A stretch of DNA of 64,000 bases from a virus. The stretch spans positions 1 to 64,000 of the IMG/VR virus record IMGVR_UViG_3300043395_002393. One strand, 5' to 3'. The notes under the pieces were generated by a model. That model saw nothing but the letters and a program-made list of their open reading frames with translations. It made no database searches and was not told the DNA's origin. Positions 1-64,000 of this stretch are shown one piece after another (within the stretch, counting starts at the first letter, position 1; the number at the start of each line of letters is the position of its first letter). The position numbers and the translations under genes are program-made.

Positions 1-19
1 GTGTTCATGGTCTGGTTCT

Positions 20-57
20 GGTTGGTGGTTGGTGGTTGGTGGTTGGTGGTTGGTGGT
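20..57. repeat. G-rich heptamer tandem repeat
   Basis: About five copies of a GGTTGGT heptamer run up to the stop codon of the first minus-strand gene. Read on the plus strand it has regularly spaced GG pairs that could form a two-tetrad G-quadruplex. Shorter GGTTGGTGG tracts recur in other gaps of this left block, near 1,207 and 1,858. Function unknown. Confidence 0.7.
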
Positions 58-390
58 CTAGGCAAGGGCAAGCAAAGCGTCGCGTTCGGGGGTGTAGCTG
101 TCGGGCCATGCGGGCAAGCTGCTGCCGCGTCCGTCGTGTTGACGGAACGTGTAAACGCGGGCTCCGTCGCTCTCGCGTTCGTCGGTGGTGACATATCCGG
201 AAACCCATCGGCCGGCGATGCGGCAGCGGGCGGGAATCGAGAAAAACGTGTCGGCGGTCTGGGCCATCTCAACAGCGCGGATGACTCCGTCTGAGCAAAG
301 GGCGCGGTGGCCGTTGCGGGCATACAGTCCCCAAGGATAGACCTGTTTGGTGTAGGTCTTCGGGCGGGCGGGTGTGCTGGTCGTGGTCAT
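58..390 (-). CDS. Hypothetical protein (110 aa)
   Basis: Not recognised. The start at 390 was chosen because the protein begins MTTTSTPARP and the upstream in-frame extension is low-complexity Pro/Ser/Thr sequence typical of a shadow frame. The interior is rich in aromatic and charged residues (KQVYPWGLYARNGHRALC), consistent with a small folded cytoplasmic protein. It lies 7 bases after the stop of the next upstream gene and is last in the minus-strand series 2,707 to 58. Confidence 0.6.
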   Translation of the reverse strand: MTTTSTPARPKTYTKQVYPWGLYARNGHRALCSDGVIRAVEMAQTADTFFSIPARCRIAGRWVSGYVTTDERESDGARVYTFRQHDGRGSSLPAWPDSYTPERDALLALA

Positions 391-397
391 GGGTAGA

Positions 398-1189
398 TCA
401 GGCGAGGGCTTGCTTGTGCTCGGCGATGGTTTCGAGGAGGTCGCGGCGGTCGGCGAGGATCGCGGCAACCTGGGCGCGGATAGCCTCGGCGGCGGCCGGG
501 TAGGTCTCGGCGAGGGCGGAGGGGCAAAGCTGACGAAGCTCGCGGGCCAAGCGGCGGAAGGTGGCGCGGTTGCGGTTGAGGTCGGCGCGGGCTTCCTCAA
601 GGTCGAGCTCGTGGCGGTGCATCTCCTGAAACTCCCTCTCGTCCTCGGCCATGCGTTGGGCGACGCTGTCGGCGCGGCGGACGGTGTCGCGGGCGGCGTC
701 GCGGCGGATGTCGTCGGCGGCATAGCTGCTGTCGGCGTCGCTGTAGTCGATGCGCTCCGCGCTTGTGAGGTCCACGCGCAATCCATCATCCCACGAGCTG
801 CGGACGGCTTCGAAGATCAGGCCGGGGAAGTCGGCGAGAATGACGGCGGCGGCTTCCAGCGTGTCCTGCTGGTGCTCGTCGGTGTACCAACCCCGGTGGC
901 TGAGGAAGGTACGGCCGGGCCAGTAGTGGGAAACAAGGGGGGAGTCCTCGTTCGTCCATAGGGTGGGGGTGGGGGCGTCGGGAGCGGAAAGCTCCGGGCC
1001 GCTGTCGTAGTTACCGAGGCGGTAGGCGCGACGCTCGGCAAGGGTGTTGCCGGCGTAGGTGGGGAGCTGGCGGAGGGCGGCAAGCTGCGAGGGGGCGCGG
1101 CGGGTCTGCCAGCGGGCGAGCCGGGCGGCCGGGGTGGTGCGGTTGCGCAGTGCGCGGGTGATGTCGGCGATGGTCGGGGTCGGTTTCAT
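398..1189 (-). CDS. Hypothetical protein with C-terminal coiled coil (263 aa)
   Basis: Not recognised. Residues about 1-60 are basic (many Arg), the middle holds an acidic aromatic stretch, and residues about 155-263 are almost entirely heptad-compatible charged and Ala/Leu sequence, which predicts a long coiled coil. No catalytic motif is visible. Second-last gene of the left minus-strand block. A scaffold-like or DNA-binding accessory role is possible but is only inference. Confidence 0.65.
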   Translation of the reverse strand: MKPTPTIADITRALRNRTTPAARLARWQTRRAPSQLAALRQLPTYAGNTLAERRAYRLGNYDSGPELSAPDAPTPTLWTNEDSPLVSHYWPGRTFLSHRGWYTDEHQQDTLEAAAVILADFPGLIFEAVRSSWDDGLRVDLTSAERIDYSDADSSYAADDIRRDAARDTVRRADSVAQRMAEDEREFQEMHRHELDLEEARADLNRNRATFRRLARELRQLCPSALAETYPAAAEAIRAQVAAILADRRDLLETIAEHKQALA

Positions 1190-1220
1190 GGGTCGAGGTG
1201 CTGCGGGGTTGGTGGTTGGG

Positions 1221-1445
1221 CTAGGCGTCGGCGATGCGGCGGCAGTGCTGGCAAGGCTTGTTCTCGGGGTTGTGCCGGTGCTCGGCGTCGATGGTTACCG
1301 GGGCGGAGTGACGCGGGAGTCCGCAAAGCGTGGCGGAGTAGTCCGGGCACATGATGTGGGCCGGCTTGTTCCGGTGTTTCCATGCTCGGCGCATGGCGGC
1401 GGCCTGGTGCCAAGTAAGGGGTGCGGGGTGCGGGGTTGTGGTCAT
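1221..1445 (-). CDS. Small Cys/His protein (74 aa)
   Basis: Not recognised. The start at 1,445 overlaps the stop of the upstream gene as ATGA, which suggests translational coupling. The C-terminus carries a CQHC motif and there is a second Cys/His group in the middle (HIMCPDYSATLCG), so a single zinc site is plausible. The N-terminal half is basic. A small zinc-binding phage accessory protein fits, but there is no further evidence. Confidence 0.55.
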   Translation of the reverse strand: MTTTPHPAPLTWHQAAAMRRAWKHRNKPAHIMCPDYSATLCGLPRHSAPVTIDAEHRHNPENKPCQHCRRIADA

Positions 1446-1849
1446 GGGGTGGTCTCGGTGATGAAAAGCACAGTGCAAGTGCCGGCGGGGTAAAGTGCGA
1501 CCTGGTCGCCATAGTCGGCGCGGCGGCAGGGGTGGCCGGTCATGTCCAGCGCGGCCTTAGCCTGGCGGACGGCGTCGCGCATGGTGGCGGCAATGACGGT
1601 CCCTCGGCGGGTCCAAGAATAGTTCACTTCCCCTCCGAAGGTGTCGGTCCATTCGTAGGTGTAGGCGTTGGCGCGGATGACGGCGTAGGCATCGAGCCGG
1701 GCGGCGTGCTCGGCCGGGGTCAACTCCTCGTCGCTGAACTCGCGGCGGGCTTTGAGGATGTCGGCAAGCACGGCGTCGAGGTCGAGGTCGGCGGGGCTGG
1801 TGTCGGCGAGGAAGTCGGCGAGGACGCGGCGGGCGGTGGCAAGTTTCAT
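1442..1849 (-). CDS. Hypothetical protein (135 aa)
   Basis: Not recognised. The N-terminal 50 residues look helical with Asp/Ala/Leu repeats (ADLDLDAVLADIL). The C-terminal half contains a beta-like segment (YTYEWTDTFGGEVNYSWTRRGTVIAATMRDAVRQA) that could be a small dsRBD-like or substrate-binding fold. Its stop overlaps the next gene by 4 bases. The 31-base hairpin repeat at 1,870-1,900 lies just upstream of its start. Confidence 0.6.
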   Translation of the reverse strand: MKLATARRVLADFLADTSPADLDLDAVLADILKARREFSDEELTPAEHAARLDAYAVIRANAYTYEWTDTFGGEVNYSWTRRGTVIAATMRDAVRQAKAALDMTGHPCRRADYGDQVALYPAGTCTVLFITETTP

Positions 1850-1869
1850 GGTGGTGCGGTGGTGGTTGT

Positions 1870-1900
1870 GGGCGGAGGGGTTGAACCTCCGCCCGTGGTG
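1870..1900. repeat. 31-base hairpin repeat, copy 1
   Basis: A 9-bp stem (GGGCGGAGG / CCTCCGCCC) around a 7-base loop, followed by GTGGTG. The identical 31 bases recur at 2,408-2,438. Each copy sits in the gap just after the stop of a minus-strand gene. There is no T-run, so it is not a classic intrinsic terminator; it may be an RNA-processing or stability element, or a small dispersed repeat. Confidence 0.75.
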
Positions 1901-1906
1901 CTGGTG

Positions 1907-2377
1907 CTAGTCGAGGCGGCCGGATGCGATGGCGGCGCGGACGGCGGGGAGGCTGGCGTTCTGCAAGTCCTCCTCGGTCACGGTGTCCACGTGTCCAAGG
2001 GCGAATTCGATGACGCGGGCGGACGCGGCGATTGTGACGGGGTCGTGGGGGAGTCGGGCGGGGCGGCGGCTCCATTTGCTCCATGCGGTGGCCATTACAT
2101 CGGCGGGGGCGTGGTGTAGCTCGGCAAGGGTCACGCTGTCCCGGCGGCCGGCGATGTAGTCGCAAGCGGCGGCGGTCGCCTCGTCGCGCCATTGGGCGGC
2201 GGCGGCGTCGGTGGCGGTCCATCCAAGGGCGGCGAGGGCGGCAGCGGTGGCGAGGGCGGCAGCGGTGGCGATGCGGCGGCCGGCGGCGCGGGCCTGGGTG
2301 TGGCGGCGGCGATTGCGGCGGCGGGTCATGGGGCGGAGCATGGCGGCGGACTGGTGGGCGATAAGTGCGGGGCTCAT
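1907..2377 (-). CDS. Hypothetical membrane-anchored protein (156 aa)
   Basis: Not recognised. Residues about 17-36 are strongly basic (Arg/His), followed by one hydrophobic Ala-rich segment at about 36-60, a typical N-in, C-out membrane anchor. The remaining 95 residues are soluble and acidic-basic mixed. An alternative start at an internal Met just before the Arg cluster would shorten it by about 16 residues. Part of the left minus-strand block; flanked on both sides by the 31-base hairpin repeat. Confidence 0.55.
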   Translation of the reverse strand: MSPALIAHQSAAMLRPMTRRRNRRRHTQARAAGRRIATAAALATAAALAALGWTATDAAAAQWRDEATAAACDYIAGRRDSVTLAELHHAPADVMATAWSKWSRRPARLPHDPVTIAASARVIEFALGHVDTVTEEDLQNASLPAVRAAIASGRLD

Positions 2378-2407
2378 GGTGTCGGGGTCGGTTGGTGGTG
2401 GTGGGTG

Positions 2408-2438
2408 GGGCGGAGGGGTTGAACCTCCGCCCGTGGTG
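2408..2438. repeat. 31-base hairpin repeat, copy 2
   Basis: An exact copy of the 1,870-1,900 element: 9-bp GC-rich stem, 7-base loop, then GTGGTG. It lies between the stop of the 2,444-2,707 gene and the start of the next gene, the same relative position as copy 1. Confidence 0.75.
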
Positions 2439-2443
2439 GGCGG

Positions 2444-2707
2444 TTAGCGGGCGGCGAGCTTGGCGACGGCGTCGCGGTCGAGGTCGATAGTGCCCTGTCC
2501 GTTCATGTTGCGGAAGGGGCGGACGGCAGACCAATCGGCAAAGCAGCCGGCGAGAAAGCGGGCGGCGGCGGCGGGGGTTTGGAACTCGTGGCGTCCTTCG
2601 TCCACGATGATCAGGATGCGCTTGCCGAAGTGTTCGGCGGTGGCGAGGGCGGCGGCGGTCTTGGCGAGGGCGGCGGCCTGGTCGGCGGTGGGGTATTGCG
2701 TAGGCAT
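2444..2707 (-). CDS. Hypothetical protein (87 aa)
   Basis: Not recognised. First gene of the left minus-strand block, so its promoter should lie in the AT-rich start of the gene-free region at 2,710-2,830. A helical Ala-rich N-terminus is followed by a beta-alpha core (RILIIVDEGRHEFQTPAAAARFLAGCF) that looks like a genuine small folded protein. No motif assigns a function. Confidence 0.6.
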   Translation of the reverse strand: MPTQYPTADQAAALAKTAAALATAEHFGKRILIIVDEGRHEFQTPAAAARFLAGCFADWSAVRPFRNMNGQGTIDLDRDAVAKLAAR

Positions 2708-2917
2708 GGCGGGAGCATCGGGGAAATCGCAGGAAACGCAAGCAATTTTTTCTTCATCGTGTTGCGATTGTTTGCAAGTGGTTGTTTTCCAGTGGGTTGT
2801 GACGATAAAGTTTTTTAGCGGATGAAATGGGACGGCGTGGGGGATTTTCGATTTCAGCGGATGAAAAGGGCGGGGGCATATCTTCCGGGCATAAGTGGCT
2901 GAAAATGAAAGCGTGGC

Positions 2918-3498
2918 GGGTTTATTCGATTTCAGGAGATTTCTCTATCTGGCATTACAACTCGAACAGCGGCGTGACGTGCCAGATATGGGAAAGTGGG
3001 TCGGAAAGGCGTTGAAAATGAAGGGGTTGCGAAGATCGGGCGCGGCGAGGGGTCGAGGTCGTGCCAGATACGTGCCAGATATGTGCCACGGTTGCGAGCC
3101 GTTGAAAATGAACGGGTTGCGAGGTAGATATGGTATATCTGGCACGTCACCAGCCGGTTTTGGGTCTGGCGGGGAGGGGGGAATATTTTTTCGGGTGGTG
3201 GAAAAAATCGCTCCCCCGTGTGGGGAGGTCGTTTAGAGTCGATGACGTGCCAGATATGGGAAAACACGGTTTTTCGGCTTGCGCAAGTGCTTGAAAATTA
3301 ATGGAAAATGGTCAAATTGTCTATCTGGCATTACATCTGGCGCGTATCTGGCGCATGACTTCGGGCTTCCGGGTGGCGGAATGGTGAAATCCCTTGTGGC
3401 TCTAGGGCTAGCGGGCGGCGTTTGGCGTATCTGGCACGTCATGGGCGATTTGTTAGACAAGTGCCAGATAGGTCAAAGCGGGGTTTATTCGATTCCAG
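2918..3498. repeat. Iteron cluster (TGCCAGATA and companion repeats)
   Basis: TGCCAGATA occurs on either strand at 2946, 2980, 3062, 3073, 3136, 3248, 3322, 3428 and 3462 (first base of each 9-mer), with a near copy at 3345 and a partial copy near 3334. Extended copies are longer: a 20-base sequence starting GACGTGCCAG is identical at 2976-2995 and 3244-3263, and TATCTGGCACGTCA is shared at 3136 and 3428. Two other repeat families are interleaved: GTTGAAAATGAA followed by GGGTTGCGA at 3011 and 3101, and GGGTTTATTCGATTYCAG at 2918 and 3481. Copies are in both orientations and irregularly spaced, as in protein-binding iterons. Confidence 0.75.
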
Positions 3499-3604
3499 CG
3501 AAAATCGTCTGCGGGGCGCGGCTGCTGGTCGGCCGGTCGGCTGGTCGGCTGGTGCTGGTGCTGGTCGGCTGGTCGGCTGGTGCTGGTCGGCTGGTGCTGG
3601 TCGG

Positions 3605-3646
3605 CTGGTGCTGGTGCTGGTGCTGGTGCTGGTGCTGGTGCTGGTG
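3605..3646. repeat. CTGGTG hexamer tandem array
   Basis: Seven exact tandem CTGGTG units, preceded by degenerate CTGGTCGG units from about 3,530 and followed by a 20-base unit repeated twice (about 3,647-3,686). Open frames here only spell the repeat (Leu-Val or His-Gln). The array separates the iterons from the first plus-strand gene. Confidence 0.75.
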
Positions 3647-3740
3647 CATCCTGGGCGCGGCTGGTGCATCCTGGGCGCGGCTGGTGCTGGTGCAGCCTGG
3701 GCGCTTGCCAGCGGCCGCCGGTTGCGGCATGGTGTGGGTG

Positions 3741-4448
3741 ATGTCACTTCTCGAATCGGTCACAAAGCAGGGCGGGACGCCGGAAGTCCGGGAGGCGCGG
3801 CGGTTGTTTCTCTACGGTGCCGGCGATGGCGTGAGGGTGCTCAAGGTCGAGCGGCTGGCGGAATTGTCGGGTGCTCACCAGCAGTCGATCCGCAAGTGGA
3901 TTCCGACCTGGGAGGCGGAGCTGGAAAAGATCGTCGCGAATTCGTCGGAATTTGGACTAGAAATGCGGTTAAATGCCGAAATTCTGGCAAAACACGAAAG
4001 CGACTGTTCACAAATTCGCCGTAAAATTGATGCGCAACTCGCTGAATTAGAGCAACTTCCGAAGATCGAAAAGTCGCTTCTCGCCGCCGTTCGGGCGGTC
4101 GCGGATTGTGGAAATCCTACAGCGGCCGATTCCGCGGTTGCGCTGCTGTCTAAGTTTTTTGAAGCGGGCAACTATCGCAGGACGGCGGAGGCGCACCTGC
4201 TCAAGCTGCAAGCTCACTGGTCCCGGATGGCCGGCATCGAGTCCTTGCAAGCGGTGGCGGAAACGCGGGAGAAAGCGCTTGCAACCGGTCGAGCGAAGCT
4301 CCGGCTTAAGAGCGAAGCGGCGGAGGCCGGCGCGGCTGGTGGCGATGGTGCGCGGCCGGCCGGCGGGTCCAGCGTCGCCGGCGGCGTCTTTGCCAAGCGG
4401 TCGCCAGCTGCTCCGGTCGTCGAGTCCATCACGGAAGATGACGTTTGA
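3741..4448 (+). CDS. Helix-turn-helix DNA-binding protein, possible small terminase or initiator
   Basis: 235 residues. Residues about 15-60 read as a helix-turn-helix (KVERLAELSGAHQQSIRKW). Residues about 60-180 are charged helical sequence fit for a coiled-coil oligomer, and the C-terminal tail is Ala/Gly-rich and disordered. An N-terminal DNA-binding HTH, central coiled coil and flexible tail is the plan of many phage small terminases, but the gene is 11 kb from the large terminase and directly downstream of the iterons, so a replication initiator or repeat-binding regulator is equally possible. The start was set at 3,741; a Met at 3,729 is an alternative. Confidence 0.6.
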   Translation: MSLLESVTKQGGTPEVREARRLFLYGAGDGVRVLKVERLAELSGAHQQSIRKWIPTWEAELEKIVANSSEFGLEMRLNAEILAKHESDCSQIRRKIDAQLAELEQLPKIEKSLLAAVRAVADCGNPTAADSAVALLSKFFEAGNYRRTAEAHLLKLQAHWSRMAGIESLQAVAETREKALATGRAKLRLKSEAAEAGAAGGDGARPAGGSSVAGGVFAKRSPAAPVVESITEDDV

Positions 4449-4865
4449 CGCTGGCGCGGCGTCGCCGGCTCGTTTCGGATTCTCCATCGCCGGCTCGCCG
4501 GCCGGGTCGCGGCGTCTCTGGTTCTCCGGTTCCGGTTGCTGACCGGATCGCCGGTTGACCAGGGCGGAGGCTAGCGGGGCGGGGGCATAGGGGCGCAAGG
4601 GACCCCCGGGAGCCGGCGGCGAGGGGGTACGGGGGCTTGCCGGTGCGATTCGCCAGCGAGACCGACCTCGGGAGCGGTGTGCATACACTGAGACCATTTT
4701 CAGTCCTGAAACCCGAAAACGCGAAATCCGGCTACAGTAAAGGGGAAGGGAACCCCGGACCCCCATACCCCGGTTGCCAAGGGACCCCCTACGGGGGCCT
4801 TCAGGAACCCCTGAATTAACTTGTCGATTGACAGCGCAATTAACGTCCCTATTGTTGCCCCCACC
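4449..4865. other. Intergenic region with hairpins and a promoter
   Basis: No gene. GC-rich inverted sequences fill it: CCCCC/GGGGG at 4,785-4,797 flanked by AAGG/CCTT, and TTCAGG/CCTGAA at 4,800-4,815. These could terminate transcription from the upstream gene. The promoter cassette at 4,828-4,858 follows directly. Confidence 0.5.
4828..4858 (+). promoter_or_regulatory. Sigma70-like promoter, cassette copy 1
   Basis: TTGACA at 4,828-4,833, a 16-base spacer, then TATTGT at 4,850-4,855. The spacer holds ATTAAC, and the block ends ATTGTTGC at 4,851-4,858. The start codon at 4,866 follows 7 bases later, so transcription would begin only about 4 bases before ATG. A second copy with the same spacing lies at 10,440-10,470. 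Confidence 0.55.
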
Positions 4866-5663
4866 ATGAACCCCACCGACCACGCCGCGATGCTGCGGCA
4901 GACATCCGCCCTGATGGAAGAAGCCGCCCGCGCCGTGGAGCGTGTGGAGGAGCTTGAAGCCCAGCTTGAGAAGCACCACGTCAACGGGAAGCGGCTCGAA
5001 GCTGCCATGCCGCCGCCCAACCCGATCCATCTGCAACCGTTAGTGGAGCGAGTTCTCTCTCGGTTGGGTCGGTATGAAGAGCTGTTTTCCGAAAACGAGG
5101 AGCTTCGTCGTGAGAACGCCGGGTTGAGAAGCGAGATCACCTCGCTCGGAAACCACGCCATCTGCCGCTTGAACTTGCTGGGCGATATTCACCGTGTCCT
5201 CGGTTCGGACGGCGGGGAGACGGGGGCGAACATGTTGACGGGAGTCCCGCCCGAGCTGGCCCGGCTGCCGAAGCGGATCGAGCGGCTCATCCGCGAGAAC
5301 GAGACGCTGGCCCGCAACGTGCCGCCCGAACCCTCGGTCACCTCGCTCGACGGGGTGCACTACGCCCAAACGACCGAAGCGGCACCGGAGAAGCCTTTCG
5401 CGTGGACTGGGAAAACCCCAGAAGAGCAGGCGGCTCTGGACGAGCTGAACGCCCTGGCGACCACCTGCCGGATCGTCGGACAACAGTGGTGCTCCACGTC
5501 AGGAAACCGCACCTTGTCGGACGCAGTCCAATTCTACATCGACCACCCGCTCTCGGGTAAGGTGTTGGTCCTCTGCAACGTCAACCAGAACGTCGTAACG
5601 GGGGCCTTGACCTACGAGCCCGTGCGCGTTAGCGATCTCCCCTCTCTCCCCTCTCTCCCCTGA
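4866..5663 (+). CDS. Hypothetical coiled-coil protein (265 aa)
   Basis: Not recognised. Residues about 10-50 and 65-95 are strong coiled-coil candidates (RVEELEAQLEKHH; ELFSENEELRRENAGLRSEI). The C-terminal 100 residues look globular and end in a Pro-Ser-Leu repeat (LPSLPSLP) encoded by a CT-rich tract. The ATG at 4,866 was chosen because it lies 7 bases after the promoter cassette; an upstream TTG at 4,821 would overlap the promoter. The tmRNA begins 7 bases after the stop, so both may share one transcript. Confidence 0.65.
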   Translation: MNPTDHAAMLRQTSALMEEAARAVERVEELEAQLEKHHVNGKRLEAAMPPPNPIHLQPLVERVLSRLGRYEELFSENEELRRENAGLRSEITSLGNHAICRLNLLGDIHRVLGSDGGETGANMLTGVPPELARLPKRIERLIRENETLARNVPPEPSVTSLDGVHYAQTTEAAPEKPFAWTGKTPEEQAALDELNALATTCRIVGQQWCSTSGNRTLSDAVQFYIDHPLSGKVLVLCNVNQNVVTGALTYEPVRVSDLPSLPSLP

Positions 5664-5669
5664 ATTTTT

Positions 5670-6053
5670 GGGTGCCCCGGGTTTCGACGTGATTCCGGTT
5701 CACCAATGTAGCACGCGGAGGTTGATCGGCTGGCCTCCTAAAAAGCCGATCGCAAGACCAACTGGCAACAATGACCAGATCCCCGATTACGCGCCGAGCC
5801 TGGCCGAAGCCGACGAGATCCTCGCCCGCTTCGCGACCGAGCTTGAACTCGTCTGAGGGAGCACGCCCCGGAGCCGGCCGACGCAGGCCCGGGGAAACAA
5901 TGCGTCGGAAAAACAGTCTGCATCCTGCCGATGATGCAGTGGTGGAGGTGACCGGAAACGGTCGCCTTATGGTGCCCGGCGTCATCCGGGACAAGCGTGT
6001 AGAAGCATTGGTGACAGGTGTCGCGGACAGTGGTTCAACTCCACTGGCATCCC
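5670..6053 (+). ncRNA. ssrA: Transfer-messenger RNA (tmRNA)
   Basis: A 384-base tmRNA. The acceptor stem GGGTGCC (5,670-5,676) pairs with GGCATCC (6,046-6,052). The conserved 5-prime core GGGTTTCGACGTGATT lies at 5,679-5,694. The T arm is AGTGG-TTCAACT-CCACT at 6,029-6,045, preceded by the conserved GGAC. Long-range helix P2 is supported by CACCAATG (5,701-5,708) with CATTGGTG (6,006-6,013), and GCACGC (5,711-5,716) with GCGTGT (5,995-6,000). Pseudoknot PK1 is formed by GGAGG/CCTCC (5,717-5,721 with 5,734-5,738) and GATCGGCT/AGCCGATC (5,724-5,731 with 5,744-5,751). CCA is not encoded. tmRNA with SmpB rescues stalled ribosomes and tags the nascent protein; no smpB is seen here. It is flanked by phage-type genes on both sides. 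Confidence 0.92.
5764..5856 (+). other. tmRNA tag reading frame (30 codons plus stop)
   Basis: The resume codon is most likely GGC at 5,764, 12 bases after PK1, a spacing close to that in E. coli. The frame reads GNNDQIPDYAPSLA, continues through EADEIL and ends RFATELELV before TGA at 5,854. The alternative frame beginning GCA at 5,765 has no early stop. Thirty residues is long for a tag, and the end is not the usual ALAA-type degron. Confidence 0.6.
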
Positions 6054-6106
6054 CTTTCCATTTTTGGCTTGTAAAAAGCGCCAGAAACCGGCAAATCCGG
6101 CGGCGC

Positions 6107-6631
6107 ATGAACAAGTCCAACCGATTGTTGAAAGCTGCCTTTGAGCGAGGCTACCGGGTCAATGAGCGCGGCGAAGTAGTGAGCCCGAAAGGGCGAGTGA
6201 GAAAGCCTCAACAGCATCTCAAAAAGTGCGGCTACTGCGTAGCGATCTTCACGGTAGACGATCGTGAAGGGACAAGCTACCCACTCAGAGTCCATCGGCT
6301 GCTAGCCTACCAGATGTTCGGCGACCGGGTGTTCGAGCCAGGAATCGAGGTCCGACACCTCGATGGAAACTCGCTGAACAACACACCTGAAAACATCGCG
6401 CTCGGGACACCGTCCCAGAACGCGCTTGATCGCCCTCCGATCGACCGCAGGCTTCACGCCAGTGTCGCAGGAAAGGCTCAGTCACCGCACACGGACGAAA
6501 CATGGGCGGCTGTTCGTGCGGACCGCGCGGCCGGGATGGGGTACAAGAAGCTCCGGGCAAAGTATGGGATTGGGCTTTCAACCTTATCCTTCCAACTCTC
6601 GAAAACTGCCAAGCGCAGGACTCCTTTTTGA
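6107..6631 (+). CDS. HNH homing endonuclease
   Basis: 174 residues, probably a free-standing homing endonuclease. The HNH core is visible at about residues 75-105: an R-V-H-R-L-L segment, then EVRHLDGNSLNNTPENIALG, the usual H-L-D-G-N...N...N-L layout. The N-terminal part (YRVNERGEVVSPKGRV) resembles the NUMOD-type strand module common in these enzymes. The C-terminal part (GMGYKKLRAKYGIGLSTLSFQLSK) reads as a DNA-binding helix-turn-helix. The ATG at 6,107 was chosen because longer frames run back into the tmRNA. It starts 54 bases after the tmRNA, as if the RNA or its neighbour had been the homing target. Confidence 0.8.
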   Translation: MNKSNRLLKAAFERGYRVNERGEVVSPKGRVRKPQQHLKKCGYCVAIFTVDDREGTSYPLRVHRLLAYQMFGDRVFEPGIEVRHLDGNSLNNTPENIALGTPSQNALDRPPIDRRLHASVAGKAQSPHTDETWAAVRADRAAGMGYKKLRAKYGIGLSTLSFQLSKTAKRRTPF

Positions 6632-6635
6632 CGAC

Positions 6636-7160
6636 ATGAATGCAACAGTGAAGACAGCACAGATGGGCCTCGCCGCAGGTGAGGTGGTGGAAGTGGTCAA
6701 CCGCGGCGTCCGGTCCTGCGTGGTCCGCAGCGGCAACCGCGAGATCAACGTGACGGTGCCGACCGAGGACCTCGACTTCTCGGGACCGATTGACGGGCCG
6801 CCGCCCGAACCGGGCGAAACCAGCGACATTGGAACCACCCCGGCACCGGTGGAGAACGCCGCGCCCTACGACCCGGAGACGGACCCCGCGGTGAAGGATC
6901 TGGACGATCCGAACAACGTCATGCGGTCTGAAAAGACCATCGAGGTCCTGCCGGACTCCTGCGACGAGGAGCTGCCCGATACGATCGGCGGTGAGCCGAC
7001 CAGCGAGGTCGAGTCCAAGCGGACCTTGCTCGATGACGAGCGCGACGTGGATGCGTTCCCGGAAGCCCACACGTCCGCCGACGACAGCGACCTCGACGAG
7101 GAGCTGCCGGAGCCCCAGGGCGGCTGCACCGACGGCGAGAGCTGCGAGGCGTGCCAATGA
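6636..7160 (+). CDS. Acidic Asp/Glu-rich hypothetical protein (174 aa)
   Basis: Not recognised. After a short N-terminal beta-like domain (about residues 1-45, VEVVNRGVRSCVVRSGNREINVTV) the rest is Pro/Asp/Glu-rich and probably disordered, ending with a Cys-containing tail (GGCTDGESCEACQ). Strong acidity suggests a DNA mimic or a chaperone-like or structural accessory protein, but that is inference. It begins 4 bases after the HNH gene stop and ends ahead of the 7,210-7,238 hairpin. Confidence 0.6.
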   Translation: MNATVKTAQMGLAAGEVVEVVNRGVRSCVVRSGNREINVTVPTEDLDFSGPIDGPPPEPGETSDIGTTPAPVENAAPYDPETDPAVKDLDDPNNVMRSEKTIEVLPDSCDEELPDTIGGEPTSEVESKRTLLDDERDVDAFPEAHTSADDSDLDEELPEPQGGCTDGESCEACQ

Positions 7161-7209
7161 CCTTCCGGCCGGATCGACCGGCGTAAGCAGCCGTCGCTCG
7201 GTCCACGCA

Positions 7210-7238
7210 AAGCCCGCGCCCTACCAAGGCGCGGGCTT
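7210..7238. terminator. Intrinsic terminator, probably bidirectional
   Basis: An 11-bp stem AAGCCCGCGCC / GGCGCGGGCTT with a 7-base loop. It stands between two convergent genes (plus gene ending 7,160, minus gene ending 7,258), the usual place for a shared terminator. The T-run is short on the plus strand (TTTC). Confidence 0.65.
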
Positions 7239-7257
7239 TCTGCTTGGCAGAATCAAA

Positions 7258-7839
7258 CTACCCGTGGTTCGCAAAGGCCCCGTGGTAGCGCAGCCGGGCG
7301 GCTTGAATTGTGCGGATGGCGTCTTCCTTTTCCTCGAAATACCCGAAGTGGTGCAGCTTTCCATCAAAGTAGAGCCGGACCTGCCACTTTTTCATCGGTC
7401 GGAACCAGTAGACCCCTTTGACCCCGCTGGTGCTGTTCCGCCCAAGCTGAGAGTTCCGGGCGTTCTCTTTCGTCGTAGCCAGTCTCAAATTGGCGATTCG
7501 GTTGTCATCGCGGATTCCGTTAATGTGGTCGATTGGAAGGCGTGGCCACTCTCCATGAGTCAGTGCCCAAGCCGCCCAGTGGCCCGTCATGTTGGACTTC
7601 TGAAGCCGAAAGACTCGGTAGCCTTGAATTGAGATGCTGCCGGGGCTTTTTCCACTGAAACGAAGGTTCCACATCCGCATGTCACACTCCCGAGGAAAGT
7701 GGTGCTTTGGGCGTGTTTTCCAACGAAGTTCTCCGGTAGCTGGATCGTAATCAACAGCTTCTCGAAGGATTTGAACGTCAGGCTTGTCAGCGTGGAGACA
7801 AACCGCTAGGGTTCCTCCATCGGATTCATGGTCACTCAT
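7258..7839 (-). CDS. HNH homing endonuclease with AP2 DNA-binding domain
   Basis: 193 residues. The HNH centre is PIDHINGIRDDNRIANLRLATTKEN (about 105-130), with the D-H-I-N-G and N-L-R signatures of the HNH_3 group. The C-terminal 55 residues form an AP2-type DNA-binding domain (GVKGVYWFRPMKKWQVRL, then FGYFEEKEDA). Homing endonucleases of this HNH-AP2 plan are common in phages. The start at 7,839 was chosen over an upstream Met because the extra N-terminus would run through the 14-bp hairpin at 7,849-7,883. It faces opposite to all its neighbours, which marks it as an inserted selfish gene. Confidence 0.85.
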   Translation of the reverse strand: MSDHESDGGTLAVCLHADKPDVQILREAVDYDPATGELRWKTRPKHHFPRECDMRMWNLRFSGKSPGSISIQGYRVFRLQKSNMTGHWAAWALTHGEWPRLPIDHINGIRDDNRIANLRLATTKENARNSQLGRNSTSGVKGVYWFRPMKKWQVRLYFDGKLHHFGYFEEKEDAIRTIQAARLRYHGAFANHG

Positions 7840-7848
7840 GGTTCTGTA

Positions 7849-7883
7849 GGGTCGGGAGTCTGCCTCATACAGACTCCCGACCC
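7849..7883. promoter_or_regulatory. 14-bp hairpin upstream of the HNH-AP2 gene
   Basis: A perfect 14-bp inverted repeat (7,849-7,862 with 7,870-7,883) around a 7-base loop, ending 10 bases upstream of the HNH start codon on the minus strand. A strong 5-prime hairpin at this distance could limit ribosome access in read-through mRNA, as known for several T4 homing endonuclease genes. A terminator for the opposite direction is the alternative, but no T-run follows. Confidence 0.55.
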
Positions 7884-7957
7884 GATCGGCATACCACGCC
7901 CGCGAAAGTGGGTCAAGCATCCCTACGAAAGTAGGCAACCCGAACCAACAGAAACAA

Positions 7958-8344
7958 ATGAAACAACTGATTAGCTGGCTGTCGCGGCTCGAAGCCGCTC
8001 AGATCGCAGCCACCGTCGTGTCCACCGTCGCCGCGACGATCACTCGCGCCCAAGCTGTTCGCCACGTCTTCGTGTCGAACGCCGGCGCGTCCGGTGCCGT
8101 CACGTTCACCCTCCCGCCCGCTGAGCCGGGTCTCCGGGTGACCGCGATCGTCGAAGCCGCGCAGCAGCTCCGGCTCGACCCGAGCGGCACCGAGACCGTC
8201 GCTCTGCCCTCCACCGGCGTTCAGTCGGCCGCGGGCAAGTACATCTGGGCCGATGCCGCGACCGAGCACGTCAACTTGGTCTGCCTCGTAAAGGGCACCT
8301 GGGATGTCGTCGGCTTCAGCGGCACCTGGACCGCGGAGGTATAA
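7958..8344 (+). CDS. Fibre-type hypothetical protein (128 aa)
   Basis: First gene of the fibre block. A 35-residue helical Ala/Val-rich N-terminus is followed by a beta-rich domain (GAVTFTLPPAEPGLRVTAIVEAAQQLRLDP, then WDVVGFSGTW). That domain resembles the C-terminal beta modules of the proteins at 8,413, 10,986 and 24,440: a polar strand, a TLP turn, a Val-rich strand pair and a terminal W/Y-containing strand. A virion surface role is inferred from this and from position. Confidence 0.55.
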   Translation: MKQLISWLSRLEAAQIAATVVSTVAATITRAQAVRHVFVSNAGASGAVTFTLPPAEPGLRVTAIVEAAQQLRLDPSGTETVALPSTGVQSAAGKYIWADAATEHVNLVCLVKGTWDVVGFSGTWTAEV

Positions 8345-8412
8345 GCCCCACACCCTAGCGGCGGCCCGGCTCCCCCGGGTCGCCGCACCCCTTCTCCACC
8401 CGATCGCCGCCC

Positions 8413-9315
8413 ATGCTCACCATTACCAGAGGGAGGACTTTCGCGTTCGACGCTACGATCTACGACACCTACGTCGCGGACGGCGACCCGGCCAACGTGC
8501 CGACCAACCACACCGGCTGGACGATCCGCAGCCAGATTAGGACCAAGGTGGGCAACAAGCTCGTGGCGAACCTCAACGTCACGTTCCCGGTGCCTACGGC
8601 CGGCACCATCGCCATCCGGCACCAGCGCGAGTTCACGCGCAGCCTCCCCGTCGGCGACTACTGGTGGGACATCGTCGCCACCGACCCCTCTGGCGCCGAC
8701 CACGTCTACGTCGAGCCCGAGCCGATCAGCGTCAAGGACCACCCGACCGATCCGGCCGACGCGACCTACAGCTTCGTCCCCGGCGGCGGCGGGGTCATCT
8801 CCCACACCCACTCGATCTCGGACGTTACCGGGCTGCAAGAAGTCCTCGACGGACTGGAGCTTCCGCCCGGCGGCACGATCGCCCACTACCTTCGCGGCGA
8901 CCGCACTTGGCAGACCCTCGGCAAGTCCTCGGTGGGTCTGAACAACGTCCAGAACATCAACATCACCACCTGGGCCGGCAGCACGAGCCTCACGACTCTC
9001 GGCTTGGTGACCAACTTCAACGTCACCGGCGTCCGCACGGCGGTTCGCATCGTCACCGCCGACACCACGCTGACCGATCAGGACCACACGGTCCTCGTGG
9101 ACGCCTCCGCGGGGCCGGTCGAGATCACGCTCCCGGCGGTGTCCGCGCACCTCAAACGGGAGTATCGGATCAAGAAGGTGGACGGCACCGCGAACGTGGT
9201 CACCATCACCGCCGCCGGCGGTGACACGATCGAAGGCGAGCCCTTCCTCGATACCGACATCCCCGGCGAGAGCCTCACGATCCAAGGCTTCGGAACCAAC
9301 TGGAACATTCACTGA
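8413..9315 (+). CDS. Tail fibre protein
   Basis: 300 residues. The N-terminal half looks like a beta-sandwich adaptor (residues 1-115). Residues about 132-148 (HTHSISDVTGLQEVLDGL) and GKSSVGLNNVQNI near 175 are typical connecting motifs of phage tail fibres. The C-terminal 80 residues are the shared beta module (DASAGPVEITLPAVSAH). It would act on the particle surface in host recognition. It is followed 3 bases later by the second fibre gene. Confidence 0.75.
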   Translation: MLTITRGRTFAFDATIYDTYVADGDPANVPTNHTGWTIRSQIRTKVGNKLVANLNVTFPVPTAGTIAIRHQREFTRSLPVGDYWWDIVATDPSGADHVYVEPEPISVKDHPTDPADATYSFVPGGGGVISHTHSISDVTGLQEVLDGLELPPGGTIAHYLRGDRTWQTLGKSSVGLNNVQNINITTWAGSTSLTTLGLVTNFNVTGVRTAVRIVTADTTLTDQDHTVLVDASAGPVEITLPAVSAHLKREYRIKKVDGTANVVTITAAGGDTIEGEPFLDTDIPGESLTIQGFGTNWNIH

Positions 9316-9318
9316 GCC

Positions 9319-10443
9319 ATGAGCACCTCCCGCACCATCCGCATCCAGGACAACGGGCTCACCCGGACGATCGTCCGGCCGGTCGGTCCCGCAGGACCGG
9401 CAGGAGCCGCCGGCGCCCCCGGCTCGATGACCGGCCCGGTCGGCGCGACGGCGGACGCCATCGCCCTGTTCGACGGCACCACGGGCAACGTCCTGAAGAA
9501 CTCGAACGTGCTGCTCTCGGCGCTGGCGACCGCGGCCAATCTCGCCGCCGGCCTCGACGGCAAGCAGGACGTGGAGGACGGCAAGGGCTTGTCCGAGGAG
9601 AACTTCACGGCGGCGCTGAAGGCCAAACTCGACGCCCTTGGCACCGCGACCTACCGCGGCGCATACCCGTCGCTCGCGCACCTGCAAGCGGCGGTCCCCG
9701 CGGGCAACCCCGGCGACTACGCCCACGTCGAGGTCTCTGGCAGCGACCTGAAGCTCTACCACTGGGACTCCGAGAACGACTCTTGGCAGATCGGCGTGGA
9801 TCTCAGCGGCAAGGTGGACAAGGTCACCGGCAAGGCTCTCTCGACCAACGACTTCACGGACTTCTACAAGGGCTTGATCGAAACCGCGGTGCAGACCAGC
9901 ACCTTCGAGGCGGCGTTCGACGGCTTGGACACCGCAGTGGCGGCGTTCACCGCGCACATCGAGGCGGTCTACAACCCACACCCTTCGACGTTCGCCGGCA
10001 TCGGCGTGGACAACGGAACGACTCAAGAGTCGGTTGCGAGCAACACGGTGCAGGCGGTGACCGCCTTCAGCACCGCGGCCGGGTTCAACGAGCCCGCCAA
10101 CGACTGCGTCTCGAACCGGGTCAACAACCGGGTCGAGATCACCCGCACCGGCCGCTACAAGGTGGACTGGTCGCTGTCGATCGCCGCGGACTCCAACAAC
10201 GTCCAGCTCTACGGCGGCGTGATGGTTGGAGGATCGCTGGTGGCCTCGGGGCAGGCGGCGACCAAGATCGAGAACATCGCGGATCGCCACTTCATGGGCG
10301 GCACGGCGATCATCGAGATCGGAAGCACCGCAGGGACCGCGGGGCACGTTCAGATGGCGGTCTGGCACGGGCACGGGAGCACGCTCAACCTGACGCCCAG
10401 CTTCGCGGGCCTGGTGGTCGTCCGGCTCGGAGATTCGCCTTGA
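9319..10443 (+). CDS. Tail fibre protein with collagen-like repeat
   Basis: 374 residues. Residues about 20-40 contain Gly-X-Y triplets (GPAGPAGAAGAPGS), a short collagen-like trimeric stalk common in phage fibres. A helical middle carries a KQDVEDGKGLSEENFT connector. The C-terminal 150 residues form a beta-rich head (VEITRTGRYKVDWSLSIAADSNNVQLYGGVMV) resembling C1q/TNF-like receptor-binding heads. Position after another fibre gene supports adsorption. The first promoter base at 10,440 overlaps its stop region. Confidence 0.75.
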   Translation: MSTSRTIRIQDNGLTRTIVRPVGPAGPAGAAGAPGSMTGPVGATADAIALFDGTTGNVLKNSNVLLSALATAANLAAGLDGKQDVEDGKGLSEENFTAALKAKLDALGTATYRGAYPSLAHLQAAVPAGNPGDYAHVEVSGSDLKLYHWDSENDSWQIGVDLSGKVDKVTGKALSTNDFTDFYKGLIETAVQTSTFEAAFDGLDTAVAAFTAHIEAVYNPHPSTFAGIGVDNGTTQESVASNTVQAVTAFSTAAGFNEPANDCVSNRVNNRVEITRTGRYKVDWSLSIAADSNNVQLYGGVMVGGSLVASGQAATKIENIADRHFMGGTAIIEIGSTAGTAGHVQMAVWHGHGSTLNLTPSFAGLVVVRLGDSP

Positions 10444-10470
10444 CGGCACGATTAACTGACGCATTGTTGC
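10440..10470 (+). promoter_or_regulatory. Promoter cassette copy 2
   Basis: TTGACG at 10,440-10,445 and ATTGTTGC at 10,463-10,470, with ATTAAC in the spacer. The match to the 4,828 cassette is TTGACRGCRCRATTAAC, five variable bases, then YATTGTTGC, and the ATG again follows after exactly 7 bases (10,478). It drives the 58-residue gene alone, since a terminator follows that gene. Confidence 0.55.
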
Positions 10471-10477
10471 GTCGTTC

Positions 10478-10654
10478 ATGGCTGTCCTCAAAGTCAACCT
10501 GCCGAAACCGGAGCCCAAGAAGCGCGGGGGGAAGCGTCCCACGGTGCTCGTGGCGATGACCGTCGCGGAGCTTCGTGAGAAGGTGGGGGACGATGCGGTC
10601 GTCATGGTCGGTCGCAAGCATCTTGGTCGATTGCTTGCACGGTCGCTGGGTTAG
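10478..10654 (+). CDS. Small basic protein, moron-like single-gene unit (58 aa)
   Basis: Not recognised. Lys/Arg-rich N-terminus (LPKPEPKKRGGKRP) followed by a compact alpha/beta segment (TVLVAMTVAELREKVGDDAVVMVGRKHLGRLL). It has its own promoter upstream (10,440-10,470) and a strong terminator 4 bases after the stop, inside the virion operon. That one-gene transcription unit is the definition of a phage moron. Such genes often act on the host, for example in superinfection exclusion or defence, but nothing here shows which. Confidence 0.65.
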   Translation: MAVLKVNLPKPEPKKRGGKRPTVLVAMTVAELREKVGDDAVVMVGRKHLGRLLARSLG

Positions 10655-10658
10655 CGAG

Positions 10659-10693
10659 GGCCGCGCCGGAAGTGTGCCCCGGCGCGGCCTTTT
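10659..10693 (+). terminator. Rho-independent terminator
   Basis: An 11-bp perfect stem GGCCGCGCCGG / CCGGCGCGGCC (10,659-10,669 with 10,679-10,689) with a 9-base loop, followed by TTTT. It closes the one-gene unit at 10,440-10,654. Confidence 0.85.
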
Positions 10694-10733
10694 CCTGTTG
10701 CATCCTACCCGCTCTTCGGGTAGACCTCGCCGC

Positions 10734-10979
10734 ATGAGCCTGCTCATCGACGAAGGACTTGTCACCGCATCCAAGGACGTGCCGAACATGCCCATGGGCA
10801 GGACCGTGTTCATCCAAACCGACGCCGAGCTGTCGCTGGCATGGTTCGACCCGAACACCAAGGCGTTCGGCGCCACACAGACCATCTCGACCCCTGGCGA
10901 AGAGGTCAGCGTGCCGAGTTACAAGGCCCGCATCACCACCGCGACTACCGCGAACATCCGCATTGTCCTCCAACCGTAA
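10734..10979 (+). CDS. Hypothetical small structural protein (81 aa)
   Basis: Not recognised. Beta-rich small protein (TVFIQTDAELSLAWFDPNTKAFGATQTI). It lies between the terminator and the SGNH tail-spike gene, so a small virion or spike-associated protein is likely. A 7-bp hairpin CTACCCG/CGGGTAG at 10,705-10,723 sits just before the start; it may be a leader structure or a remnant promoter region. Confidence 0.55.
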   Translation: MSLLIDEGLVTASKDVPNMPMGRTVFIQTDAELSLAWFDPNTKAFGATQTISTPGEEVSVPSYKARITTATTANIRIVLQP

Positions 10980-10985
10980 TCGACC

Positions 10986-12956
10986 ATGAGCTTCATCAAA
11001 GGATCAGGATTTGTCCACGACGCCGGAGGCTCCGTCACCGCTGCCGGCCTCGTCACCGCCGCCGGGAGCATGACCGACACCCAAGAGCGTGATTTCCGCG
11101 GGTCTATCGGCATTCGCAAGGCCGACATCCGTAACACCCAGCGGCACGTCGCCGCGAAGTCTCGCGCATGGGGATCGTCTTCAACCGATCCGATCCGCGT
11201 CATGATCGCGGGCGACTCGCTTTCGACGAATATCGAGCCGCTCGAAAACATGGGGGTTACGGGCTATTTCAGCCAAGCCTACCACCTCACCGCTGGGTCA
11301 GCGCCGTCGGTTATTGCATCGGATGACTGGATCAACGGGCGAGTCATCGCCATTCCGGTCGGTGCCACGGTCCAATTCCACCCCACCGGCGGCATCGACG
11401 CCGCGTTTGCCTGCTCGAAAATCTCCATTGGATACATCGCGGAAACCGGCGCGGGCGGATTCGACATCGAGACCAGCACCCCGCAACGGAGCAGCGGAGC
11501 GTGGGAAAAAGTCGGCGTCACTCAGAACACCGAGAACGCAACGAAGATTGGCAAGTGGTATGACGTGGATGTTCCCAGCACCTCCACGGCACCCGCTTAC
11601 AAGGTCCGCATCACCAACATCACCGGCAAGCCGCTCAAGCTCATTTGTTGGGGAGTCTGGAACCACCTGACATGGGGAGTCACTTGGATTTCCGGCGTGG
11701 CGAATCTGACCGGCCGCGACGTGACATCGTGGGCGACCTGCCCATCTGCGATTTACACGCCGATCATCACCGGGCTACGCCCTGACATGGTGATTTCGCG
11801 CTGGGCCGACGCCGCCGCGAGTTGGGATTCAGGCGGGGCATTCCGCACGGAATACGACCGGATGAAGGCGATTCTGCCGCAGTGTGATTTCGTCCAGTTG
11901 TCCGGTGGCCCGGCCTACAACGGACCGGACAGCGGAGTTGCATGGCCGACTTACTACGCCGCGCAGTCTCAATACCGAGTCGGCGACGTGGCCGTCGCGC
12001 AAAACGACACCACGAAGCTATGGGGCCGCTACACTTGCACCGTCGCGCACACCCAGCAGGCCGACCGAAAACCGGGGCAGGGAGCGGCATGGGCAAGTTA
12101 TTGGACGGCCTACGCCTACGACAGCGCCATCACCACGACCAGCGACTCGGAATTCGAAGCGCAGGCGAAAAGCCAAGAGCTTTGGGCGGCGTCCGCCGGG
12201 GAAACCTTCCTCGACCTCCGCGACGTTTTCGGCCCTTACCTCCAAGCGTTCACGAACGGGCTGATCGGCGATTTTGTCCATCCCACTGCGGCCGGATGGG
12301 AGTCGATGATGGCGGAGATCAATCAGCGACTGGACGCTGCAAAAATCCCGATGGGCGGCTTCTCGGTCGGCGGTCTTTTTTCATTCCAGATCACCGCCGG
12401 GAATGGATATGCTCGTCTTGATCGCCCTCTGGAAGTCGGGTCGAGCAGCTTGGGAGGGAATCCGGCAATTCGCGTTGTAGCCTCTGACGCCGGGACCGAT
12501 TCCAGAAAGGCTTTGACCCTCACAGCATCGGGCGCGGCGGGTATTTTTAACGTCGATGGAACCAGCATCTTCAGCATGGTCTTGTCCGCCAACGGCGCTG
12601 GGCAGCACGCTCTGGTTCCGGTCAACAGCTCCGTTTCCGTGGGCATCCCCGCAACTCGCATGAGGGCGTGGCTTGGGGGCGTGGCATCCGGCACGCGGAC
12701 GATCACCGGCGCGACGACGTTGGCGGGGGCAACCGACCATACCGCCTATTGCGACGCTACCTCGGGCGCTTTTACTGTGACGTTGCCAACAGCATCGACG
12801 GTATCAGGGCAGCTTTTTGTCCTCAAGAAAATCGACAGCAGCGGCAACGCCGTGACGATTGGAGGAACCGTCGATGGCCTAGTGAACCCGACGTTGACGA
12901 CGCAGTGGCAAGTCCTTCGCGTTCGGTCTAACGGCACCACCTACTATTCGGAATGA
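10986..12956 (+). CDS. Tail-spike protein with SGNH/GDSL esterase domain
   Basis: 656 residues. The SGNH hydrolase block I is VMIAGDSLS (nucleophile Ser78), with the later D-x-x-H of block V in GDFVHPTAAGW (Asp429, His432). A beta domain (about 120-235) and a carbohydrate-binding-like module (about 330-373: QYRVGDVAVAQ, then YTCTVAHTQ and a terminal W) are inserted between them. The C-terminal 70 residues are the fibre beta module (YCDATSGAFTVTLPTAS) seen in neighbouring genes. Phage SGNH spikes usually remove O-acetyl groups from surface polysaccharide. Inference: this is the receptor-modifying spike. The stop overlaps the next gene as ATGA. Confidence 0.78.
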   Translation: MSFIKGSGFVHDAGGSVTAAGLVTAAGSMTDTQERDFRGSIGIRKADIRNTQRHVAAKSRAWGSSSTDPIRVMIAGDSLSTNIEPLENMGVTGYFSQAYHLTAGSAPSVIASDDWINGRVIAIPVGATVQFHPTGGIDAAFACSKISIGYIAETGAGGFDIETSTPQRSSGAWEKVGVTQNTENATKIGKWYDVDVPSTSTAPAYKVRITNITGKPLKLICWGVWNHLTWGVTWISGVANLTGRDVTSWATCPSAIYTPIITGLRPDMVISRWADAAASWDSGGAFRTEYDRMKAILPQCDFVQLSGGPAYNGPDSGVAWPTYYAAQSQYRVGDVAVAQNDTTKLWGRYTCTVAHTQQADRKPGQGAAWASYWTAYAYDSAITTTSDSEFEAQAKSQELWAASAGETFLDLRDVFGPYLQAFTNGLIGDFVHPTAAGWESMMAEINQRLDAAKIPMGGFSVGGLFSFQITAGNGYARLDRPLEVGSSSLGGNPAIRVVASDAGTDSRKALTLTASGAAGIFNVDGTSIFSMVLSANGAGQHALVPVNSSVSVGIPATRMRAWLGGVASGTRTITGATTLAGATDHTAYCDATSGAFTVTLPTASTVSGQLFVLKKIDSSGNAVTIGGTVDGLVNPTLTTQWQVLRVRSNGTTYYSE

Positions 12957-13171
12957 AACACCTCGCCCTCACCCTCGCCTGGCTCGCTGGCTGCACCGCC
13001 TTCTGCCTCTCCCTCTCCGGTTGCGGCCTCCACGCCCCCGCCACCTGGGCCGACCGCCCCAATCCCCTCGACGATATCGCCTCCCCGGAGATCGAGCCCG
13101 AGGCCAACGGGCACTGGGGTCCATTTGGCACCGCGCCCGCCAGCCACCGCAACTTCAACGGTTCGCCATGA
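12953..13171 (+). CDS. Small lipoprotein of the lysis cluster (72 aa)
   Basis: A signal peptide with a hydrophobic core (LALTLAWLAGCTAFCLSL) ends in a lipobox LSGC, so Cys24 should be lipidated. The mature part is Pro-rich and short, as in Rz1-type spanin lipoproteins. It overlaps both neighbours by 4 bases. Outer-membrane location and a spanin-like part in lysis are inferred from position and type. Confidence 0.65.
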   Translation: MKHLALTLAWLAGCTAFCLSLSGCGLHAPATWADRPNPLDDIASPEIEPEANGHWGPFGTAPASHRNFNGSP

Positions 13172-13746
13172 AGACGGCCATCGTCACCTTCCAGGGATTC
13201 ACCGAAGACCTCGGCAGCTCGACCGGAACGGAACGTCTCTGGCAGAAGCTCCGACCCCTCGCGTCTCCTGACCTTCTGGTGACCCAACCGGCGGCGTGGG
13301 ACGCCCGCACCGATCGGGCCGCGGCGTTCCTCCAACGCCAGCAAATCGAGCGCGTCGTCATCGTCGGCTATTCCTGGGGGGCCGGTTACGCCTCCCAACG
13401 CTTCGCCCGCGAGTGTGGGGAGCGCGGCCTCAGCGTGCCTCTCATGGTGCTGTGCGACCCGGTCTACCGCCCCCTGTGGTTGCCCCCATTGCTGCCTCTT
13501 CTACCTCTCGCCTTCCGCGCCCTTATTCCTGGCGCGGCGTCCATCAAGATTCCCCGGAATGTCCGCCGCGTCGCATGGGTCCGCCAGACCCTCTCTCTGC
13601 CGATGGGTCATCCCATCGACGCCGACCCCTACGCAACCGTGGTCGAGGACGCCGTTCTTCTCCCCTATGGTCATACCGCCATCGACGAGTCCTCTGAATG
13701 GCACGCTCTCGCTCTCGACAAAATCACCACCTACCTTCACCCCTGA
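13168..13746 (+). CDS. Alpha/beta hydrolase (esterase/lipase-like)
   Basis: 192 residues. The nucleophile elbow is GYSWGAG (Ser69), the acid is probably Asp97 (VLCDPVYRP) and the histidine His169 (LPYGHTAIDES): a complete serine-hydrolase triad in the right order. Residues about 100-125 are hydrophobic and could be a lid. There is no signal peptide. It lies between a lipoprotein and small membrane proteins, so an envelope-ester substrate during lysis is plausible, in the way mycobacteriophage LysB works, but the substrate is unknown. Frame chosen from the ATGA overlap at 13,168. Confidence 0.7.
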   Translation: MKTAIVTFQGFTEDLGSSTGTERLWQKLRPLASPDLLVTQPAAWDARTDRAAAFLQRQQIERVVIVGYSWGAGYASQRFARECGERGLSVPLMVLCDPVYRPLWLPPLLPLLPLAFRALIPGAASIKIPRNVRRVAWVRQTLSLPMGHPIDADPYATVVEDAVLLPYGHTAIDESSEWHALALDKITTYLHP

Positions 13747-13757
13747 ATCCCGCACCC

Positions 13758-14006
13758 ATGGAAATCTCGGACGCATCAGCAGTTGGAGCCGTTGTCAGCC
13801 TGTGCGCCGTCGTCGGCAGCCTTGGAGGCATCATCTACAAGACGCTCTCCAGTGCCATCGCGGCGCTTGAGAAGCGGGTGTCTCAAACCGAGGCAAAGGC
13901 CGATAGCTGCGAAAAGGACCGCGAGGACTTGCGTCAGCAAATCACCACTCTTGACCGCTCCATCTCACGTTGCTCCGCTCCGGTTTGCCCGCTTCGCGCC
14001 AAATGA
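13758..14006 (+). CDS. Holin-like or spanin-like membrane protein (82 aa)
   Basis: One hydrophobic segment at residues about 8-28 (GAVVSLCAVVGSLGGIIY) is followed by a heptad-rich coiled coil (ALEKRVSQTEAKADSCEKDREDLRQQ). This N-anchor plus coiled-coil plan fits an i-spanin, while its place fits a holin; I cannot decide. Cys residues near the end could crosslink dimers. It overlaps the next small gene by 4 bases. Confidence 0.6.
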   Translation: MEISDASAVGAVVSLCAVVGSLGGIIYKTLSSAIAALEKRVSQTEAKADSCEKDREDLRQQITTLDRSISRCSAPVCPLRAK

Positions 14007-14140
14007 CCCGTCGTTCCCCACCTCCGGTTCTCCTTGTGCTCCTCTCCGCCCTCTACTTCAGCGGAGCGCATACCTCCGCCCTGAGTGTCCCGCCGGTTCG
14101 TTGGCGCACAGCCTCCCGTTTTGAAGCCAAACGTCGCTGA
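14003..14140 (+). CDS. Small secreted or membrane peptide (45 aa)
   Basis: Begins in an ATGA overlap with the upstream gene. Basic N-terminus (MTRRSPPP), a hydrophobic segment (VLLVLLSALYFSGA), then an Arg-rich tail. It looks like a signal peptide or single-span membrane peptide, as in small lysis accessory genes. Short length limits confidence. Confidence 0.4.
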   Translation: MTRRSPPPVLLVLLSALYFSGAHTSALSVPPVRWRTASRFEAKRR

Positions 14141-14144
14141 GTGC

Positions 14145-14231
14145 ATGATCCGACGCCTGCTCACCTACATTGCCACGTTCCGGCAGCGGGCGTTGCTCCG
14201 CCAGCTTGCGCACAAACGATTCCGCCCATGA
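14145..14231 (+). CDS. Very small basic ORF (28 aa)
   Basis: Begins 4 bases after the previous stop and ends in an ATGA overlap with the next lipoprotein gene. The peptide is basic and amphipathic (LLTYIATFRQRALLRQLAHKRF). The tight packing on both sides is the main argument that it is translated; it may only couple translation between its neighbours. Confidence 0.3.
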   Translation: MIRRLLTYIATFRQRALLRQLAHKRFRP

Positions 14232-14386
14232 AACTCCTTCGCACCATCTGGCATCTCATCGTCCTTGTCATCGCGGTCCTCTACGCCGTGAGCTGCACGA
14301 TGACCATCTCCGCCGACGGTTCGAAGTCCTTCTCCATCGACGGTGAAGAGGCAGCTCGGGCCATCGAAATCCTCTCTGACAAATGA
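14228..14386 (+). CDS. Second small lipoprotein (52 aa)
   Basis: Basic start, hydrophobic core (IWHLIVLVIAVLYAVSC) with a lipobox-like AVSC, then a 30-residue acidic tail. Two small lipoproteins bracket the lysis cluster. Either could be the outer-membrane spanin. It overlaps the following gene by 4 bases. Confidence 0.55.
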   Translation: MKLLRTIWHLIVLVIAVLYAVSCTMTISADGSKSFSIDGEEAARAIEILSDK

Positions 14387-15015
14387 GTGCTCCAACTCCG
14401 CCCACCCGTCCCAAAGGCAGCCGCGAACAATGGCTGGAGGCCGCCGCCGCCGTGTGGAAGCGCGAACGCCCTGGCAAGGAATTTCCCGCCGCAGGGATCA
14501 TCGTCAGCCCCGACCACTACCCCTCCATGGGCAAGCCTGGCGTCGGCGACCGAGGCATCAACGACGATGGGTTTGCGATCTTCGCCCCCGACCTCTTCGT
14601 CACTTTCAATGGGAACGCCGACCCGAGCATCTATCGGCCCGAGGTCGCCACGTTGAAGCGCGGACAGGTGATCGACTACATCATCGGCCAGCACGCCATC
14701 GGGAAGAAGACCCAGCACGAAGCCTGCCGCCAAGCGTCGCCGGTCATTGTCCGTCGCGACAACCTCGTCAAGCCGGCCGGCTACGTCCACAAGACCCGCG
14801 GCATCTCCCTCGGTGACGGCTTCTGGACCGATGCCGGCTACCCGGAACGCTTCTGGACGAACCTCCATCGGCAGACCGGTGGCACCAGTTCCCTCGGATG
14901 CCTCACCATTCCCGCGGCGCAGTGGTCCGCTTTCTTGGCGACCGTGAAGGAAGCGATGCGTCGTACCGGACTGAAGAGGATCTCTGCAATCCTGCTCGAC
15001 ACCCGGATCGCGTAA
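14383..15015 (+). CDS. L,D-transpeptidase-like (YkuD-like) protein of the lysis cluster
   Basis: 210 residues. The region GDRGINDDGFAIFAPDLFVTF followed by GGTSSLGCLTIP resembles the catalytic S-x-G-C segment of YkuD-type L,D-transpeptidases, with Cys near residue 179 as nucleophile and an upstream conserved His-containing segment (LHRQTGGTSS). Similar proteins are found beside lysis genes in other phages. It could cleave or remodel peptidoglycan in place of a standard endolysin, since no lysozyme or amidase is visible nearby. There is no signal peptide. Function inferred from motif and context. Confidence 0.5.
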   Translation: MSAPTPPTRPKGSREQWLEAAAAVWKRERPGKEFPAAGIIVSPDHYPSMGKPGVGDRGINDDGFAIFAPDLFVTFNGNADPSIYRPEVATLKRGQVIDYIIGQHAIGKKTQHEACRQASPVIVRRDNLVKPAGYVHKTRGISLGDGFWTDAGYPERFWTNLHRQTGGTSSLGCLTIPAAQWSAFLATVKEAMRRTGLKRISAILLDTRIA

Positions 15016-15031
15016 CCGCAAGATCCCGACG

Positions 15032-15122
15032 CGCTGGTTCCGGGCGAGTTATAGAGCAGGTGGAAAGCCTGCCGGGGTCGGGTGCGTCTCATCCCTGGTT
15101 GAATTGCAACCCGGAACCAGCG
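15032..15122 (+). other. Structured RNA candidate before the packaging genes
   Basis: A perfect 13-bp inverted repeat (15,032-15,044 with 15,110-15,122) encloses 65 bases with two or three further hairpins: GCAGG/CCTGC with a 7-base loop at 15,056-15,072, GGGTG/CATCC at 15,080-15,094, and GGTTG/CAACC at 15,097-15,111, which competes with the outer stem. It looks cloverleaf-like but lacks tRNA signature positions. It lies in the gap between the lysis and packaging genes and could be a leader, processing site or packaging-linked RNA. Confidence 0.4.
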
Positions 15123-15137
15123 AACCTCAAACACACC

Positions 15138-15623
15138 ATGAAAATTGACGAAACCAAGTTGGCCGCCCTGCACGATTACCTCGTCGCCGGCGGATCGCCC
15201 GAGCAAGTGGATGTCGCCCAGCAGATCGGCGCCGACCCCGACGACACCGAGCAGGTGGACGCCTACGTCGAGGCGCTGAAAGCCCGTTGGCCGGAAACCT
15301 ACGGCGACCCGGAAACCCCGGCCGCACCGGCTCAACCCGCTCGGAAAACGGCCAAGAAGGCGGCGAAAACCGCCACTCCGGCCAGCACCTACCGCCTCCG
15401 CCGCGCCGACGGCACAGTGGTCGCGCTGGAGGTCTTGAAGGTCTCCGACAATGGAACCGTGATCTTGGAGGAGCCCCGTCAAAAGGACCTCGTGACCCTG
15501 CTCCTCCGCGGACGCCAGATCACCGTGGATCTGATCGAACTCCGTGCCAAGCCCGCCGGCTCGATGCTCCACGATCTGCCGGTGACCAAGGTCATCGAGT
15601 TGGCTGAACTCGCCAAGGCGTGA
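15138..15623 (+). CDS. Hypothetical protein, small-terminase candidate by position (161 aa)
   Basis: Residues 1-60 look like a small helical domain (DETKLAALHDYLVAGGSPEQVDVAQQI). A Lys/Ala/Pro linker follows (KTAKKAAKTATPAS), then a beta-rich C-terminal domain (TYRLRRADGTVVALEVLKV). It overlaps the large terminase start (15,620) by 4 bases, the usual place of the small subunit. The sequence itself is not diagnostic; the HTH protein at 3,741 is the rival candidate. Confidence 0.45.
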   Translation: MKIDETKLAALHDYLVAGGSPEQVDVAQQIGADPDDTEQVDAYVEALKARWPETYGDPETPAAPAQPARKTAKKAAKTATPASTYRLRRADGTVVALEVLKVSDNGTVILEEPRQKDLVTLLLRGRQITVDLIELRAKPAGSMLHDLPVTKVIELAELAKA

Positions 15624-17674
15624 TCGACGACGCTCCAAGGTCGGACCCGTTCAGTGGGATCGTGCTCAACCATGATCTCTTGGACTGGTCCGACCCGACG
15701 TTGGATGCCGACGCGGTCACGATGCGGTTGCTCGACTTTCACGACTACTACGACGAGCCCGAGTATGGTGGCCCGGAGCCGGCGGACGCCACGCCGCAGG
15801 AGCTTGCGAAACACCGCATCGCGATCGAGAAGAAGATCCTGTTCGACGCCAAGCGGCCGAACTGGGGTGGCACGAGCAAGTGGGGCAAGCCCTACTTCCG
15901 GCACATGCTCTCCCTCATCAAGCTGGCGTTCCCGGACACCGACATCACGCCGTCCTTGGCCGACGCGGTCATGCTCTTCTGCATGGGCATCGGCGGCGGA
16001 AACAAGAAGCTGGAGCACCTGATCGGCAGCCAGAACTCCGGGAAGTCCGCCGGCGCGATCCGCATCGCCTTCGCGATCATGATCGTCGATCCCGAGTACT
16101 CGGCGGTTTTCGTCGCCAACCCGTTCGACAACGCCGCCGACTCCACGGTCTGGGGCGACGTGGAGGAGCTGTGGGACCAGCTCTGCGAGCACCACCCGAA
16201 CGACACCGGCAAAGGCTACGAGGACGCGACGTGGCTGTTCCCCTGGGGCAAGAAGTACGCCAACCGGCAGCTCGACCTCGTCCCGGGCCTCCCGAAGGCC
16301 GGCACGATCGTCCTGCGGAACGTGAAGCACGTCGGCAAGTTCAAGGGGTCGAAAGGTCGCGGTAAGGACGTGACCCGCGGCGTCATGCTGCTGCTGGTGG
16401 ACGAGGTCAACGAAATCGAGAATCCCTCGTTCGAGACGATGCTCAACAACCTGGTATCTCAGGACCAGTTCTTCGCCATCACCTCCCAGAACTTCAAGGA
16501 CGAGGAGGACATGGGCGGGCGGCTCACTCAACCGGTCGGGCTTTTCGGCGGCCCGTCTTCTTTCGACGACCTCGACATCGAGGAGGACGTGTGGTGGCAC
16601 AGCTCGAAGTCCTCGATCACTCTCCGCTTCGATGGCCATCGCAGTCCGAACGTGCTGGCCCGCCGCACCATCTACCCGAAGCTCTTCAAGATGGAGAACC
16701 TCCAGCGGATGCGGGACGATTACGGCGAGCAGTCGCCGGACTACTTCTCGCAAGTCCGCTCGTTCCCTGTCCGCGGTGACGAGACGAACTCGGTGCTCTC
16801 TCGGGCTAAGCTGAGTGCGTCCCGGCACAAAGACACCTTCTTCACCGTCACAAAGTCCATCGCTCGGGTGGGATTCTGCGACCCGGCGTTCGGCGGACGG
16901 GACAAGGCGGTCTTCGGTTGGATGGAGATCGCCCAAGCCTACATCACCGACGGCGAAGGGAACCAAGAGCTTCAGGAACTTGTGATTTTCCGTGATCACT
17001 TCCGGTCGCTCAAGCTGGTAAAAGGGGCGTGGTTCCCTGGGGATGACAACTATTGGCCGGATCGGATGAAAGCCTGCGGCATGGACATTTCCGACTACAC
17101 CGCCGGCGCCGAGATCAGCTACGAGGACCAGATCGCCATCCAGTGCCGCGAGCTGTGCCTCGCCAACGGTATCCCTTTCGCCAACTTCGGCTACGACTTC
17201 TCGATGCGGCCGGACATCGTCAGCTCCATCAACAAGGTGATGGGGTTCAACAGCCTTGCCTTCGACTACAACCAGGGACCGGAGGGTCACACGATTCAGA
17301 ACATCAAGAAGAACTCGACCGACTGCTGCAAAAACCGCTGCACCGAGCTGGCGTTCCTTGCCGCCGACCTGTTCCTCACCCGGCAGGTCCGCGGTGGCAG
17401 TTTCATCGAGACGGCTACCACCCAGCTCGCCCGAACCCTCTACACGACGGTCAACCGCAAGTACGTCGCCGAAGGAAAGCGCGAATACAAGGCCCGATGG
17501 CAACAGGTCTCTCCCGATCATCGGGACGTTTTGATGGGCCTGACCGGGGTCGCCTTGAAGCGCGGATTCCGTCAGAGCGTCGTGGGGCAGAAGTCGGCCG
17601 GCGGCGGCCGAAGCGTGTGGGACGAAATTACGTCTCGCGGTCTCGGGAAAAAACGGGTAGTGAAGCGCGTCTGA
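15620..17674 (+). CDS. terL: Terminase large subunit
   Basis: 684 residues; packages phage DNA into the prohead. The ATPase has Walker A GSQNSGKS (136-143) and Walker B LLLVDE (257-262), with an ITSQN coupling segment at about 287. The nuclease domain starts near GFCDPAFGG (metal-binding Asp421) and includes a later acidic segment near residue 500. The start codon is GTG inside the 4-base overlap with the upstream gene. Portal and scaffold genes follow in the usual order. Confidence 0.92.
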   Translation: MIDDAPRSDPFSGIVLNHDLLDWSDPTLDADAVTMRLLDFHDYYDEPEYGGPEPADATPQELAKHRIAIEKKILFDAKRPNWGGTSKWGKPYFRHMLSLIKLAFPDTDITPSLADAVMLFCMGIGGGNKKLEHLIGSQNSGKSAGAIRIAFAIMIVDPEYSAVFVANPFDNAADSTVWGDVEELWDQLCEHHPNDTGKGYEDATWLFPWGKKYANRQLDLVPGLPKAGTIVLRNVKHVGKFKGSKGRGKDVTRGVMLLLVDEVNEIENPSFETMLNNLVSQDQFFAITSQNFKDEEDMGGRLTQPVGLFGGPSSFDDLDIEEDVWWHSSKSSITLRFDGHRSPNVLARRTIYPKLFKMENLQRMRDDYGEQSPDYFSQVRSFPVRGDETNSVLSRAKLSASRHKDTFFTVTKSIARVGFCDPAFGGRDKAVFGWMEIAQAYITDGEGNQELQELVIFRDHFRSLKLVKGAWFPGDDNYWPDRMKACGMDISDYTAGAEISYEDQIAIQCRELCLANGIPFANFGYDFSMRPDIVSSINKVMGFNSLAFDYNQGPEGHTIQNIKKNSTDCCKNRCTELAFLAADLFLTRQVRGGSFIETATTQLARTLYTTVNRKYVAEGKREYKARWQQVSPDHRDVLMGLTGVALKRGFRQSVVGQKSAGGGRSVWDEITSRGLGKKRVVKRV

Positions 17675-17676
17675 CC

Positions 17677-18414
17677 ATGCCTTGTGACACCTGCAACAGC
17701 TCCGGGGCCGCCGCGAAACCCGCGGCGGCGATGATCTATTCCGCAACCGCGTCGAGCGTGGTCGGGCGCGACGGTGTTCGCCACTCGATCGCCAAACCCC
17801 TCATCCCGGCCGGGCGAAAGCCAACCGGCGGCTGGAAAGTCAACCTGCTGGTGAACGGGCAGTCGATCGAAGCTGATGGACCCACCGGTGAAGCAGTGCA
17901 CGCGGAGGCCGTCCGGCTCCTGCAACTCAACGGGATCACCTACTCGGACTTGGACCTGTGGCTCAATCTCAACCTCCAGTGGGTCCGCCGCGCCGTCGAG
18001 AAGTATCAGGTCGTCCGCGAGAGCGATCTCATGACCGCCGCGTCGGGCTCCGCCGTGGCTCCCGAGCACGCGCCCACCCGCGCCCGGCCACAGGTGGGAC
18101 CGGCGGTGTGGGGCCGCAAGGGCTGGGGGATGCTCCAGATGTACTTGGCCTTGGACACCTACGAGTTCGGCACCCTCCTCATGCTCGCCACCGAGCTTCG
18201 CAAGTGGCTCGACCCGAACGTCAACCCGACCACCGGTTGCGCGGAGTGCTTCATTCACTTCGGCGCGGCGCTTGCGGATCTCCGCAACCGGCCGCGCTAC
18301 ACCCAGGCCGAGGCCCGCGAGTGGCTCTGGCGGGTGATGAACGGCGCCAACTCCCGGAAGGGGGTTCCCGAGATGACCTTCGAACAAGCAGCCCTCGCCA
18401 ACCACTGGACATGA
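17677..18414 (+). CDS. Hypothetical protein between terminase and portal (245 aa)
   Basis: Not recognised. Starts 2 bases after terL and overlaps the portal gene by 4. An N-terminal CDTC motif and a C-terminal segment (TGCAECFIHFGAALADLRNRPRYTQAEAREWLWRVMN) stand out; the Cys pair CAEC with CDTC could bind zinc. The middle resembles a short beta domain (GGWKVNLLVNGQSIEADG). A packaging or head-vertex accessory role is suggested only by position. Confidence 0.6.
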   Translation: MPCDTCNSSGAAAKPAAAMIYSATASSVVGRDGVRHSIAKPLIPAGRKPTGGWKVNLLVNGQSIEADGPTGEAVHAEAVRLLQLNGITYSDLDLWLNLNLQWVRRAVEKYQVVRESDLMTAASGSAVAPEHAPTRARPQVGPAVWGRKGWGMLQMYLALDTYEFGTLLMLATELRKWLDPNVNPTTGCAECFIHFGAALADLRNRPRYTQAEAREWLWRVMNGANSRKGVPEMTFEQAALANHWT

Positions 18415-20705
18415 AATTCCAATCCCAATACTTCGAGACGGCGGACGATCTGGTCCGTGCCAAGGACGACGCCTGGGAAGGTGTCAAGACGCGGCGTGAG
18501 CGGCTCGACATCATCCGCAAGTTCACGAACATGCAGCGGTTGATGACCGATGAGGAGGCCGAAAAGCTCGGCCGCACGGAGATCACCAACTTCGGGCTCT
18601 CGCACCGCGACATGCTCCAGATCGAGTCGCAGATCACCTCCATGGTCACCACGACCAACGGGCTCGTCGAGGTGATCGTGGACACCGACAACGCCGAGAA
18701 GGACTACCAGACGAGCCTGCGGATCTCGGAAGCGATCAACCGCGGGGCGGTTCATTTCAAAGGGAAGTTCGCGAACCTGTGGCGCAAGGTCGCCGGTGAA
18801 ATTACGATCGCCGGGGGCACTCCGGTGACCAACAACCCGCGCTTCGGTTGGCTCCCGGAGATCCGTGCCGATATGTTTTTTCCGAAGGCGACGCCGCTCG
18901 ATGCCGAGCAGGTATCCTATGCCTTCGATCCTCGCGAGCTTTCAATTCACGACCTCAAGCACATGCTGGCGGCGATCGGTGATGGTCAGAGCCGCTACAT
19001 CGTGAAGGAGAGCGTCGAGCACCTCATCAAGGTGTTGGAGGAGCAGGTGAAGGACAACCGAAAGGACGAGGGAAGCTCGCACGGGTTCGGGGTCACCGAA
19101 GCGGTTCGCGACGGCAAATCCGAGCGGGCCACGACCATCTCGGCGTGGGATTACTTCGAGGTCAAATACGACGACAAGGGGAACCAATACGTCAGCCGCA
19201 CCCTCTTCACCGACGGAATCAACGGGACCGCGACAACCGAGAAAGGTGATCGCGGCGATGACAAACGCAGCTCCGCGGCCCGCATCATCGACTACGTCGA
19301 GAAAGCCTATCCAAGCGCCACGGACTGGCTGCACATGGTATTCGTGGACTCCGAGATCGGGGGTGTGAAGACCATCGACACCTGCCGCGGCATCGCCGAG
19401 CTGATCTACCCGTCGGCTCTGGAGCTGGAGGATCTCATCAACCTGACGCTCGAAGGGGACAAGATCCGAGCCAAGCCGAAGATGCAGCTCACCGCGGAGG
19501 CGAACATCGACGACGTGGCGAAGTGGAACATCGTCGAGGACATGTATGCTCCAGCCGGCGTCTCCGAGCTGGAGTTCCGGTCGAACTCGCAGGGGCTCAT
19601 GACTCCTTTCTCTCTGCTTCGGCAGAATGCCGCGGGGCTTGCGACCTCGTCGGTCGCAAACTCCGGTCGGGGCGGGGAGCTGCGCCAGCAAGCTCTGGAG
19701 CGCCAAGAGAACTCGGCCCAGCTCATCGGGAACCGGCTCGCGGAAGGCTACAACCACTTGGAGTCGATCTTGGAGACGCTCGTCTGGAGGCTACTCGCCG
19801 GCGACGTGAAGCCGGGCACCGACGGCTACCACGAGACGATGTGGGTCCGAGCCTACCTGGATCGCTACGACATCCCCTACAAGGACCTCGCCAAGCGCGA
19901 GCACAACCGGTTCCAGTACATCCGGGTCCGGGCCAAGCGGGTCATCGGCAACGGTGACGCGCAGCAGCGGATGGATACGGCGGATTGGCTCATGAGCAAC
20001 ATCATGAACTACGCCCCGGCCACCCGTCCGCTGGTGGTGCAGCAGGCTACCGCGCTGCGGACACAGGACCCCGACCTCGCCGAGTATCTGGTCAAGGTGC
20101 CACAGGCGATTCTCAACGCCCAGAAGATCACCGCGGAGAACGAGTTCTCCACCATCGAGCGCCGCGCCGCGCTGGGGCAGGTCATCCCGATCGCCCCGGA
20201 CGACGTTCACCAGGACCACATTCCGGTCCACCTTATCGACATGCAAGCCATGGTCGCGATGGCCCAGATGCGCCCTTGGGACAAGCTGGACGTGCTCCAG
20301 TTCGCAGGGCTGGCCGAGCACACCGGCGAGCACCTCCAAGTGCTCATGGGCAATCCGCTGACCAACCCGGAGGCCAAGGCGTTCTTGAAGGACTACCAGA
20401 ACATCGTCGCCTCCGCGCAGTCCATCGTGCAGGAGGTCGAGGAGCGCCTCGGCTCCGAACAGGGGCAGCTCACCGCTCGCGAGCAGGCCGAGGTCGAGCT
20501 GAGGGTGGCCGAGCTTCAACTCAAGGCTCAGGCACTCGGACTCAAGATCGAAGACACCCGCAAGCTCTGGGAGAATCGCGAGGCCCGAGCCCGCCTCTCC
20601 CAGCGCAGCCAGTACGCTCGCGAAGTCGGTGATGCCCAGCGGCTCCAGCTTGACAACAAGCGGATCGAGACGCAGGCTCAATCCAGACAATCCGCGCAAC
20701 AGTGA
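18411..20705 (+). CDS. Portal (head-tail connector) protein
   Basis: 764 residues, long for a podovirus portal (T7 about 536). Position between terL and scaffold is diagnostic. Residues 1-110 are helical with a QIESQITSMVTTTNGLVEVIVDT segment typical of portal clip/wing starts. The centre is mixed alpha/beta, and residues about 610-764 form a long charged helix (EEVEERLGSEQGQLTAREQAEVELRVAEL), expected for the crown or barrel that extends into the head. It forms the dodecameric DNA gate on which terminase docks. Confidence 0.75.
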   Translation: MKFQSQYFETADDLVRAKDDAWEGVKTRRERLDIIRKFTNMQRLMTDEEAEKLGRTEITNFGLSHRDMLQIESQITSMVTTTNGLVEVIVDTDNAEKDYQTSLRISEAINRGAVHFKGKFANLWRKVAGEITIAGGTPVTNNPRFGWLPEIRADMFFPKATPLDAEQVSYAFDPRELSIHDLKHMLAAIGDGQSRYIVKESVEHLIKVLEEQVKDNRKDEGSSHGFGVTEAVRDGKSERATTISAWDYFEVKYDDKGNQYVSRTLFTDGINGTATTEKGDRGDDKRSSAARIIDYVEKAYPSATDWLHMVFVDSEIGGVKTIDTCRGIAELIYPSALELEDLINLTLEGDKIRAKPKMQLTAEANIDDVAKWNIVEDMYAPAGVSELEFRSNSQGLMTPFSLLRQNAAGLATSSVANSGRGGELRQQALERQENSAQLIGNRLAEGYNHLESILETLVWRLLAGDVKPGTDGYHETMWVRAYLDRYDIPYKDLAKREHNRFQYIRVRAKRVIGNGDAQQRMDTADWLMSNIMNYAPATRPLVVQQATALRTQDPDLAEYLVKVPQAILNAQKITAENEFSTIERRAALGQVIPIAPDDVHQDHIPVHLIDMQAMVAMAQMRPWDKLDVLQFAGLAEHTGEHLQVLMGNPLTNPEAKAFLKDYQNIVASAQSIVQEVEERLGSEQGQLTAREQAEVELRVAELQLKAQALGLKIEDTRKLWENREARARLSQRSQYAREVGDAQRLQLDNKRIETQAQSRQSAQQ

Positions 20706-20983
20706 TGCAATTAACTCGCAAACCAACGCTGCCAATAACCGCAGGTCTCGCGGAACTCGTTGGCAATGTGAACCTTTGCAAGAAGCTCGACTCTGTCTCC
20801 GACGAGATCGACATCGTTCTCGCTCAGATCCAGCTCGATCACGTCACTCCCGAGAACCGGGACAACTGCGGCCCGACGCTGCTGGCGCTCCAGCTTGTCC
20901 GGGATGCCTTCTTCCTTTTCACCACCAAAGGCCGCGCCGTGATGAAATCCGAGCAGGCTCCAAAACCTCCAACCACCACCTGA
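20705..20983 (+). CDS. Hypothetical helical protein (92 aa)
   Basis: Not recognised. ATG at 20,705 overlaps the portal stop; a GTG one codon upstream is possible. Predicted mostly helical (NLCKKLDSVSDEIDIVLAQIQ; GPTLLALQLVRDAFFLF). It precedes the scaffold gene by 1 base. A small head-assembly protein is likely from position. Confidence 0.55.
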   Translation: MQLTRKPTLPITAGLAELVGNVNLCKKLDSVSDEIDIVLAQIQLDHVTPENRDNCGPTLLALQLVRDAFFLFTTKGRAVMKSEQAPKPPTTT

Positions 20984-20984
20984 A

Positions 20985-22346
20985 ATGCCACCCATCGACA
21001 ACATCGAGCCGCAGCACGAAGACCGTCACAACCGGAACATGGCCGCCCTTTTCGGCGACGACGCTCCGCCCCAGGACCCGCCGCAGGACGAGCCGGGTGA
21101 CGACGCTCCGCCCCAGGACCCGCCGCAGGACGAGCCGGGTGACGACGCTCCGCCCCAGGACCCGCCGCAGGACGACCCCGAGGAGACTCCCGCGGACGAT
21201 GTCGAGGAGGACTACGACGCCCCTGCGTCCAAGAAGGACAAGGCCGCCGAAGACGAGCCGGAGCCCGAGAACGAGACCGTCGCCCGCAAGATGGCGAAGG
21301 AGAACGGACGCCGCGCCAAACTCGCCGAGGCCAAGCTCCGCGAGCACGAGCTGGAGATCGACCGGTTGAAATCCGAGCTGGAGGCCGAGAAAGCACGCCG
21401 CGAGGAGATCGAGGCGGTGCAGGTCGATCCTCGCGATTTCCCGGAGGTAAAGTCCCTGCGCGAGAAGGTGCTCAACGACGTGAAGCGGGGCGCCGCGCTT
21501 CTCGGTGTCCGGGACCCGAAGACCTTCCGCGACAACTTCGGCAGCTACATCACGAGCTTCATGGACGCGGACGCGCTCGACGGCGAGGAGTTCGATGCGG
21601 CGATCCTCAACCTCCGCAAGCAGATCATCAAGGATGTCGGCGGGTTCGAGGATGCGTACGACGACCTCGATTTCACCGAGCAGGCCCGCGCCGACGCGAT
21701 CGCCGACAAGGCGATGGCGGTCCTGGAGCGGGCGGTCCCCGACACCAAGAAGGCGATCGAACTCGCGGAAGGGCTGAAATCCCGCGCAAAAACCGGCCAG
21801 CTCATGGTGGGGACCCGCGAATACCAAGCTGCGGTGGCTGAATACCAACCGGTTCTCGACGCCATCGGCGACCTGCCGGACGAAGTGATCGAAGCCGATC
21901 CGCACAGCATCCCGACCGTGGTCGCCCGAATGGTCAAGGAGTCGCCGGAGGCCCGCCGCCGCTTGGAGCGTGCCAAAGCCGACGTTCTGGAGATCATCGT
22001 CGGCCCGCGGGCGATCACCCAGGAGGAAGCCGAGAAGCTCCAAGCCAACGGCACCGACCTCAAGACCTTCTACGCCGAGCGCCAGAAGCTCGTCGCCGAG
22101 AAGCGCAAGAAGCTCATCCCCCTGCTGGTTCAAGGGCTGGCCACCCGGTCGGTGTTCGCCGACGTGGTCAAGAAGCTCGCGAAGTACGAGGCGGCGAACG
22201 CCTCCGACGAGGAAGAGTTCGACGTGATGCGGCAGGTCCGCTCCCCCAAACCGGTGCCGAAGAAGAAGCCGGACCCCGTTCCGGCCGGCAAGCGCCGGAA
22301 CTCGGTCCTGACCGAAATGTTCGGGGGCAACTACGACGAGCTGTGA
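20985..22346 (+). CDS. Scaffolding protein
   Basis: 453 residues, highly charged and helical, directly before the major capsid gene. Residues about 25-66 are three copies of a 14-residue repeat (DDAPPQDPPQDEPG). Residues about 95-145 are a coiled coil (KLREHELEIDRLKSELEAEKARRE). The C-terminal 50 residues are basic (KPVPKKKPDPVPAGKRR), the usual coat-binding end of scaffolds. It directs prohead assembly and is expected to leave the mature head. Confidence 0.75.
   Translation: MPPIDNIEPQHEDRHNRNMAALFGDDAPPQDPPQDEPGDDAPPQDPPQDEPGDDAPPQDPPQDDPEETPADDVEEDYDAPASKKDKAAEDEPEPENETVARKMAKENGRRAKLAEAKLREHELEIDRLKSELEAEKARREEIEAVQVDPRDFPEVKSLREKVLNDVKRGAALLGVRDPKTFRDNFGSYITSFMDADALDGEEFDAAILNLRKQIIKDVGGFEDAYDDLDFTEQARADAIADKAMAVLERAVPDTKKAIELAEGLKSRAKTGQLMVGTREYQAAVAEYQPVLDAIGDLPDEVIEADPHSIPTVVARMVKESPEARRRLERAKADVLEIIVGPRAITQEEAEKLQANGTDLKTFYAERQKLVAEKRKKLIPLLVQGLATRSVFADVVKKLAKYEAANASDEEEFDVMRQVRSPKPVPKKKPDPVPAGKRRNSVLTEMFGGNYDEL
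21057..21182 (+). repeat. 42-base in-frame tandem repeat in the scaffold gene
   Basis: Three head-to-tail 42-base units (21,057, 21,099 and 21,141). The first two are identical and the third diverges at its end. They encode the acidic Pro-rich N-terminal repeat. Identity at the DNA level suggests recent slippage or unequal exchange. Confidence 0.85.
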
Positions 22347-22357
22347 TTCCGACTTGA

Positions 22358-22406
22358 CGGGAAACCCGCTTTGTGGCTGCATCCTCGCAGCCTAGCGGGT
22401 TTCCCG
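22358..22406 (+). other. Two-stage hairpin between scaffold and capsid genes
   Basis: A 13-bp outer stem CGGGAAACCCGCT / AGCGGGTTTCCCG (22,358-22,370 with 22,394-22,406) encloses a 6-bp inner stem GGCTGC/GCAGCC (22,375-22,380 with 22,387-22,392), giving almost continuous pairing. It starts 12 bases after the scaffold stop. It may be a partial terminator, RNase site or stability element that sets the scaffold-to-capsid ratio. The rest of the gap to 22,557 shows nothing clear. Confidence 0.7.
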
Positions 22407-22557
22407 ACCCGCAGCTCTCATTTCTTGCAGCAACCTACCGGCGGACGTGGTGCCCCGCCATTGCAGGACCAAGCAGAGTGGATCTTTGGTGGCTCGCTGA
22501 TCGTTTGGGGAAGCCGGACATTCGTGTCCTCCGTTCCAACATCAGCACATCACTCCA

Positions 22558-24372
22558 ATGCCCTCTTGCAATCCTGACAAAATCAAGTCCGCCCTCTTCG
22601 AGGAAGCCGACATCGTGACGGACATCGTCCGCGAGAAGATCGTGAAATCCGATCGCATGGCCCTCCGCATGATCCCCGATGGCGGGGTCGTCGAGCGCCA
22701 CGACAACAACGACACCATCATCTACGGTGAAGGTCGTCAGGCGTCCCGTGCCTACAAGCAGCTCGACCACTCGGTCAAGGCGCTGGTTGGCGGTGAGATG
22801 CGCGGTCGCAAGGAGAACGGCGCGTCCGGTCTCTTCACCGCCGACATCAACGACATCGCCGACAACGCCTGCCACGGGCAGTGCGAGATCGACTTCGCCC
22901 AAGGCTTCCGCCGCCGCGGCACGGTCGATTACGGTCTGGATGTCACCACTCCGATCAAGTGCGCTCGCGAACTCGATCGCCTCGGCAAGGAGCACATCCG
23001 CGGCTACTTCACCGGGTTCAGGAACCAGTTCTCCATGTGGGGTCTGGACAATTTCAGCGACAACCTGCTGAACCTCGTCATCCAGAACTCGGAGTCGAAC
23101 GCTTCGGTGCTCGGCGCCAACCAGTTCAACGTCACCGCCGGCGGATGGCAGGCGCCCCCGGTCTACCGCATCTCCATCCACTTCCTCCAGGACTACAAGG
23201 ACCACATCAAGGCCGAAATGAAGGGCCGCGGCATGGAGGTCGGCGAGAACTGGAAGCTCACCGTCGAGATGCCGATGGACGACTGGTTGGACGCCGTCAA
23301 GGCCGACCAGATCGCCCGCAACCCCACCGGCACCAGCTACAACACCGAAGTCTTCAAGGACGAAGAAGGCCCGATGCGCGGCCGTCAGTTCGCGGACTAC
23401 GGCGGTATCCGGTGCTACTTCACCGATGAACCGATCCGCGGCTACTTCGTGCAGACCGCCATCGCGTCCGGCAACCCCGTCTACAACTTCGTCCGGGTCT
23501 ACCCCTGGATCAACAAGCAGGACGAGGAAGGCGGCATCGTGACCGGTGTGAACCACCAGTATCGTCAGGACCAGATCACCGTCGATGGGGTCACCTACGA
23601 CATGTGCACCCTCCTGCCGCACATCGACCCGCGCTCCTTCAAGCGTTACGGCTTGATGAAGCCGCTCAAGCCGATCGGTGGTGCCAACGAAGGCGTCAAC
23701 TACCAGGTCAAGGTCATCGACGGCCCCCACCTCGGTTGCAACGACTTCAACGACAAGTTCAAGCTCGTCGCTCGCCACGAGTTCCGGTTCAAGTCGATCT
23801 ACCCGGAATTCTCCGGCTTCATCGCCTATCGTCACGGTCGCCGTCAGGGCTACACCATCGCGGTCACCCCGCGGGAATACGTGGCCGGCCCGGACACCCC
23901 GGCGAACCCCGAGCGTTTCGACGCTTGCCACGACGACACCGGTTGCCAGACCGCCGAGTGCGCTCAGTGTGGCAAGGTCCCGGGCGACGAAGGCGCTTGC
24001 GTCGAGCCCAGCTCGACCTCTGCGGTCCTCAACTTGGAGCCCTGCGGCAGCATCGACGCGGTGTTCCTCGGTGATGCGTTCAACATCGTCCTGCGGGTCA
24101 CCCGCACCGGCGACACGAGCGCGGCCGCGCAGGTCAACTGGACCTCCGCGCACGTCACCACCAACGACTCCGACTTCCTCGACACCACGGGGGTCCTGTC
24201 GTGGGCCGCGGGCGACGACAGCCCGAAGGAAATCACGATCCCGATCCTTGGCACCTTCTCGGAGGCTGTCTCTGGAACCGCGGATCAGTTCACGGTCACC
24301 ATCAGCTCGCCGGTCGGGGACACCCTCGGCACCTGCACGGTGGCTACCGTCAACGTCAGCGACCTGTCCTGA
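22558..24372 (+). CDS. Major capsid protein with C-terminal Calx-beta-like domain
   Basis: 604 residues. Position after scaffold and the composition identify the coat protein; residues 1-460 are the shell domain. A Cys-rich linker follows at about 463-487 (CHDDTGCQTAECAQCG). Residues about 495-604 match the Calx-beta pattern: LRVTRTGDTSAAAQVNWTSA, then DSDFLDTTGVLSWAAGDD, ITIPILG, and DQFTVTISSP with an ATVNVSD end. Such an Ig-like tail would decorate the outside of each coat subunit and could bind cells or glycans. The gene ends in tandem stops TGA TAG. Confidence 0.8.
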   Translation: MPSCNPDKIKSALFEEADIVTDIVREKIVKSDRMALRMIPDGGVVERHDNNDTIIYGEGRQASRAYKQLDHSVKALVGGEMRGRKENGASGLFTADINDIADNACHGQCEIDFAQGFRRRGTVDYGLDVTTPIKCARELDRLGKEHIRGYFTGFRNQFSMWGLDNFSDNLLNLVIQNSESNASVLGANQFNVTAGGWQAPPVYRISIHFLQDYKDHIKAEMKGRGMEVGENWKLTVEMPMDDWLDAVKADQIARNPTGTSYNTEVFKDEEGPMRGRQFADYGGIRCYFTDEPIRGYFVQTAIASGNPVYNFVRVYPWINKQDEEGGIVTGVNHQYRQDQITVDGVTYDMCTLLPHIDPRSFKRYGLMKPLKPIGGANEGVNYQVKVIDGPHLGCNDFNDKFKLVARHEFRFKSIYPEFSGFIAYRHGRRQGYTIAVTPREYVAGPDTPANPERFDACHDDTGCQTAECAQCGKVPGDEGACVEPSSTSAVLNLEPCGSIDAVFLGDAFNIVLRVTRTGDTSAAAQVNWTSAHVTTNDSDFLDTTGVLSWAAGDDSPKEITIPILGTFSEAVSGTADQFTVTISSPVGDTLGTCTVATVNVSDLS

Positions 24373-24395
24373 TAGGACGGTCTGAATCATCAACC

Positions 24396-24430
24396 GGGGC
24401 GGGGTCCGAGCGACCCCGCCCCCTTCCCCT
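24396..24430 (+). terminator. GC-rich terminator-like hairpin after the capsid gene
   Basis: An 11-bp stem GGGGCGGGGTC / GACCCCGCCCC (24,396-24,406 with 24,412-24,422) with a 5-base loop, followed by a C/T-rich tail (CTTCCCCTTTC). The weak U-tract suggests partial termination or RNA protection of the abundant capsid message. Confidence 0.6.
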
Positions 24431-24439
24431 TTCAAAGCC

Positions 24440-26119
24440 GTGGCCAAGAAGACCCTTCGCAATTTCCAAGTCGCCGGAGCCCTTTTCGTTTCACCTGGAG
24501 GCGCGGAGATCGCCGCCGGGGATGAGGTCCGGCTTTTCCTCAACCAGGTTGCCAATCCGGCGTTCCCCGAGTTCATCGATGGGATCGCTCAGAACCCGAT
24601 CACTCGGGTCAACCTCGTGTCCGGTGGATGCGTGGTCGAAGGCACCTCCTACACCTTCGAATACGAGGCCGATGACCTGGATGGTGCGGCCACGATGCTC
24701 AACGTGTGCGACGTGGTCGAAGTCTCGGCGATCGCCTGCTGCGAGGTCCTGCGCGACGCCCTCGACGACGAGATCGCGGCCCGCACGGCGGCCGACACCG
24801 CGTTGCAGGAGAACATCGACGAAGTCCAAGCGGACCTCGACACTTGGGACGTTCTGGAGCTGAACGCGGAGCCGGTGGACGGCGTCCTCGGAGCCAAACA
24901 GATCACGACCCAAACGGTCATCGGAACGATCATCACCGCGGGCACCGCAATCACCACGGTCACCGCGGCCGGTCTCACGGGCTCCCCGCTGGCGCTCACT
25001 TTCGATGTGGATTCCGGTGACACCCCTTCGGTCGTCGCCGCGAAGGCCGCGGCCAAGCTGGAGCAGACGGCCGCCATCACCGCGTTGTTCGAGGTGGACA
25101 ACATCGGGTCGAGCTACGCGCTCACCCGCAAGATCGAAGCGGCCAACGACGGCACGCTCAACATCGCGATCACCAACGGCACCTGCACCGGACTCACCCC
25201 GGACGGAGCCAGCACGGCAACGCAGGCGGGCGTCGCCTCGGTCGCAGGGACGGTCGCCGAGCGCATTGGACGCCGGGCGACGTTCAACGGGCGACTCTTC
25301 GAGGCCCGCGACATCAGCCCGAACGAGTGGGTCGAGATCACCACGGAGGTGAACTCGGTCAACTACAGCGCGAGTCTCGGAGCCCTCACGGGAGCGGGCG
25401 GGTTGGACACTTTGGTGGTCACTTTCGAAGATGTTGGTCGCTGCCAGGCGGTCATGGGCAGTGGCTACACCTACCACTACGTTCTGAACTCCGACAACTC
25501 CGCGGAGAACTCCCCCTACGTCATCCGGCCGAACAACTACTCCGAACCGGACAACACGGTGGTCTGGGAACTCCGCCCGGCCATCACGGTGTCTTCGGCG
25601 GTTCTCGACGCCACCACCGGCGGCAACGGCAGTTCCGACAGCGGGTTGGTCGTGAAATACGGCGCCAACGGTCAGTTGTCCTCGTCGTTCTCCGTGGTCC
25701 TGGTGGATGAAGCCTCCGGTTTCGTCGCCAACATCGAGAATGACGGGGCGCTCTCGTCCAGCCAGACCTACTCGGTCCCGAACGGAAGCGGCACTCTCGC
25801 GTTGTTCCCCGGCGTCGTCGCAGCGACTCCCACTACCGGTTTCACGATCACCGCGGCCCGCTACACGGACCAGACCCACTACCTCACCCCGGCTGGGACT
25901 CTGGCGACCGGAACCTTCTCCTTGCCCACGGCGGCCAACAGCCGCGTCGGCCAGATCGTCCGCCTCTGGAGCACTCAGATCGTCACCGCCCTGACCGTCA
26001 ACGTCGCCGGCGGCGGCACGATCCGCGGCTCGGCCCTCACCGCGGCTGCCGTGGATGTTCCCTACGCTTGGCAGTGCGTCAGCACCGCTGGCGCCGGAAC
26101 TTGGATTCGCCTTCAATAA
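24440..26119 (+). CDS. Virion surface protein, head or tail fibre type (559 aa)
   Basis: GTG start 18 bases after the hairpin. The N-terminal 120 residues hold a small beta domain and a CCEVLRDALDDEIAARTAADTALQENID coiled coil. The centre is beta-rich with many Thr/Ala/Gly. The C-terminal 75 residues (GTFSLPTAANSRVGQIVRLWSTQIVTAL, ending WIRLQ) are the same fibre-type beta module as in genes 8,413 and 10,986. Being next to the capsid gene, it may be a head fibre; a tail fibre is the alternative. Confidence 0.6.
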   Translation: MAKKTLRNFQVAGALFVSPGGAEIAAGDEVRLFLNQVANPAFPEFIDGIAQNPITRVNLVSGGCVVEGTSYTFEYEADDLDGAATMLNVCDVVEVSAIACCEVLRDALDDEIAARTAADTALQENIDEVQADLDTWDVLELNAEPVDGVLGAKQITTQTVIGTIITAGTAITTVTAAGLTGSPLALTFDVDSGDTPSVVAAKAAAKLEQTAAITALFEVDNIGSSYALTRKIEAANDGTLNIAITNGTCTGLTPDGASTATQAGVASVAGTVAERIGRRATFNGRLFEARDISPNEWVEITTEVNSVNYSASLGALTGAGGLDTLVVTFEDVGRCQAVMGSGYTYHYVLNSDNSAENSPYVIRPNNYSEPDNTVVWELRPAITVSSAVLDATTGGNGSSDSGLVVKYGANGQLSSSFSVVLVDEASGFVANIENDGALSSSQTYSVPNGSGTLALFPGVVAATPTTGFTITAARYTDQTHYLTPAGTLATGTFSLPTAANSRVGQIVRLWSTQIVTALTVNVAGGGTIRGSALTAAAVDVPYAWQCVSTAGAGTWIRLQ

Positions 26120-26128
26120 TCCCACCCC

Positions 26129-26989
26129 ATGAGCTGCAACTGCACCACGCCCGCCTCGGTGGCTCCGGTCAACCCGGAGCTACCGACCCTCTCCGCGCTG
26201 TCGCAAGCCTGCACGGACACCGTCGCCTGCGCGACCGACGAGTGCCTTGGTACGACTCCGGCGAGCGTCACCGGCAGCCCGGTGTCCCGCTGCGCCGATG
26301 CGAACGCGCTGCGGTCGTCCGCGAGCTGCGGCTACACCCTTCCGAACGGCTTCACCGACGCGATCGCCGATCGCAACACCGAGGGGGTCACGCTCCTCGG
26401 TCGCATCGGCGCGAAGTTGGCGAAGCTGACCGGGTCCGGTTTCATCAAGATCGTCGAAGGCAAGGCGTTCATCGTTTCGTCAGTGCCGATCAAGATCGCC
26501 ACGCTCTGGCACCAGTGGTGGAAGCCGGCGGGCATCAACGCCCGTCCGGTGCTCGGCGACCCGCTGCCGTTTCATCACGCCGTCGTCGCTGATTCCGAAG
26601 GAAACCTCCATGGGATCAAAGGCGGCACGGAAGACGCGAGCCACGTCTGGAACGGCGAGCTTGGTCAGTGGGAAACCCGTGCGGAGGCCGATCGGACGCT
26701 CTGCAAGCGAGGGCACCTCGAACGGGCTGCGTCGCTGGAGCTGGTCGGTTTGGAAGCGATCGCCGTGACGGGAACGGGCGCTGAGGTTCGCAATTTCAAG
26801 ACCCTCGCGGGCTCCGGCATGATCGTGGTGGAGCAGACCCCGACCACGGCGTCGAGCTGTGACTGCCCAGGATGCGAGCCGGTTCCCGCGGTGTCCAGCG
26901 TCGCCAGGTTCGTTCCGTTCCCCACCGGCGACGGCACTTGGACCTTGAAGTGGGACGCCGAAAATGGTCCTCATTGGGTCGAAGACTGA
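26129..26989 (+). CDS. Cys-rich virion-region protein (286 aa)
   Basis: Not recognised. The N-terminus carries MSCNCTT and the interior has about a dozen Cys, with CDCPGCEP near 245. A charged region (GSGFIKIVEGKAFIVSSVPIKIATLWHQWW) and a C-terminal beta segment (TWTLKWDAENGPHWVED) are visible. High Cys content also marks the capsid linker; disulfides could stabilise an extracellular particle. Position within the head-tail block supports a virion role. Confidence 0.55.
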   Translation: MSCNCTTPASVAPVNPELPTLSALSQACTDTVACATDECLGTTPASVTGSPVSRCADANALRSSASCGYTLPNGFTDAIADRNTEGVTLLGRIGAKLAKLTGSGFIKIVEGKAFIVSSVPIKIATLWHQWWKPAGINARPVLGDPLPFHHAVVADSEGNLHGIKGGTEDASHVWNGELGQWETRAEADRTLCKRGHLERAASLELVGLEAIAVTGTGAEVRNFKTLAGSGMIVVEQTPTTASSCDCPGCEPVPAVSSVARFVPFPTGDGTWTLKWDAENGPHWVED

Positions 26990-26994
26990 CCCCC

Positions 26995-28104
26995 ATGCCT
27001 ACCGTCAACATTCTGACCATCGGCGCCCGCGGCGTGGACATGCGGGCCAACCCTCTCGGGCTGGGGAATCAGAAGTTGCACTCCGCGGTCAACCTCGTCT
27101 TCGAGGAAGGTGTGATCCGCACGCGCCCGGGATTCGTCTACCACGATCTCGGCGTCTCCGGTCAGTTTCAGGGGGTCTGCGCGTACGCTCCGGCGATGGG
27201 GCTCTCCGCGGAGGCTTTCGGCCCGCCGCTCTCCTGCTTGGCGATCGCCGCGGCCGGCCGAATCTTCGTCGTGGACACCACCGGGGGCGAGATCGGTTGC
27301 GTTCCGCAAGACATCACCCCGGACGACGCCGAGCTGCGATGCCGCGGCGAGATCAACCTATTCCAAGCCGAGAACTATTTGATCGCCCAGGGCGCGTCGG
27401 CGAACACCTTGTGGTGGGCTGGGGAAGGCCGCATGGCCCGCAGTCCCGGTTTGGCCGATGAGAGCTACTGGGAAGATCCCGAGCCGCCGAAAGTCGAATA
27501 CAGCTTCGTGCCGCCGGAAGCCGAGAACCCCGGCTGCGACACCTTCCCTTGCTACGTCCCTGGGGGCAACAACGGATCGAACTCCGGCGGCGCGTTCCCG
27601 CCGACGCTCCCTGGAGGGAGCGACAATGGAGGCGGCAGCGGAGGTGGTGGAGGCGGGGGGTCTTCCAGCAGCTCTTCGTCTTCGAGCAGTTCGTCTTCAT
27701 CCTCATCTTCGAGCAGCTCGTCTTCATCGAGCAGCTCGTCGCGGTCGTCCAGCAGCGGCAGCGCATCCTCGTCGAGCAGCGCGTCGAGCAGCAGTGGTAG
27801 CGTGTCATCCTCTAGCAGCGCATCGGTCAGTGGCGCTTGCAGCTACACTTGGGAGGTGGTCACCGGGATCATCTACACCCCACCTTGGGCGGGTGGATAC
27901 TTGGACATCGAGTTCACCAACACCGGCACGGTTCCGATCCAGATCACCGGAGCGTCCGGCGTGGTCACGCTCGACATCTTCGGAGGGCCGATCACGGTCA
28001 ACCCAGGCGCTACGGTCACGTTCTCGGTGGGCTCCTACACGGACGACATGGCGGGTCACGGCTTTACAATCCACACGACCTGTGGTGACTTCGGCATTGC
28101 CTGA
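26995..28104 (+). CDS. Poly-serine tail protein with nozzle-like N-terminus
   Basis: 369 residues. Residues 1-165 (AVNLVFEEGVIRTRPGFVYHDL; NLFQAENYLIAQGASANTLWW) resemble the start of beta-propeller tail nozzle proteins. A Gly linker leads into about 58 residues that are nearly all Ser (223-280, with a few Arg, Gly, Ala, Val), then a C-terminal beta-sandwich of about 85 residues (YLDIEFTNTGTVPIQITGASG). The Ser tract uses mixed TCN and AGC codons, so it is selected rather than simple slippage. A glycosyltransferase gene begins 6 bases after the stop. Confidence 0.65.
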   Translation: MPTVNILTIGARGVDMRANPLGLGNQKLHSAVNLVFEEGVIRTRPGFVYHDLGVSGQFQGVCAYAPAMGLSAEAFGPPLSCLAIAAAGRIFVVDTTGGEIGCVPQDITPDDAELRCRGEINLFQAENYLIAQGASANTLWWAGEGRMARSPGLADESYWEDPEPPKVEYSFVPPEAENPGCDTFPCYVPGGNNGSNSGGAFPPTLPGGSDNGGGSGGGGGGGSSSSSSSSSSSSSSSSSSSSSSSSSSSRSSSSGSASSSSSASSSSGSVSSSSSASVSGACSYTWEVVTGIIYTPPWAGGYLDIEFTNTGTVPIQITGASGVVTLDIFGGPITVNPGATVTFSVGSYTDDMAGHGFTIHTTCGDFGIA

Positions 28105-28110
28105 CGCGCC

Positions 28111-28839
28111 ATGATCGACCTGCGAAATTTCTTCGGCCGAGCCTACGTTCTCAATCTCGACATCCGACCCGACCGCTGGGTTCAGTTCCAAGAGAGAGCT
28201 GCGGCAGCCGGCATCACCGGCTTTGAGCGGTATCGAGCCATCGAAGGAGACAAGTGCCCGCACCCGGCGTGGTGGCGTGCCGGCAACGGGGCCTGGGGCT
28301 GCTTGATGAGCCACCTTCGAGTGGCGCAGGACGCCCTCATGGACGGACTACCGAGCTACCTCGTGTTCGAGGACGACGCGGTGTTCGCGCCGGACTTCGC
28401 CGATCGCCTGCCGGAAATCATGGAGCGCCTCGACGGGGTCGAGTGGGACCAACTCTACCTCGGCGGCCAACACCTCTGGGTCGAGGCTGGCCCTCCGTGG
28501 CCATTCCGCAAGGGTCTCGTGAGCTGCCGAAACGTGAACCGCACCCACGCCTTCGCGGTCAACGCGAGGTTCATGGTGAAGTTCTCGCAACACATCATGC
28601 ACGCCCCGGACTACATCGCCGCGCACGTACCGCCGGTGGAGCCGGACGCCGGCGGGTCCGGTGCGGTCCAAGAGTGGTTCCCGCACATCGACCACCAACT
28701 CGGGAGGCTGCACGAGACGCGGCAGTTCAAGATCCTCGCCGCGAACCCGTGGCTTTGTGGGCAGGCGGCCAGCAGCTCCAACATCACGGGAACCGTGAAG
28801 GACGAGGAGTGGTGGAACTCAACTGGATGGGGGGAATAG
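28111..28839 (+). CDS. GT25-family glycosyltransferase
   Basis: 242 residues. Hallmarks of GT25 (LPS/collagen-type sugar transferases): YVLNLDIRPDRWVQF at about 12-26, a GCLMSH segment at about 63-68, and VFEDDAVF at about 85-92, whose Asp pair binds the metal-nucleotide sugar. A later HIDHQLGRL fits the conserved D-H/Q segment. It transfers a sugar from a nucleotide donor to protein or lipid acceptors. Six bases separate it from the poly-Ser protein, and 0 bases from the methyltransferase-glycosyltransferase that follows. The likely acceptor is a virion protein; modification of host surface sugar is the alternative. Confidence 0.8.
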   Translation: MIDLRNFFGRAYVLNLDIRPDRWVQFQERAAAAGITGFERYRAIEGDKCPHPAWWRAGNGAWGCLMSHLRVAQDALMDGLPSYLVFEDDAVFAPDFADRLPEIMERLDGVEWDQLYLGGQHLWVEAGPPWPFRKGLVSCRNVNRTHAFAVNARFMVKFSQHIMHAPDYIAAHVPPVEPDAGGSGAVQEWFPHIDHQLGRLHETRQFKILAANPWLCGQAASSSNITGTVKDEEWWNSTGWGE

Positions 28840-30126
28840 ATGCACACGAGCGTGATTGATTTTCTGAAACGGGTGCTCACGAAGGAGCGTGTCGGCGGGG
28901 CTCGGGTTCTCGAAGTCGGGGCGTTCAACGTCAACGGCAGCCCTCGCGACTTGGTTGAAGAACTCAGTCCTCGCATCTACGTCGGAGTGGATATGGCTCC
29001 GCAGCCTCGGTTTGTTGATCTGGTCCTGAATGCGGAGAACCTGACGGCGCACTTTGGGTTGGCAGCCTTCGACGTGGTGATCTGCACCGAGATGATGGAG
29101 CACGTCGAGAACTGGAAATCCGTCTCGGACGAGTTGAAGAACGTGCTGGCTCCAGGAGGGCTGCTCATCGTGACCACGCGTTCCGAAGGGTTTCCTGTTC
29201 ACGGCTACCCGTCGGATCATTGGAGGTACACCACCGAGGATCTAGGAGCGATGTTCGGGGAGTTTCGCCCGATCTACCTCGGAGACGATCCCGATCCGTT
29301 GTCTCCTGGGGTGTTTTTTGCAGGGGTGAAGCCTCCTGAAGCGCCCCTGAAACTGGCGAACCCCACGACTGTTGAGGTGCCCTATCACTGCGATCTAGCG
29401 TTTCACGAGCGGTTGAGACTCCGGCAAACCGATCCGAAGGAGGTCAGCCCTTTGCGCACCTTCTACCACGTCGCGTGCATGGGGTCTTGGCGGCAGGTGT
29501 TCCGCGATCAAGTCGCTATTCTCGGCGACCTCGGCCTGCAACCGGAATGCCATGTTCTCGGCACTTCGGAGGATTTTGCCGAGGTCGTCGCGCAGTTCCC
29601 GGACGCGGTTCATCACGGTCAAAACTTCACCCTCTACGAAACGCCGACGCTCGAAGCGGCCCACAGATGGGCGATTGAGAACCCAACGGGCGCCGTTCTC
29701 TACCTGCACACCAAGGGGGTGAGCCAGCCCCAAGACGAGGGCAAGCAGGCGTGGAGGATTCTCATGGAGGAGGCGCTGTTGCGGGATTGGGTGGGGGCTC
29801 TCCGCAGCTTGAGCCACTACGACATGGTGGGGCTGAACTGGATGGCCAATCAAGATTTCCCCCACTACTGCGGCAATTTCTGGATGGCTCGGAACGATTG
29901 GCTCGCCTCGCTGCCGTCACCACAGGATTACCGGGCAGCCGGTGGACCTTGGATTGCCGGAAACCCGTGGGAGCGGATGCACGCGGAGATGTGGCTGGGG
30001 TCGCGACCGTGGCATCACATGAGGTCGCTCCGGTTCCAAGGCGAAAGACTTTGGGAGCGTGATCGCGCTACGGAACTCTTGGACCCGGTCGGAAAAGAGA
30101 GATTCGAGAAGTTCATCCGAAGCTGA
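28840..30126 (+). CDS. Two-domain SAM methyltransferase / glycosyltransferase
   Basis: 428 residues. Residues 1-165 are a class I methyltransferase: motif I RVLEVGAFNVNGS, acidic end of strand 2 YVGVDMAP, then FDVVICTEMMEHVENW and LAPGGLLIVTTRSEGF. Residues about 180-428 look like a glycosyltransferase of the kind with VLYLHTKGVSQPQDEGKQAW, DMVGLNWM and HYCGNFWMARNDWLASLP. It starts directly after the GT25 stop. The two genes form a sugar-modification pair placed inside the tail operon, probably elongating and methylating the same glycan. Confidence 0.75.
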   Translation: MHTSVIDFLKRVLTKERVGGARVLEVGAFNVNGSPRDLVEELSPRIYVGVDMAPQPRFVDLVLNAENLTAHFGLAAFDVVICTEMMEHVENWKSVSDELKNVLAPGGLLIVTTRSEGFPVHGYPSDHWRYTTEDLGAMFGEFRPIYLGDDPDPLSPGVFFAGVKPPEAPLKLANPTTVEVPYHCDLAFHERLRLRQTDPKEVSPLRTFYHVACMGSWRQVFRDQVAILGDLGLQPECHVLGTSEDFAEVVAQFPDAVHHGQNFTLYETPTLEAAHRWAIENPTGAVLYLHTKGVSQPQDEGKQAWRILMEEALLRDWVGALRSLSHYDMVGLNWMANQDFPHYCGNFWMARNDWLASLPSPQDYRAAGGPWIAGNPWERMHAEMWLGSRPWHHMRSLRFQGERLWERDRATELLDPVGKERFEKFIRS

Positions 30127-30185
30127 TTTCCGCGTGGGACTTTTGCGCTTCCGAAGGCGTCTGAACCTGCTACCCTGTTGCCGCT

Positions 30186-31616
30186 GTGAACGACAACTTC
30201 CAAATCGGCGGAGGCGAGTCCGCGCAGAACGTGGTCGAGTCCACCCACGACACCTTCGATTCTGCGAAGTTCTCGAACTGGCTCGCCAATGGCGCCGGGC
30301 TCGGAATCTACGCCCACGGGCGGGTCCACCAGCAGGTCGGCCGCCTAATCTACGTCGGCGACCTGATCCACAAGCGCGGGCACTCCAGCACCGAGGACAT
30401 CCTGCTCATGGAGGAGCAGTGCACGCTGTCCCACAGCGATCCGCTGTCAGCGCCGAGTCGGCTTGGGCGGATGACCTGCATGGCGGTCCTGCCGACCATG
30501 AACACCGCCAACGGCGAGGGGGACTTGATCGCCTACTACGAGAACGGCGTGGTCGCCTTCAACACGTTCGAGGCCCCGCGGGAAACCCGGATCGACGGCA
30601 AAGGGACGATCGTCCAGAAGGGCTGGGACACGAAGCGCCTGGTCAACCATCTGCTCAACCGCGTCAGCGCCGTGGGCCGATACGCCGTGGCGACCCTCAC
30701 CCGGGACCACTTTTTCCGATCCGCCTTCGGCCTGCACTTCCTCAAAACCACGATCGGCGAAGGGAGCTTCAACACCGAGCAGACCAATCGGCTCTCCCAA
30801 GATGTCGATCCGATCCTCCAGAAGGACCTTCCGGTGCTGCTCCGCGGGGCCGCGACCGGTCACTGGTTGGAGGGTAACCGGATGCTGGCCACCACCGGGC
30901 TCCAAGCCGGGTCGCACACGGCGACCGCCGCCGGCCGCGGCATGGTGGTCTGGAACCAAGCGACCTCGTTCACCGATGACCGGACCCCGGTTCCCGCGTG
31001 GGAAGGTCTCTGGACCTTCGACAACGGCATCGCCGGGGCGCACTGGCTCGGGGACGCCACGGCGATCCCTCGATCCGGCAGTTTCGGAGCCTTGGTGTCC
31101 GATCAATCCGGCAAGCTCTACTTCGCATCAATGAATCGCGATGCGTTGAAGGACTTCCGCGACGGGGAGCACATCCCCATCGAGTGGTCGTTGGAGACCG
31201 CTCGGTTCGCCTACGACGGGCTCCTGACCGTGAAATCGGTGCGCGAAGGCCGCTTGGAGGGGGTCTTCGGCGAGTCTTCCCAGCGGGTTCGGGTGCTGAT
31301 CCGAACCGATGTCAACAGCGCGTGGAAGGTCTGGAAGGAGTTTGCCCCCTGCGACAAGGCGAAGATTGCAAACCAGAGCTACTTGATCTCGGAACCACTC
31401 GGTCAGCCGCCGGCGGGGTGCCGCGAGGCGACATGGTTCCAAGTCCGGGTCGAAGGGCTCGGCGCGGCGGAGATCCGGGGGATTGACCTTGATTTCAGCC
31501 CCGGAACCGTCAAATCTGGAAGGCACCAGTGCTCGGTGATCGGAGCACCGGAACGAGATTTCTTCGAGATCAACTCTTCACCCGCCGCTTCCCGATGGAC
31601 CTCCAGCTCCGACTGA
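30186..31616 (+). CDS. Tail nozzle-like structural protein (476 aa)
   Basis: GTG start after a 59-base gap. Repeated beta segments (GRLIYVGDLIHKRG; GMVVWNQATSF; GLWTFDNGIAGAHWLGD; GKLYFASMNRDALKDF) suggest a beta-propeller, as in podovirus nozzle (T7 gp12-type) proteins. It lacks the usual N-terminal start with RPG, which instead appears in gene 26,995. The pair may be one ancestral nozzle gene split by the sugar genes. The 3-prime end overlaps the next gene by 22 bases. Confidence 0.55.
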   Translation: MNDNFQIGGGESAQNVVESTHDTFDSAKFSNWLANGAGLGIYAHGRVHQQVGRLIYVGDLIHKRGHSSTEDILLMEEQCTLSHSDPLSAPSRLGRMTCMAVLPTMNTANGEGDLIAYYENGVVAFNTFEAPRETRIDGKGTIVQKGWDTKRLVNHLLNRVSAVGRYAVATLTRDHFFRSAFGLHFLKTTIGEGSFNTEQTNRLSQDVDPILQKDLPVLLRGAATGHWLEGNRMLATTGLQAGSHTATAAGRGMVVWNQATSFTDDRTPVPAWEGLWTFDNGIAGAHWLGDATAIPRSGSFGALVSDQSGKLYFASMNRDALKDFRDGEHIPIEWSLETARFAYDGLLTVKSVREGRLEGVFGESSQRVRVLIRTDVNSAWKVWKEFAPCDKAKIANQSYLISEPLGQPPAGCREATWFQVRVEGLGAAEIRGIDLDFSPGTVKSGRHQCSVIGAPERDFFEINSSPAASRWTSSSD

Positions 31617-31825
31617 AACAGCACGCTCCCGCCCTGAACCACTTCACGGCGGAGCAGCTCATCGACTTGGCCCGCAGCTTCACGGTCAAGCTCGATCCCG
31701 GCGTCGAGCTGGTCTACTTCGGTCAGACGGCGCCCTTCGACACCTCGAAACGCTGGCAGCCGACCGATGCCTACGGGGCTCCGGTGGGGCAGATGAAAAC
31801 CTTCAACGGCACATCTTGGACATGA
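31595..31825 (+). CDS. Hypothetical small virion-region protein (76 aa)
   Basis: Not recognised. Starts within the end of the previous gene and overlaps the next by 4 bases. Helical N-terminus (LQLRLKQHAPALNHFTAEQLIDLARSF), then a short beta hairpin ending FNGTSWT, a terminal motif often seen in small fibre or adaptor proteins. Confidence 0.55.
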   Translation: MDLQLRLKQHAPALNHFTAEQLIDLARSFTVKLDPGVELVYFGQTAPFDTSKRWQPTDAYGAPVGQMKTFNGTSWT

Positions 31826-32820
31826 GCATCGGACTCGACCCCACGACGGTTGACCGGGCCGGGCCGATTCTGGCCGCGGCGAAGGGACTGCGCTGGCCGG
31901 AAGATCGACCGGAGGTGGTCGCCTACCTCAACAAGTACCGGAACCTCCTCTTCAACAGCTACGAGGACTTCAAGCTGTTCGGCAACGTCTTCCACTGCAT
32001 CTGCGTCTCCACGTTTCGCGAGCGGTGCGCCACGGGCGCTTGCAACGATCCGGCGACCTATCAAGGCTTCACCCTGCCGGCGGATGTCGCCGCGGTCGAA
32101 GCCGTCTGGGACTCCGGCGAGCCAATGAAGATTCGCTCCCGCTGGCGCGAGGCGATGACCGGTATCGGTCTGGTCGGCCCTCGTGTCGAGGTGCTGGAGA
32201 TGGCCGAGCAGTTTTCCACCGAGCGCGACCCGAACTCGATCTGCGCCTTGAAGGTGTGGTGCGAGCGGGATGAGGACGCCGGGAAGCACGTCGTCATCGA
32301 GGTGATCGACGGCGACTGGAAAACCCGCAAGCTCGACTTCGAGCTGATCGCCGGCGGGTGGTCCACGGTCGAGGAGCGGGTTCGCGAGATTCGCAGCGTC
32401 GCCTTGCCGCTCGGCCGCACCGGCTCGATCACGCTGGCCCAGCAGGACGGTTACGAGCTGTCGATCTACGCCCCCGACGAGACGGTCCCGAGCTACCGCC
32501 GGTTCAAGATCGCGAGCACCTGCCCGGCCGGCGCGGTGAAGATTCAAGGCACCCGCCGCTTCCGGCCGGTCTACTTCGACTCGGACATCGTCGAGGTCGG
32601 GGATCAACTCGTGATTGAGTCCGCCGCCAGGTTCTTCAAGTACGGCGAGAACACCACCGAGGCCAACGAGATCCGCACCGCGGCCTACCACAAGAACGAG
32701 ATGGTGGGCTACCTCAACGGTCTGATCTCGCGCCACCGCGGGCACGCGATCCAGGACCAGACCCCCTTCAAGGGGCGTCCTTTGCCCCGTCGATCCAAAC
32801 ACCTTCCCGGCTACCGATGA
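31822..32820 (+). CDS. Hypothetical structural protein, possible tail adaptor (332 aa)
   Basis: Not recognised with certainty. ATG at 31,822 chosen; a TTG two codons earlier is possible. Residues 1-60 are helical (AGPILAAAKGLRWPEDRPEVVAYLNKYRNLLFN), resembling head-to-tail adaptor N-termini, followed by beta-rich sequence (HVVIEVIDGDWKTRKLDFELIAGGW; GSITLAQQDGYELSIYAPDE). It lies between nozzle-like and internal virion genes. Confidence 0.5.
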   Translation: MSIGLDPTTVDRAGPILAAAKGLRWPEDRPEVVAYLNKYRNLLFNSYEDFKLFGNVFHCICVSTFRERCATGACNDPATYQGFTLPADVAAVEAVWDSGEPMKIRSRWREAMTGIGLVGPRVEVLEMAEQFSTERDPNSICALKVWCERDEDAGKHVVIEVIDGDWKTRKLDFELIAGGWSTVEERVREIRSVALPLGRTGSITLAQQDGYELSIYAPDETVPSYRRFKIASTCPAGAVKIQGTRRFRPVYFDSDIVEVGDQLVIESAARFFKYGENTTEANEIRTAAYHKNEMVGYLNGLISRHRGHAIQDQTPFKGRPLPRRSKHLPGYR

Positions 32821-33275
32821 CCCCGCTTCCCCAGTCCAAGCTCCGCAACATCGCCCCGCTGATCGAGGCGTTCATCCGCGAGTCCTCGTGCTCCGATCGC
32901 ACTAGCGTGGAGCACTGCTTGGAGCGGTTGGCCCAAGGCTACCTGTGCCAGAACATGGACGCCTACGTGGACGACCCGGACGCGCCCCGCAAGGTCATCA
33001 TCTTCGGCCGCTATCCGGGCCTCGCGGTGAAGGAGGAGCTGATCTGCATCAACTTCGTCTACGCCGTCGAGGAGGACCGCCTCAAACCGGAGACGGTTGC
33101 CGCGTTTCGTGAAGTCATCGAGAAATACGCGGAAGCTCATCCGCGGGACTCGATCCTCGCGTCCTCGTGGGTGTATCGCGGATCTCGCGGTATCGACGCT
33201 TTCTGGCGGCACCTCGGCTTCGAGAAGCAGGAGGTCATCTACGTCAAACGACTCAAGGAGGTGAAGCATGGGTGA
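32817..33275 (+). CDS. GNAT-like protein (152 aa)
   Basis: The C-terminal part RGSRGIDAFWRHLGFEKQEVIYVKRL has the alpha4-beta6-beta7 look of GNAT acetyltransferases. The acetyl-CoA loop (Q/R-x-x-G-x-G/A) is not clearly preserved, so it may be structural. GNAT-like small proteins in this position (T7 gp13-like) assist assembly of the internal core in related phages. It overlaps both neighbours by 4 to 8 bases. Confidence 0.5.
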   Translation: MTPLPQSKLRNIAPLIEAFIRESSCSDRTSVEHCLERLAQGYLCQNMDAYVDDPDAPRKVIIFGRYPGLAVKEELICINFVYAVEEDRLKPETVAAFREVIEKYAEAHPRDSILASSWVYRGSRGIDAFWRHLGFEKQEVIYVKRLKEVKHG

Positions 33276-34329
33276 CTATGGAGCAGCAGCCGCGGCGGTG
33301 ACCTACGCGGCATCGAACGTGTTCTCGTGGGCGCAGGCGCTCTTGGTTCCTGGTGCGCAGGCCGCGGCCAACATTCTGCTCATGGAGAAGCAGAAGTCGG
33401 ACTACGACAGCATCGTCAACCAGCAGCGCAACCTCTTGGACGCCGCGGTGTCCCAATACATCTCCGGGATCGACGCGCTGATCCCGTTGTTCGATCAAGC
33501 CTACCCGGACGTTCCGCAGGCCGCCGAGTACGTGCCGATCGACGCCTGTTGCATCCAGCGGGCGACGATCGAGTGCAACATCGCCACCATGCCGAGGGCG
33601 GATGTCTACGCGGCGTCCCTGAGCCGCTACCACGAGCAGAGCGCCATCGTCCGAGCGATCGTGTTCGACCCGAGGTTCTTGGTCAACATGGACCTCGCAT
33701 CGGTCCAGATCAGCGACCTCCTGCGGGGGCGGTCCTCGGTCGGGGATGTGGTCGAGGTGATGACCGACAATGCCGAACTGGCCGCCCTTACCGGAAGGAT
33801 CGGTGCCACTCGGCGCACTACGGCACGGGATCTCGGTCTCTCGAAGATGCGGGCGCAGGCGGCCGGCCGCGAGGAGCTGCGGACCCACCACGGGTTCATC
33901 TCGCGGGATGTCTCTCCGCTCTCGCGACTCGGCGACATCCGCGACATGGTGCAGACGCCGGCCCAGCGCATTGCGTTGGCGCTCACCCAGGCGCAGCTCA
34001 TCCAGAACAGCCTCCAGAACCTCTACAACCAGCAGGCGCAAAAAGATCCACGTTTGCTGGCGGAACTTCAGACGAAAATTCAAAAAGTCATCACCAAGCT
34101 CCAGTTCCAAGCCAACAAGGCGACGCTGGTGAACACCTTCGTCCCGAATTACGCGGCGATCTTGGAGCCCATGGTGAAGTCCGTGGCGCAAGCCATCGGC
34201 GATCCGATCGGTTCGGCTTCCGGCGTCGGGTTCTACGGTGAACCCGGTCAGCAGGTGGGTTACAATCAACCGGGTATCATCGGGACCCGCTCCGCCTCGG
34301 AGCGCCCAGGAATCCACTACGCCAAGTGA
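33268..34329 (+). CDS. Internal virion protein candidate (353 aa)
   Basis: Ala-rich N-terminal hydrophobic segment (AAAAAVTYAASNVFSWAQALLV), then long helices with Gln/Asn (LALTQAQLIQNSLQNLYNQQAQKDP). The C-terminus is Gly/Tyr/Gln-rich. No enzyme motif. Proteins of this type between tail and giant internal protein are ejected-core components in podoviruses. Its start at 33,268 overlaps the previous gene by 8 bases. Confidence 0.55.
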   Translation: MGDYGAAAAAVTYAASNVFSWAQALLVPGAQAAANILLMEKQKSDYDSIVNQQRNLLDAAVSQYISGIDALIPLFDQAYPDVPQAAEYVPIDACCIQRATIECNIATMPRADVYAASLSRYHEQSAIVRAIVFDPRFLVNMDLASVQISDLLRGRSSVGDVVEVMTDNAELAALTGRIGATRRTTARDLGLSKMRAQAAGREELRTHHGFISRDVSPLSRLGDIRDMVQTPAQRIALALTQAQLIQNSLQNLYNQQAQKDPRLLAELQTKIQKVITKLQFQANKATLVNTFVPNYAAILEPMVKSVAQAIGDPIGSASGVGFYGEPGQQVGYNQPGIIGTRSASERPGIHYAK

Positions 34330-35177
34330 TCAAGCCCGTCGAAATCTTCTCGCAGGACCCCGGACGAATCATGGATTTTTCCGGGGTCCCCGTCGCGGAG
34401 ATTTTCAACGGCTCCGTGCTCGCCCGATCCCAAGCGATGGAACGGGAGGCTCCGGTCGAAGAGCCCGAGCCGTTGGCGAGCTTCACCCCGCAGACCTTGT
34501 TCAACCCGGATCGTGGGGCCGAGCTTTTCCAGATGCCACGGGAGTCCACAACCCCGGCGCCATCGGCCGGTCGATCCACGTCGCCGGGGAGCTACCCCTC
34601 CTTGGAGAACTACGACGCGCCGCTGTCTTCCCCGCCGGGGAGTCCCGAAGACTTCATCTTCAACGCGGAAGCTCGCCGGGACGCCCGCGGTCAGTTGCAG
34701 GTCTACACCCCGCCGGCCGGCGATGGTGGTGGATCTTTCGAGGTCGCCGGCATCACCGCTCGCTACCAACCGAAGGAGGCCGCCCGTCTCAAGGCGCTCA
34801 TTGAGTCGGGACAGGTCCAGCAGGCGGAAGCCGAAGCCAAGGATTTCTACCGCCGCCGGGCGGCACCTTTCACGAGCCTGACGGACAACCCCGGTCTCCA
34901 GCTCCAGCTTGCCGACACGGTCCACCACCGCGGCGAAGGCGGGCTGCGGCGGGTGCTTCAACGGGCAACCGGATCGGACTCCAAGGACTACCGCGATCTG
35001 ATCGGGATGCTCGCGAGTGATCCGACGGCGCTGGACAAGTTCAACCAAGCTCGGCAGTCCTACGAGTGGGAAGAGGTTGATCGCGGCAGGTCGTCGAGGA
35101 AAAAGTTTCGCAAAGGGCTCCAGAATCGGTTTAATCGTGCCGACGCGGCAGCCCGCAGTCTCATCACCGGAGAATAG
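34326..35177 (+). CDS. Internal virion protein candidate (283 aa)
   Basis: GTG start in a 4-base overlap. The N-terminal 140 residues are Pro/Ser-rich and look disordered. The C-terminal half is helical and basic (EAARLKALIESGQVQQAEAEAKDFYRRRA; SSRKKFRKGLQNRFNRADAAARS). No catalytic motif. It follows the 353-residue protein and probably belongs to the same core. Confidence 0.55.
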   Translation: MIKPVEIFSQDPGRIMDFSGVPVAEIFNGSVLARSQAMEREAPVEEPEPLASFTPQTLFNPDRGAELFQMPRESTTPAPSAGRSTSPGSYPSLENYDAPLSSPPGSPEDFIFNAEARRDARGQLQVYTPPAGDGGGSFEVAGITARYQPKEAARLKALIESGQVQQAEAEAKDFYRRRAAPFTSLTDNPGLQLQLADTVHHRGEGGLRRVLQRATGSDSKDYRDLIGMLASDPTALDKFNQARQSYEWEEVDRGRSSRKKFRKGLQNRFNRADAAARSLITGE

Positions 35178-35179
35178 CC

Positions 35180-36454
35180 ATGGCCCTCACCCCGATCTCA
35201 CTTTTCCAGTCTCAAGGAAGCGGCATCGCCCAGTTCCTCCAGGGTGGGCAGAACGCGCTCGCGTCCGCGCTCAACAACGTGATCCAGGTGGGGCGCGATA
35301 CCGCGAACAAGCAGTTCGCACAGGAGCGCGACTTCCTCGGCGAGCGGCAGCGGGTCGAGGCACTGGCGCAGCGGCGGGGCGAGGTGGCGCAGCAGCAGGC
35401 GAACCTCGATCGCAGTTTCGCCCGCGGCATTTTCGAGTCCGATCGCGAGTTCGCCGACCGCAATGCCGACCAAGCGCGGCAGGAGCAGCGCCAGATGGCA
35501 ATGGACCTGTTCAACGTGAACGAGTCCAACCGCAACTTCGCGCTGCGGCAAACCGAGGCGGAACGCATCGCCGAGGAACGTCGTCGGCAGGAAGAGTTCA
35601 ATCAAGGCATCCTGTCTCAGCCGCCCGTCGGGGCTGCGGCGCCGCCGGCCCGCCCTGAACTGTCCGCGGACTACCTCTTCGGTCCCATTCCGGGATCGCC
35701 CGCCCCCGCGCCGATGACCGGGACGACCGGTGGCGCGTCGGCCGGTTCCGCTGCGACGCCGGAGGCCCGCATTGCCAACGCGCAGAGCCGCATGCGGGCG
35801 GCCCAAGGGCGCGATCCGCAGGCGTTCATGGCGGCCGAAGCGGAATTGGCTGCGGCCCAAGCCGAACTGCGTCGTGCCGGCGGCGGGGTCACTCCGGCCG
35901 AGCAGCGGGCGCAAGCGCGGTTCCTCATGTCGGCTACCACGTTCCAGCAGGGTCAGATGGACCGGGCGACCAAGGCCCAAGAGTCCGCGGCGAAGCAGGA
36001 GCGGGGCAAAGCGACTTCGCAGGCCCAGGTTCTCGTGGAAGCCAACGCCGATGCGTTCCCGCCGGCCGGCGCGTCCATCCCCAAGGACCTGCCGGAAGAG
36101 GAGCGCAAGGCCGCGATCGAGCAGGCGAAGGCGGCCGATGCAAACCGAGTCGCCGTCGAGATCCAAGCGGCGCTCGATTCTCCCACCTTCGAAGACTACC
36201 TCGCCAAGATGGTCCCTTCGGCCAAGAAGCAGGGCAACCAGTGGGTCCCCAAGACGGCCGACGAGATCAAGGCGGAAGCCGCCGCACTACCGAAGGCGGT
36301 GAAGGACGAGCGACGGAAGCTGTGGGACCTTGCCCGGCGAACGGGACTTGGCGACTCGGCGGCTCCGGCTCCGGCTCCGGCTCCGGCACCTCAGTCTGGT
36401 GTGACTTCGGAAATCGAGCGTCTGTGGGGAGCCCGGTCCAAACTCTCGGATTGA
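35180..36454 (+). CDS. Coiled-coil internal virion protein candidate (424 aa)
   Basis: Gln/Arg/Ala-rich and almost fully helical. Residues about 30-150 are a long coiled coil (QFAQERDFLGERQRVEALAQRRGEVAQQQ). A Pro/Gly linker lies at about 150-190, a second helical half follows (AEAELAAAQAELRRAGG), and an Ala-Pro repeat ends it (APAPAPAPAPQ). Typical for an elongated, ejectable core protein. A GC-rich hairpin (CCGCTG/CAGCGG) sits in the gap before the giant gene. Confidence 0.55.
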   Translation: MALTPISLFQSQGSGIAQFLQGGQNALASALNNVIQVGRDTANKQFAQERDFLGERQRVEALAQRRGEVAQQQANLDRSFARGIFESDREFADRNADQARQEQRQMAMDLFNVNESNRNFALRQTEAERIAEERRRQEEFNQGILSQPPVGAAAPPARPELSADYLFGPIPGSPAPAPMTGTTGGASAGSAATPEARIANAQSRMRAAQGRDPQAFMAAEAELAAAQAELRRAGGGVTPAEQRAQARFLMSATTFQQGQMDRATKAQESAAKQERGKATSQAQVLVEANADAFPPAGASIPKDLPEEERKAAIEQAKAADANRVAVEIQAALDSPTFEDYLAKMVPSAKKQGNQWVPKTADEIKAEAAALPKAVKDERRKLWDLARRTGLGDSAAPAPAPAPAPQSGVTSEIERLWGARSKLSD

Positions 36455-36488
36455 TCCGCTGCCGGGCAGCGGGTAGAAGGTCTTCGCC

Positions 36489-39400
36489 ATGCCTCGCATC
36501 CCTTTCTCGGATCTCGCATCCGCCCCGGAGTTCCGGTCGCTCCTGCTCGAAGAGCAGCAGACTGTCGCGTCGAACTACTGGGACGAGGTCGCCGCGGAGC
36601 GCCCCGAAGCCGCGCAGTTCTTCACCGAGGTCCGCGACATGTCGAAGTCGCTGTTCGATCTCAAGGCGCGGCGGAGCGATGCGGCCCCCATCCAGCGGCG
36701 CTTCCTCGACGCCGAGGTCCAAGACACCGCGTTCATGGTCTCTCTCGGGGAGGAGCTTGCCGCGGGAACGCTGACACCCGAAGGTCGGGACGAGGCGCTA
36801 CGCCTCCGCGCCGCCGAGCAGGCGGACCACAAGGCTCGCATCGACAAGATGCGGGAGCTGACCAACCCGGAGGCGGCGGATCGCGTGGCCCCGCGTCTGG
36901 CCGGGCTGGAGCAGACGGCACTGGCCGGCGGAGTCTTCGGATCGACACCGTTCAACCAACGGTTCATGGATGCTACGACCGACGCGGACTCGGTCGGCAC
37001 GAGCCGCCAAGCCTACGAGGCGCTGCGCAGCCAGATGACTGAAGACTACGGTCTGGAGCCGGGCGAAGTGGACGATCTCATCAAGCACCGGCTCGGGTTC
37101 CAAGAGAAGCCGGTGAGCCGCGACGCCCTCGGCGTCCCGCACATCAAGCCGGAGGTCCTGGCGCAAGGCCCGGACGCCGTGAAGTCGGCGATCCTCAACT
37201 CCGACCTCCCGTGGCGCGAGAAGCAGCGGATGACCGAGTCGTCCGATCTGCGCGAGAGGATGGGGAGCTACTACCAGTCCACCTTGGAGCGCGTGAAGCA
37301 GGACCACCCGGAACTCGCCGGGCAGCTCGGTCTCGACACCGTGGACGACCCGCAGGCGGGCTACGCCGCGCTGGTGTCTTCGCTCAACCAGACGGGTTTC
37401 TCCAAGCTCGCGAGCGGTTTCACCGCCAACATCCTCGGAGCCGCGGAGGAAATCGTCCCGCGGGTCTTGGCTGGCGAACGCGCAGGGGCGGAAGAGCGGC
37501 GGCAGGAGATCCGCGAAACGATGCAGCCGACCCGCCGCGCCATCGAGTCGGCCAACCAGCTCTCGCAGGAGTTCTACGCGGACCAAGGCACTCTGTGGGG
37601 CGTGGACATGTCCTCGTTCGGGCAGGGTCTCGGCAGCGTTCTGTCGGCGACCGGCTTGGGAGTTCTCACCGGTGGCGCCAGCCTGCCCGTGAGCGCCGCC
37701 CGCGTCGCCACCATGGGGCCGACCGGTCTGCGGATGCTCAACGGCGCGAACAGCGTGCTGCGGGCGTCACCGGGCATCGGGCTCGCCATGGCGCAGACCG
37801 GCACCTCGACCTACGAGCAGGCGATCAAGTCCGGCATGTCCGAAGAGGAGGCTGGCAAAGCTGCAACGCTGTCGGCCGCCACCGAGGGCGTCATCACCGG
37901 GTTGTTCAGCCTTGTGGGCGCGGGCGGTGTGGAAGCCGTCGGCGAGCAGCTTGTGGGCACCGCAGCCCGTCAGGCCGCCCGCGACAGCGCCAAGAGCGTT
38001 GCCCGGACCTTCGGCGAGAAGGTCGGCAAGGGGCTTCTCGGCGAGCAGTTCGAGGAGAACCTCATCACCGCGTTCGATGCGGCCACCGTGCAGGCTCGCA
38101 TCGACCCCACGATGACCGTGGACGACTTCAAGAACCAGCTTCGCGAGACGGCGCTGGTCACGCTCGCGGTGTCCGGCCCGACCGTGACGGCCGGCTCGCT
38201 GCGGGAGACTCTGGCCGAGAAGGCCACCTACGAACAAAGCACCGATGAAATCAAACTCCGAGCAGACCTCAACCTCGCTGAAGCCTCCGACCCCCTCCGC
38301 ACCGCCGTCCGCCGCGAAGGTGGGATCGGAACGACCGTCGGCGAGCGGCTTCGACGAGCGGCAACTCAGCCAGGCGAGGCAAATCTTCCACCCGCCGGGC
38401 AAGCCGCGGCCGACACCACGGAAGACGGCGGAGCACCTGCTCCAGGAGCACTTGAACCTGTCGCGCCGGGAGGCACGGAGCCTGTGGCTCCGGCTCCAGT
38501 CGGAGGCGAACAAGCTCCGGCAGTCGGAGGAGCTGAAGTGCCCGGAGTGCGGACTGGAGGAGCCTCCGAGCCCGTGCTGGTGCCAGCAGATGCCGTGAAC
38601 GAAACACCGGTTCGTGCAACACAAACCGGTTTGAGGGACACAGGTGAGAGACAAACTTCCGGGTTCTCGAAGCTCCGCAAAGCCGTGGGCGCGAACACCC
38701 GACTTCAAGGAGATGTTTTCGGTGACAAGATCGGATTCTCCACCAAAAAGACCGGGGACGAGCCCGGTGTCGAGATGACCTTGGTGCCCGACGAAGAAGA
38801 CCCGAACCGTGCGACCCTGGATGCCATCATCACGCCGCAAGCGGAGCGTCAAAAAGGTGCGGCGACCGAGGCGATGCAGAAGCTCACCAAGGAAGCGGAC
38901 GCGGCGGGGGTCACGCTGGACTTGGATGTCCAACCGCAGCGACTTGTCCCCGAGGGGGAGACGCCGCCGATGTCCGCCGAACAGCTCAAAGACTGGTATC
39001 GCCGTTTCGGGTTCCGGTTCGCGGAAGATTCAAATCGCGGTGTCCGGCTTTCGGATTCTGAGCTCCAGAAGGCTTGGGGTGAAACTCTTCCTGCCTACAC
39101 GGGGGATCTGAACACGCTCCCGGACGACCGGAACTTCTCCGACAACCAGACTCTCCGCGATGTGTTCGAGGAGAATCCCGCCAATTTTGAGGAAGGTCAG
39201 ACCTACTTTGCCGAGTCGGTGTTCACGGTCCAAGACGGCAAACTCAAACGCCATCGCGGAGTCGCCGCCGATTACAACTACCGGACCAAGAAGTTCGGTC
39301 TTCGCAGAGTCGAGGACGTGGTTCCCGAGCCGCCGTCTCAGGTGTTCCACGCCGGACCTTCCAAGTTCACCCCTGAGAGCGTCCAGTTCGACAAGGGCGC

Positions 39401-42400
39401 GATCGGGTTTCACGCGGGCACTCGCGACCAAGCGGAGTTCGTCGCGTCCGGGAAAACCGGCAAGAAGCAAGGCACCATCTCCGAGTTCTCCGTGCAGGAG
39501 ACTTCGGACGACGGGCAACTCCAAACGGAGACGGTGACGACCGACATGCCGTGGGAGCAGCCGGACGCGCTGCTCGCTGAACTTGTTCATCAGGGTCTCA
39601 TCAACCCCGACGAGGCGACTACCTTGGTCGGGACGTGGGACATCTCGGACGAGCACAAGAACGCGGCGATGGCTGCGATCGGCAAAGCGGCTCGCATGTT
39701 CGGCAATCCCGAATTCGCCACGTTGGACGAACCCATCGGGGAGTTCTACACGAACCCCGGCACCTACCGCAACCGCGAGAAACTCGACCAAGTCCGCGAG
39801 CTTCTCATCGAAAGCGGGGTCGGTGCGATCCGCTATCCAAACGATGTCGAGGGAACTGAACCTGGCGAGTCTGTCGCGGTGCTCGACAAGCGAATGTTCT
39901 TCCGAACCACAACCCCAACAACCAATGAAGAAGTCCAAGTCGAAGAAGCAGGTGGGCTACCTCCTGTCGAAGGGCAGCCCGCTGTCCAAGGCCCAGCAGT
40001 CCAAGCTGAAGAAGGAGCTGCACAGCGGCAAGGTGAAGGTGCGCAAGAAGTGACGGAACCGCCGGCGGAGGCGCTGCCCGAGCCGGAGCCGAACATGGAC
40101 GAGGTCTTCGCCACCTTGCGCGAACGGGAACCGACGACTCGCCGGATCAACACCAGCTCACCGAAGTTCCGGGAGCTGGTCACCGAGTTGAAGAACCAGC
40201 GAGCTGCTGCGGCGGCCGGCGGTCTGGCGCAGCGGAAGGCGGACATCGTGACTCAGCGCAAAGAGATCGAGCAAGCCCGGATCGACCGCAACAAAGAGCG
40301 GCTCAAACGCAACCGAGAACGTGCCAAAAATCGACCTCTGGACGAGCATCGGAAGCGGATCATCGAACTTACGAAAGACGAGAGGTTCCCGGAGGGTCGG
40401 AACCCGGACTATGAAGGGGGTTTGCGTGAATGGCTCCGTGAGCGTGGTTACGACGCCAGCATCAAGAAAAAGGGTTTCCTCGACGGACTACTCGGCTATG
40501 TGACGCCTTTGCGAGTGGACAAGCGGGATCGCCTCGACGCCCTCCGCGCCACGTTGACGCCGGAGGTCCGGGAGCTGTTGAATGCGATCTATCAGAAGCC
40601 GGAGAAAGGGAAGGAACAGATTCCGATCATCGAAGCCTTCGCCAACACCACGATCGGCGCAGCCATCTTGGAGAATAAGCTCCGCAGCCTCAAATGGTAC
40701 CGTGATCGAAAACTTCCGGCACCTGGTGAATACGACATGCTGGAGGACGCAGACATCCCCGGCCACATTCAGAGTCGAGTGTTCTCTGAAAATGGTCTGA
40801 CTCCAGACGTGCTTGCCAAAAACATCGCAGTCCAGAGTGAGAAAGAGGGGGGCAGTCTGAATCCTTCGGCTGAAGACATCTGGCGTGCGGTTCTCGATCT
40901 CGCGGACGGGAAAGTCACCACCGAAGAGGACGCGGAGTCCTACTACGAACGCAAGCAGCAGCAAGAGGAAGACGCAACCGTGGCTTTTGCCGAGCAGCAG
41001 CTCGAACTCGCCGGATCGGAGAACTCGCAGGTCATCGACATCACCGAGGTTCGCGAGGGCGACCGCTTCACGATCGGCGGCGTCGAATACGTGGCGGCCC
41101 AGGTCGAGGACTCGGAAGGTCTGACGGACAGCTTCGTGCTGAAGGGCGACGGCCCGCTCAATCGGACCTCCGTCACTTCCGACTTCTTCGCCGAAAGCGT
41201 TGTACCTACCGAAGGCTCCCTGGTCGGCGTTGACCCGGCGGAGGTGGAAGCATTCCGCATCACCCAAAACGACCCGGAGTTCTACAACGAGGCGGAGCCT
41301 GCGCCCGCACCTGAGTCTGCACCTGAACCAGCTCCGGTAGCGCAAGAACAACCGGCCCCTCCACAAGCTCAAACGCCGGAGGCCCCGGAAACCCCGCAGC
41401 AGCAAGCCCCCGAGCCGGTTAAGGAAAAACCGCCGGAGGCTAAGGCAAAAGCAGAGCAACCCATCGACGCCGTCGGCACCGCCAACGCGCTCACCGACCG
41501 GCTCCGTGCCAAACGTGGTCTGCCGCCGCGATTCGCGCCGGCCCGCCTTGGCAACGAGCAGGCGTGGGACGCGGCGATGGACCGGATCAACGCCGCCCCA
41601 GGCGTGGCGAGGAAGCTGGTGGACGAACTCAAGAAGTCGCTGCGGTCCATCGACCCGGTCGAAACCGCGATGTTCGCCCACGAAATGCTCGTTCGCGAGA
41701 ACGCTCTCGATGACGCTCTCGACGCCTACAACGGCAATCCGACCGCGGAAAACCTCAAGAAGGTGCAGCTTGCCGAGACTTACCGGAATGAAGCCGTTCG
41801 GACGGCGGAGCAGATCGGCACCATCGAAGGCCGAGCCTTGCAGGCCCGCAAGATCCTCATCCACCAGGACTTCTCCTTCGGCCGCATGGCGGCGATGAAG
41901 GTCAAGGCTCAAGGCGGCAAGGCGCTGACCGCGGACCAGACCAAGGAACTCGTCGAGTTGCACAAGCAGATGGAAGACGTGCGACGGCAGCTCGAAGCCG
42001 CCAACGCGAAGCTCGCCGAGCAGGAGGCGCAGCAGCTCACGCTGAACATCCAAGTCGAGTTCAAGAACGAGCTGAAGGCCGCCAAGAAGCGCGGCGAGAA
42101 GCCTCTCAGCTTCATCGAACGCAAGGCGGAGGAAGCCCGTGCCCGCATGGCTGCACGCAAGCAACAGGGTCGGTTGAACTCGCTCCCCGTGGACGAGTTC
42201 CTCGACATCTCCATCATCGGCGTCTCCTACATCGCCAAAGGCTTCAACACGATCGGCACCTTCACGTCCCAACTGGTCAAGGATTTCGGTCGCAAGTATC
42301 TCCCCTTCGCCGGCGACATCTTCGCGAAGTCGCAGGAGCTTTACGACGCCGCGGCACCGTCGAGCCGGGTCAAGCCCAAGGAGGACATCCTGAACGCCAT

Positions 42401-45335
42401 CGACGGCGACGCTCCTCTCGACGGCAAGGCGATCTACCAGCTCGTCCGGCACTACATCAACGAGGACGTGGAAGGAGCGACCTTCGACAACGTGATGGAG
42501 GCGGTGCTGCGGGACCTCAAGGAGTTCTACCCAGACCTCGATCGCCGGCAGCTCCACGTCGCCTACTCGAACTACGGCAAGGTCACCCAGCCAGATCCCG
42601 CGGAGGATGCGAAGAAGGCCCGCGACTACCGGGCGCTGGCTCGTCTCCAGTCGCAGCTCGAAGACGCCCAGCGCGGGCTCGCCCCGCTCAAGACGGGGAT
42701 GCAGCGAGACCCCGCGGTCCAAGCAGTCCGCGACTTGGAGAAGCAGGTGCGTGACACGATGAAGCGCCTCGGTATCAAGCCGACCAACGAGAACACCCAG
42801 CGCAAGAACCAGCTCGATGCCATCAAGACCCGGCTGCGCAATGAGTTCGAGGACCTCGACAAAGCGGTGCGGAGCGGCACGCCGCGGCCGGCCTACCAGT
42901 CGCAGATCGAGTATGACGAGGAGGCCAAGCGGCTCAAGCAGATGCGCGACGACCGCAAGGCCGACTACGACGCGATCTTCTCGGCACCGGGGCTCACCCA
43001 GGAGCAGCATCTCGAACGCGCCGAGAAGCTGCTGGACCGCCGCATCGCGGAAGAGCGCAAGATGCTCGCGGAAGGCGTGCTCAAGCGCATCCGGGACGTG
43101 AAGATGGGTCCGTGGACCCCCGAGCTTCGGGCTCGCCAGCGGGAGCTGGATCAGCTCAAGGCCGATCGCCGCGAGCGACTGAAAGCCTCCAAGCCGAAGA
43201 AGCCGGAGGACCTCAAGAAATACGAGCGCGACTTGGCATCGCTGGAGCGCCGCATCAAGGAGGAAGAGGCGCTGCTCGCCGCGGGTCTCACCGCTCGCCA
43301 GAAGGACTTCCGCATGGGGCGCTGGAGCCCCGAGCTGGCCGAGATGCAAGTTCGTCTGGACGCCCTGCGGAACCAACGGCGCGAGCTGGCCAAGAGTCTC
43401 CGACCGAAGAAGGACGAGGCTGCGGCAGCCTACGAGAAGGCTGTCAAGGCGATCGAAGCGAGCGTCCAGCGGTACAAGGACATTCTCGCCGGCATCGCGA
43501 AGCCAGAAGCCGGGAAAAAATACACCCCGGACGCCGAGATGCTCGCGCTCATCGACCAGCGTGACGCGCTCCGGGATGCGGTCGCCGAGATGCGGGAGAG
43601 CGATCCGTCGCGCCGTGAGAAGCGCAAGCAGGATCTCATCCGGCAGCTCGACCGGTCCATCGCCGAGATCACCCGCAAGATCCAGGACGGGGACCTCTCG
43701 ACCAAGTCGAAGAGCGATCCTTTCGCGAGCGACCCGGACGTGGCCCGATTGCGCGAAGCACGGGACCTGCTCAACAAGACGGTCGCGGAGATGCGCCGGA
43801 ACGCGCTACCCAAGCGCAGCCCCGAGGAGATCGCGATCAATCGTGATCGGAACATGCTCCAGCGCAAGATCGAGAAGCTCGAAACGCGCATCCGCACGAA
43901 GGACTACTCGAAGCCAGTGAAGGCTCCGAAGCCCGACTACGCCGAGCGGGACGCCCTGCTCAAGCGAAAGAAGGAGCTGGAGGCGCAGTTCAACGACGAC
44001 CTACTCCAGGCCGAGCTGGCGAACCGCAGCCTCGGGAAGAAGATTTTCGACAACACCACGGATGTCGTGTTCGGGGTGTCGCGAGCGATGCTCACCTCGT
44101 TCGACGCGGGCGCCTTCGGCCGCCAAGCCGGACTGGTCAACTTCATGCGCCCCGGTCTCGCCCTCAAGAACCTGCCGGCCAACTTCGCCTTCACCGAGAA
44201 GGCCGCGACCCGCTACGAGACGGCGTTGGAAAGCGACCCGCTGTTCGCCCGCGCCGAGGCCGCCAAGCTGGCGCTGACCACCTGGCGGCCGGGCAGCAGC
44301 CTGTCCGATCGCGAGGAGGTCTACCGCAGCCGCCTGGCGAAGAAGATCCCCGGCGTCGGTGCGTCCGAGCGTGCCTACGTCACCTACCTCAACGTGGTCC
44401 GATTCAGCTATTTCAACAAGCTGGTCGAGTCCCTGCCGGTGACCGAGCAGACCGAGGAAAACATGAAACGGATTGCATCTTTCGTGAACACGATGACGGG
44501 TCGTGGCAACCTCGGGAAGATGGAAGCCGCCGCGGCGGCGCTGGCTTCGGTGTTCTTCTCGCCGAAATACTGGTGGAGCCGCCTCCAGGTTCTCGGTGGG
44601 TTGGTCTACCACCCGCTCGACGCGCTGAGCGGCTTCCGCCTCGGTCCGAAGGAGACCGTCTCCGCCCGCAAGATCATCGCCGGCGAGTACGCCCGCCTGA
44701 TCGGATCGGTCGGCTTGGTGTTCAGCCTGCTCGCGCTGGCCAAGTTCGGCTTCGGTTTCGACGATGACGAGTTCGAGGTGGTCGCCGATCCTCGCTCCAG
44801 CGACTTCGGCAAGATCAAGATCGGCAACACCCGCATCGACTTCATGGCGGGCTTGCTCCAGAACGTCGTCTTCATCTCGCGCATGGTGACCGGCGAGAAG
44901 GTTACCGCCGGCGGGGAGGTCAAGGCGATGTCGGGACCGGACGCCGGCTTCAAGGAGACCCGTCTGGGCGAGACCATTCGCCTGCTGCGGACCAAGCTGT
45001 CTCCGGCCGCCGGGTCGATCGCCAATGCCCTCGACGGCGCCGACGTGGTCGGGAACAAGTTCAACTGGGAGACGGAGATTCTCGGTTCCTACATCCCGAT
45101 GTCCGCTGCGGAAACCTACGCCTCGATGCGGGAGCTGGGGATCGCCCCAGGCGTTGCGGCCGGCCTGCTCGGCTTCATCGGTTACAGCGCCAACACCTAC
45201 GGCGGCGAGGAGGAAGCCAACATCGAGCAGGACATCATGACCGGCGTGTTCGGCGTGGACCAGTCCCGCTACGAGAAGGAGGAGCGGGAGACGGTCTACA
45301 AGCTGCCGAAGGCGAAGCCCCTACCGTCGTTCTAA
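36489..45335 (+). CDS. Giant polyvalent internal virion protein (2,948 aa)
   Basis: Longest gene in the window. Residues 1-590 are helical with two weakly hydrophobic Gly/Ala segments near 380-470. A Pro/Ala/Gly linker lies at about 590-705. Residues about 763-845 look like a GNAT domain (ERQKGAATEAMQKL, then LKDWYRRFGFRF). Residues about 951-1,143 (SQVFHAGPSKFTPES; GAIGFHAGTRDQAEFV; a C-terminal AVLDKRMFFRT) resemble an ADP-ribosyltransferase-like module. After an acidic linker come coiled coils and an APEPAP linker near 1,600. Residues about 2,518-2,948 are the C-terminal domain common to phage polyvalent proteins (LTSFDAGAFGRQAGLVNF; ERAYVTYLNVVRFSYFN; NTMTGRGNL; FFSPKYWWSRL) with one membrane segment (GSVGLVFSLLALAKFGF). 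Probably ejected with DNA; enzymatic parts would act on host targets. Confidence 0.75.
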   Translation: MPRIPFSDLASAPEFRSLLLEEQQTVASNYWDEVAAERPEAAQFFTEVRDMSKSLFDLKARRSDAAPIQRRFLDAEVQDTAFMVSLGEELAAGTLTPEGRDEALRLRAAEQADHKARIDKMRELTNPEAADRVAPRLAGLEQTALAGGVFGSTPFNQRFMDATTDADSVGTSRQAYEALRSQMTEDYGLEPGEVDDLIKHRLGFQEKPVSRDALGVPHIKPEVLAQGPDAVKSAILNSDLPWREKQRMTESSDLRERMGSYYQSTLERVKQDHPELAGQLGLDTVDDPQAGYAALVSSLNQTGFSKLASGFTANILGAAEEIVPRVLAGERAGAEERRQEIRETMQPTRRAIESANQLSQEFYADQGTLWGVDMSSFGQGLGSVLSATGLGVLTGGASLPVSAARVATMGPTGLRMLNGANSVLRASPGIGLAMAQTGTSTYEQAIKSGMSEEEAGKAATLSAATEGVITGLFSLVGAGGVEAVGEQLVGTAARQAARDSAKSVARTFGEKVGKGLLGEQFEENLITAFDAATVQARIDPTMTVDDFKNQLRETALVTLAVSGPTVTAGSLRETLAEKATYEQSTDEIKLRADLNLAEASDPLRTAVRREGGIGTTVGERLRRAATQPGEANLPPAGQAAADTTEDGGAPAPGALEPVAPGGTEPVAPAPVGGEQAPAVGGAEVPGVRTGGASEPVLVPADAVNETPVRATQTGLRDTGERQTSGFSKLRKAVGANTRLQGDVFGDKIGFSTKKTGDEPGVEMTLVPDEEDPNRATLDAIITPQAERQKGAATEAMQKLTKEADAAGVTLDLDVQPQRLVPEGETPPMSAEQLKDWYRRFGFRFAEDSNRGVRLSDSELQKAWGETLPAYTGDLNTLPDDRNFSDNQTLRDVFEENPANFEEGQTYFAESVFTVQDGKLKRHRGVAADYNYRTKKFGLRRVEDVVPEPPSQVFHAGPSKFTPESVQFDKGAIGFHAGTRDQAEFVASGKTGKKQGTISEFSVQETSDDGQLQTETVTTDMPWEQPDALLAELVHQGLINPDEATTLVGTWDISDEHKNAAMAAIGKAARMFGNPEFATLDEPIGEFYTNPGTYRNREKLDQVRELLIESGVGAIRYPNDVEGTEPGESVAVLDKRMFFRTTTPTTNEEVQVEEAGGLPPVEGQPAVQGPAVQAEEGAAQRQGEGAQEVTEPPAEALPEPEPNMDEVFATLREREPTTRRINTSSPKFRELVTELKNQRAAAAAGGLAQRKADIVTQRKEIEQARIDRNKERLKRNRERAKNRPLDEHRKRIIELTKDERFPEGRNPDYEGGLREWLRERGYDASIKKKGFLDGLLGYVTPLRVDKRDRLDALRATLTPEVRELLNAIYQKPEKGKEQIPIIEAFANTTIGAAILENKLRSLKWYRDRKLPAPGEYDMLEDADIPGHIQSRVFSENGLTPDVLAKNIAVQSEKEGGSLNPSAEDIWRAVLDLADGKVTTEEDAESYYERKQQQEEDATVAFAEQQLELAGSENSQVIDITEVREGDRFTIGGVEYVAAQVEDSEGLTDSFVLKGDGPLNRTSVTSDFFAESVVPTEGSLVGVDPAEVEAFRITQNDPEFYNEAEPAPAPESAPEPAPVAQEQPAPPQAQTPEAPETPQQQAPEPVKEKPPEAKAKAEQPIDAVGTANALTDRLRAKRGLPPRFAPARLGNEQAWDAAMDRINAAPGVARKLVDELKKSLRSIDPVETAMFAHEMLVRENALDDALDAYNGNPTAENLKKVQLAETYRNEAVRTAEQIGTIEGRALQARKILIHQDFSFGRMAAMKVKAQGGKALTADQTKELVELHKQMEDVRRQLEAANAKLAEQEAQQLTLNIQVEFKNELKAAKKRGEKPLSFIERKAEEARARMAARKQQGRLNSLPVDEFLDISIIGVSYIAKGFNTIGTFTSQLVKDFGRKYLPFAGDIFAKSQELYDAAAPSSRVKPKEDILNAIDGDAPLDGKAIYQLVRHYINEDVEGATFDNVMEAVLRDLKEFYPDLDRRQLHVAYSNYGKVTQPDPAEDAKKARDYRALARLQSQLEDAQRGLAPLKTGMQRDPAVQAVRDLEKQVRDTMKRLGIKPTNENTQRKNQLDAIKTRLRNEFEDLDKAVRSGTPRPAYQSQIEYDEEAKRLKQMRDDRKADYDAIFSAPGLTQEQHLERAEKLLDRRIAEERKMLAEGVLKRIRDVKMGPWTPELRARQRELDQLKADRRERLKASKPKKPEDLKKYERDLASLERRIKEEEALLAAGLTARQKDFRMGRWSPELAEMQVRLDALRNQRRELAKSLRPKKDEAAAAYEKAVKAIEASVQRYKDILAGIAKPEAGKKYTPDAEMLALIDQRDALRDAVAEMRESDPSRREKRKQDLIRQLDRSIAEITRKIQDGDLSTKSKSDPFASDPDVARLREARDLLNKTVAEMRRNALPKRSPEEIAINRDRNMLQRKIEKLETRIRTKDYSKPVKAPKPDYAERDALLKRKKELEAQFNDDLLQAELANRSLGKKIFDNTTDVVFGVSRAMLTSFDAGAFGRQAGLVNFMRPGLALKNLPANFAFTEKAATRYETALESDPLFARAEAAKLALTTWRPGSSLSDREEVYRSRLAKKIPGVGASERAYVTYLNVVRFSYFNKLVESLPVTEQTEENMKRIASFVNTMTGRGNLGKMEAAAAALASVFFSPKYWWSRLQVLGGLVYHPLDALSGFRLGPKETVSARKIIAGEYARLIGSVGLVFSLLALAKFGFGFDDDEFEVVADPRSSDFGKIKIGNTRIDFMAGLLQNVVFISRMVTGEKVTAGGEVKAMSGPDAGFKETRLGETIRLLRTKLSPAAGSIANALDGADVVGNKFNWETEILGSYIPMSAAETYASMRELGIAPGVAAGLLGFIGYSANTYGGEEEANIEQDIMTGVFGVDQSRYEKEERETVYKLPKAKPLPSF
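38245..38598 (+). CDS. Possible overprinted ORF within the giant gene (117 aa)
   Basis: Opens with ATG in another plus frame across the Pro/Ala/Gly linker of the giant protein. The peptide is better balanced than the linker: helical basic stretches (RKTAEHLLQEHLNLSRREARSLWLRL) and a zinc-like CPECG...CWC end. No RBS is evident. It may be a real overlapping gene, a relic of a formerly separate gene, or a by-product of GC-rich codons. Confidence 0.3.
   Translation: MKSNSEQTSTSLKPPTPSAPPSAAKVGSERPSASGFDERQLSQARQIFHPPGKPRPTPRKTAEHLLQEHLNLSRREARSLWLRLQSEANKLRQSEELKCPECGLEEPPSPCWCQQMP
39925..40053 (+). CDS. Overprinted small basic protein within the giant gene (42 aa)
   Basis: ATG at 39,925, stop at 40,051-40,053, in a different frame from the giant gene, which here encodes only an acidic Glu/Gln/Gly linker. 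The peptide (MKKSKSKKQVGYLLSKGSPL, ending KKELHSGKVKVRKK) is typical of small Lys-rich phage proteins that I recall from other genomes, with a conserved SPLS-A-Q-x-KLKKELHSG core. The protein-like frame is therefore this one, and the giant frame is tolerant here. Confidence 0.55.
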   Translation: MKKSKSKKQVGYLLSKGSPLSKAQQSKLKKELHSGKVKVRKK

Positions 45336-45538
45336 AGGAACCCCAGCTCGGCGAATGTGTAGGTCATGGACAGCCCGCTCACCGGATCGGAGACTTTCAC
45401 GATCCGGCGCTTGAGATTCACCTCCATCACGAGCCCGTCGGTCGGCATCGCGTGGGCTTTGACGAAGACCATCGCCGCCTCCTTGATGATCTCCTGGGCC
45501 TCCGAGCCGTAGGCTTGGGGTTTGATGTAGTAGCCCAT
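45332..45538 (-). CDS. Hypothetical protein (68 aa)
   Basis: Not recognised. Last gene of the long minus-strand block; its stop overlaps the stop of the giant gene (convergent, 4 bases). Residues 40-60 (EVNLKRRIVKVSDPVSGLSMTYTF) form a beta hairpin. The start overlaps the stop of the upstream gene by 1 base. Confidence 0.55.
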   Translation of the reverse strand: MGYYIKPQAYGSEAQEIIKEAAMVFVKAHAMPTDGLVMEVNLKRRIVKVSDPVSGLSMTYTFAELGFL

Positions 45539-46152
45539 CAGGTTTCAAGTGAGGCGAGGGCGGATTCGGCCCATTCCATGCAATCGTCAACGCAGCCTTT
45601 GGCGTCGGCATCGGGGTGCAGTCGGATCGTCTCGTCTTGCGCCCGATCCCGAATGTCCCTCAGCGTCTCGGCCAGCCGGTCCCGCTGGTCCCGCACCTCG
45701 GCGAGTTGGCGGAGAGCGTCCTCCAGCCTTTCCGGTGCGACCCAAAATCCGCCGCACTTTTGGCACTCATGGCGGCACTTACGCATTTCATCGTGCGGCG
45801 TCGGTCGCTGCCCGAACATCAGCGCGAACTTGTCCGCCGGCTTCGGCGCGATGCGGTCCAGCTCCCGCGCCATCGCGGCCCGTTCCTCCGCGGTCGGCGG
45901 CGGGCCTTCGAGGTTGTTCGGGTCTTTCACGGCTTCGATGTAGAAACCCATCCCCTCGGGCCAACGGTCTTCGCGGATGGTCCATTTGTGAGGGTATCCG
46001 GTCTTCGCGCTGGATTCGGCGGACACAGCACTGGCGTAGGTGGTCGCCTGGCCATCGTCGCAGCGCCAACCCTCTCCACGGTATTCCCAGCGGGAGAAGC
46101 CGTCAGGGACAGGCGGGAGCGGCGGGAGAAAATTGGGGATTTCGGTGTTCAC
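45538..46152 (-). CDS. Hypothetical protein with CxxC zinc motif (204 aa)
   Basis: Not recognised. The middle contains RKCRHECQKCGGFWV, a treble-clef-like zinc motif. The C-terminal third is a coiled coil (LEDALRQLAEVRDQRDRLAETLRDIRDRAQ). The N-terminal half is aromatic and acidic. The stop-start overlap with the next gene suggests coupling. Confidence 0.6.
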   Translation of the reverse strand: MNTEIPNFLPPLPPVPDGFSRWEYRGEGWRCDDGQATTYASAVSAESSAKTGYPHKWTIREDRWPEGMGFYIEAVKDPNNLEGPPPTAEERAAMARELDRIAPKPADKFALMFGQRPTPHDEMRKCRHECQKCGGFWVAPERLEDALRQLAEVRDQRDRLAETLRDIRDRAQDETIRLHPDADAKGCVDDCMEWAESALASLET

Positions 46153-46682
46153 GGCTTGTCAGGGTATTCGAGTTCGATCATCAGGCGGATCTCGTGGATC
46201 GCCTTCTCCAAGTCTTCCCTGCCGTTCTTGCGCCGATGACGGCAGATGCGTTTCACGACGCAGCCTTCGAGGAACGTGAGGTTGTTGGCGGTGATGAACT
46301 CGACCGGCTGGATCTTGCAGTCCTTGTAGTGGGCACCACCGACCTGCTCGTCGAGGGCGGCTTTCGGAGCGAGGTCGATCAGCTCTTGGATATCGGGGTC
46401 CATAGGGCTCCACGCTACTTGGTCTCCGAGAGGGGCGGCCTCGACCATTTCCGGTTCGCGGGCAAACTGGATCGGCTTGTCGGTTTCCCACCATTCGCTC
46501 GGCTCGCCGAGATACTCGGCTCTGGTCCTGTATGCCGCGTTGTCCCACGCAGCCGAGGCACTTCGACCCTCACCAAGGGTGACGTTTTTGTCGTCGTCGA
46601 GGAACACGAACCAACTTCCGCACCCGGAGACGCAGATGGCGGACGGGTATCGTTCGAGAACTTGTTGCTTAGGTGTCTTCAT
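46149..46682 (-). CDS. DUF3310 domain protein
   Basis: 177 residues from the Met at 46,682. Residues about 120-170 match DUF3310: VGGAHYKDCKIQPVEFITANNLTFLEGCVVKRICRHRRKNGREDLEKAIHEI, with the typical GGxHY start and the R...KNG-x-EDLEKA end. DUF3310 proteins are common in phages and have been linked to nucleotide metabolism, but their reaction is unclear. The N-terminal 70 residues (ICVSGCGSWFVFLDDDKNVTLGEGRSASAAWDNA) resemble another small phage domain, so this may be a fusion. Confidence 0.75.
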   Translation of the reverse strand: MKTPKQQVLERYPSAICVSGCGSWFVFLDDDKNVTLGEGRSASAAWDNAAYRTRAEYLGEPSEWWETDKPIQFAREPEMVEAAPLGDQVAWSPMDPDIQELIDLAPKAALDEQVGGAHYKDCKIQPVEFITANNLTFLEGCVVKRICRHRRKNGREDLEKAIHEIRLMIELEYPDKP

Positions 46683-46878
46683 CTTCGTTTTCAGGTTGAG
46701 GTGCAAAGTCGCCGTCCGCGTCGAGGTGAGGCGGGGGCCAGCCATGGTGCTTGATGTTGCGGCTGCGGAGCCAGTATTTCCAGCAGTAGCGGATCGCGTC
46801 GAACGGGAGGGAGAGCAAGACCCACGTCCCGACGAAGGACCAGAAGCCGGACAGGGCGATTTCGAGGAGGTCTTTCAT
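46669..46878 (-). CDS. Small membrane protein (69 aa)
   Basis: A hydrophobic segment at residues 4-26 (LLEIALSGFWSFVGTWVLLSLPF), then a basic stretch and an acidic tail (ENEDED). One membrane span is likely. It overlaps the next gene by 14 bases and the previous one by 4. No family recognised. Confidence 0.55.
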   Translation of the reverse strand: MKDLLEIALSGFWSFVGTWVLLSLPFDAIRYCWKYWLRSRNIKHHGWPPPHLDADGDFAPQPENEDEDT

Positions 46879-47117
46879 TCAAGATCAACTTCGTGCTGAA
46901 GATCGCAGTAATTCATGCTACGGGAGCAGACTCGCGCCATGCACCGAAGGGCGACCCGGAGCCCGCGAGCCTCGGCTCTGTGCATCGCGGCTTTGGAGTA
47001 GTCCCCCTTCTCAACGGCGACCTGCATGTCCCGTTCCTCCTGCGTAATGAATTTAACGGTCTCCGCCTTAAACTTTTGCAAAAGGTCTCGCAGGTAGGGT
47101 GTGGCTTCGCTGTTCAT
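46875..47117 (-). CDS. Hypothetical helical protein (80 aa)
   Basis: Not recognised. Start at 47,117 gives an ATGA overlap with the HD gene upstream. Almost all helical (YLRDLLQKFKAETVKFITQEERDMQVAVEKG), with three Cys in the C-terminal half (ALRCMARVCSRSMNYCDLQ). Confidence 0.55.
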   Translation of the reverse strand: MNSEATPYLRDLLQKFKAETVKFITQEERDMQVAVEKGDYSKAAMHRAEARGLRVALRCMARVCSRSMNYCDLQHEVDLE

Positions 47118-47701
47118 GGCTTCTCCTTGGTTGCGCCGTAGCCCGCTGAGAGCATGTCGGCTTGGTGGAGGATCAGCGCCTCGATGGTGCGCGGAGCCTC
47201 GGGCGAGCCCCACTCCTTGACGGGTCCGTGGTGGGCCAAGATGCAGTGGATGACGGCGTCTCGGGTGGCCCGATCGACGCTGTACGTCACTGCGGCTTGG
47301 TGGAACTGGATCGCCGAGGAGAGGATGTGTGACATCGCGTTGGAGTCGCGGACCCATGCTTCGTCGCCGATCGGGAGGTGACGGGTGCGCGAGTCCATGG
47401 CTGCGTAGAGTGGCACCTTCTTGTATTCGAGAATCTTCCCGTAGTCGTGCCACAGCGCGGCGGCGATGAGCACGTCGCGGTTCACCTGTGGGAACTGGTC
47501 CGCGGTGTGCAGAGCAGTGAGCGCCACGTCGAGCGTGTGCTCCACAAGCCCACCTTCGTAGGCATGGTGCATGGAGATAGCGGCGGGCCAGCCCCAGAAC
47601 AATGTGTCTCCGAGCAGTTTTTCGCAGGTGATACGGAGGGATTCGTCGTCGATGAGCAGCAGGATCTCTTTGAAGAGATCGAATCGGTTGGTGTGAGTCA
47701 T
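47114..47701 (-). CDS. HD-domain phosphohydrolase
   Basis: 195 residues. The metal-binding set of the HD superfamily is visible: HHAYEGGLVEHTLDVA (first His), AALWHDYGKI (the HD doublet at about residues 84-85), HCILAHHG and a late Asp in HQADMLSAG. This arrangement is like YhaM-type exoribonuclease or OB-less HD nucleases. A role in nucleic-acid or nucleotide turnover during replication is likely; substrate not readable. Confidence 0.75.
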   Translation of the reverse strand: MTHTNRFDLFKEILLLIDDESLRITCEKLLGDTLFWGWPAAISMHHAYEGGLVEHTLDVALTALHTADQFPQVNRDVLIAAALWHDYGKILEYKKVPLYAAMDSRTRHLPIGDEAWVRDSNAMSHILSSAIQFHQAAVTYSVDRATRDAVIHCILAHHGPVKEWGSPEAPRTIEALILHQADMLSAGYGATKEKP

Positions 47702-47735
47702 GGTGATTCTTCGATTAGCGGAATTACGGAACGAG

Positions 47736-49211
47736 TCAAGCGGCGATTTTCTGAAGTGCCCGAAGCGCGTTGAGAAGACCGGTCTGGGTGTCGCTCTTGT
47801 CGCGCAGTGCCGCGGCCACGGCGTCGTCGATCGAGCCTGGTACGATGATCCGGTAGATCAGCGTCTCGTAGCTCTGACCGGTGCGGACGATGCGGGCGTT
47901 GGTCTGGATGTAGGTCTCGTTGGAGTAGGTGAGGGTCATCCACACCGCGATGCGGCAGGACTGCTGGAGTCCATCGAGCCCGTGCGAGAGCGACCGCGCA
48001 TCGCAGACCCAAGTGTGGATCTCGCCGCGCTGCCAAGCAGGCAGGTCCTTCTCGTCGAACACCCGCGATCCGGGGATCGCTTCCAGCACTCGGGCCGACT
48101 CGTGCTTGTAGGCGCAGAGCACGAGGATCGGTTCTTTGCCGTGCTTCTTGCGCAGCTTCTTGAGCGCCTCGATCTTCGCGTCGTGGACATGGTAGACGCC
48201 CTTGAACTCGTCGTAGACCGCGCCGCCGGTGATCTGGAGCAGCTTGCCGGCCAGCGTCGCGGCGTTGAGCGCCACCACGTCGGACTTCTCCAGCTCGATG
48301 AGCAGCTCCTTCTCCATCTTCTTGTACTGCGCGACGGCGGCCGACGGGAGCTTCACCTCCACGTCGATACTCTCGCAGGTCGGCACGTCGAGCCAGTCGT
48401 CACCGAGCATGGTCAGCGCGAGGTCCGCGAGCTTCGCGTCGATCTTCTCCTTCGCCCCAGGGCGCAGACCGAACTGGTAGCCCATGTAATCGGTCTGCTG
48501 GAAGTAGGTCCGCTTGTAGTGGTGGAAGCTGCGGCCGAGGCGTTCGCCGTCATCGAGCAGGCGGATCTGACCCCACAGGTCGAGGTAGCTGTTCGGCACC
48601 GGGGTTCCGGTGAGGCCGATGCGGTATTGGAACCGGTCGAGCCAGGGCCATAGCGAGCGGAACCTCTTCGAGTTGGCGTCCTTGGCGAGGCTGAGTTCGT
48701 CGATCACCAGCGTGTCAACGTGCGAGCTGCGGGTGCCCTTGAACATCTTGTCCACGGCACCGGTCGAGACGCTCGGGACATAGCCTCCGTCGCACTCCTC
48801 GCAGTCGAGGCACTCGATCGGGTCGTTCTTGCAGACGCGGCACTTGATCCGGCGGGCGATGGTCGGGAGCTGCTCGGGGTTGATGAGGGCCACGTCGAAG
48901 TCGCCGCGCTTCCACAGCTTCCAGCCTTCCGCCGTGCGGAGGTGGGCGATCTTCATCCACTTCGACAGGTTCCATCGGGCGATCTGGGTGGGCCAAGTGA
49001 TGGTGGTCACCCGGAGCGGAGAGATGATGAGCGCGGCGCGGGACTCGCCGGACGCGATGCGCTCGGCAATGGTGTCGAGGGTCACCACGGTCTTGCCGAG
49101 CCCTGGACTGCAAAAAAGGGCCGAGCGGTCCCGGCTTTTCAGCCAGTCGAGCATCGGCGGTTGGTGCGGCAGCGGGGTGAAGTTCACGGGATCAGTTGGT
49201 TGAGAATCCAC
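47736..49211 (-). CDS. SNF2-family DNA helicase / translocase
   Basis: 491 residues. Motif I SPGLGKT (35-41), motif Ia LIISPLRV, motif II DELS (171-174), motif III LTGTPVPN, and in the second RecA domain the ILVLCAYKHES and QTNARIVRTGQ motifs (IV to VI) are all present. Between motifs Ia and II a Cys cluster (C124, C127, C134, C137, C140) forms an inserted zinc site. SNF2 helicases are part of the phage replication module with DUF2800, DUF2815 and family-A polymerase. The gene overlaps the VRR nuclease by 28 bases. Confidence 0.88.
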   Translation of the reverse strand: MDSQPTDPVNFTPLPHQPPMLDWLKSRDRSALFCSPGLGKTVVTLDTIAERIASGESRAALIISPLRVTTITWPTQIARWNLSKWMKIAHLRTAEGWKLWKRGDFDVALINPEQLPTIARRIKCRVCKNDPIECLDCEECDGGYVPSVSTGAVDKMFKGTRSSHVDTLVIDELSLAKDANSKRFRSLWPWLDRFQYRIGLTGTPVPNSYLDLWGQIRLLDDGERLGRSFHHYKRTYFQQTDYMGYQFGLRPGAKEKIDAKLADLALTMLGDDWLDVPTCESIDVEVKLPSAAVAQYKKMEKELLIELEKSDVVALNAATLAGKLLQITGGAVYDEFKGVYHVHDAKIEALKKLRKKHGKEPILVLCAYKHESARVLEAIPGSRVFDEKDLPAWQRGEIHTWVCDARSLSHGLDGLQQSCRIAVWMTLTYSNETYIQTNARIVRTGQSYETLIYRIIVPGSIDDAVAAALRDKSDTQTGLLNALRALQKIAA

Positions 49212-49462
49212 TGGGACGCTTGCTTCGGCGAGTCGGTCCAGTCGGCGAACATGCCCTTCTCGCGGAGCTTTTTGATGTTGCGGAGCTGGAGTTCGGTCGG
49301 TTTTTCACCAGTTGCCTTCAGCTCGATGAAGATCGCCTTGCCGTCCTTGAAGAACAGGCGATCCGGTTTGCCCCGGTCGTTGGGACCTGCTAGCTTGTAG
49401 GTGCCGACGCCGACGCCGGCGGCGAACAGGCACACGGCGGCTTCAACGTCGCGCTCTTTCAT
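49184..49462 (-). CDS. VRR-NUC domain nuclease
   Basis: 92 residues, the minimal form of the fold. ERDVEAAVCLFAAG, then GPNDRGKPDRLFFKDGKAIFIELKATGEKPTELQL: the G-x-PDR-L, then FIE-x-K core of PD-(D/E)xK VRR nucleases. Such enzymes act on branched or Holliday-type DNA and usually sit next to SNF2 helicases in phages, as here. ATG at 49,462 overlaps the upstream gene by 4 bases. Confidence 0.85.
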   Translation of the reverse strand: MKERDVEAAVCLFAAGVGVGTYKLAGPNDRGKPDRLFFKDGKAIFIELKATGEKPTELQLRNIKKLREKGMFADWTDSPKQASQWILNQLIP

Positions 49463-49725
49463 TTCCGCGACTTGAGATACTTCACGATGCGGGCTTCCAG
49501 CTCGGAGCTTTCGAGCTGCCGGAGGCGACGGAGGAGCACTTGCAGCACGCCCCGGCGAAGCGGGCCGCGGCAGTCGTCCAGCTCGATCAGGATCGCCTTG
49601 CGGACCTCCGTGATCGACGGATTGGTGCGAAGCCACTGGAGGGCGAACTTGGTGTTGCTGATCTCCGGCGCGATGCGCTGGCGATCCTTGTCGGTGACGA
49701 TGGGGTCGGAATTGAACAGGTTCAT
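49459..49725 (-). CDS. Hypothetical protein (88 aa)
   Basis: Not recognised. Helical and basic at the C-terminus (GVLQVLLRRLRQLESSELEARIVKYLKSRK). It lies 6 bases after the polymerase stop and overlaps the nuclease gene by 4. A small replication accessory is suggested only by context. Confidence 0.55.
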   Translation of the reverse strand: MNLFNSDPIVTDKDRQRIAPEISNTKFALQWLRTNPSITEVRKAILIELDDCRGPLRRGVLQVLLRRLRQLESSELEARIVKYLKSRK

Positions 49726-49731
49726 GGTGTT

Positions 49732-52398
49732 TTAGTCTTTCTGGTAGCTGTCGGCCATCGAGCCATCGGCATCGAGCGGGAAGTCGGGGAACCACGCCGG
49801 CCGGGTGCAAAGGGCTTCGATGAAATCTTCGAGGGTGCGACCTTCGGCATGGTGGCCGAGAGCTTGGTCGTGGACGACGAAGAAGGGCTCGTGGCCGCGG
49901 CGTTCGGCCTCGACGCAGCCGTGGAGCAGGAAGTCCATCCCGGTGCCCTGGGTGGCGCTTTGCAGCAGGTCGCCGCCGTAGGTCTTCACAGTGCCCCAGT
50001 GCGCGTCCTTGACGTGCCCCCAGAACTCAAGCTCGTGGGTGTGGAAGTGCCCGGTGACGCTCTGCCAGCCGCGGGCTGCCTTGTGCATCATGCAGACGGC
50101 GGGCTCCAAGTGACCGGGCAGCCGGAGCCACTCGGACTTCTGAACCTCTTCGATGACCTCGTAGGCTTTGGTTTGGTCGCCCTCTTTCTTGACTTCAACC
50201 CGCACGGTGCGGGCGAAGCGGACCATCGTGATCGGTTGCGCCTTCGGGTAGGGGTAGACGATGTCGCGGCCGGCGGGGAGGCGCATCAGCATCCGCGGGA
50301 ACGGGTCCTTGGTCGAGTAGGCGAACTTGACCTTCTCGGTAGCTTGGTGCCAGCGGCCGGGCTCACGCAGTGCCTTGATCCAGGTGTTCTGGAACGTGTC
50401 CCATGCTTCGACGACCTCGGGGTTCTCCTTGCGATAGACCGCGACGGCTTTGCGGGCGTCGGCTTCGGTGATCTTGTCGCCGAGCGGCACCTTGACCGCC
50501 CGCCAGCCACCCTGGAACTGACAGTTGCTCACGAGCTTTCCAGACACGGTGAATCGGTGCCGTGGCCCGGCATTCAGGATGTCATACACCGTGGCCACAC
50601 TCGTGTGAATTGCCCCTTGGAATTTGAGCCCTTTGAATTTCATCCTGCGGGTGTCACTTGCGGAAATTGGGCGGGCTGCGTGCCCGCTACGGACCAACGG
50701 AAGTTTCTTCTCCATGGCAGCTTGGTGAGACATTTTGACGATGGTGGAATCGCCCAAAACATTCACGACGTAGACCTCATGATCTGGAGTTGCCTTGAGA
50801 CCATCATACAAAAGGACCTCCCTAACTCCTTTGCACACGACGCCCTCATGACGAACCCACTCCACTCCGTCCCATACGCGCATGTCGGTGGTGACTGACT
50901 CGATAGGGACAAGACCTTGGTCGGTGAGAACCAATTCGCCCTCCGCGATGCACAGGAGCGAGATGACCTTCCCCATGTCACGATCGACGCCGAGGGCGTT
51001 GGCCACGTCCATGTAGATGTCCTCACCGCGGCGGAACTTGTCGAGGATGCGCTCGCAGCCGATGAGGGCGGGGAGGATGCGGGCCTCCACCTGGGCGAAG
51101 TCCACGTCGTAGATCTTCTGGCCGGGGATGCGGACGAAGTACCGGGAGAGCGAGGCGTAAATCTCGTAGGGGTTGCCGAACAGGATGGCCACCAGCTCGT
51201 TGTCGAGCTTGCCGGCGGCGAGCAGCGAGTAGATGTAGGGCACCAGCTTTTTGATCTTCTTGCCCGGCTTCTTCATGTTCTGGAACTGCGGACCTTGGCT
51301 CGTCCAGCGGCCGGTCTTCTGCGCTCCGTAGAAGGTGAACGCACCGCGGATACGGTTGTCCGGGCACACCCATTGCATCATGGCAGGGACCTTCTTGACC
51401 GCGGCGAAGGACAAGGAGACCCGGATGTCGAGCGCCTCGCGGCCTTCGGCGTCGAGCTGGTCGTAGTGCTTTTTGCGAACGTCCGCGACGGTCGCCGCAT
51501 TGAGGCTGTCGCCGGCGTAGCCGTGGCTCTTGAGCCACTTCAAGGCCGCCGCGGTCTGGCTGGGGTTCAGCCCCGTGAGTTCCCGGAAGCGGTCGGACAG
51601 CTCTGCCTCGTAACTCACGATGAGGTCCTGCACCTTTCGCAATGTCGGCAGATCAACGGGGACTCCGCGGTCATTCATCCGCAGGTCGAACTGGAAGCCG
51701 GCGAGGACCTCGGGCGAAGGCTCGAACGCCGCGAGCTTGCGGGCGACCTCGCGCTCAACGACAACGTCCTGGCGGCAGTAGGCGATGAAGTGCTCCCACG
51801 CTTCGCGGACGGTCATGCGGCCACCGGCGATGGAGAAAGTCCAGTCCCAGGGGATCTCGTCTTCGAGGATCGGGCTGGCGCTGGTCCGCTTGAGCTTCTT
51901 CCACTCCTTGTCGGTGAGGTCGCCTTTCGGCGGCAGGAGATCGACCTTCTTGTTCTGGTCGGAGAAGACGCCGATCAGAGCCTTGCCGATCGGGTTCTTC
52001 TGGTCGCCCAGCTTGAGGAACTCCGCGGCCTTGGCGAGCGACGGCGGGGCGCCGCTGCGGCGGCAGAGGAACTGGGTGCATCGCCACTGCTCCAGCGCCG
52101 GCGGCTTGATGCCGAGCTGGCGCTCCAGCACGTATTTGCAGATCGCGGCCTCGAAGCCGACGTTGAAGGCTCGGATCGGTGCGCCCTCCTTGACGGCCAC
52201 CGACAGCATGAATTTGGCGTAGATGGAATCCTCGGAGTCCGGCGCGTCGATGCGCCACACGACCGGCGGCTTGTCATCCTCCGCGATGGCGAACAGTAGG
52301 ATGCGCGTGCTTGGGCAACTCGCGTAGCGGTAGGCCCCCCGGGCGATGTCGCAGGCGGAAGTCGTTTCGAAGTCGAGGCTGAAGGTGGGCGCGGACAT
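49732..52398 (-). CDS. Family A DNA polymerase interrupted by a mini-intein
   Basis: 888 residues including a 143-residue intein (745 when spliced). The N-terminal 3-5 exonuclease-like domain begins SLDFETTSACD and has an AYCRQDV motif III. The polymerase domain has GRWTSQGPQFQNM (motif before A), DVDFAQVEARILPALIG (motif A, catalytic Asp near 433) and a late FFVVHDQALGH (motif C, H-D-x). Motif B GKVISLL|CQFQGG is split by the intein at residue 483. It replicates the phage genome; the companion single-strand binding protein and nuclease genes lie upstream. Unspliced protein should be inactive because the finger helix is broken. Confidence 0.9.
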   Translation of the reverse strand: MSAPTFSLDFETTSACDIARGAYRYASCPSTRILLFAIAEDDKPPVVWRIDAPDSEDSIYAKFMLSVAVKEGAPIRAFNVGFEAAICKYVLERQLGIKPPALEQWRCTQFLCRRSGAPPSLAKAAEFLKLGDQKNPIGKALIGVFSDQNKKVDLLPPKGDLTDKEWKKLKRTSASPILEDEIPWDWTFSIAGGRMTVREAWEHFIAYCRQDVVVEREVARKLAAFEPSPEVLAGFQFDLRMNDRGVPVDLPTLRKVQDLIVSYEAELSDRFRELTGLNPSQTAAALKWLKSHGYAGDSLNAATVADVRKKHYDQLDAEGREALDIRVSLSFAAVKKVPAMMQWVCPDNRIRGAFTFYGAQKTGRWTSQGPQFQNMKKPGKKIKKLVPYIYSLLAAGKLDNELVAILFGNPYEIYASLSRYFVRIPGQKIYDVDFAQVEARILPALIGCERILDKFRRGEDIYMDVANALGVDRDMGKVISLLCIAEGELVLTDQGLVPIESVTTDMRVWDGVEWVRHEGVVCKGVREVLLYDGLKATPDHEVYVVNVLGDSTIVKMSHQAAMEKKLPLVRSGHAARPISASDTRRMKFKGLKFQGAIHTSVATVYDILNAGPRHRFTVSGKLVSNCQFQGGWRAVKVPLGDKITEADARKAVAVYRKENPEVVEAWDTFQNTWIKALREPGRWHQATEKVKFAYSTKDPFPRMLMRLPAGRDIVYPYPKAQPITMVRFARTVRVEVKKEGDQTKAYEVIEEVQKSEWLRLPGHLEPAVCMMHKAARGWQSVTGHFHTHELEFWGHVKDAHWGTVKTYGGDLLQSATQGTGMDFLLHGCVEAERRGHEPFFVVHDQALGHHAEGRTLEDFIEALCTRPAWFPDFPLDADGSMADSYQKD
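50524..50952 (-). other. Mini-intein in the polymerase
   Basis: 143 residues from Cys483 to Asn625 of the precursor, followed by Cys626 as the +1 residue. Block A is CIAEGELVLTDQGLVPIESV, block B ATPDHEVYV (T..H), block F VYDILNAGPRHRFTVSG, and block G ends VSN|C. The penultimate residue is Ser rather than His. There is no homing endonuclease domain. The insertion point is between GKVISLL and CQFQGG in the finger motif. Base use is less GC-rich than the flanks, in line with later arrival. Confidence 0.9.
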
Positions 52399-52464
52399 CT
52401 GGTGCCCGAAAAGCCCCGCCCCGGCGAACCAGGGCGAGGCGGGTCGAATCAGATCGCAGGGCGA

Positions 52465-53028
52465 TCAGACATCGTCCTCGTCGATCTCCTCGTCGGAGTC
52501 GGGCATGTCGTCCACGGTCGGCGTGCTGGAGCCGAACGGCTCGCCGTGCTTCGAGAACTTCACGACCTGAAGCTCGGCGCAGATGCGCTTGCCGTGGGTC
52601 GGGTCGTGTCCCTTGTCGTTCTTCCCGTTCATCGAGAAGAAGTTGACCTTGGCGTGGACGAAGCAACCCGCGTAGGGGTAGCCGTCCTCGTCGGGACTGA
52701 CCTGCTCGTTCTTCGAATTGACCACCGCAGGGCGGCGACGCTTCTCGGCGCGGTTGGCCGAGACGACCATCGCGTTCTCGTAGCCGTCGTAGTCCTTCTC
52801 GGCACCGTCGCGCAGAGCGAGGCGGTCGCCGGTGGGGAGCTTGCCGCCGAACTCAGCGTCGGCGATCTCCTTGAGGATCGCCTCGATCTCCTTGATCTGC
52901 TTCTTGTCCGAGTCCTTGTCGAGGAGGAAGGCGGCGCCGTAGCGCGGCGCACCACCATTGACGGACTTGGCTTCGTGCAGGTTCGGGAAGGACAGGCGGA
53001 CGTTCTTGAGGATGTATTCTTTGTTCAC
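52465..53028 (-). CDS. DUF2815 single-stranded DNA-binding protein
   Basis: 187 residues. The start YILKNVRLSFPNLHEAKSVNGGAPRYGAAFLLDKDS and the GYENAMVVSANRAEKRRRPAVV block are typical of DUF2815. The tail is acidic (DDMPDSDEEIDEDDV), the usual protein-recruiting tail of phage SSBs such as T7 gp2.5. It coats ssDNA for the polymerase and helicase of this module. Confidence 0.88.
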   Translation of the reverse strand: MNKEYILKNVRLSFPNLHEAKSVNGGAPRYGAAFLLDKDSDKKQIKEIEAILKEIADAEFGGKLPTGDRLALRDGAEKDYDGYENAMVVSANRAEKRRRPAVVNSKNEQVSPDEDGYPYAGCFVHAKVNFFSMNGKNDKGHDPTHGKRICAELQVVKFSKHGEPFGSSTPTVDDMPDSDEEIDEDDV

Positions 53029-53102
53029 GGTTCTATGGTTCTATTGGTCTAGTAGTTCAGGGCGATCCTGGCTCGCCGGGGCCGTCGGGGTGGTGAAAGG
53101 GT

Positions 53103-54497
53103 TCAGACCTCGTCCTCGCTGACGGGCATGTCTTGGACGGCCGCCGCCACAGCTTCGCGCTTGTCGCTCTCCAGGGCAAGCACCGGACGGGCCGGGTTGC
53201 GCTGGACCAGCGCCTCGAAGCAGTTGCGGAAGCGGGTGGAGGACTCGATCTTCTCCTTGAGGAGCGACTCGGCCTGCGTCGGCGAGATCAGCGCCATCTT
53301 GTAACGCTGCTCCATCTTGAGCTTGCCGGACTGCGCGAGCAGCTTGTCGGCGGCGTCCTCGTCGGACCAGGCGCGGTTGCCCTCGCGGCCGAGGACGAGC
53401 TTGAGACCGGGGATGTGGGCTCCGGCGACGACACGGGCTTCGAGGTGCTCGGCCACGTCGTCGAGGAAGGTCTTGATCCCCTCCGTCGCCTTGAACAGGC
53501 GCACCAGGTAGTCATCGGTCAGGACCCCGCCGGTGAAGTCGAGCTGACCGGACTCCGTGGCTGCGCGGGCCAGCATGGACTCGGCGCGGTCGAGGGGCTC
53601 CATCTTCTTCTCCTCCTTGGTGGCCTCGGGCATCCCGGCGATCAGCTCTTCGAACTCAAGCTGGGGCAGCTCCACGTCGGCGAGAGCCGCCTTGAGACGG
53701 GCCTCGCAGAAGCCCTTGGCCTTGCACCAGCGGCAGGCACCGCTGTCGCCGTCGGAGGGTGCGAAACGCAGCCCTGGGGCGGCTTCGAGGATCTCCGCGA
53801 CGGCGATGTCGCGGGAGCCGCAGGGGAGCGCGTTCTGAACACGGCGCAGACCCTCAGACGCTTGGATCGCGGCGTAGTCGATGTCCTTGCAGAAGTTCTC
53901 CAACTCGGCGAGGGTCAGCACCCAAGGCTTCTGCTCGGCACCTTCGCGGTGCCGGGGCTGGAACACGGCGATGTCGATCACGGTGTCGGGCTCGAAGTTC
54001 CAGAGCCCCGCGTCCATCATCTCGCGGAGGTAGGACAGCGCGTAGATGGCAAGCTGCTCGTTCTCGTGCGAGCGGACCAGGACGCCGGCGCCATACTTCA
54101 GGTCGCGGACGACGACCCGCTCGTCGCTGACGGAGATGAAGTCGCAGGTGCCGGTGGCGTCGGGCTGGTAGAAGAGCGGAACCTTGACCTCGATCTCGAC
54201 CAGACCATCGCCGGCCGCGGCGCGGCAGTGCTCGATGTAGGCTCCGACGTGCTCGCGGAACTTCTCCGGGATCTCTTCAAGGGTGACCTTGCCGAGCAGG
54301 ATGTTGGCGGCGTGGTCGTGGGCCTCGGTGCCCTCGTCGGAGTAGACCGAACGGTCGTCCTTCGGGATGCGGTGCCGGTTGGCCTCGATCAGGGCGATAG
54401 AGCCGGTGCATTGGGTCCACTGGTGGGACGCGGACGGGGCGAGGCGGGCGTGGGTGTTGTGCGAGCCGGACGCGCCGGCGGTGTTTTCGGTATTCAT
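53103..54497 (-). CDS. DUF2800 nuclease (RecB/Cas4-like)
   Basis: 464 residues from the Met at 54,497. The opening HARLAPSASHQWTQCTGSIALIEANRH and the YSDEGTEAHDHAANIL segment are the DUF2800 signature. The PD-(D/E)xK core is GTCDFISVSDERVVVRDLKYGAG, with Asp and Lys catalytic residues. A C-terminal GACRWCKAKGFCEARL supplies the Cys set often holding an iron-sulfur cluster. It processes DNA ends in the phage replication module and precedes DUF2815 and the polymerase. An in-frame 76-residue upstream extension has no stop and may be read. Confidence 0.85.
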   Translation of the reverse strand: MNTENTAGASGSHNTHARLAPSASHQWTQCTGSIALIEANRHRIPKDDRSVYSDEGTEAHDHAANILLGKVTLEEIPEKFREHVGAYIEHCRAAAGDGLVEIEVKVPLFYQPDATGTCDFISVSDERVVVRDLKYGAGVLVRSHENEQLAIYALSYLREMMDAGLWNFEPDTVIDIAVFQPRHREGAEQKPWVLTLAELENFCKDIDYAAIQASEGLRRVQNALPCGSRDIAVAEILEAAPGLRFAPSDGDSGACRWCKAKGFCEARLKAALADVELPQLEFEELIAGMPEATKEEKKMEPLDRAESMLARAATESGQLDFTGGVLTDDYLVRLFKATEGIKTFLDDVAEHLEARVVAGAHIPGLKLVLGREGNRAWSDEDAADKLLAQSGKLKMEQRYKMALISPTQAESLLKEKIESSTRFRNCFEALVQRNPARPVLALESDKREAVAAAVQDMPVSEDEV

Positions 54498-54847
54498 CAG
54501 TTTGTCAGTTTGGTTGATTTTGCGGATTCCGATGTCGATCCAGTGATGACCGTTGAACTGCTGGATGATGACGACATCGTCGCAACCGCAGTGTTTGTGG
54601 TATGGGATCTCTCGGGTCATCTGCTTTCGTTTCGAAGGAGAGGAATGCCGGTCTTCCCCGGCTGCCATGTGGATCGTCGAAACGGATGCTCCTACCACAC
54701 TCCAACCCCCGGTCAGGTCGCTCACCGTTCGGACTTTTACCGATTCCGCACGCGCTCGGCGGCGAGCATCATGCTCATCTTGGTGCCCTCACTGCGGAGG
54801 CTGGAGTGTGGTCGCAGACTTTTACCGGTCTGCGAGCGGCGGGTGAA
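54498..54847. other. 350-base gap in the replication operon
   Basis: Contains an inverted repeat CCACACTCCA / TGGAGTGTGG (54,695-54,704 with 54,802-54,811) and two copies of GACTTTTACCG (54,732 and 54,817); on the minus strand the second lies in a GCAGAC/GTCTGC hairpin. It also holds a stop-free minus frame running into DUF2800 whose part MTREIPYHKHCGCDDVVIIQ looks protein-like. It is probably a promoter or leader region for DUF2800, with a possible N-terminal extension. Confidence 0.45.
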
Positions 54848-55267
54848 TCACAGCTTGGCCAGCTCCGCCATGTAGGCGTCGATCTGGTCCTCGGCGAGGT
54901 CCTTGACGGTCTTGATGCCGAACTTCTCCCGAAGCTCCGCGAGCTTCGGCTTGTTGGCGTCGCGGTCCTTTCCGAGGAAAGCCATTGAGGCTTCGACAGC
55001 CTCCTTGAGGGTGTGCTTCGGCGAGGCCGCAGCGGTTTCGGACTCCGTGGTCTCGACCGGTTCCTCAGTCTTGGTGGTTTCGACAGGAGCTTCCGGCTCG
55101 ACGACCTTGAGGTCGGCGGACTTCTTCTCCTTCGGAGCCTTGGCAGGCTTCGGGGTCTCGACCGGTTCGGCGGCGCTGGTGTTGCCGGACGAAGCGAGGA
55201 TCTGATTCAGAACCGCGGTGTTCGCTTCGATGGCGGCGGTCAGCTTGGCAATGGCGTCTTCAATCAT
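54848..55267 (-). CDS. Hypothetical protein with disordered middle (139 aa)
   Basis: A 25-residue N-terminal helix (IAKLTAAIEANTAVLNQIL), a Pro/Thr/Glu/Lys-rich middle, and a C-terminal fold of about 45 residues (NKPKLAELREKFGIKTVKDLAEDQIDAYMAELAKL) like the HeH/SAP-type ends seen in other phage replication-region proteins. It lies between the primase and DUF2800 genes. A recombination or DNA-binding accessory role is inferred. Confidence 0.6.
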   Translation of the reverse strand: MIEDAIAKLTAAIEANTAVLNQILASSGNTSAAEPVETPKPAKAPKEKKSADLKVVEPEAPVETTKTEEPVETTESETAAASPKHTLKEAVEASMAFLGKDRDANKPKLAELREKFGIKTVKDLAEDQIDAYMAELAKL

Positions 55268-55296
55268 AGGTTACGGTGTTGTTCGGTTTGCGGGTT

Positions 55297-55323
55297 CGCG
55301 ATTCCTTAATTAGGCGAATCGCG
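55297..55323. other. Hairpin between primase and the next gene
   Basis: An 8-bp stem CGCGATTC / GAATCGCG (55,297-55,304 with 55,316-55,323) with an 11-base AT-rich loop containing TTAATTA, in the 87-base gap after the primase stop. It could be a partial terminator or an operator-like palindrome. Confidence 0.5.
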
Positions 55324-55354
55324 GAAAAGGTCAATGGGAAATTTTCGGAAAGTT

Positions 55355-57913
55355 TCAGAGATAGTCGATGGATTCGGCGAGACGCATCTCCAGCAGCTCT
55401 TCGGCCGCGATGATGCCGGGGTCGTAGTTGTCCCGATGGACCCAGATCGCGGAGCGGGTGCCGTTGAAAACGAAGCGGCGGCCCTCCTGGTAACGCTCGT
55501 AGCCGAGAACGGCGAGGTAGTGGGCGGGCTTGTGATTGTTCTTCGACTCCTCTACCGTGAGGCGGGTCACTTCGGACGCCAGGATGACATCGGGGCCGAT
55601 CAGTGGGTTGCTGCTTTCGATCAAGTCCTCGATGGCGATCTGGAGGCGGTTCTTGCTGGCCTCGATCATCTCCCTGCGATACTTGGTCCGCGGGGCGTCG
55701 TTGACCGGGAAGGAGTCCGGGATCGGGTAACCGAGCAGGGCGTGGCGCAGCGCCCCGGCGTGGTTGTGAATGATGTCCGCGGCTTCCTCGAAGATGCCTG
55801 ATGCCCGCAGCCGGTCGCGGTCGGCCGCCGTCTGGATGGGGGACCTCACCGGAGCGTAGCGCCGGTCGCTCTCGGTCATGTAAAGCGCCCCTTCGTGGTT
55901 GGTGTAGGCGATGCAGTTGGCGAAGTTCAGGATCTTCCGGGCGTCGCGGTTCTTCCGGTTCATGGTCACCTCGCTGTTGGTCACCAGGGTCTTGAGCTTG
56001 TCCATAATCGCGGCGCGGTTCTCACCGGCGACGTAGATTTCCTCGAACACGATCAACTGCTTGCCATACTTCCAATCGTCGAAGTCCGAGCGGATGAGGT
56101 TCGGCTCGATGGCGATCACGTTGGACTCGCCGATGGCGGCTCCGACCATGGAGGCGATCTGGGACTTGCCTGCGCCCTCGCCGGACTGCACACAGAAGCA
56201 CCAGCGGATCTTGTGACCCGGACGCTGGACGAGGTGGGCGAAGAACTGCATGGCCAGTTCCCACACCTCGCCGAAGACGTTCTTGACCATCTGCTCGAAG
56301 ACGCGCAGCGCCCGCTCGGAGCCGACCGAGGTCTCGGTGGGCGTGGTGTCGGCGCGGTACTCGTTGAGGTATTTCACGCCCTTGTATTCGAAAATCGACG
56401 GGGTGTCGGGTCGGGGGTCGTACATCGTCGAGTCCACCCGGTCGATGGCTTGGACGTTCAGGGCGAACTTGTCAGGGTTGACCAAGGGGAGGCCGATCTT
56501 GGCCAGCTCGTTGTCCTTCTCGTCGCTCATCAGGCGCACCGAGTAGGTCAGGTTGAAGTTGGTCGGGGTCAACCGGACGCCGCTGGCCTTGTTGACGAAC
56601 TCGCCATCGGTCGAGACGAACACCCACGGGCGGAGCCACCCTGGCAGCTCCTTCTTGTTGCTCTCGACCCTGGCGACCGTGCGGGCCTGCTTGAGCGCCT
56701 TGTTCGCGGTGGTGGCGGTGATCGGAGCACCGAGTTCCTTGAGCCGGGAGCGGAACGTGTCGAGCAGCCGGGCCTCGGTGATCGCGTCGCGGATCGGGAA
56801 CGCGGCGATGCGGGCCGGACCCTCGCGGCCGAGGAGCTTGGGATCGTCCTGTGCGGCGATCCACTCCTCCAACTTCTCGCCCAGCTCCTCGGTGGCCTTC
56901 TCGGGCTTCCAACCGGCCTGCTTCGCGTGGTGGTAGAGGGTCGAGATCGTGACGGGTCGCTTGCCGGTCGGGTCGGGCTTGAAGCTGCGCCACTTCGAGA
57001 ACGTCTCCTTCTCGCCCTTGTATTTCGCCCCTTGGGACGACCACTCGTCGAACAGCTCGTAGGCTTGCCGCGCCTCGTCCTCACGGCGGAACTGGTGCCG
57101 CAGCGCCGAGGCGACCTCGGTCCACCTCTTGTAGCCGCCCGAGTCCGGGTCGATGGCGAACAGCGGCTCGCGGATCTCGTCCACGGTCAGTCCGTATGCG
57201 GGGAGGTTGTCGAGGCCGATGTCGTCGTCACCGCCGGCCGAGTAGGTCCGCTGGTCCGGGGTCTCGGGGATCTCTTCGATGGACTGGTGATCGAGGTCGA
57301 CACCGCTGGTGCGGACGGCGAGCAGGCGCGGGGTCGAGTTGTCCTCGTCCTTGAAGATGACGGGCCGATAGGCGGGCTGGGATAGAACGGTGGATTCAAC
57401 AACCCCTTTGAAGTCGTGCGGCAGCCCGAGACGGTCGGCGAGATGGCGGATGATCTTGCGCCGATGGATCGGGTCGCAAGGGGTCAGCGGGACGATGATC
57501 CGAAGCCGCGGACGCTCCGGTGTGTGGTTCGCCGTGGCGTAGGCCAGGTAGTTGAGCGGGGCGAGGGCCTCGCCGATGCACTCCGGGCATTGCCAGAAGT
57601 CGCTGACGTAGTCGGGCTCGTCGAAGTCCACGTCCGGCGGATCGAGGTCGAGGCAGGCCAGCACCAGCTTGTCGGCGTTGGCGTCGCACCGCTTGGTCTC
57701 GCCGGGCTTGAAGGTGCAAGACGTGACGCAGGGACCGTCCTTGATGTGGTCCCGCTCGGTCTTCGGCAGTGCCAGGAACTCGGCGCGTTCCATCCCGATC
57801 GGCACCGGCACGTCGAAGTATTTGCGCACCAGCTCGTCGAAAGTGCTTGCCTTCAGGGGGTGGATCTTCCCCGACCTCGCGCTGGGTCCGCCGTAGTAGG
57901 TGAAGGTGCTCAT
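55355..57913 (-). CDS. PrimPol-helicase replication protein
   Basis: 852 residues. The N-terminal archaeo-eukaryotic-type primase has DLD (89-91) as metal site, ATANH (motif II His130) followed by RPRLRIIVPL. A PriCT_2-like segment lies at about 245-330 (IDPDSGGYKRWTEVASALRHQF, ending STLYHHAKQAGW). The C-terminal SF3/D5-type helicase has Walker A GEGAGKS (578-584) and Walker B LIVFEEI, with a sensor TNHEGALYMTESDRRY. It makes primers and unwinds DNA at the fork, the phage counterpart of T7 gp4. Its start overlaps the small zinc protein gene by 4 bases. Confidence 0.88.
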   Translation of the reverse strand: MSTFTYYGGPSARSGKIHPLKASTFDELVRKYFDVPVPIGMERAEFLALPKTERDHIKDGPCVTSCTFKPGETKRCDANADKLVLACLDLDPPDVDFDEPDYVSDFWQCPECIGEALAPLNYLAYATANHTPERPRLRIIVPLTPCDPIHRRKIIRHLADRLGLPHDFKGVVESTVLSQPAYRPVIFKDEDNSTPRLLAVRTSGVDLDHQSIEEIPETPDQRTYSAGGDDDIGLDNLPAYGLTVDEIREPLFAIDPDSGGYKRWTEVASALRHQFRREDEARQAYELFDEWSSQGAKYKGEKETFSKWRSFKPDPTGKRPVTISTLYHHAKQAGWKPEKATEELGEKLEEWIAAQDDPKLLGREGPARIAAFPIRDAITEARLLDTFRSRLKELGAPITATTANKALKQARTVARVESNKKELPGWLRPWVFVSTDGEFVNKASGVRLTPTNFNLTYSVRLMSDEKDNELAKIGLPLVNPDKFALNVQAIDRVDSTMYDPRPDTPSIFEYKGVKYLNEYRADTTPTETSVGSERALRVFEQMVKNVFGEVWELAMQFFAHLVQRPGHKIRWCFCVQSGEGAGKSQIASMVGAAIGESNVIAIEPNLIRSDFDDWKYGKQLIVFEEIYVAGENRAAIMDKLKTLVTNSEVTMNRKNRDARKILNFANCIAYTNHEGALYMTESDRRYAPVRSPIQTAADRDRLRASGIFEEAADIIHNHAGALRHALLGYPIPDSFPVNDAPRTKYRREMIEASKNRLQIAIEDLIESSNPLIGPDVILASEVTRLTVEESKNNHKPAHYLAVLGYERYQEGRRFVFNGTRSAIWVHRDNYDPGIIAAEELLEMRLAESIDYL

Positions 57914-58107
57914 GCTTTGGGCTTGGCGTAGAGTTCGCCGTCAAATTCCTGATACTCGTATTCGTCCTCCTGCGTCGGACCAGGACACTCGCACTCATCG
58001 CAGTAGTCGAGACCGCAGATCGAGCACTCGTTACCAAGCTCATCCTCACTGCCCCCGAGGCAGTCGGCAGCGAAGCTCACTTTCTTCCATCCTGTGGGTG
58101 GGTTCAT
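57910..58107 (-). CDS. Small acidic zinc-finger protein (65 aa)
   Basis: Four Cys in a CSICGLDYCDECECP cluster in the middle, probably one zinc site. The C-terminal part is acidic and aromatic (EDEYEYQEFDGELY). Translationally coupled to the primase by the 4-base overlap, so a primase partner is plausible. Not otherwise recognised. Confidence 0.6.
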   Translation of the reverse strand: MNPPTGWKKVSFAADCLGGSEDELGNECSICGLDYCDECECPGPTQEDEYEYQEFDGELYAKPKA

Positions 58108-58720
58108 TCAGATAGACAGGTAGAGGTCCCATTGATCAGCCATCGCGTCGGCGATGCCTTGGTAGGTTCGCGACCGCTCTTTCCAGCGGTCTTCAGAAGG
58201 TCCGAGACGGTTCTGACCGCTATCAGTCTGGTTGGCCCACCGCTTCCGACCCCCGACAATGCGGGGCGCGACGAGCTTGGTGGGAGAGAGAGAGAGGCGG
58301 CAGATTTTTCAGCCACAAGCAGGTGGCCTTGCTGGCGTCGTCGCCGAACTGGTAGGGCTGGATGATCTGCGTCGGTTTGCAGATTCGTTTCGAGAGGATT
58401 CCAATTGGGTTCTCCAGTGCGATGTGAGGTATCGGCTGCTCCCACAGCATCCTGAAAAACTCGACGGCTGCTTCCGTCTTCTCCCAGCCGCGACCCCTGT
58501 CGTTCCAGTGGATGCCCGACCCACAAACGTAGGTGCACTCCGGGAAAGCGATCAGCACGTCCCAGCCTTTGTCGATGACTTCCCGCAGGTCGCACTGGAG
58601 GTGGTATGGTGAAGGGGTCTCTGCCGGCAGAAGATCGCAGCTCCACGCATCGTGTCCGAGCTTTCGGAAAGCATCTCGGACCCGACCGGAGTACTCGCAA
58701 GCTACGAGGATGCGTTTCAT
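58108..58720 (-). pseudogene. DNA methyltransferase broken or phase-shifted at a CT repeat
   Basis: The first frame (58,720 to 58,223) starts MKRILVACEYSGRVRDAFRK with the SAM loop, then SCDLLP, and FPECTYVCGSGIHWN in place of the usual PPC catalytic motif, then ALENPIGILSKRI and QIIQPYQFGDDASKATCLWLK. It is cut short after a (CT)6 tract at 58,284-58,295. Shifting one base there restores the family C-terminus (SPTKLVAPRIVGGR, then WKERSRTYQGIADAMADQW) to a stop at 58,108. Either a sequencing error, a real frameshift, or slippage-controlled expression. Family: phage C5-cytosine-type DNA methylase. The 58,720 start overlaps the HTH gene. Confidence 0.75.
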
Positions 58721-58917
58721 TCGGCGAAGCCTTTTCCGGTGAGAGCGCGATGGACTTTCTCGGCTTGGACGAAGTCGAACTTCGTCTGCCGACCGGTGTA
58801 CCAGCTCCAGAGGCTCATCATCGGAACCTCCGCTTCGCGGGCGATGACGGCGAGCTTCCTGCCGTCTTTTCGGATGGCTTCGCGGAGCCGTTGGTCGACG
58901 GTCGTGGACTCAGGCAT
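58717..58917 (-). CDS. Small helix-turn-helix protein (66 aa)
   Basis: The Cro/CI-type helix-turn-helix reads RLREAIRKDGRKLAVIAREAEVPMMSLWSWYTGRQTKFDFVQAEKVHRAL. The start at 58,917 excludes a Pro/Arg-rich upstream extension. It overlaps the methyltransferase gene by 4 bases. It may regulate the early operon, acting as a small Cro-like repressor. Confidence 0.65.
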   Translation of the reverse strand: MPESTTVDQRLREAIRKDGRKLAVIAREAEVPMMSLWSWYTGRQTKFDFVQAEKVHRALTGKGFAE

Positions 58918-59010
58918 GTCGGTTCGGGGACGGTGGGGTTCTCGGGGTCGGAGGTCAATCAAGAAATCTTGATTTAGTGTCGGAAATAAACCAAGAAGGG
59001 GGTCAATGCG

Positions 59011-59241
59011 TTACGGAGGATCTCCCAACTCGGGGTGGGGGTATTCACTGTTCGCGGTAATGAATTGGCGTATATCCTCGGCGTGCTGCTCAACCGTAAC
59101 GTCTTCTCGGAACGTGGACGTGATTCCACTTTTAGCGACTGGTGATGGCTTCCGAGATTTGACCACGCGCTGGGGCAAGCCGCGAACAAGGCGGTGATCA
59201 GAACCGCCCGAAGGCGTCTGTTGTGATGGTGAAGCTTTCAT
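59011..59241 (-). CDS. Hypothetical protein (76 aa)
   Basis: Not recognised. The N-terminal half is Ser/Arg/Pro-rich; the C-terminal 35 residues (ITSTFREDVTVEQHAEDIRQFITANSEYPHPELGD) look folded. The 4-base overlap with the upstream gene at 59,238 supports the frame over the competing 58,974-59,189 frame. Confidence 0.45.
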   Translation of the reverse strand: MKASPSQQTPSGGSDHRLVRGLPQRVVKSRKPSPVAKSGITSTFREDVTVEQHAEDIRQFITANSEYPHPELGDPP

Positions 59242-59462
59242 AATGGGCGGTCTGATACCTCGGCGTTCTCCCGAATAAAATCCCCGCGTAGATTCCGCAT
59301 GGAGATTCCGGCGGCTTTGAGCTGTGCGGGCGTTCGCTCGCTGGTTTCGATCACCCGTTCCTCGCAGTTCACGAAGAGTCGGAATGTCGTCATTTGCTCA
59401 GGGGATTCCTCGCGGAGTGCTTCCACAAGCGCGTCGATTGCGTTGGTGATTTTCGGTGTCAT
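59238..59462 (-). CDS. Hypothetical protein (74 aa)
   Basis: Not recognised. From Met at 59,462: helical start (ITNAIDALVEALREESPEQM), beta segment (TTFRLFVNCEERVIE), then an RTPAQLKAAGISMRNLRGDFI helix pair. Compact alpha/beta small protein of the early block. Confidence 0.5.
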   Translation of the reverse strand: MTPKITNAIDALVEALREESPEQMTTFRLFVNCEERVIETSERTPAQLKAAGISMRNLRGDFIRENAEVSDRPL

Positions 59463-59536
59463 ATCGGTGATTCGGAAAAGGGAGAACAAGGGTGGTGGAG
59501 AGGAACCGCCGGGAACGCGGCTATTGAAATCGGCAT

Positions 59537-59752
59537 CTATGGCGGCGGTCCCTCACCACCAGCGTTCTGCAAAGGAAACCACGAATGAACCCGGCTCCTG
59601 AATACGCCGTCGCGATCCTCCCACCGGAACTTTTCGGCGTTCCATCGGCCTTCAAATCGCGTTGGCCCGCCGTCGCCGTCTGGATGCCTTTCCAGCATGA
59701 CCCATCGGTCACGCGGAGCAGTCACCATGCTTGTATCTCGTTTCGTTTTCAT
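59537..59752 (-). CDS. Hypothetical protein (71 aa)
   Basis: Not recognised. Start at 59,752 chosen from the ATGA overlap with the upstream gene. The aromatic beta-rich sequence (DRWVMLERHPDGDGGPTRFEGRWNAEKFRWEDRDGV) suggests a small beta-barrel. Confidence 0.5.
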   Translation of the reverse strand: MKTKRDTSMVTAPRDRWVMLERHPDGDGGPTRFEGRWNAEKFRWEDRDGVFRSRVHSWFPLQNAGGEGPPP

Positions 59753-60063
59753 TTCGTATTCTGCTGAGACTTGCATGAGCGGCAGTGTGATCCGCAGTAG
59801 TAGCTTATTTGATCGCAGGTCATGCCCTTTGATGATTTCTCCACGCACACGGCGGGCGGATTTTTCCGCAGGTATTCCCGCCTCGCGTTCGCCGCGTCGA
59901 TCCTGCGTTGACCATCCGGCGTGATCGGATCTTCCATGACGGCATCGAATTTACCACAGTCGCACCTTGCCGCCTCGCCCTCACAGAAGAAGCAGAACAA
60001 GGCCGCCGCATGCAACGCCGGAGGCGCTGCATCTTCAATTCGGGCTGTGAGGGCGGCGTGCAT
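59749..60063 (-). CDS. Cys-rich hypothetical protein (104 aa)
   Basis: Two Cys groups: FCFFCEGEAARCDCGKF at about 23-38 and MTCDQISYYCGSHCRSCKS near the end, enough for two zinc sites. A helical Arg-rich linker (RRIDAANARREYLRK) joins them. It follows the DnaA-domain gene by 4 bases. Likely a zinc-ribbon DNA-binding accessory protein. Confidence 0.55.
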   Translation of the reverse strand: MHAALTARIEDAAPPALHAAALFCFFCEGEAARCDCGKFDAVMEDPITPDGQRRIDAANARREYLRKNPPAVCVEKSSKGMTCDQISYYCGSHCRSCKSQQNTK

Positions 60064-60067
60064 GGGC

Positions 60068-60547
60068 TTAGTCGTTCCCCCCGATGATCCGCTGCCATTG
60101 GCCGCCGGCTTCGGGGTCTTTCAGGATGAGTTTTTGAATCCGGCGGCGGGCATGGATGACGGTGGTGTGATCCCTGCGACCGCAGGCCGCGGCTGCATCC
60201 TGGAGAGAGCGGCCGGAGTGATGGATGGCAGCCATGGCCATCTGGCGAGCGAGCGCGATCTTGGCATTGCCGCGCGCGCGAGCGGCGAGGGCGGTGACAG
60301 AAACGCCAAACTCGGCGGCAGCACGCTGAATGATTTCCGATTCCAGGGAGCGCCAGTCGGCGTCCGCGAGCAGATCATTGACTCCGCCCAGGGTGGCGCG
60401 CAGGACCTTGCGGCGCTGGCGGAGGTCGAGGAGCGATTGATTGACGCCGGCCAGGGTGGTGCGCAGGGCCTCGCGGCGGTGGCGGACCTCGATCAGCAGC
60501 TCGCCGAGCGAGAAGCGGGCGAGGGCAGGAATGGCGTGGGCTTCCAT
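60068..60547 (-). CDS. DnaA domain-IV-like DNA-binding protein
   Basis: 159 residues. The C-terminal 85 residues read as the DnaA domain IV helix-turn-helix: IIQRAAAEFGVSVTALAARARGNAKIALARQMAMAAIHHSG, then CGRRDHTTVIHARRRI, with the DHTTV signature. Domain III (AAA+) is absent. A helical region with two near-repeats (LRTTLAGVNQSLLDL and LRATLGGVNDLLADAD) precedes it. It could recruit or compete for DnaA boxes at the phage or host origin. Confidence 0.8.
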   Translation of the reverse strand: MEAHAIPALARFSLGELLIEVRHRREALRTTLAGVNQSLLDLRQRRKVLRATLGGVNDLLADADWRSLESEIIQRAAAEFGVSVTALAARARGNAKIALARQMAMAAIHHSGRSLQDAAAACGRRDHTTVIHARRRIQKLILKDPEAGGQWQRIIGGND

Positions 60548-60552
60548 GGCGG

Positions 60553-60861
60553 TCAGTCGTCGATGTCCAGGACGGCGGTGATTTCCAGGAGGCCGCGCTG
60601 GGCGGCCCAGGGGCGGCAGCTCTTGATGATCTCCTCCGGGCGGCGGACGCCGTGGCGCTGGTAGCTGCGGCGGGTGCGCTCGCGGAGGGCGTAGGCGACT
60701 TCCTCACACCAGATCTTGTAAGCGTGTCCCGCACGGCGCGGGGCACCGTAGCGGGCGAAAGCGCGGCGCAGGGCGGCGCGCTGCTCCTTGCGGGTCTTCC
60801 CCGCCATCTCGATCATCACCGGGGCGATGATGGAGCGGGCAATGGTTCGCCAGGTGGTCAT
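60553..60861 (-). CDS. Arg-rich hypothetical protein (102 aa)
   Basis: Not recognised. Highly basic and helical (GKTRKEQRAALRRAFARYGAPRRAGHAYKIWCEEVAYALRERTRR), ending EITAVLDIDD. Possibly nucleic-acid binding. In Mu-like phages a small activator (Mor/C) sits in a similar place, but no clear Mor signature is seen. Confidence 0.5.
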   Translation of the reverse strand: MTTWRTIARSIIAPVMIEMAGKTRKEQRAALRRAFARYGAPRRAGHAYKIWCEEVAYALRERTRRSYQRHGVRRPEEIIKSCRPWAAQRGLLEITAVLDIDD

Positions 60862-60864
60862 GGG

Positions 60865-61362
60865 TCAGCGGAGGTAGGAGTCCTGGTGAGGGCGGTGAAT
60901 GGTGGCGCGCCAGGCGAGGCTGCGGGCGTCGCGGTAGAGCTCGACCCGCGCCCAGCAGCCCATGCAGCAGCCGGTGAGTTCGGCATCGGGGCCGTCTTCG
61001 GGATCGTAGTCCGGGAGGAAGGGGGAATCGATGGGTGCCCAGCCGTCATTCGCGGCGATGCAGTGGCCGCAGTGGAGCAGGACCTGGTTGGGAAGGCCGG
61101 CGGCATCCTCGACCAGGGAATGGATGCGGGACTCGCGACGGGTCAGGATCTCGACGGCGGCGCGGAAGAGACGACTGGAAAAGCGCCCTTTATAGTACCG
61201 ATCGCGGATGCGGATCTGCCCGGCGCCAACGAAGGCGAGGCCGCGGGTGTGCCAGAGACGCTCGCAGCGGCTGAGGAGCATGCCCTCGTGGTTGTTCGGG
61301 AAGCGGGTGGCGGTGGCGAGCCATTGGTTCCGTTTGGTGTTCTTGGTCGTGGTGGTGTTCAT
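60865..61362 (-). CDS. Hypothetical protein with Cys motifs (165 aa)
   Basis: Not recognised. LLHCGHCIAAND (about 110-120) and GCCMGCWARV (about 142) provide a CxxC pair set for one zinc. The first half is helical and basic, with GAGQIRIRDRYYKGRFSSRLFRAAVEILTRRE. Part of the small-gene train behind Gam. Confidence 0.55.
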   Translation of the reverse strand: MNTTTTKNTKRNQWLATATRFPNNHEGMLLSRCERLWHTRGLAFVGAGQIRIRDRYYKGRFSSRLFRAAVEILTRRESRIHSLVEDAAGLPNQVLLHCGHCIAANDGWAPIDSPFLPDYDPEDGPDAELTGCCMGCWARVELYRDARSLAWRATIHRPHQDSYLR

Positions 61363-61393
61363 GGTGTCCTCTCAGGTGGAAAATGGGCAGGCC

Positions 61394-61627
61394 TCAGAAA
61401 TCGGCCCCAGAAGGCGCGAGGGGCGGAAGCTGGGCGACAGTCGCCTCCCCGGCTGAAAATGCGTCCTGACCCCCGGCGAGGCCCGGCGAGGGGGCTTCCG
61501 GGGCCGGGGCGGGACGATCGATCTGCGCGGAGCATCGGGAGCAGTGCCACCAATCCCGTCCGGCGTGGCGGCGGACGTAGATCATGGAGGTGCCGTGGAG
61601 CGGGCAACTGGGGGCGGCGGGGATCAT
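61394..61627 (-). CDS. Small zinc-ribbon protein (77 aa)
   Basis: CPLHG and CSRCS with WWH between them make a zinc-ribbon-like pattern (residues 8-33). The C-terminal 45 residues are Pro/Ala-rich and disordered. The start at 61,627 overlaps the upstream gene by 4 bases. Function unknown. Confidence 0.5.
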   Translation of the reverse strand: MIPAAPSCPLHGTSMIYVRRHAGRDWWHCSRCSAQIDRPAPAPEAPSPGLAGGQDAFSAGEATVAQLPPLAPSGADF

Positions 61628-61818
61628 GGTTTGCGCTTCCAAGTGCGGTTGGAGAGAGCGGCGGCGATGCGGTCCAGCTCGTGGACCGTCGGCTCGCGGA
61701 GGGTGGGGCGCTCCAGCGGGGCGGGCAGGCCGGGGACGATGACGGTGATGGAGACGATGGCGACGAGGTCCTCGCCAAGGTCGACTTCCAGCTCGGTGGT
61801 CGGGGCGGGCGTGGTCAT
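61624..61818 (-). CDS. Hypothetical protein (64 aa)
   Basis: Not recognised. Beta-rich start (TTELEVDLGEDLVAIVSITVIVPG) and a helical end (TVHELDRIAAALSNRTWKRK). Overlaps both neighbours as ATGA, consistent with a translated operon gene. Confidence 0.5.
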   Translation of the reverse strand: MTTPAPTTELEVDLGEDLVAIVSITVIVPGLPAPLERPTLREPTVHELDRIAAALSNRTWKRKP

Positions 61819-62279
61819 GGCTGGGGGGCCTCCTTTTTCGGGGACTTGGCGCCGATCCAGTCGTCCGCCTGCATGAAGCGCTTGCGGCGCTCCGGGGTCC
61901 AGAACTCGGGATCGCCGGCGGCCTCGATGTGGTCGACCAGGCTGCCGAGGTCCACGAGGATGACATTTGGGGCCGGGCGGGTCTGCTTGACGAAGCCAGC
62001 ATTCACGAGGCGGTAGAAGGTGCGGTAGGACATCGCTTCCAGGCCGGTGTCCTTCAGCAGGTCCTCGCCGCAGCGGCGCCACTGGCCGTGGTGCCGGAGC
62101 ATGGGGAGGTAGGTGCCGTCCGTCTGGCGCATGAGCTTGACCAGGCCGAAGCGCGGGACATCCGCCGGATGGACGGTGGGGGCGGCGTAGTGGCCGGGGG
62201 CGATCTCGACCAGCTGGGTCTGCGCGGGCAGGCCGCTGCGGATGAGCGTCAATTCCGGGGTCCTCTTCTTGGGGTCCAT
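61815..62279 (-). CDS. Hypothetical protein, possible DNA-binding (154 aa)
   Basis: Not recognised. The centre GLEAMSYRTFYRLVNAGFVKQTRPAPNVILVDLGSLVDHIEA looks like a winged-helix or MerR-like excisionase fold: a helix, a turn, then a recognition helix and a wing. The N-terminus is Pro-rich. A small DNA-binding regulator is plausible. Confidence 0.5.
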   Translation of the reverse strand: MDPKKRTPELTLIRSGLPAQTQLVEIAPGHYAAPTVHPADVPRFGLVKLMRQTDGTYLPMLRHHGQWRRCGEDLLKDTGLEAMSYRTFYRLVNAGFVKQTRPAPNVILVDLGSLVDHIEAAGDPEFWTPERRKRFMQADDWIGAKSPKKEAPQP

Positions 62280-62287
62280 GGTGGTTC

Positions 62288-63025
62288 TCAGCGGTCAGGG
62301 GTGAAGTCGTGCTTGGAGGCCTTGCGGGTGCCGCGCTGGGACTTGTTCCGGGCGGCGGGGTCTCCCCTGCCCTCGCGGGCGGCGATGCGGTTGCGGGTGG
62401 TGTAGAGGATCATCTCCAGCCGATCGGCCGGGAGATCGGCCAGGGCCCGCCCCTTGTTCTGGAACTTGGCGATCTGGACGATGTAGGCGGGGGTGATGAG
62501 GCCCTTTTCCATGACGCGGGCGGCGATGGCGGGGTCGAACTCCTCCGAGCGCGGATCGCAGCGGCGGCCGTGGGCCAGCAGCTCGTCGAGGATGAGCTTG
62601 CGGAAGGTCTCGCGGGCCTCGTGGGTGTCGGTCGCCGGGCCCTTGTCGCGGACCTTTCCGGTGCGGGTGAAGTCGCGGTAGCCCTTGTCTTCCCGCCCGC
62701 AGAGGGTCTCAAAGTGGCCGCGGAGGGTGCGGTAGTGGCTGTTCCGGCACTCGGTCAGGGAGGCGATGCCGACGGCCTTCAGCTGCTCCGCGCGGCGCCA
62801 GTCGCGGAGGCGGGCGCTGGCGGATCCGGCGGGGAGATCGATGAGGCCGAGGGTGTCGAGCTTCTGGAAAGCTTCCTTGGCCAGCATGTTGAGCGCGGCC
62901 TTTTGGTCGGCGGAGAGGAGGGAGCCGTGGCCGCCGGCGGCGGGGCGGCGAGCCTGGGGCGCGCGGCCGGCCTCGGCGCGGTGCCAGGGCTGGCGGTGGG
63001 TTGGGGATTTCGTCCGTGGCTTCAT
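62288..63025 (-). CDS. GemA-like hypothetical protein (245 aa)
   Basis: Met at 63,025 chosen because AAAGGA lies about 10 bases upstream, one of the few clear ribosome sites in the window. Basic low-complexity N-terminus (about 45 residues), then a helical domain (ADQKAALNMLAKEAFQKLDTLG; LTECRNSHYRTLRGHFETLCGR). Size, place two genes below Gam and this helical layout recall the GemA (DUF1018) proteins of Mu-like phages, but I cannot confirm the family. Confidence 0.5.
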   Translation of the reverse strand: MKPRTKSPTHRQPWHRAEAGRAPQARRPAAGGHGSLLSADQKAALNMLAKEAFQKLDTLGLIDLPAGSASARLRDWRRAEQLKAVGIASLTECRNSHYRTLRGHFETLCGREDKGYRDFTRTGKVRDKGPATDTHEARETFRKLILDELLAHGRRCDPRSEEFDPAIAARVMEKGLITPAYIVQIAKFQNKGRALADLPADRLEMILYTTRNRIAAREGRGDPAARNKSQRGTRKASKHDFTPDR

Positions 63026-63103
63026 GGTGTGGTGTCCTTTCACCCGGAAAGCCCGGCACCCCGTGAGGAGTGCCAGGCGATTCTTAGGGGGAGACCGTGG
63101 GCC

Positions 63104-63313
63104 TCAGAATTCGTAGGGAATGTTCGCGGGGTGTTCGTACTGGCGGAGCGGATTGGTCCGGACGAATGGGGTGCTGTCCGCGGGGATCTCCTCGCCGGGC
63201 CGGGTGGCGGCGTCGTAGCCTTCATGCCAGCCCCCGGCGCGGCCGAGCAGGGCGCCGAAGCAGAAGGAGAGGGCGCAGCAGATCAGGAGGATGATGATGG
63301 CCCAGGCGATCAT
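63104..63313 (-). CDS. Small membrane protein (69 aa)
   Basis: One N-terminal transmembrane segment (MIAWAIIILLICCALSFCFGALLG), then a soluble 45-residue tail rich in Glu, Pro and Arg. It overlaps the previous gene by 4 bases. Not recognised. Confidence 0.55.
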   Translation of the reverse strand: MIAWAIIILLICCALSFCFGALLGRAGGWHEGYDAATRPGEEIPADSTPFVRTNPLRQYEHPANIPYEF

Positions 63314-63591
63314 GCGGCCCCCCTTTCTTGCTTGGCCGCGGTGCCGGCGATCGCCGCCAGGTCATTACTGGCCACCCGCTTGCGGAGGGCGGTTTCCAGG
63401 ATGGCGCGGCGGGTCTTATTCCCCTCTGGATTCATGGAGCAGTGGCGGATGGCGTGGATGAGATCCGCGCGGCTGGCCCGCTGGGCGATGCGGCGGCAGT
63501 CCTCCGTGCCGGCGTGGATGAGCCACTCCAGATCGGACAGCTCTTCCTTGGCGACGATGGGGCCGATGGTGGTGCCTTTGCGGAGGTTCAT
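63310..63591 (-). CDS. Hypothetical helical protein (93 aa)
   Basis: Not recognised. Helical throughout (KEELSDLEWLIHAGTEDCRRIAQRASRADLIHAIRHC; TRRAILETALRKRV). It directly follows gam with an ATGA overlap. Possibly an accessory of Gam or the early operon. Confidence 0.55.
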   Translation of the reverse strand: MNLRKGTTIGPIVAKEELSDLEWLIHAGTEDCRRIAQRASRADLIHAIRHCSMNPEGNKTRRAILETALRKRVASNDLAAIAGTAAKQERGAA

Positions 63592-64000
63592 GCCTCCCCC
63601 TTTCCGACCAGCACCGGGCTGGCTTCCGCGATCGCGTCGCGATCAGGCTCGAAGGTGAAGCGCTCTTCCTTCACGACGGTGATGCCGGCGGTGGCGAGGA
63701 AGTCCCGCATGGTCTGGCTGCCGCGCCAGGCGCTGAGGACGGCGTTCTTGTTGAGGCTGGTCTTGATGGCGACGAAGCGCTCGGCGAGGGCCTCATCCTC
63801 CTGGGCGAGGATGGTGTCCAGGGCCTCCGCCTCCTTGGTGCCGGCGACGAACTCGACCTTCCCGGTGCCCTCGCGGAAGGCGAGCTTGTGACCGGCGAGG
63901 GTGATGGTCTGCTTGTCGCCGAATTCCGCCTTGCGATTGGCGACGGCCCAGGCGCTGAGTCGCTTGGTATTCCGCTCGACCTCGCGGCCGAGTTCCTCGA
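63588..64000 (-). CDS. gam: Host-nuclease inhibitor Gam-like protein (partial)
   Basis: 136 residues of C-terminal part visible; the start lies beyond the right edge. LSAWAVANRKAEFGDKQTITLAGHKLAFREGTGKVEF, then ALAERFVAIKTSLNKNAVLSAW, and AGITVVKEERFTFEPDRD match the Mu-Gam family (W-A-x-x-N-R, the H-x-LAFR strand, the DK/NK-helix and the final EERF-x-F-E-P). Gam dimers coat DNA ends and block host exonucleases such as RecBCD. It is the most upstream gene seen in this operon. Confidence 0.75.
   Translation of the reverse strand, partial: EELGREVERNTKRLSAWAVANRKAEFGDKQTITLAGHKLAFREGTGKVEFVAGTKEAEALDTILAQEDEALAERFVAIKTSLNKNAVLSAWRGSQTMRDFLATAGITVVKEERFTFEPDRDAIAEASPVLVGKGEA

Follow-up and report, generated by a model that had tools for sequence, protein, structure and literature searches.

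A one-piece phage tmRNA gene whose 30-residue tag holds a conserved module found in many phage tmRNAs

The one-piece tmRNA of bacteria (Rfam family RF00023, e.g., ssrA of E. coli) is characterized by a tRNA-like domain with a G3-U70 pair, the P2 helix, the pseudoknot PK1, an A at position −4 from the resume codon and a tag reading frame ending in a stop codon. The locus reported here has all these traits in common with it, and differs in being phage-borne, in having a 30-residue tag with an internal conserved module, in its C73, in the lack of an encoded CCA and in the end of the tag, which is -LELV and not -LAA. The proposals made so far for phages carrying tmRNA are that they gain rescue capacity or recycle host proteins. 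Around 2% of the deposited phages have such a gene (PMC4131195; PMC9004378), with 402 of 18,146 in one survey (PMC9004378). Mycobacteriophages Bxz1 and Wildcat, Bacillus phage G and methylophage Melnitz likewise hold a full tmRNA inside the phage genome, and cases have been described in older work (PMC4131195) and in huge phages (PMC7162821). Phage tmRNAs are already known, and the one studied here is a further member. Among cellular genes, the ssrA of Verrucomicrobiota (tags ADSNELALAA and similar) has an identical PK1 sequence, and the head and tail of its tag match those of a phage contig, G007, although its tags have 9–12 residues and no module. The long ssrA tag of Mesoplasma florum, which is read by mf-Lon, is a precedent for a longer tag with a different protease (PMC9382460); however, it is cellular, unrelated in sequence and ends in NYAFA, and a protease link for our tag would be by analogy.

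The sequence analyzed (hereafter the window) was a stretch of 64,000 bases from an IMG/VR virus record with a length of 64,458 bases. A sequence-only reading of it had placed an ssrA gene at 5670–6053 and had named a covariance-model search as the check. This search (Rfam cmscan) confirmed the gene on the plus strand at 5670–6056, over the full model (RF00023, 1–374), with 89.9 bits and E = 1.3e-33 against a gathering cut-off of 47 bits, and it was the sole Rfam match within the 64,000 bases. The 3′ end of the gene is the discriminator base at position 6053, which coincides with the end coordinate first proposed, and CCA is not encoded. ARAGORN called no tmRNA in the window with default settings; with loosened settings it recovered the same gene and read the tag as GNNDQIPDYAPSLAEADEILARFATELELV followed by TGA. 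At the DNA level, the tmRNA of the window had no match in INPHARED. The locus is a full-length one-piece tmRNA gene, with the following parts.

5670..6053, plus strand: one-piece tmRNA (ssrA) gene (RF00023, 89.9 bits; ARAGORN with loosened settings)
5670..5676, plus strand: 5′ strand of the acceptor stem, GGGTGCC, pairing with 6046–6052 and containing the G3 of G3-U70
5700..5716, plus strand: 5′ strands of P2, 9 bp and 6 bp (5700–5708/6006–6014 and 5711–5716/5995–6000)
5717..5751, plus strand: pseudoknot 1, stems 5717–5721/5734–5738 and 5724–5731/5744–5751 (the latter 8 bp)
5764..5856, plus strand: tag reading frame of 30 residues, GNNDQIPDYAPSLAEADEILARFATELELV (resume codon GGC, stop codon TGA at 5854–5856, A at −4)
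5791..5832, plus strand: conserved phage tag module, APSLAEADEILARF (tag alignments; predicted helix at tag residues 13–27)
5995..6014, plus strand: 3′ strands of P2 (paired-segment comparison)
6029..6052, plus strand: T arm (AGTGG TTCAACT CCACT) and 3′ strand of the acceptor stem, GGCATCC (Rfam model, pairing)

All the stems named in the sequence-only reading were found, namely the acceptor (7 bp), P2 (here 9 bp and 6 bp), PK1 (8 bp) and the T arm. That reading did not mention the 30-residue tag, in which the peculiarity of this tmRNA lies. The acceptor stem forms seven of seven pairs, G3-U70 included, and the T loop is TTCAACT. An A at −4, the base on which the choice of tag frame is reported to depend most (PMC2481249), precedes the resume codon in the window (CAACT, then GGC) as well as in all 15 representatives of the long-tag group described below. 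When the 40 pairs in six segments were compared with those of the syntenic tmRNA of the related contig G004, eight compensatory and two one-sided changes were found and no broken pair. This pattern is the signature of selection on RNA structure and argues for a working RNA; taken with the cmscan E-value, the eight compensatory changes without a broken pair rule out chance.

It must be noted that the discriminator of the window tmRNA is C73 and not A73, the usual alanine identity base, which was not treated here as tmRNA-defining. In E. coli tRNA-Ala, C73 modulates charging without blocking it (PMC6451123), and it was therefore counted as a weakening and not as an exclusion. The window copy also scores below its relatives with the Rfam tmRNA model (89.9 bits vs. 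105–128 bits), and on both counts this tmRNA could be weakened. A poorly charged RNA of this kind would suit a decoy that sequesters SmpB and thereby inhibits trans-translation in the host, a role that has been suggested for the RNA of mycobacteriophage DS6A, which consists only of the tRNA-like domain (PMC4131195). We consider such an inhibitor very improbable here, since the decoding part, the resume signal, the tag frame and the pseudoknot, none of them needed by a decoy, are all kept, and both the compensatory changes and the constraint on the peptide shown below speak against it.

The tmRNA lies among phage genes, whose arrangement is as follows.

4821..5663, plus strand: upstream coiled-coil gene, syntenic in relatives
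6107..6631, plus strand: HNH endonuclease gene, inserted directly after the tmRNA and ahead of the following gene; not present in G004
6636..7160, plus strand: downstream phage gene, bounding the tmRNA/HNH insertion site on the right

Seven related viral contigs were recruited with a 684-residue protein of the window (15620–17674), in which the motifs GSQNSGKS, LLLVDE and CDPAFGG, read by eye, suggest a terminase; it had no family or PDB match, and its predicted structure (pLDDT 48) was too low in confidence for use. In G004 a tmRNA of 127 bits occupies the same place, fitting precisely into the interval from GAAGTTTC to where the following gene starts, while in G001, G002 and G003 both flanking genes abut directly (...GAAGTTTCAACACAATGAAAGC), which is an exact empty site. 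In the remoter relatives G005 and G007, the tmRNA is tens of kilobases away from the terminase-like gene and on the opposite strand. The order coiled-coil gene, tmRNA, HNH gene had been described from the letters alone as internal to the phage, with the proposal that the phage may run its own ribosome-rescue RNA; the flanking order kept in related viral contigs and the empty junction in three relatives support this reading. The lookup of smpB, also proposed there, found none in the phage (whose records may be incomplete) and none in 29 records of module-bearing loci; the phage tmRNA would therefore have to use the SmpB of the host.

The same reading had offered as the alternative a captured host ssrA marking an attachment site. 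Many viral-classed contigs do hold a host-type ssrA, for instance with the tag ANDDNYALAA. Nevertheless, no tyrosine integrase and no serine recombinase or resolvase were found in the eight records of this phage group (possibly incomplete), no 14-mer of the tmRNA is repeated elsewhere in the window, phage genes and no host genes were found on both sides, the junction of these phage genes is empty in relatives, and none of the cellular tags seen resembles that of the window. Captured host DNA is accordingly unsupported and extremely improbable, and the flanks, the empty site and the absence of these recombinases and of repeated 14-mers indicate a phage gene that is gained or lost as a unit and not a piece of host chromosome. 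As additional observations on this genome, the HNH gene at 6107–6631 may be a homing endonuclease moving with or beside the tmRNA; positions 36489–45335 form one open frame of 2,948 residues, a length that is uncommon in a phage of 64 kb; and a glucosyltransferase-like gene (28111–30126) adjoins a SAM methyltransferase gene, possibly for DNA or surface modification.

Regarding the tag, its core is APSLAEADEIL, and its 30 residues compare with 9–12 in almost every cellular tmRNA sampled that shares this pseudoknot. The tags of the relatives are GNNDQIPDNAPSLAEADEILARFSNLALV in G004, ADSNEFAPSLEEANAILSFHGFVERELAAA in G007 and GDNTVSFRNRRSVAQSDLALVA in G005. The last of these, like that of contig L015, belongs to a phage tmRNA that lacks the module, and a phage tmRNA can thus exist without it. 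The window tag falls within the long-tag group, defined by 29–35 residues containing AP[ST][VL][AE]EA[DN]x[IVF]L, and matched the tag profile with 45.4 bits, the only match in the record, this score not being independent since the window tag is among the 28 profile rows. It ends in RFATELELV, where the syntenic G004 tag ends in RFSNLALV, and it has neither the FG[YWF] helix end nor the AA terminus, both of which are common but not universal in the group. The window copy is thus a divergent member, with C73, a tag ending in -LELV and the FG[YWF] end missing. In G007, the tag DNA corresponds to a verrucomicrobial tag (head GCAGACTC.AACGAG, tail CTTGC.GC.) with around 60 bases inserted in frame, and from this comparison the tag resembles an ordinary one whose head and tail are separated by the module. 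Structure prediction placed a helix at tag residues 13–27, with a pLDDT of 88 over residues 11–20, which carries modest weight in so short a peptide. The tag had no match in PHROGs or Pfam, and its profile gave only chance-level helix matches among PDB sequences (P450, glutamate dehydrogenase; E ≥ 0.1).

The module is not confined to this group of phages. A scan of viral contigs with the PK1 sequence, which is blind to the tag, returned 12 loci, all of them tmRNA, and the motif was present in three distinct groups of these: G004, G007 and the L014 group (GKHQFAPTVAEADAILARFGYAEAGELAAA). A search of 2.9 million viral contigs with a protein alignment of four tags, and thus by the peptide alone, gave 14 loci, all 14 being tmRNA genes; the 13 tested exceeded the Rfam tmRNA cut-off (71–150 bits) and the fourteenth was G004. 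A second scan with ten tags gave 69 loci. In 57 of them the 5′ core of tmRNA was found 96–111 bases upstream of the tag, several of the remaining ones being truncated by contig ends or near copies of confirmed loci, and ARAGORN independently called a tmRNA in 39. Based on their flanking genes (around 1.5 kb per side), the approximately 70 loci fall into 15 unlinked gene neighborhoods. The long-tag group ranges from 29 to 35 residues, most module tags keep the AA end, and the module of around 20 residues follows the pattern [FMLYN]AP[ST][VL][AE]EA[DN]x[IVF]L..FG[YWF]. The tag profile matched 16 of 16 phage records (42–65 bits), with a single match per record that always lay in the tmRNA, and mimicry of a phage protein was rejected on this basis. 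Shared T4-like kinship was also rejected as the cause of the spread, with gp23 in only 1 of 27 records; this sole gp23 T4-type phage with the module (L110/L077, a 98 kb contig) has its tmRNA within a tRNA cluster with 12 or more members.

Other observations were made in these scans. Phages L172 and L207, which have tRNA clusters, have tmRNAs with a different long tag, GKAKNVVNAIFGRGSRNESFVGGELALAA, which does not resemble the module. The many viral-classed contigs with a host-type ssrA (L163–L220; ANDDNYALAA and similar) are probably prophages at ssrA sites. ARAGORN with default settings missed 30 of the 69 loci (L086–L154) and often truncated long tags, and surveys of phage tmRNAs based on this program may undercount and misread long-tag tmRNAs.

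Outside these contigs, the deposited phages differ: a tblastn search with four tags gave no true match to the module among 50,697 phage genomes on deposit, and none in plasmids. In a sensitivity control at the same database size, the queries recovered 43–69 of the 69 known loci, and the negative result in deposited phages is therefore a sensitive test. One tag-like match, in the fecal phage record MT839445, was discarded since ARAGORN shows no tmRNA there. Among 388 Verrucomicrobiota genomes no module tmRNA was found, the best tag-profile match (24 bits) lying inside a 284-residue frame, and among 392 Planctomycetota genomes no tag-profile match passed 0.001. When bacterial genomes were scanned with the PK1 sequence, 46 loci were obtained, the majority from Verrucomicrobiota (with tags like ADSNELALAA) and also from Planctomycetota and Hydrogenedentota; none had the motif, and their tags were almost all of 9–12 residues. 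We infer from these searches that the module is phage-specific, in the sense of not being found outside phages among the sets searched. The motif was not found in print within the literature searched, and the shared module is, to our knowledge, undescribed.

Selection on the module was analyzed in 15 representatives with less than 80% identity. Over 16 codons, pN/pS was 0.30 in the tag frame vs. 1.44–1.47 in the two other frames. As the scan is biased toward conservation at the first eight codons, the eight codons outside the scan pattern were considered separately, and gave 0.43 in frame vs. 1.19–1.36 out of frame, in a set whose confirmation step still favors similar sequences overall. Judged from these substitution patterns, selection acts on the module as a peptide. 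Conservation due to RNA structure is ruled out by the frame-specific constraint, and separate translation from an ATG before APS by the F, L, Y or N found there in many members.

These results bear on the possibility that the gene is a plain auxiliary tmRNA, which would provide only extra rescue capacity with an ordinary degron, the module being an inherited passenger without a role. Phage tmRNAs with ordinary tags are indeed common (our scans; PMC9004378), the tag peptide was reported as not critical in an E. coli phage plaque assay (PMC2481249), and the AA end is retained in most module tags. A passenger, however, would not keep a pN/pS of 0.30–0.43 across about 70 loci in 15 unlinked neighborhoods, nor preserve one internal motif while both ends vary, and we regard this explanation as rather unlikely. 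Less likely still is a role in the nascent chain, in which a tag of 30–35 residues approximately fills the exit tunnel and the helix module sets release or pausing there. The uniform length (29–35 residues) and the predicted helix would agree with it, but no known arrest motif was recognized, length by itself is weak evidence and other phages have shorter tags.

On balance, the reading that we hold to be probable is that of a working phage tmRNA which writes an ordinary rescue tag together with a selected helix module, most likely a docking site. The phage tmRNA would be transcribed together with the surrounding phage genes, charged with alanine by the host AlaRS, as the kept G3-U70 suggests, and loaded with host SmpB. 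During infection it would enter ribosomes stalled on non-stop or cleaved mRNAs and add Ala-GNNDQIPDYAPSLAEADEILARFATELELV to the stalled protein. This tag would derive its head (similar to GNN or ADSNE) and its tail (similar to LAA or ALV) from a rescue tag of the ordinary type, with a module of around 20 residues, predicted to be an N-capped helix, inserted in it. A docking site is the simplest reading of the module because the conserved helix stands between two tag ends; the candidate partner would most likely be a protease, an adaptor of one or some other factor, and proteins tagged by the phage would meet a fate different from that of the host-tagged ones.

We thus infer that the module is a helix-forming recognition signal, specific to phages, which supplements a rescue tag of the ordinary type. 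More tentatively, and with less than an even chance in our estimation, one peptide signal in many unrelated phages may redirect the proteins of stalled ribosomes from host degradation to a fate chosen by the phage, the candidates being an adaptor, a protease other than the usual one or a use that the phage itself makes of them. In practice, the module is a sequence mark by which phage tmRNAs can be found where ARAGORN overlooks them or cuts their tag short. The presence of a module conserved as a peptide in many phage neighborhoods and in none of the searched cellular genomes suggests that, for these phages, the label matters beyond the release of the ribosome.
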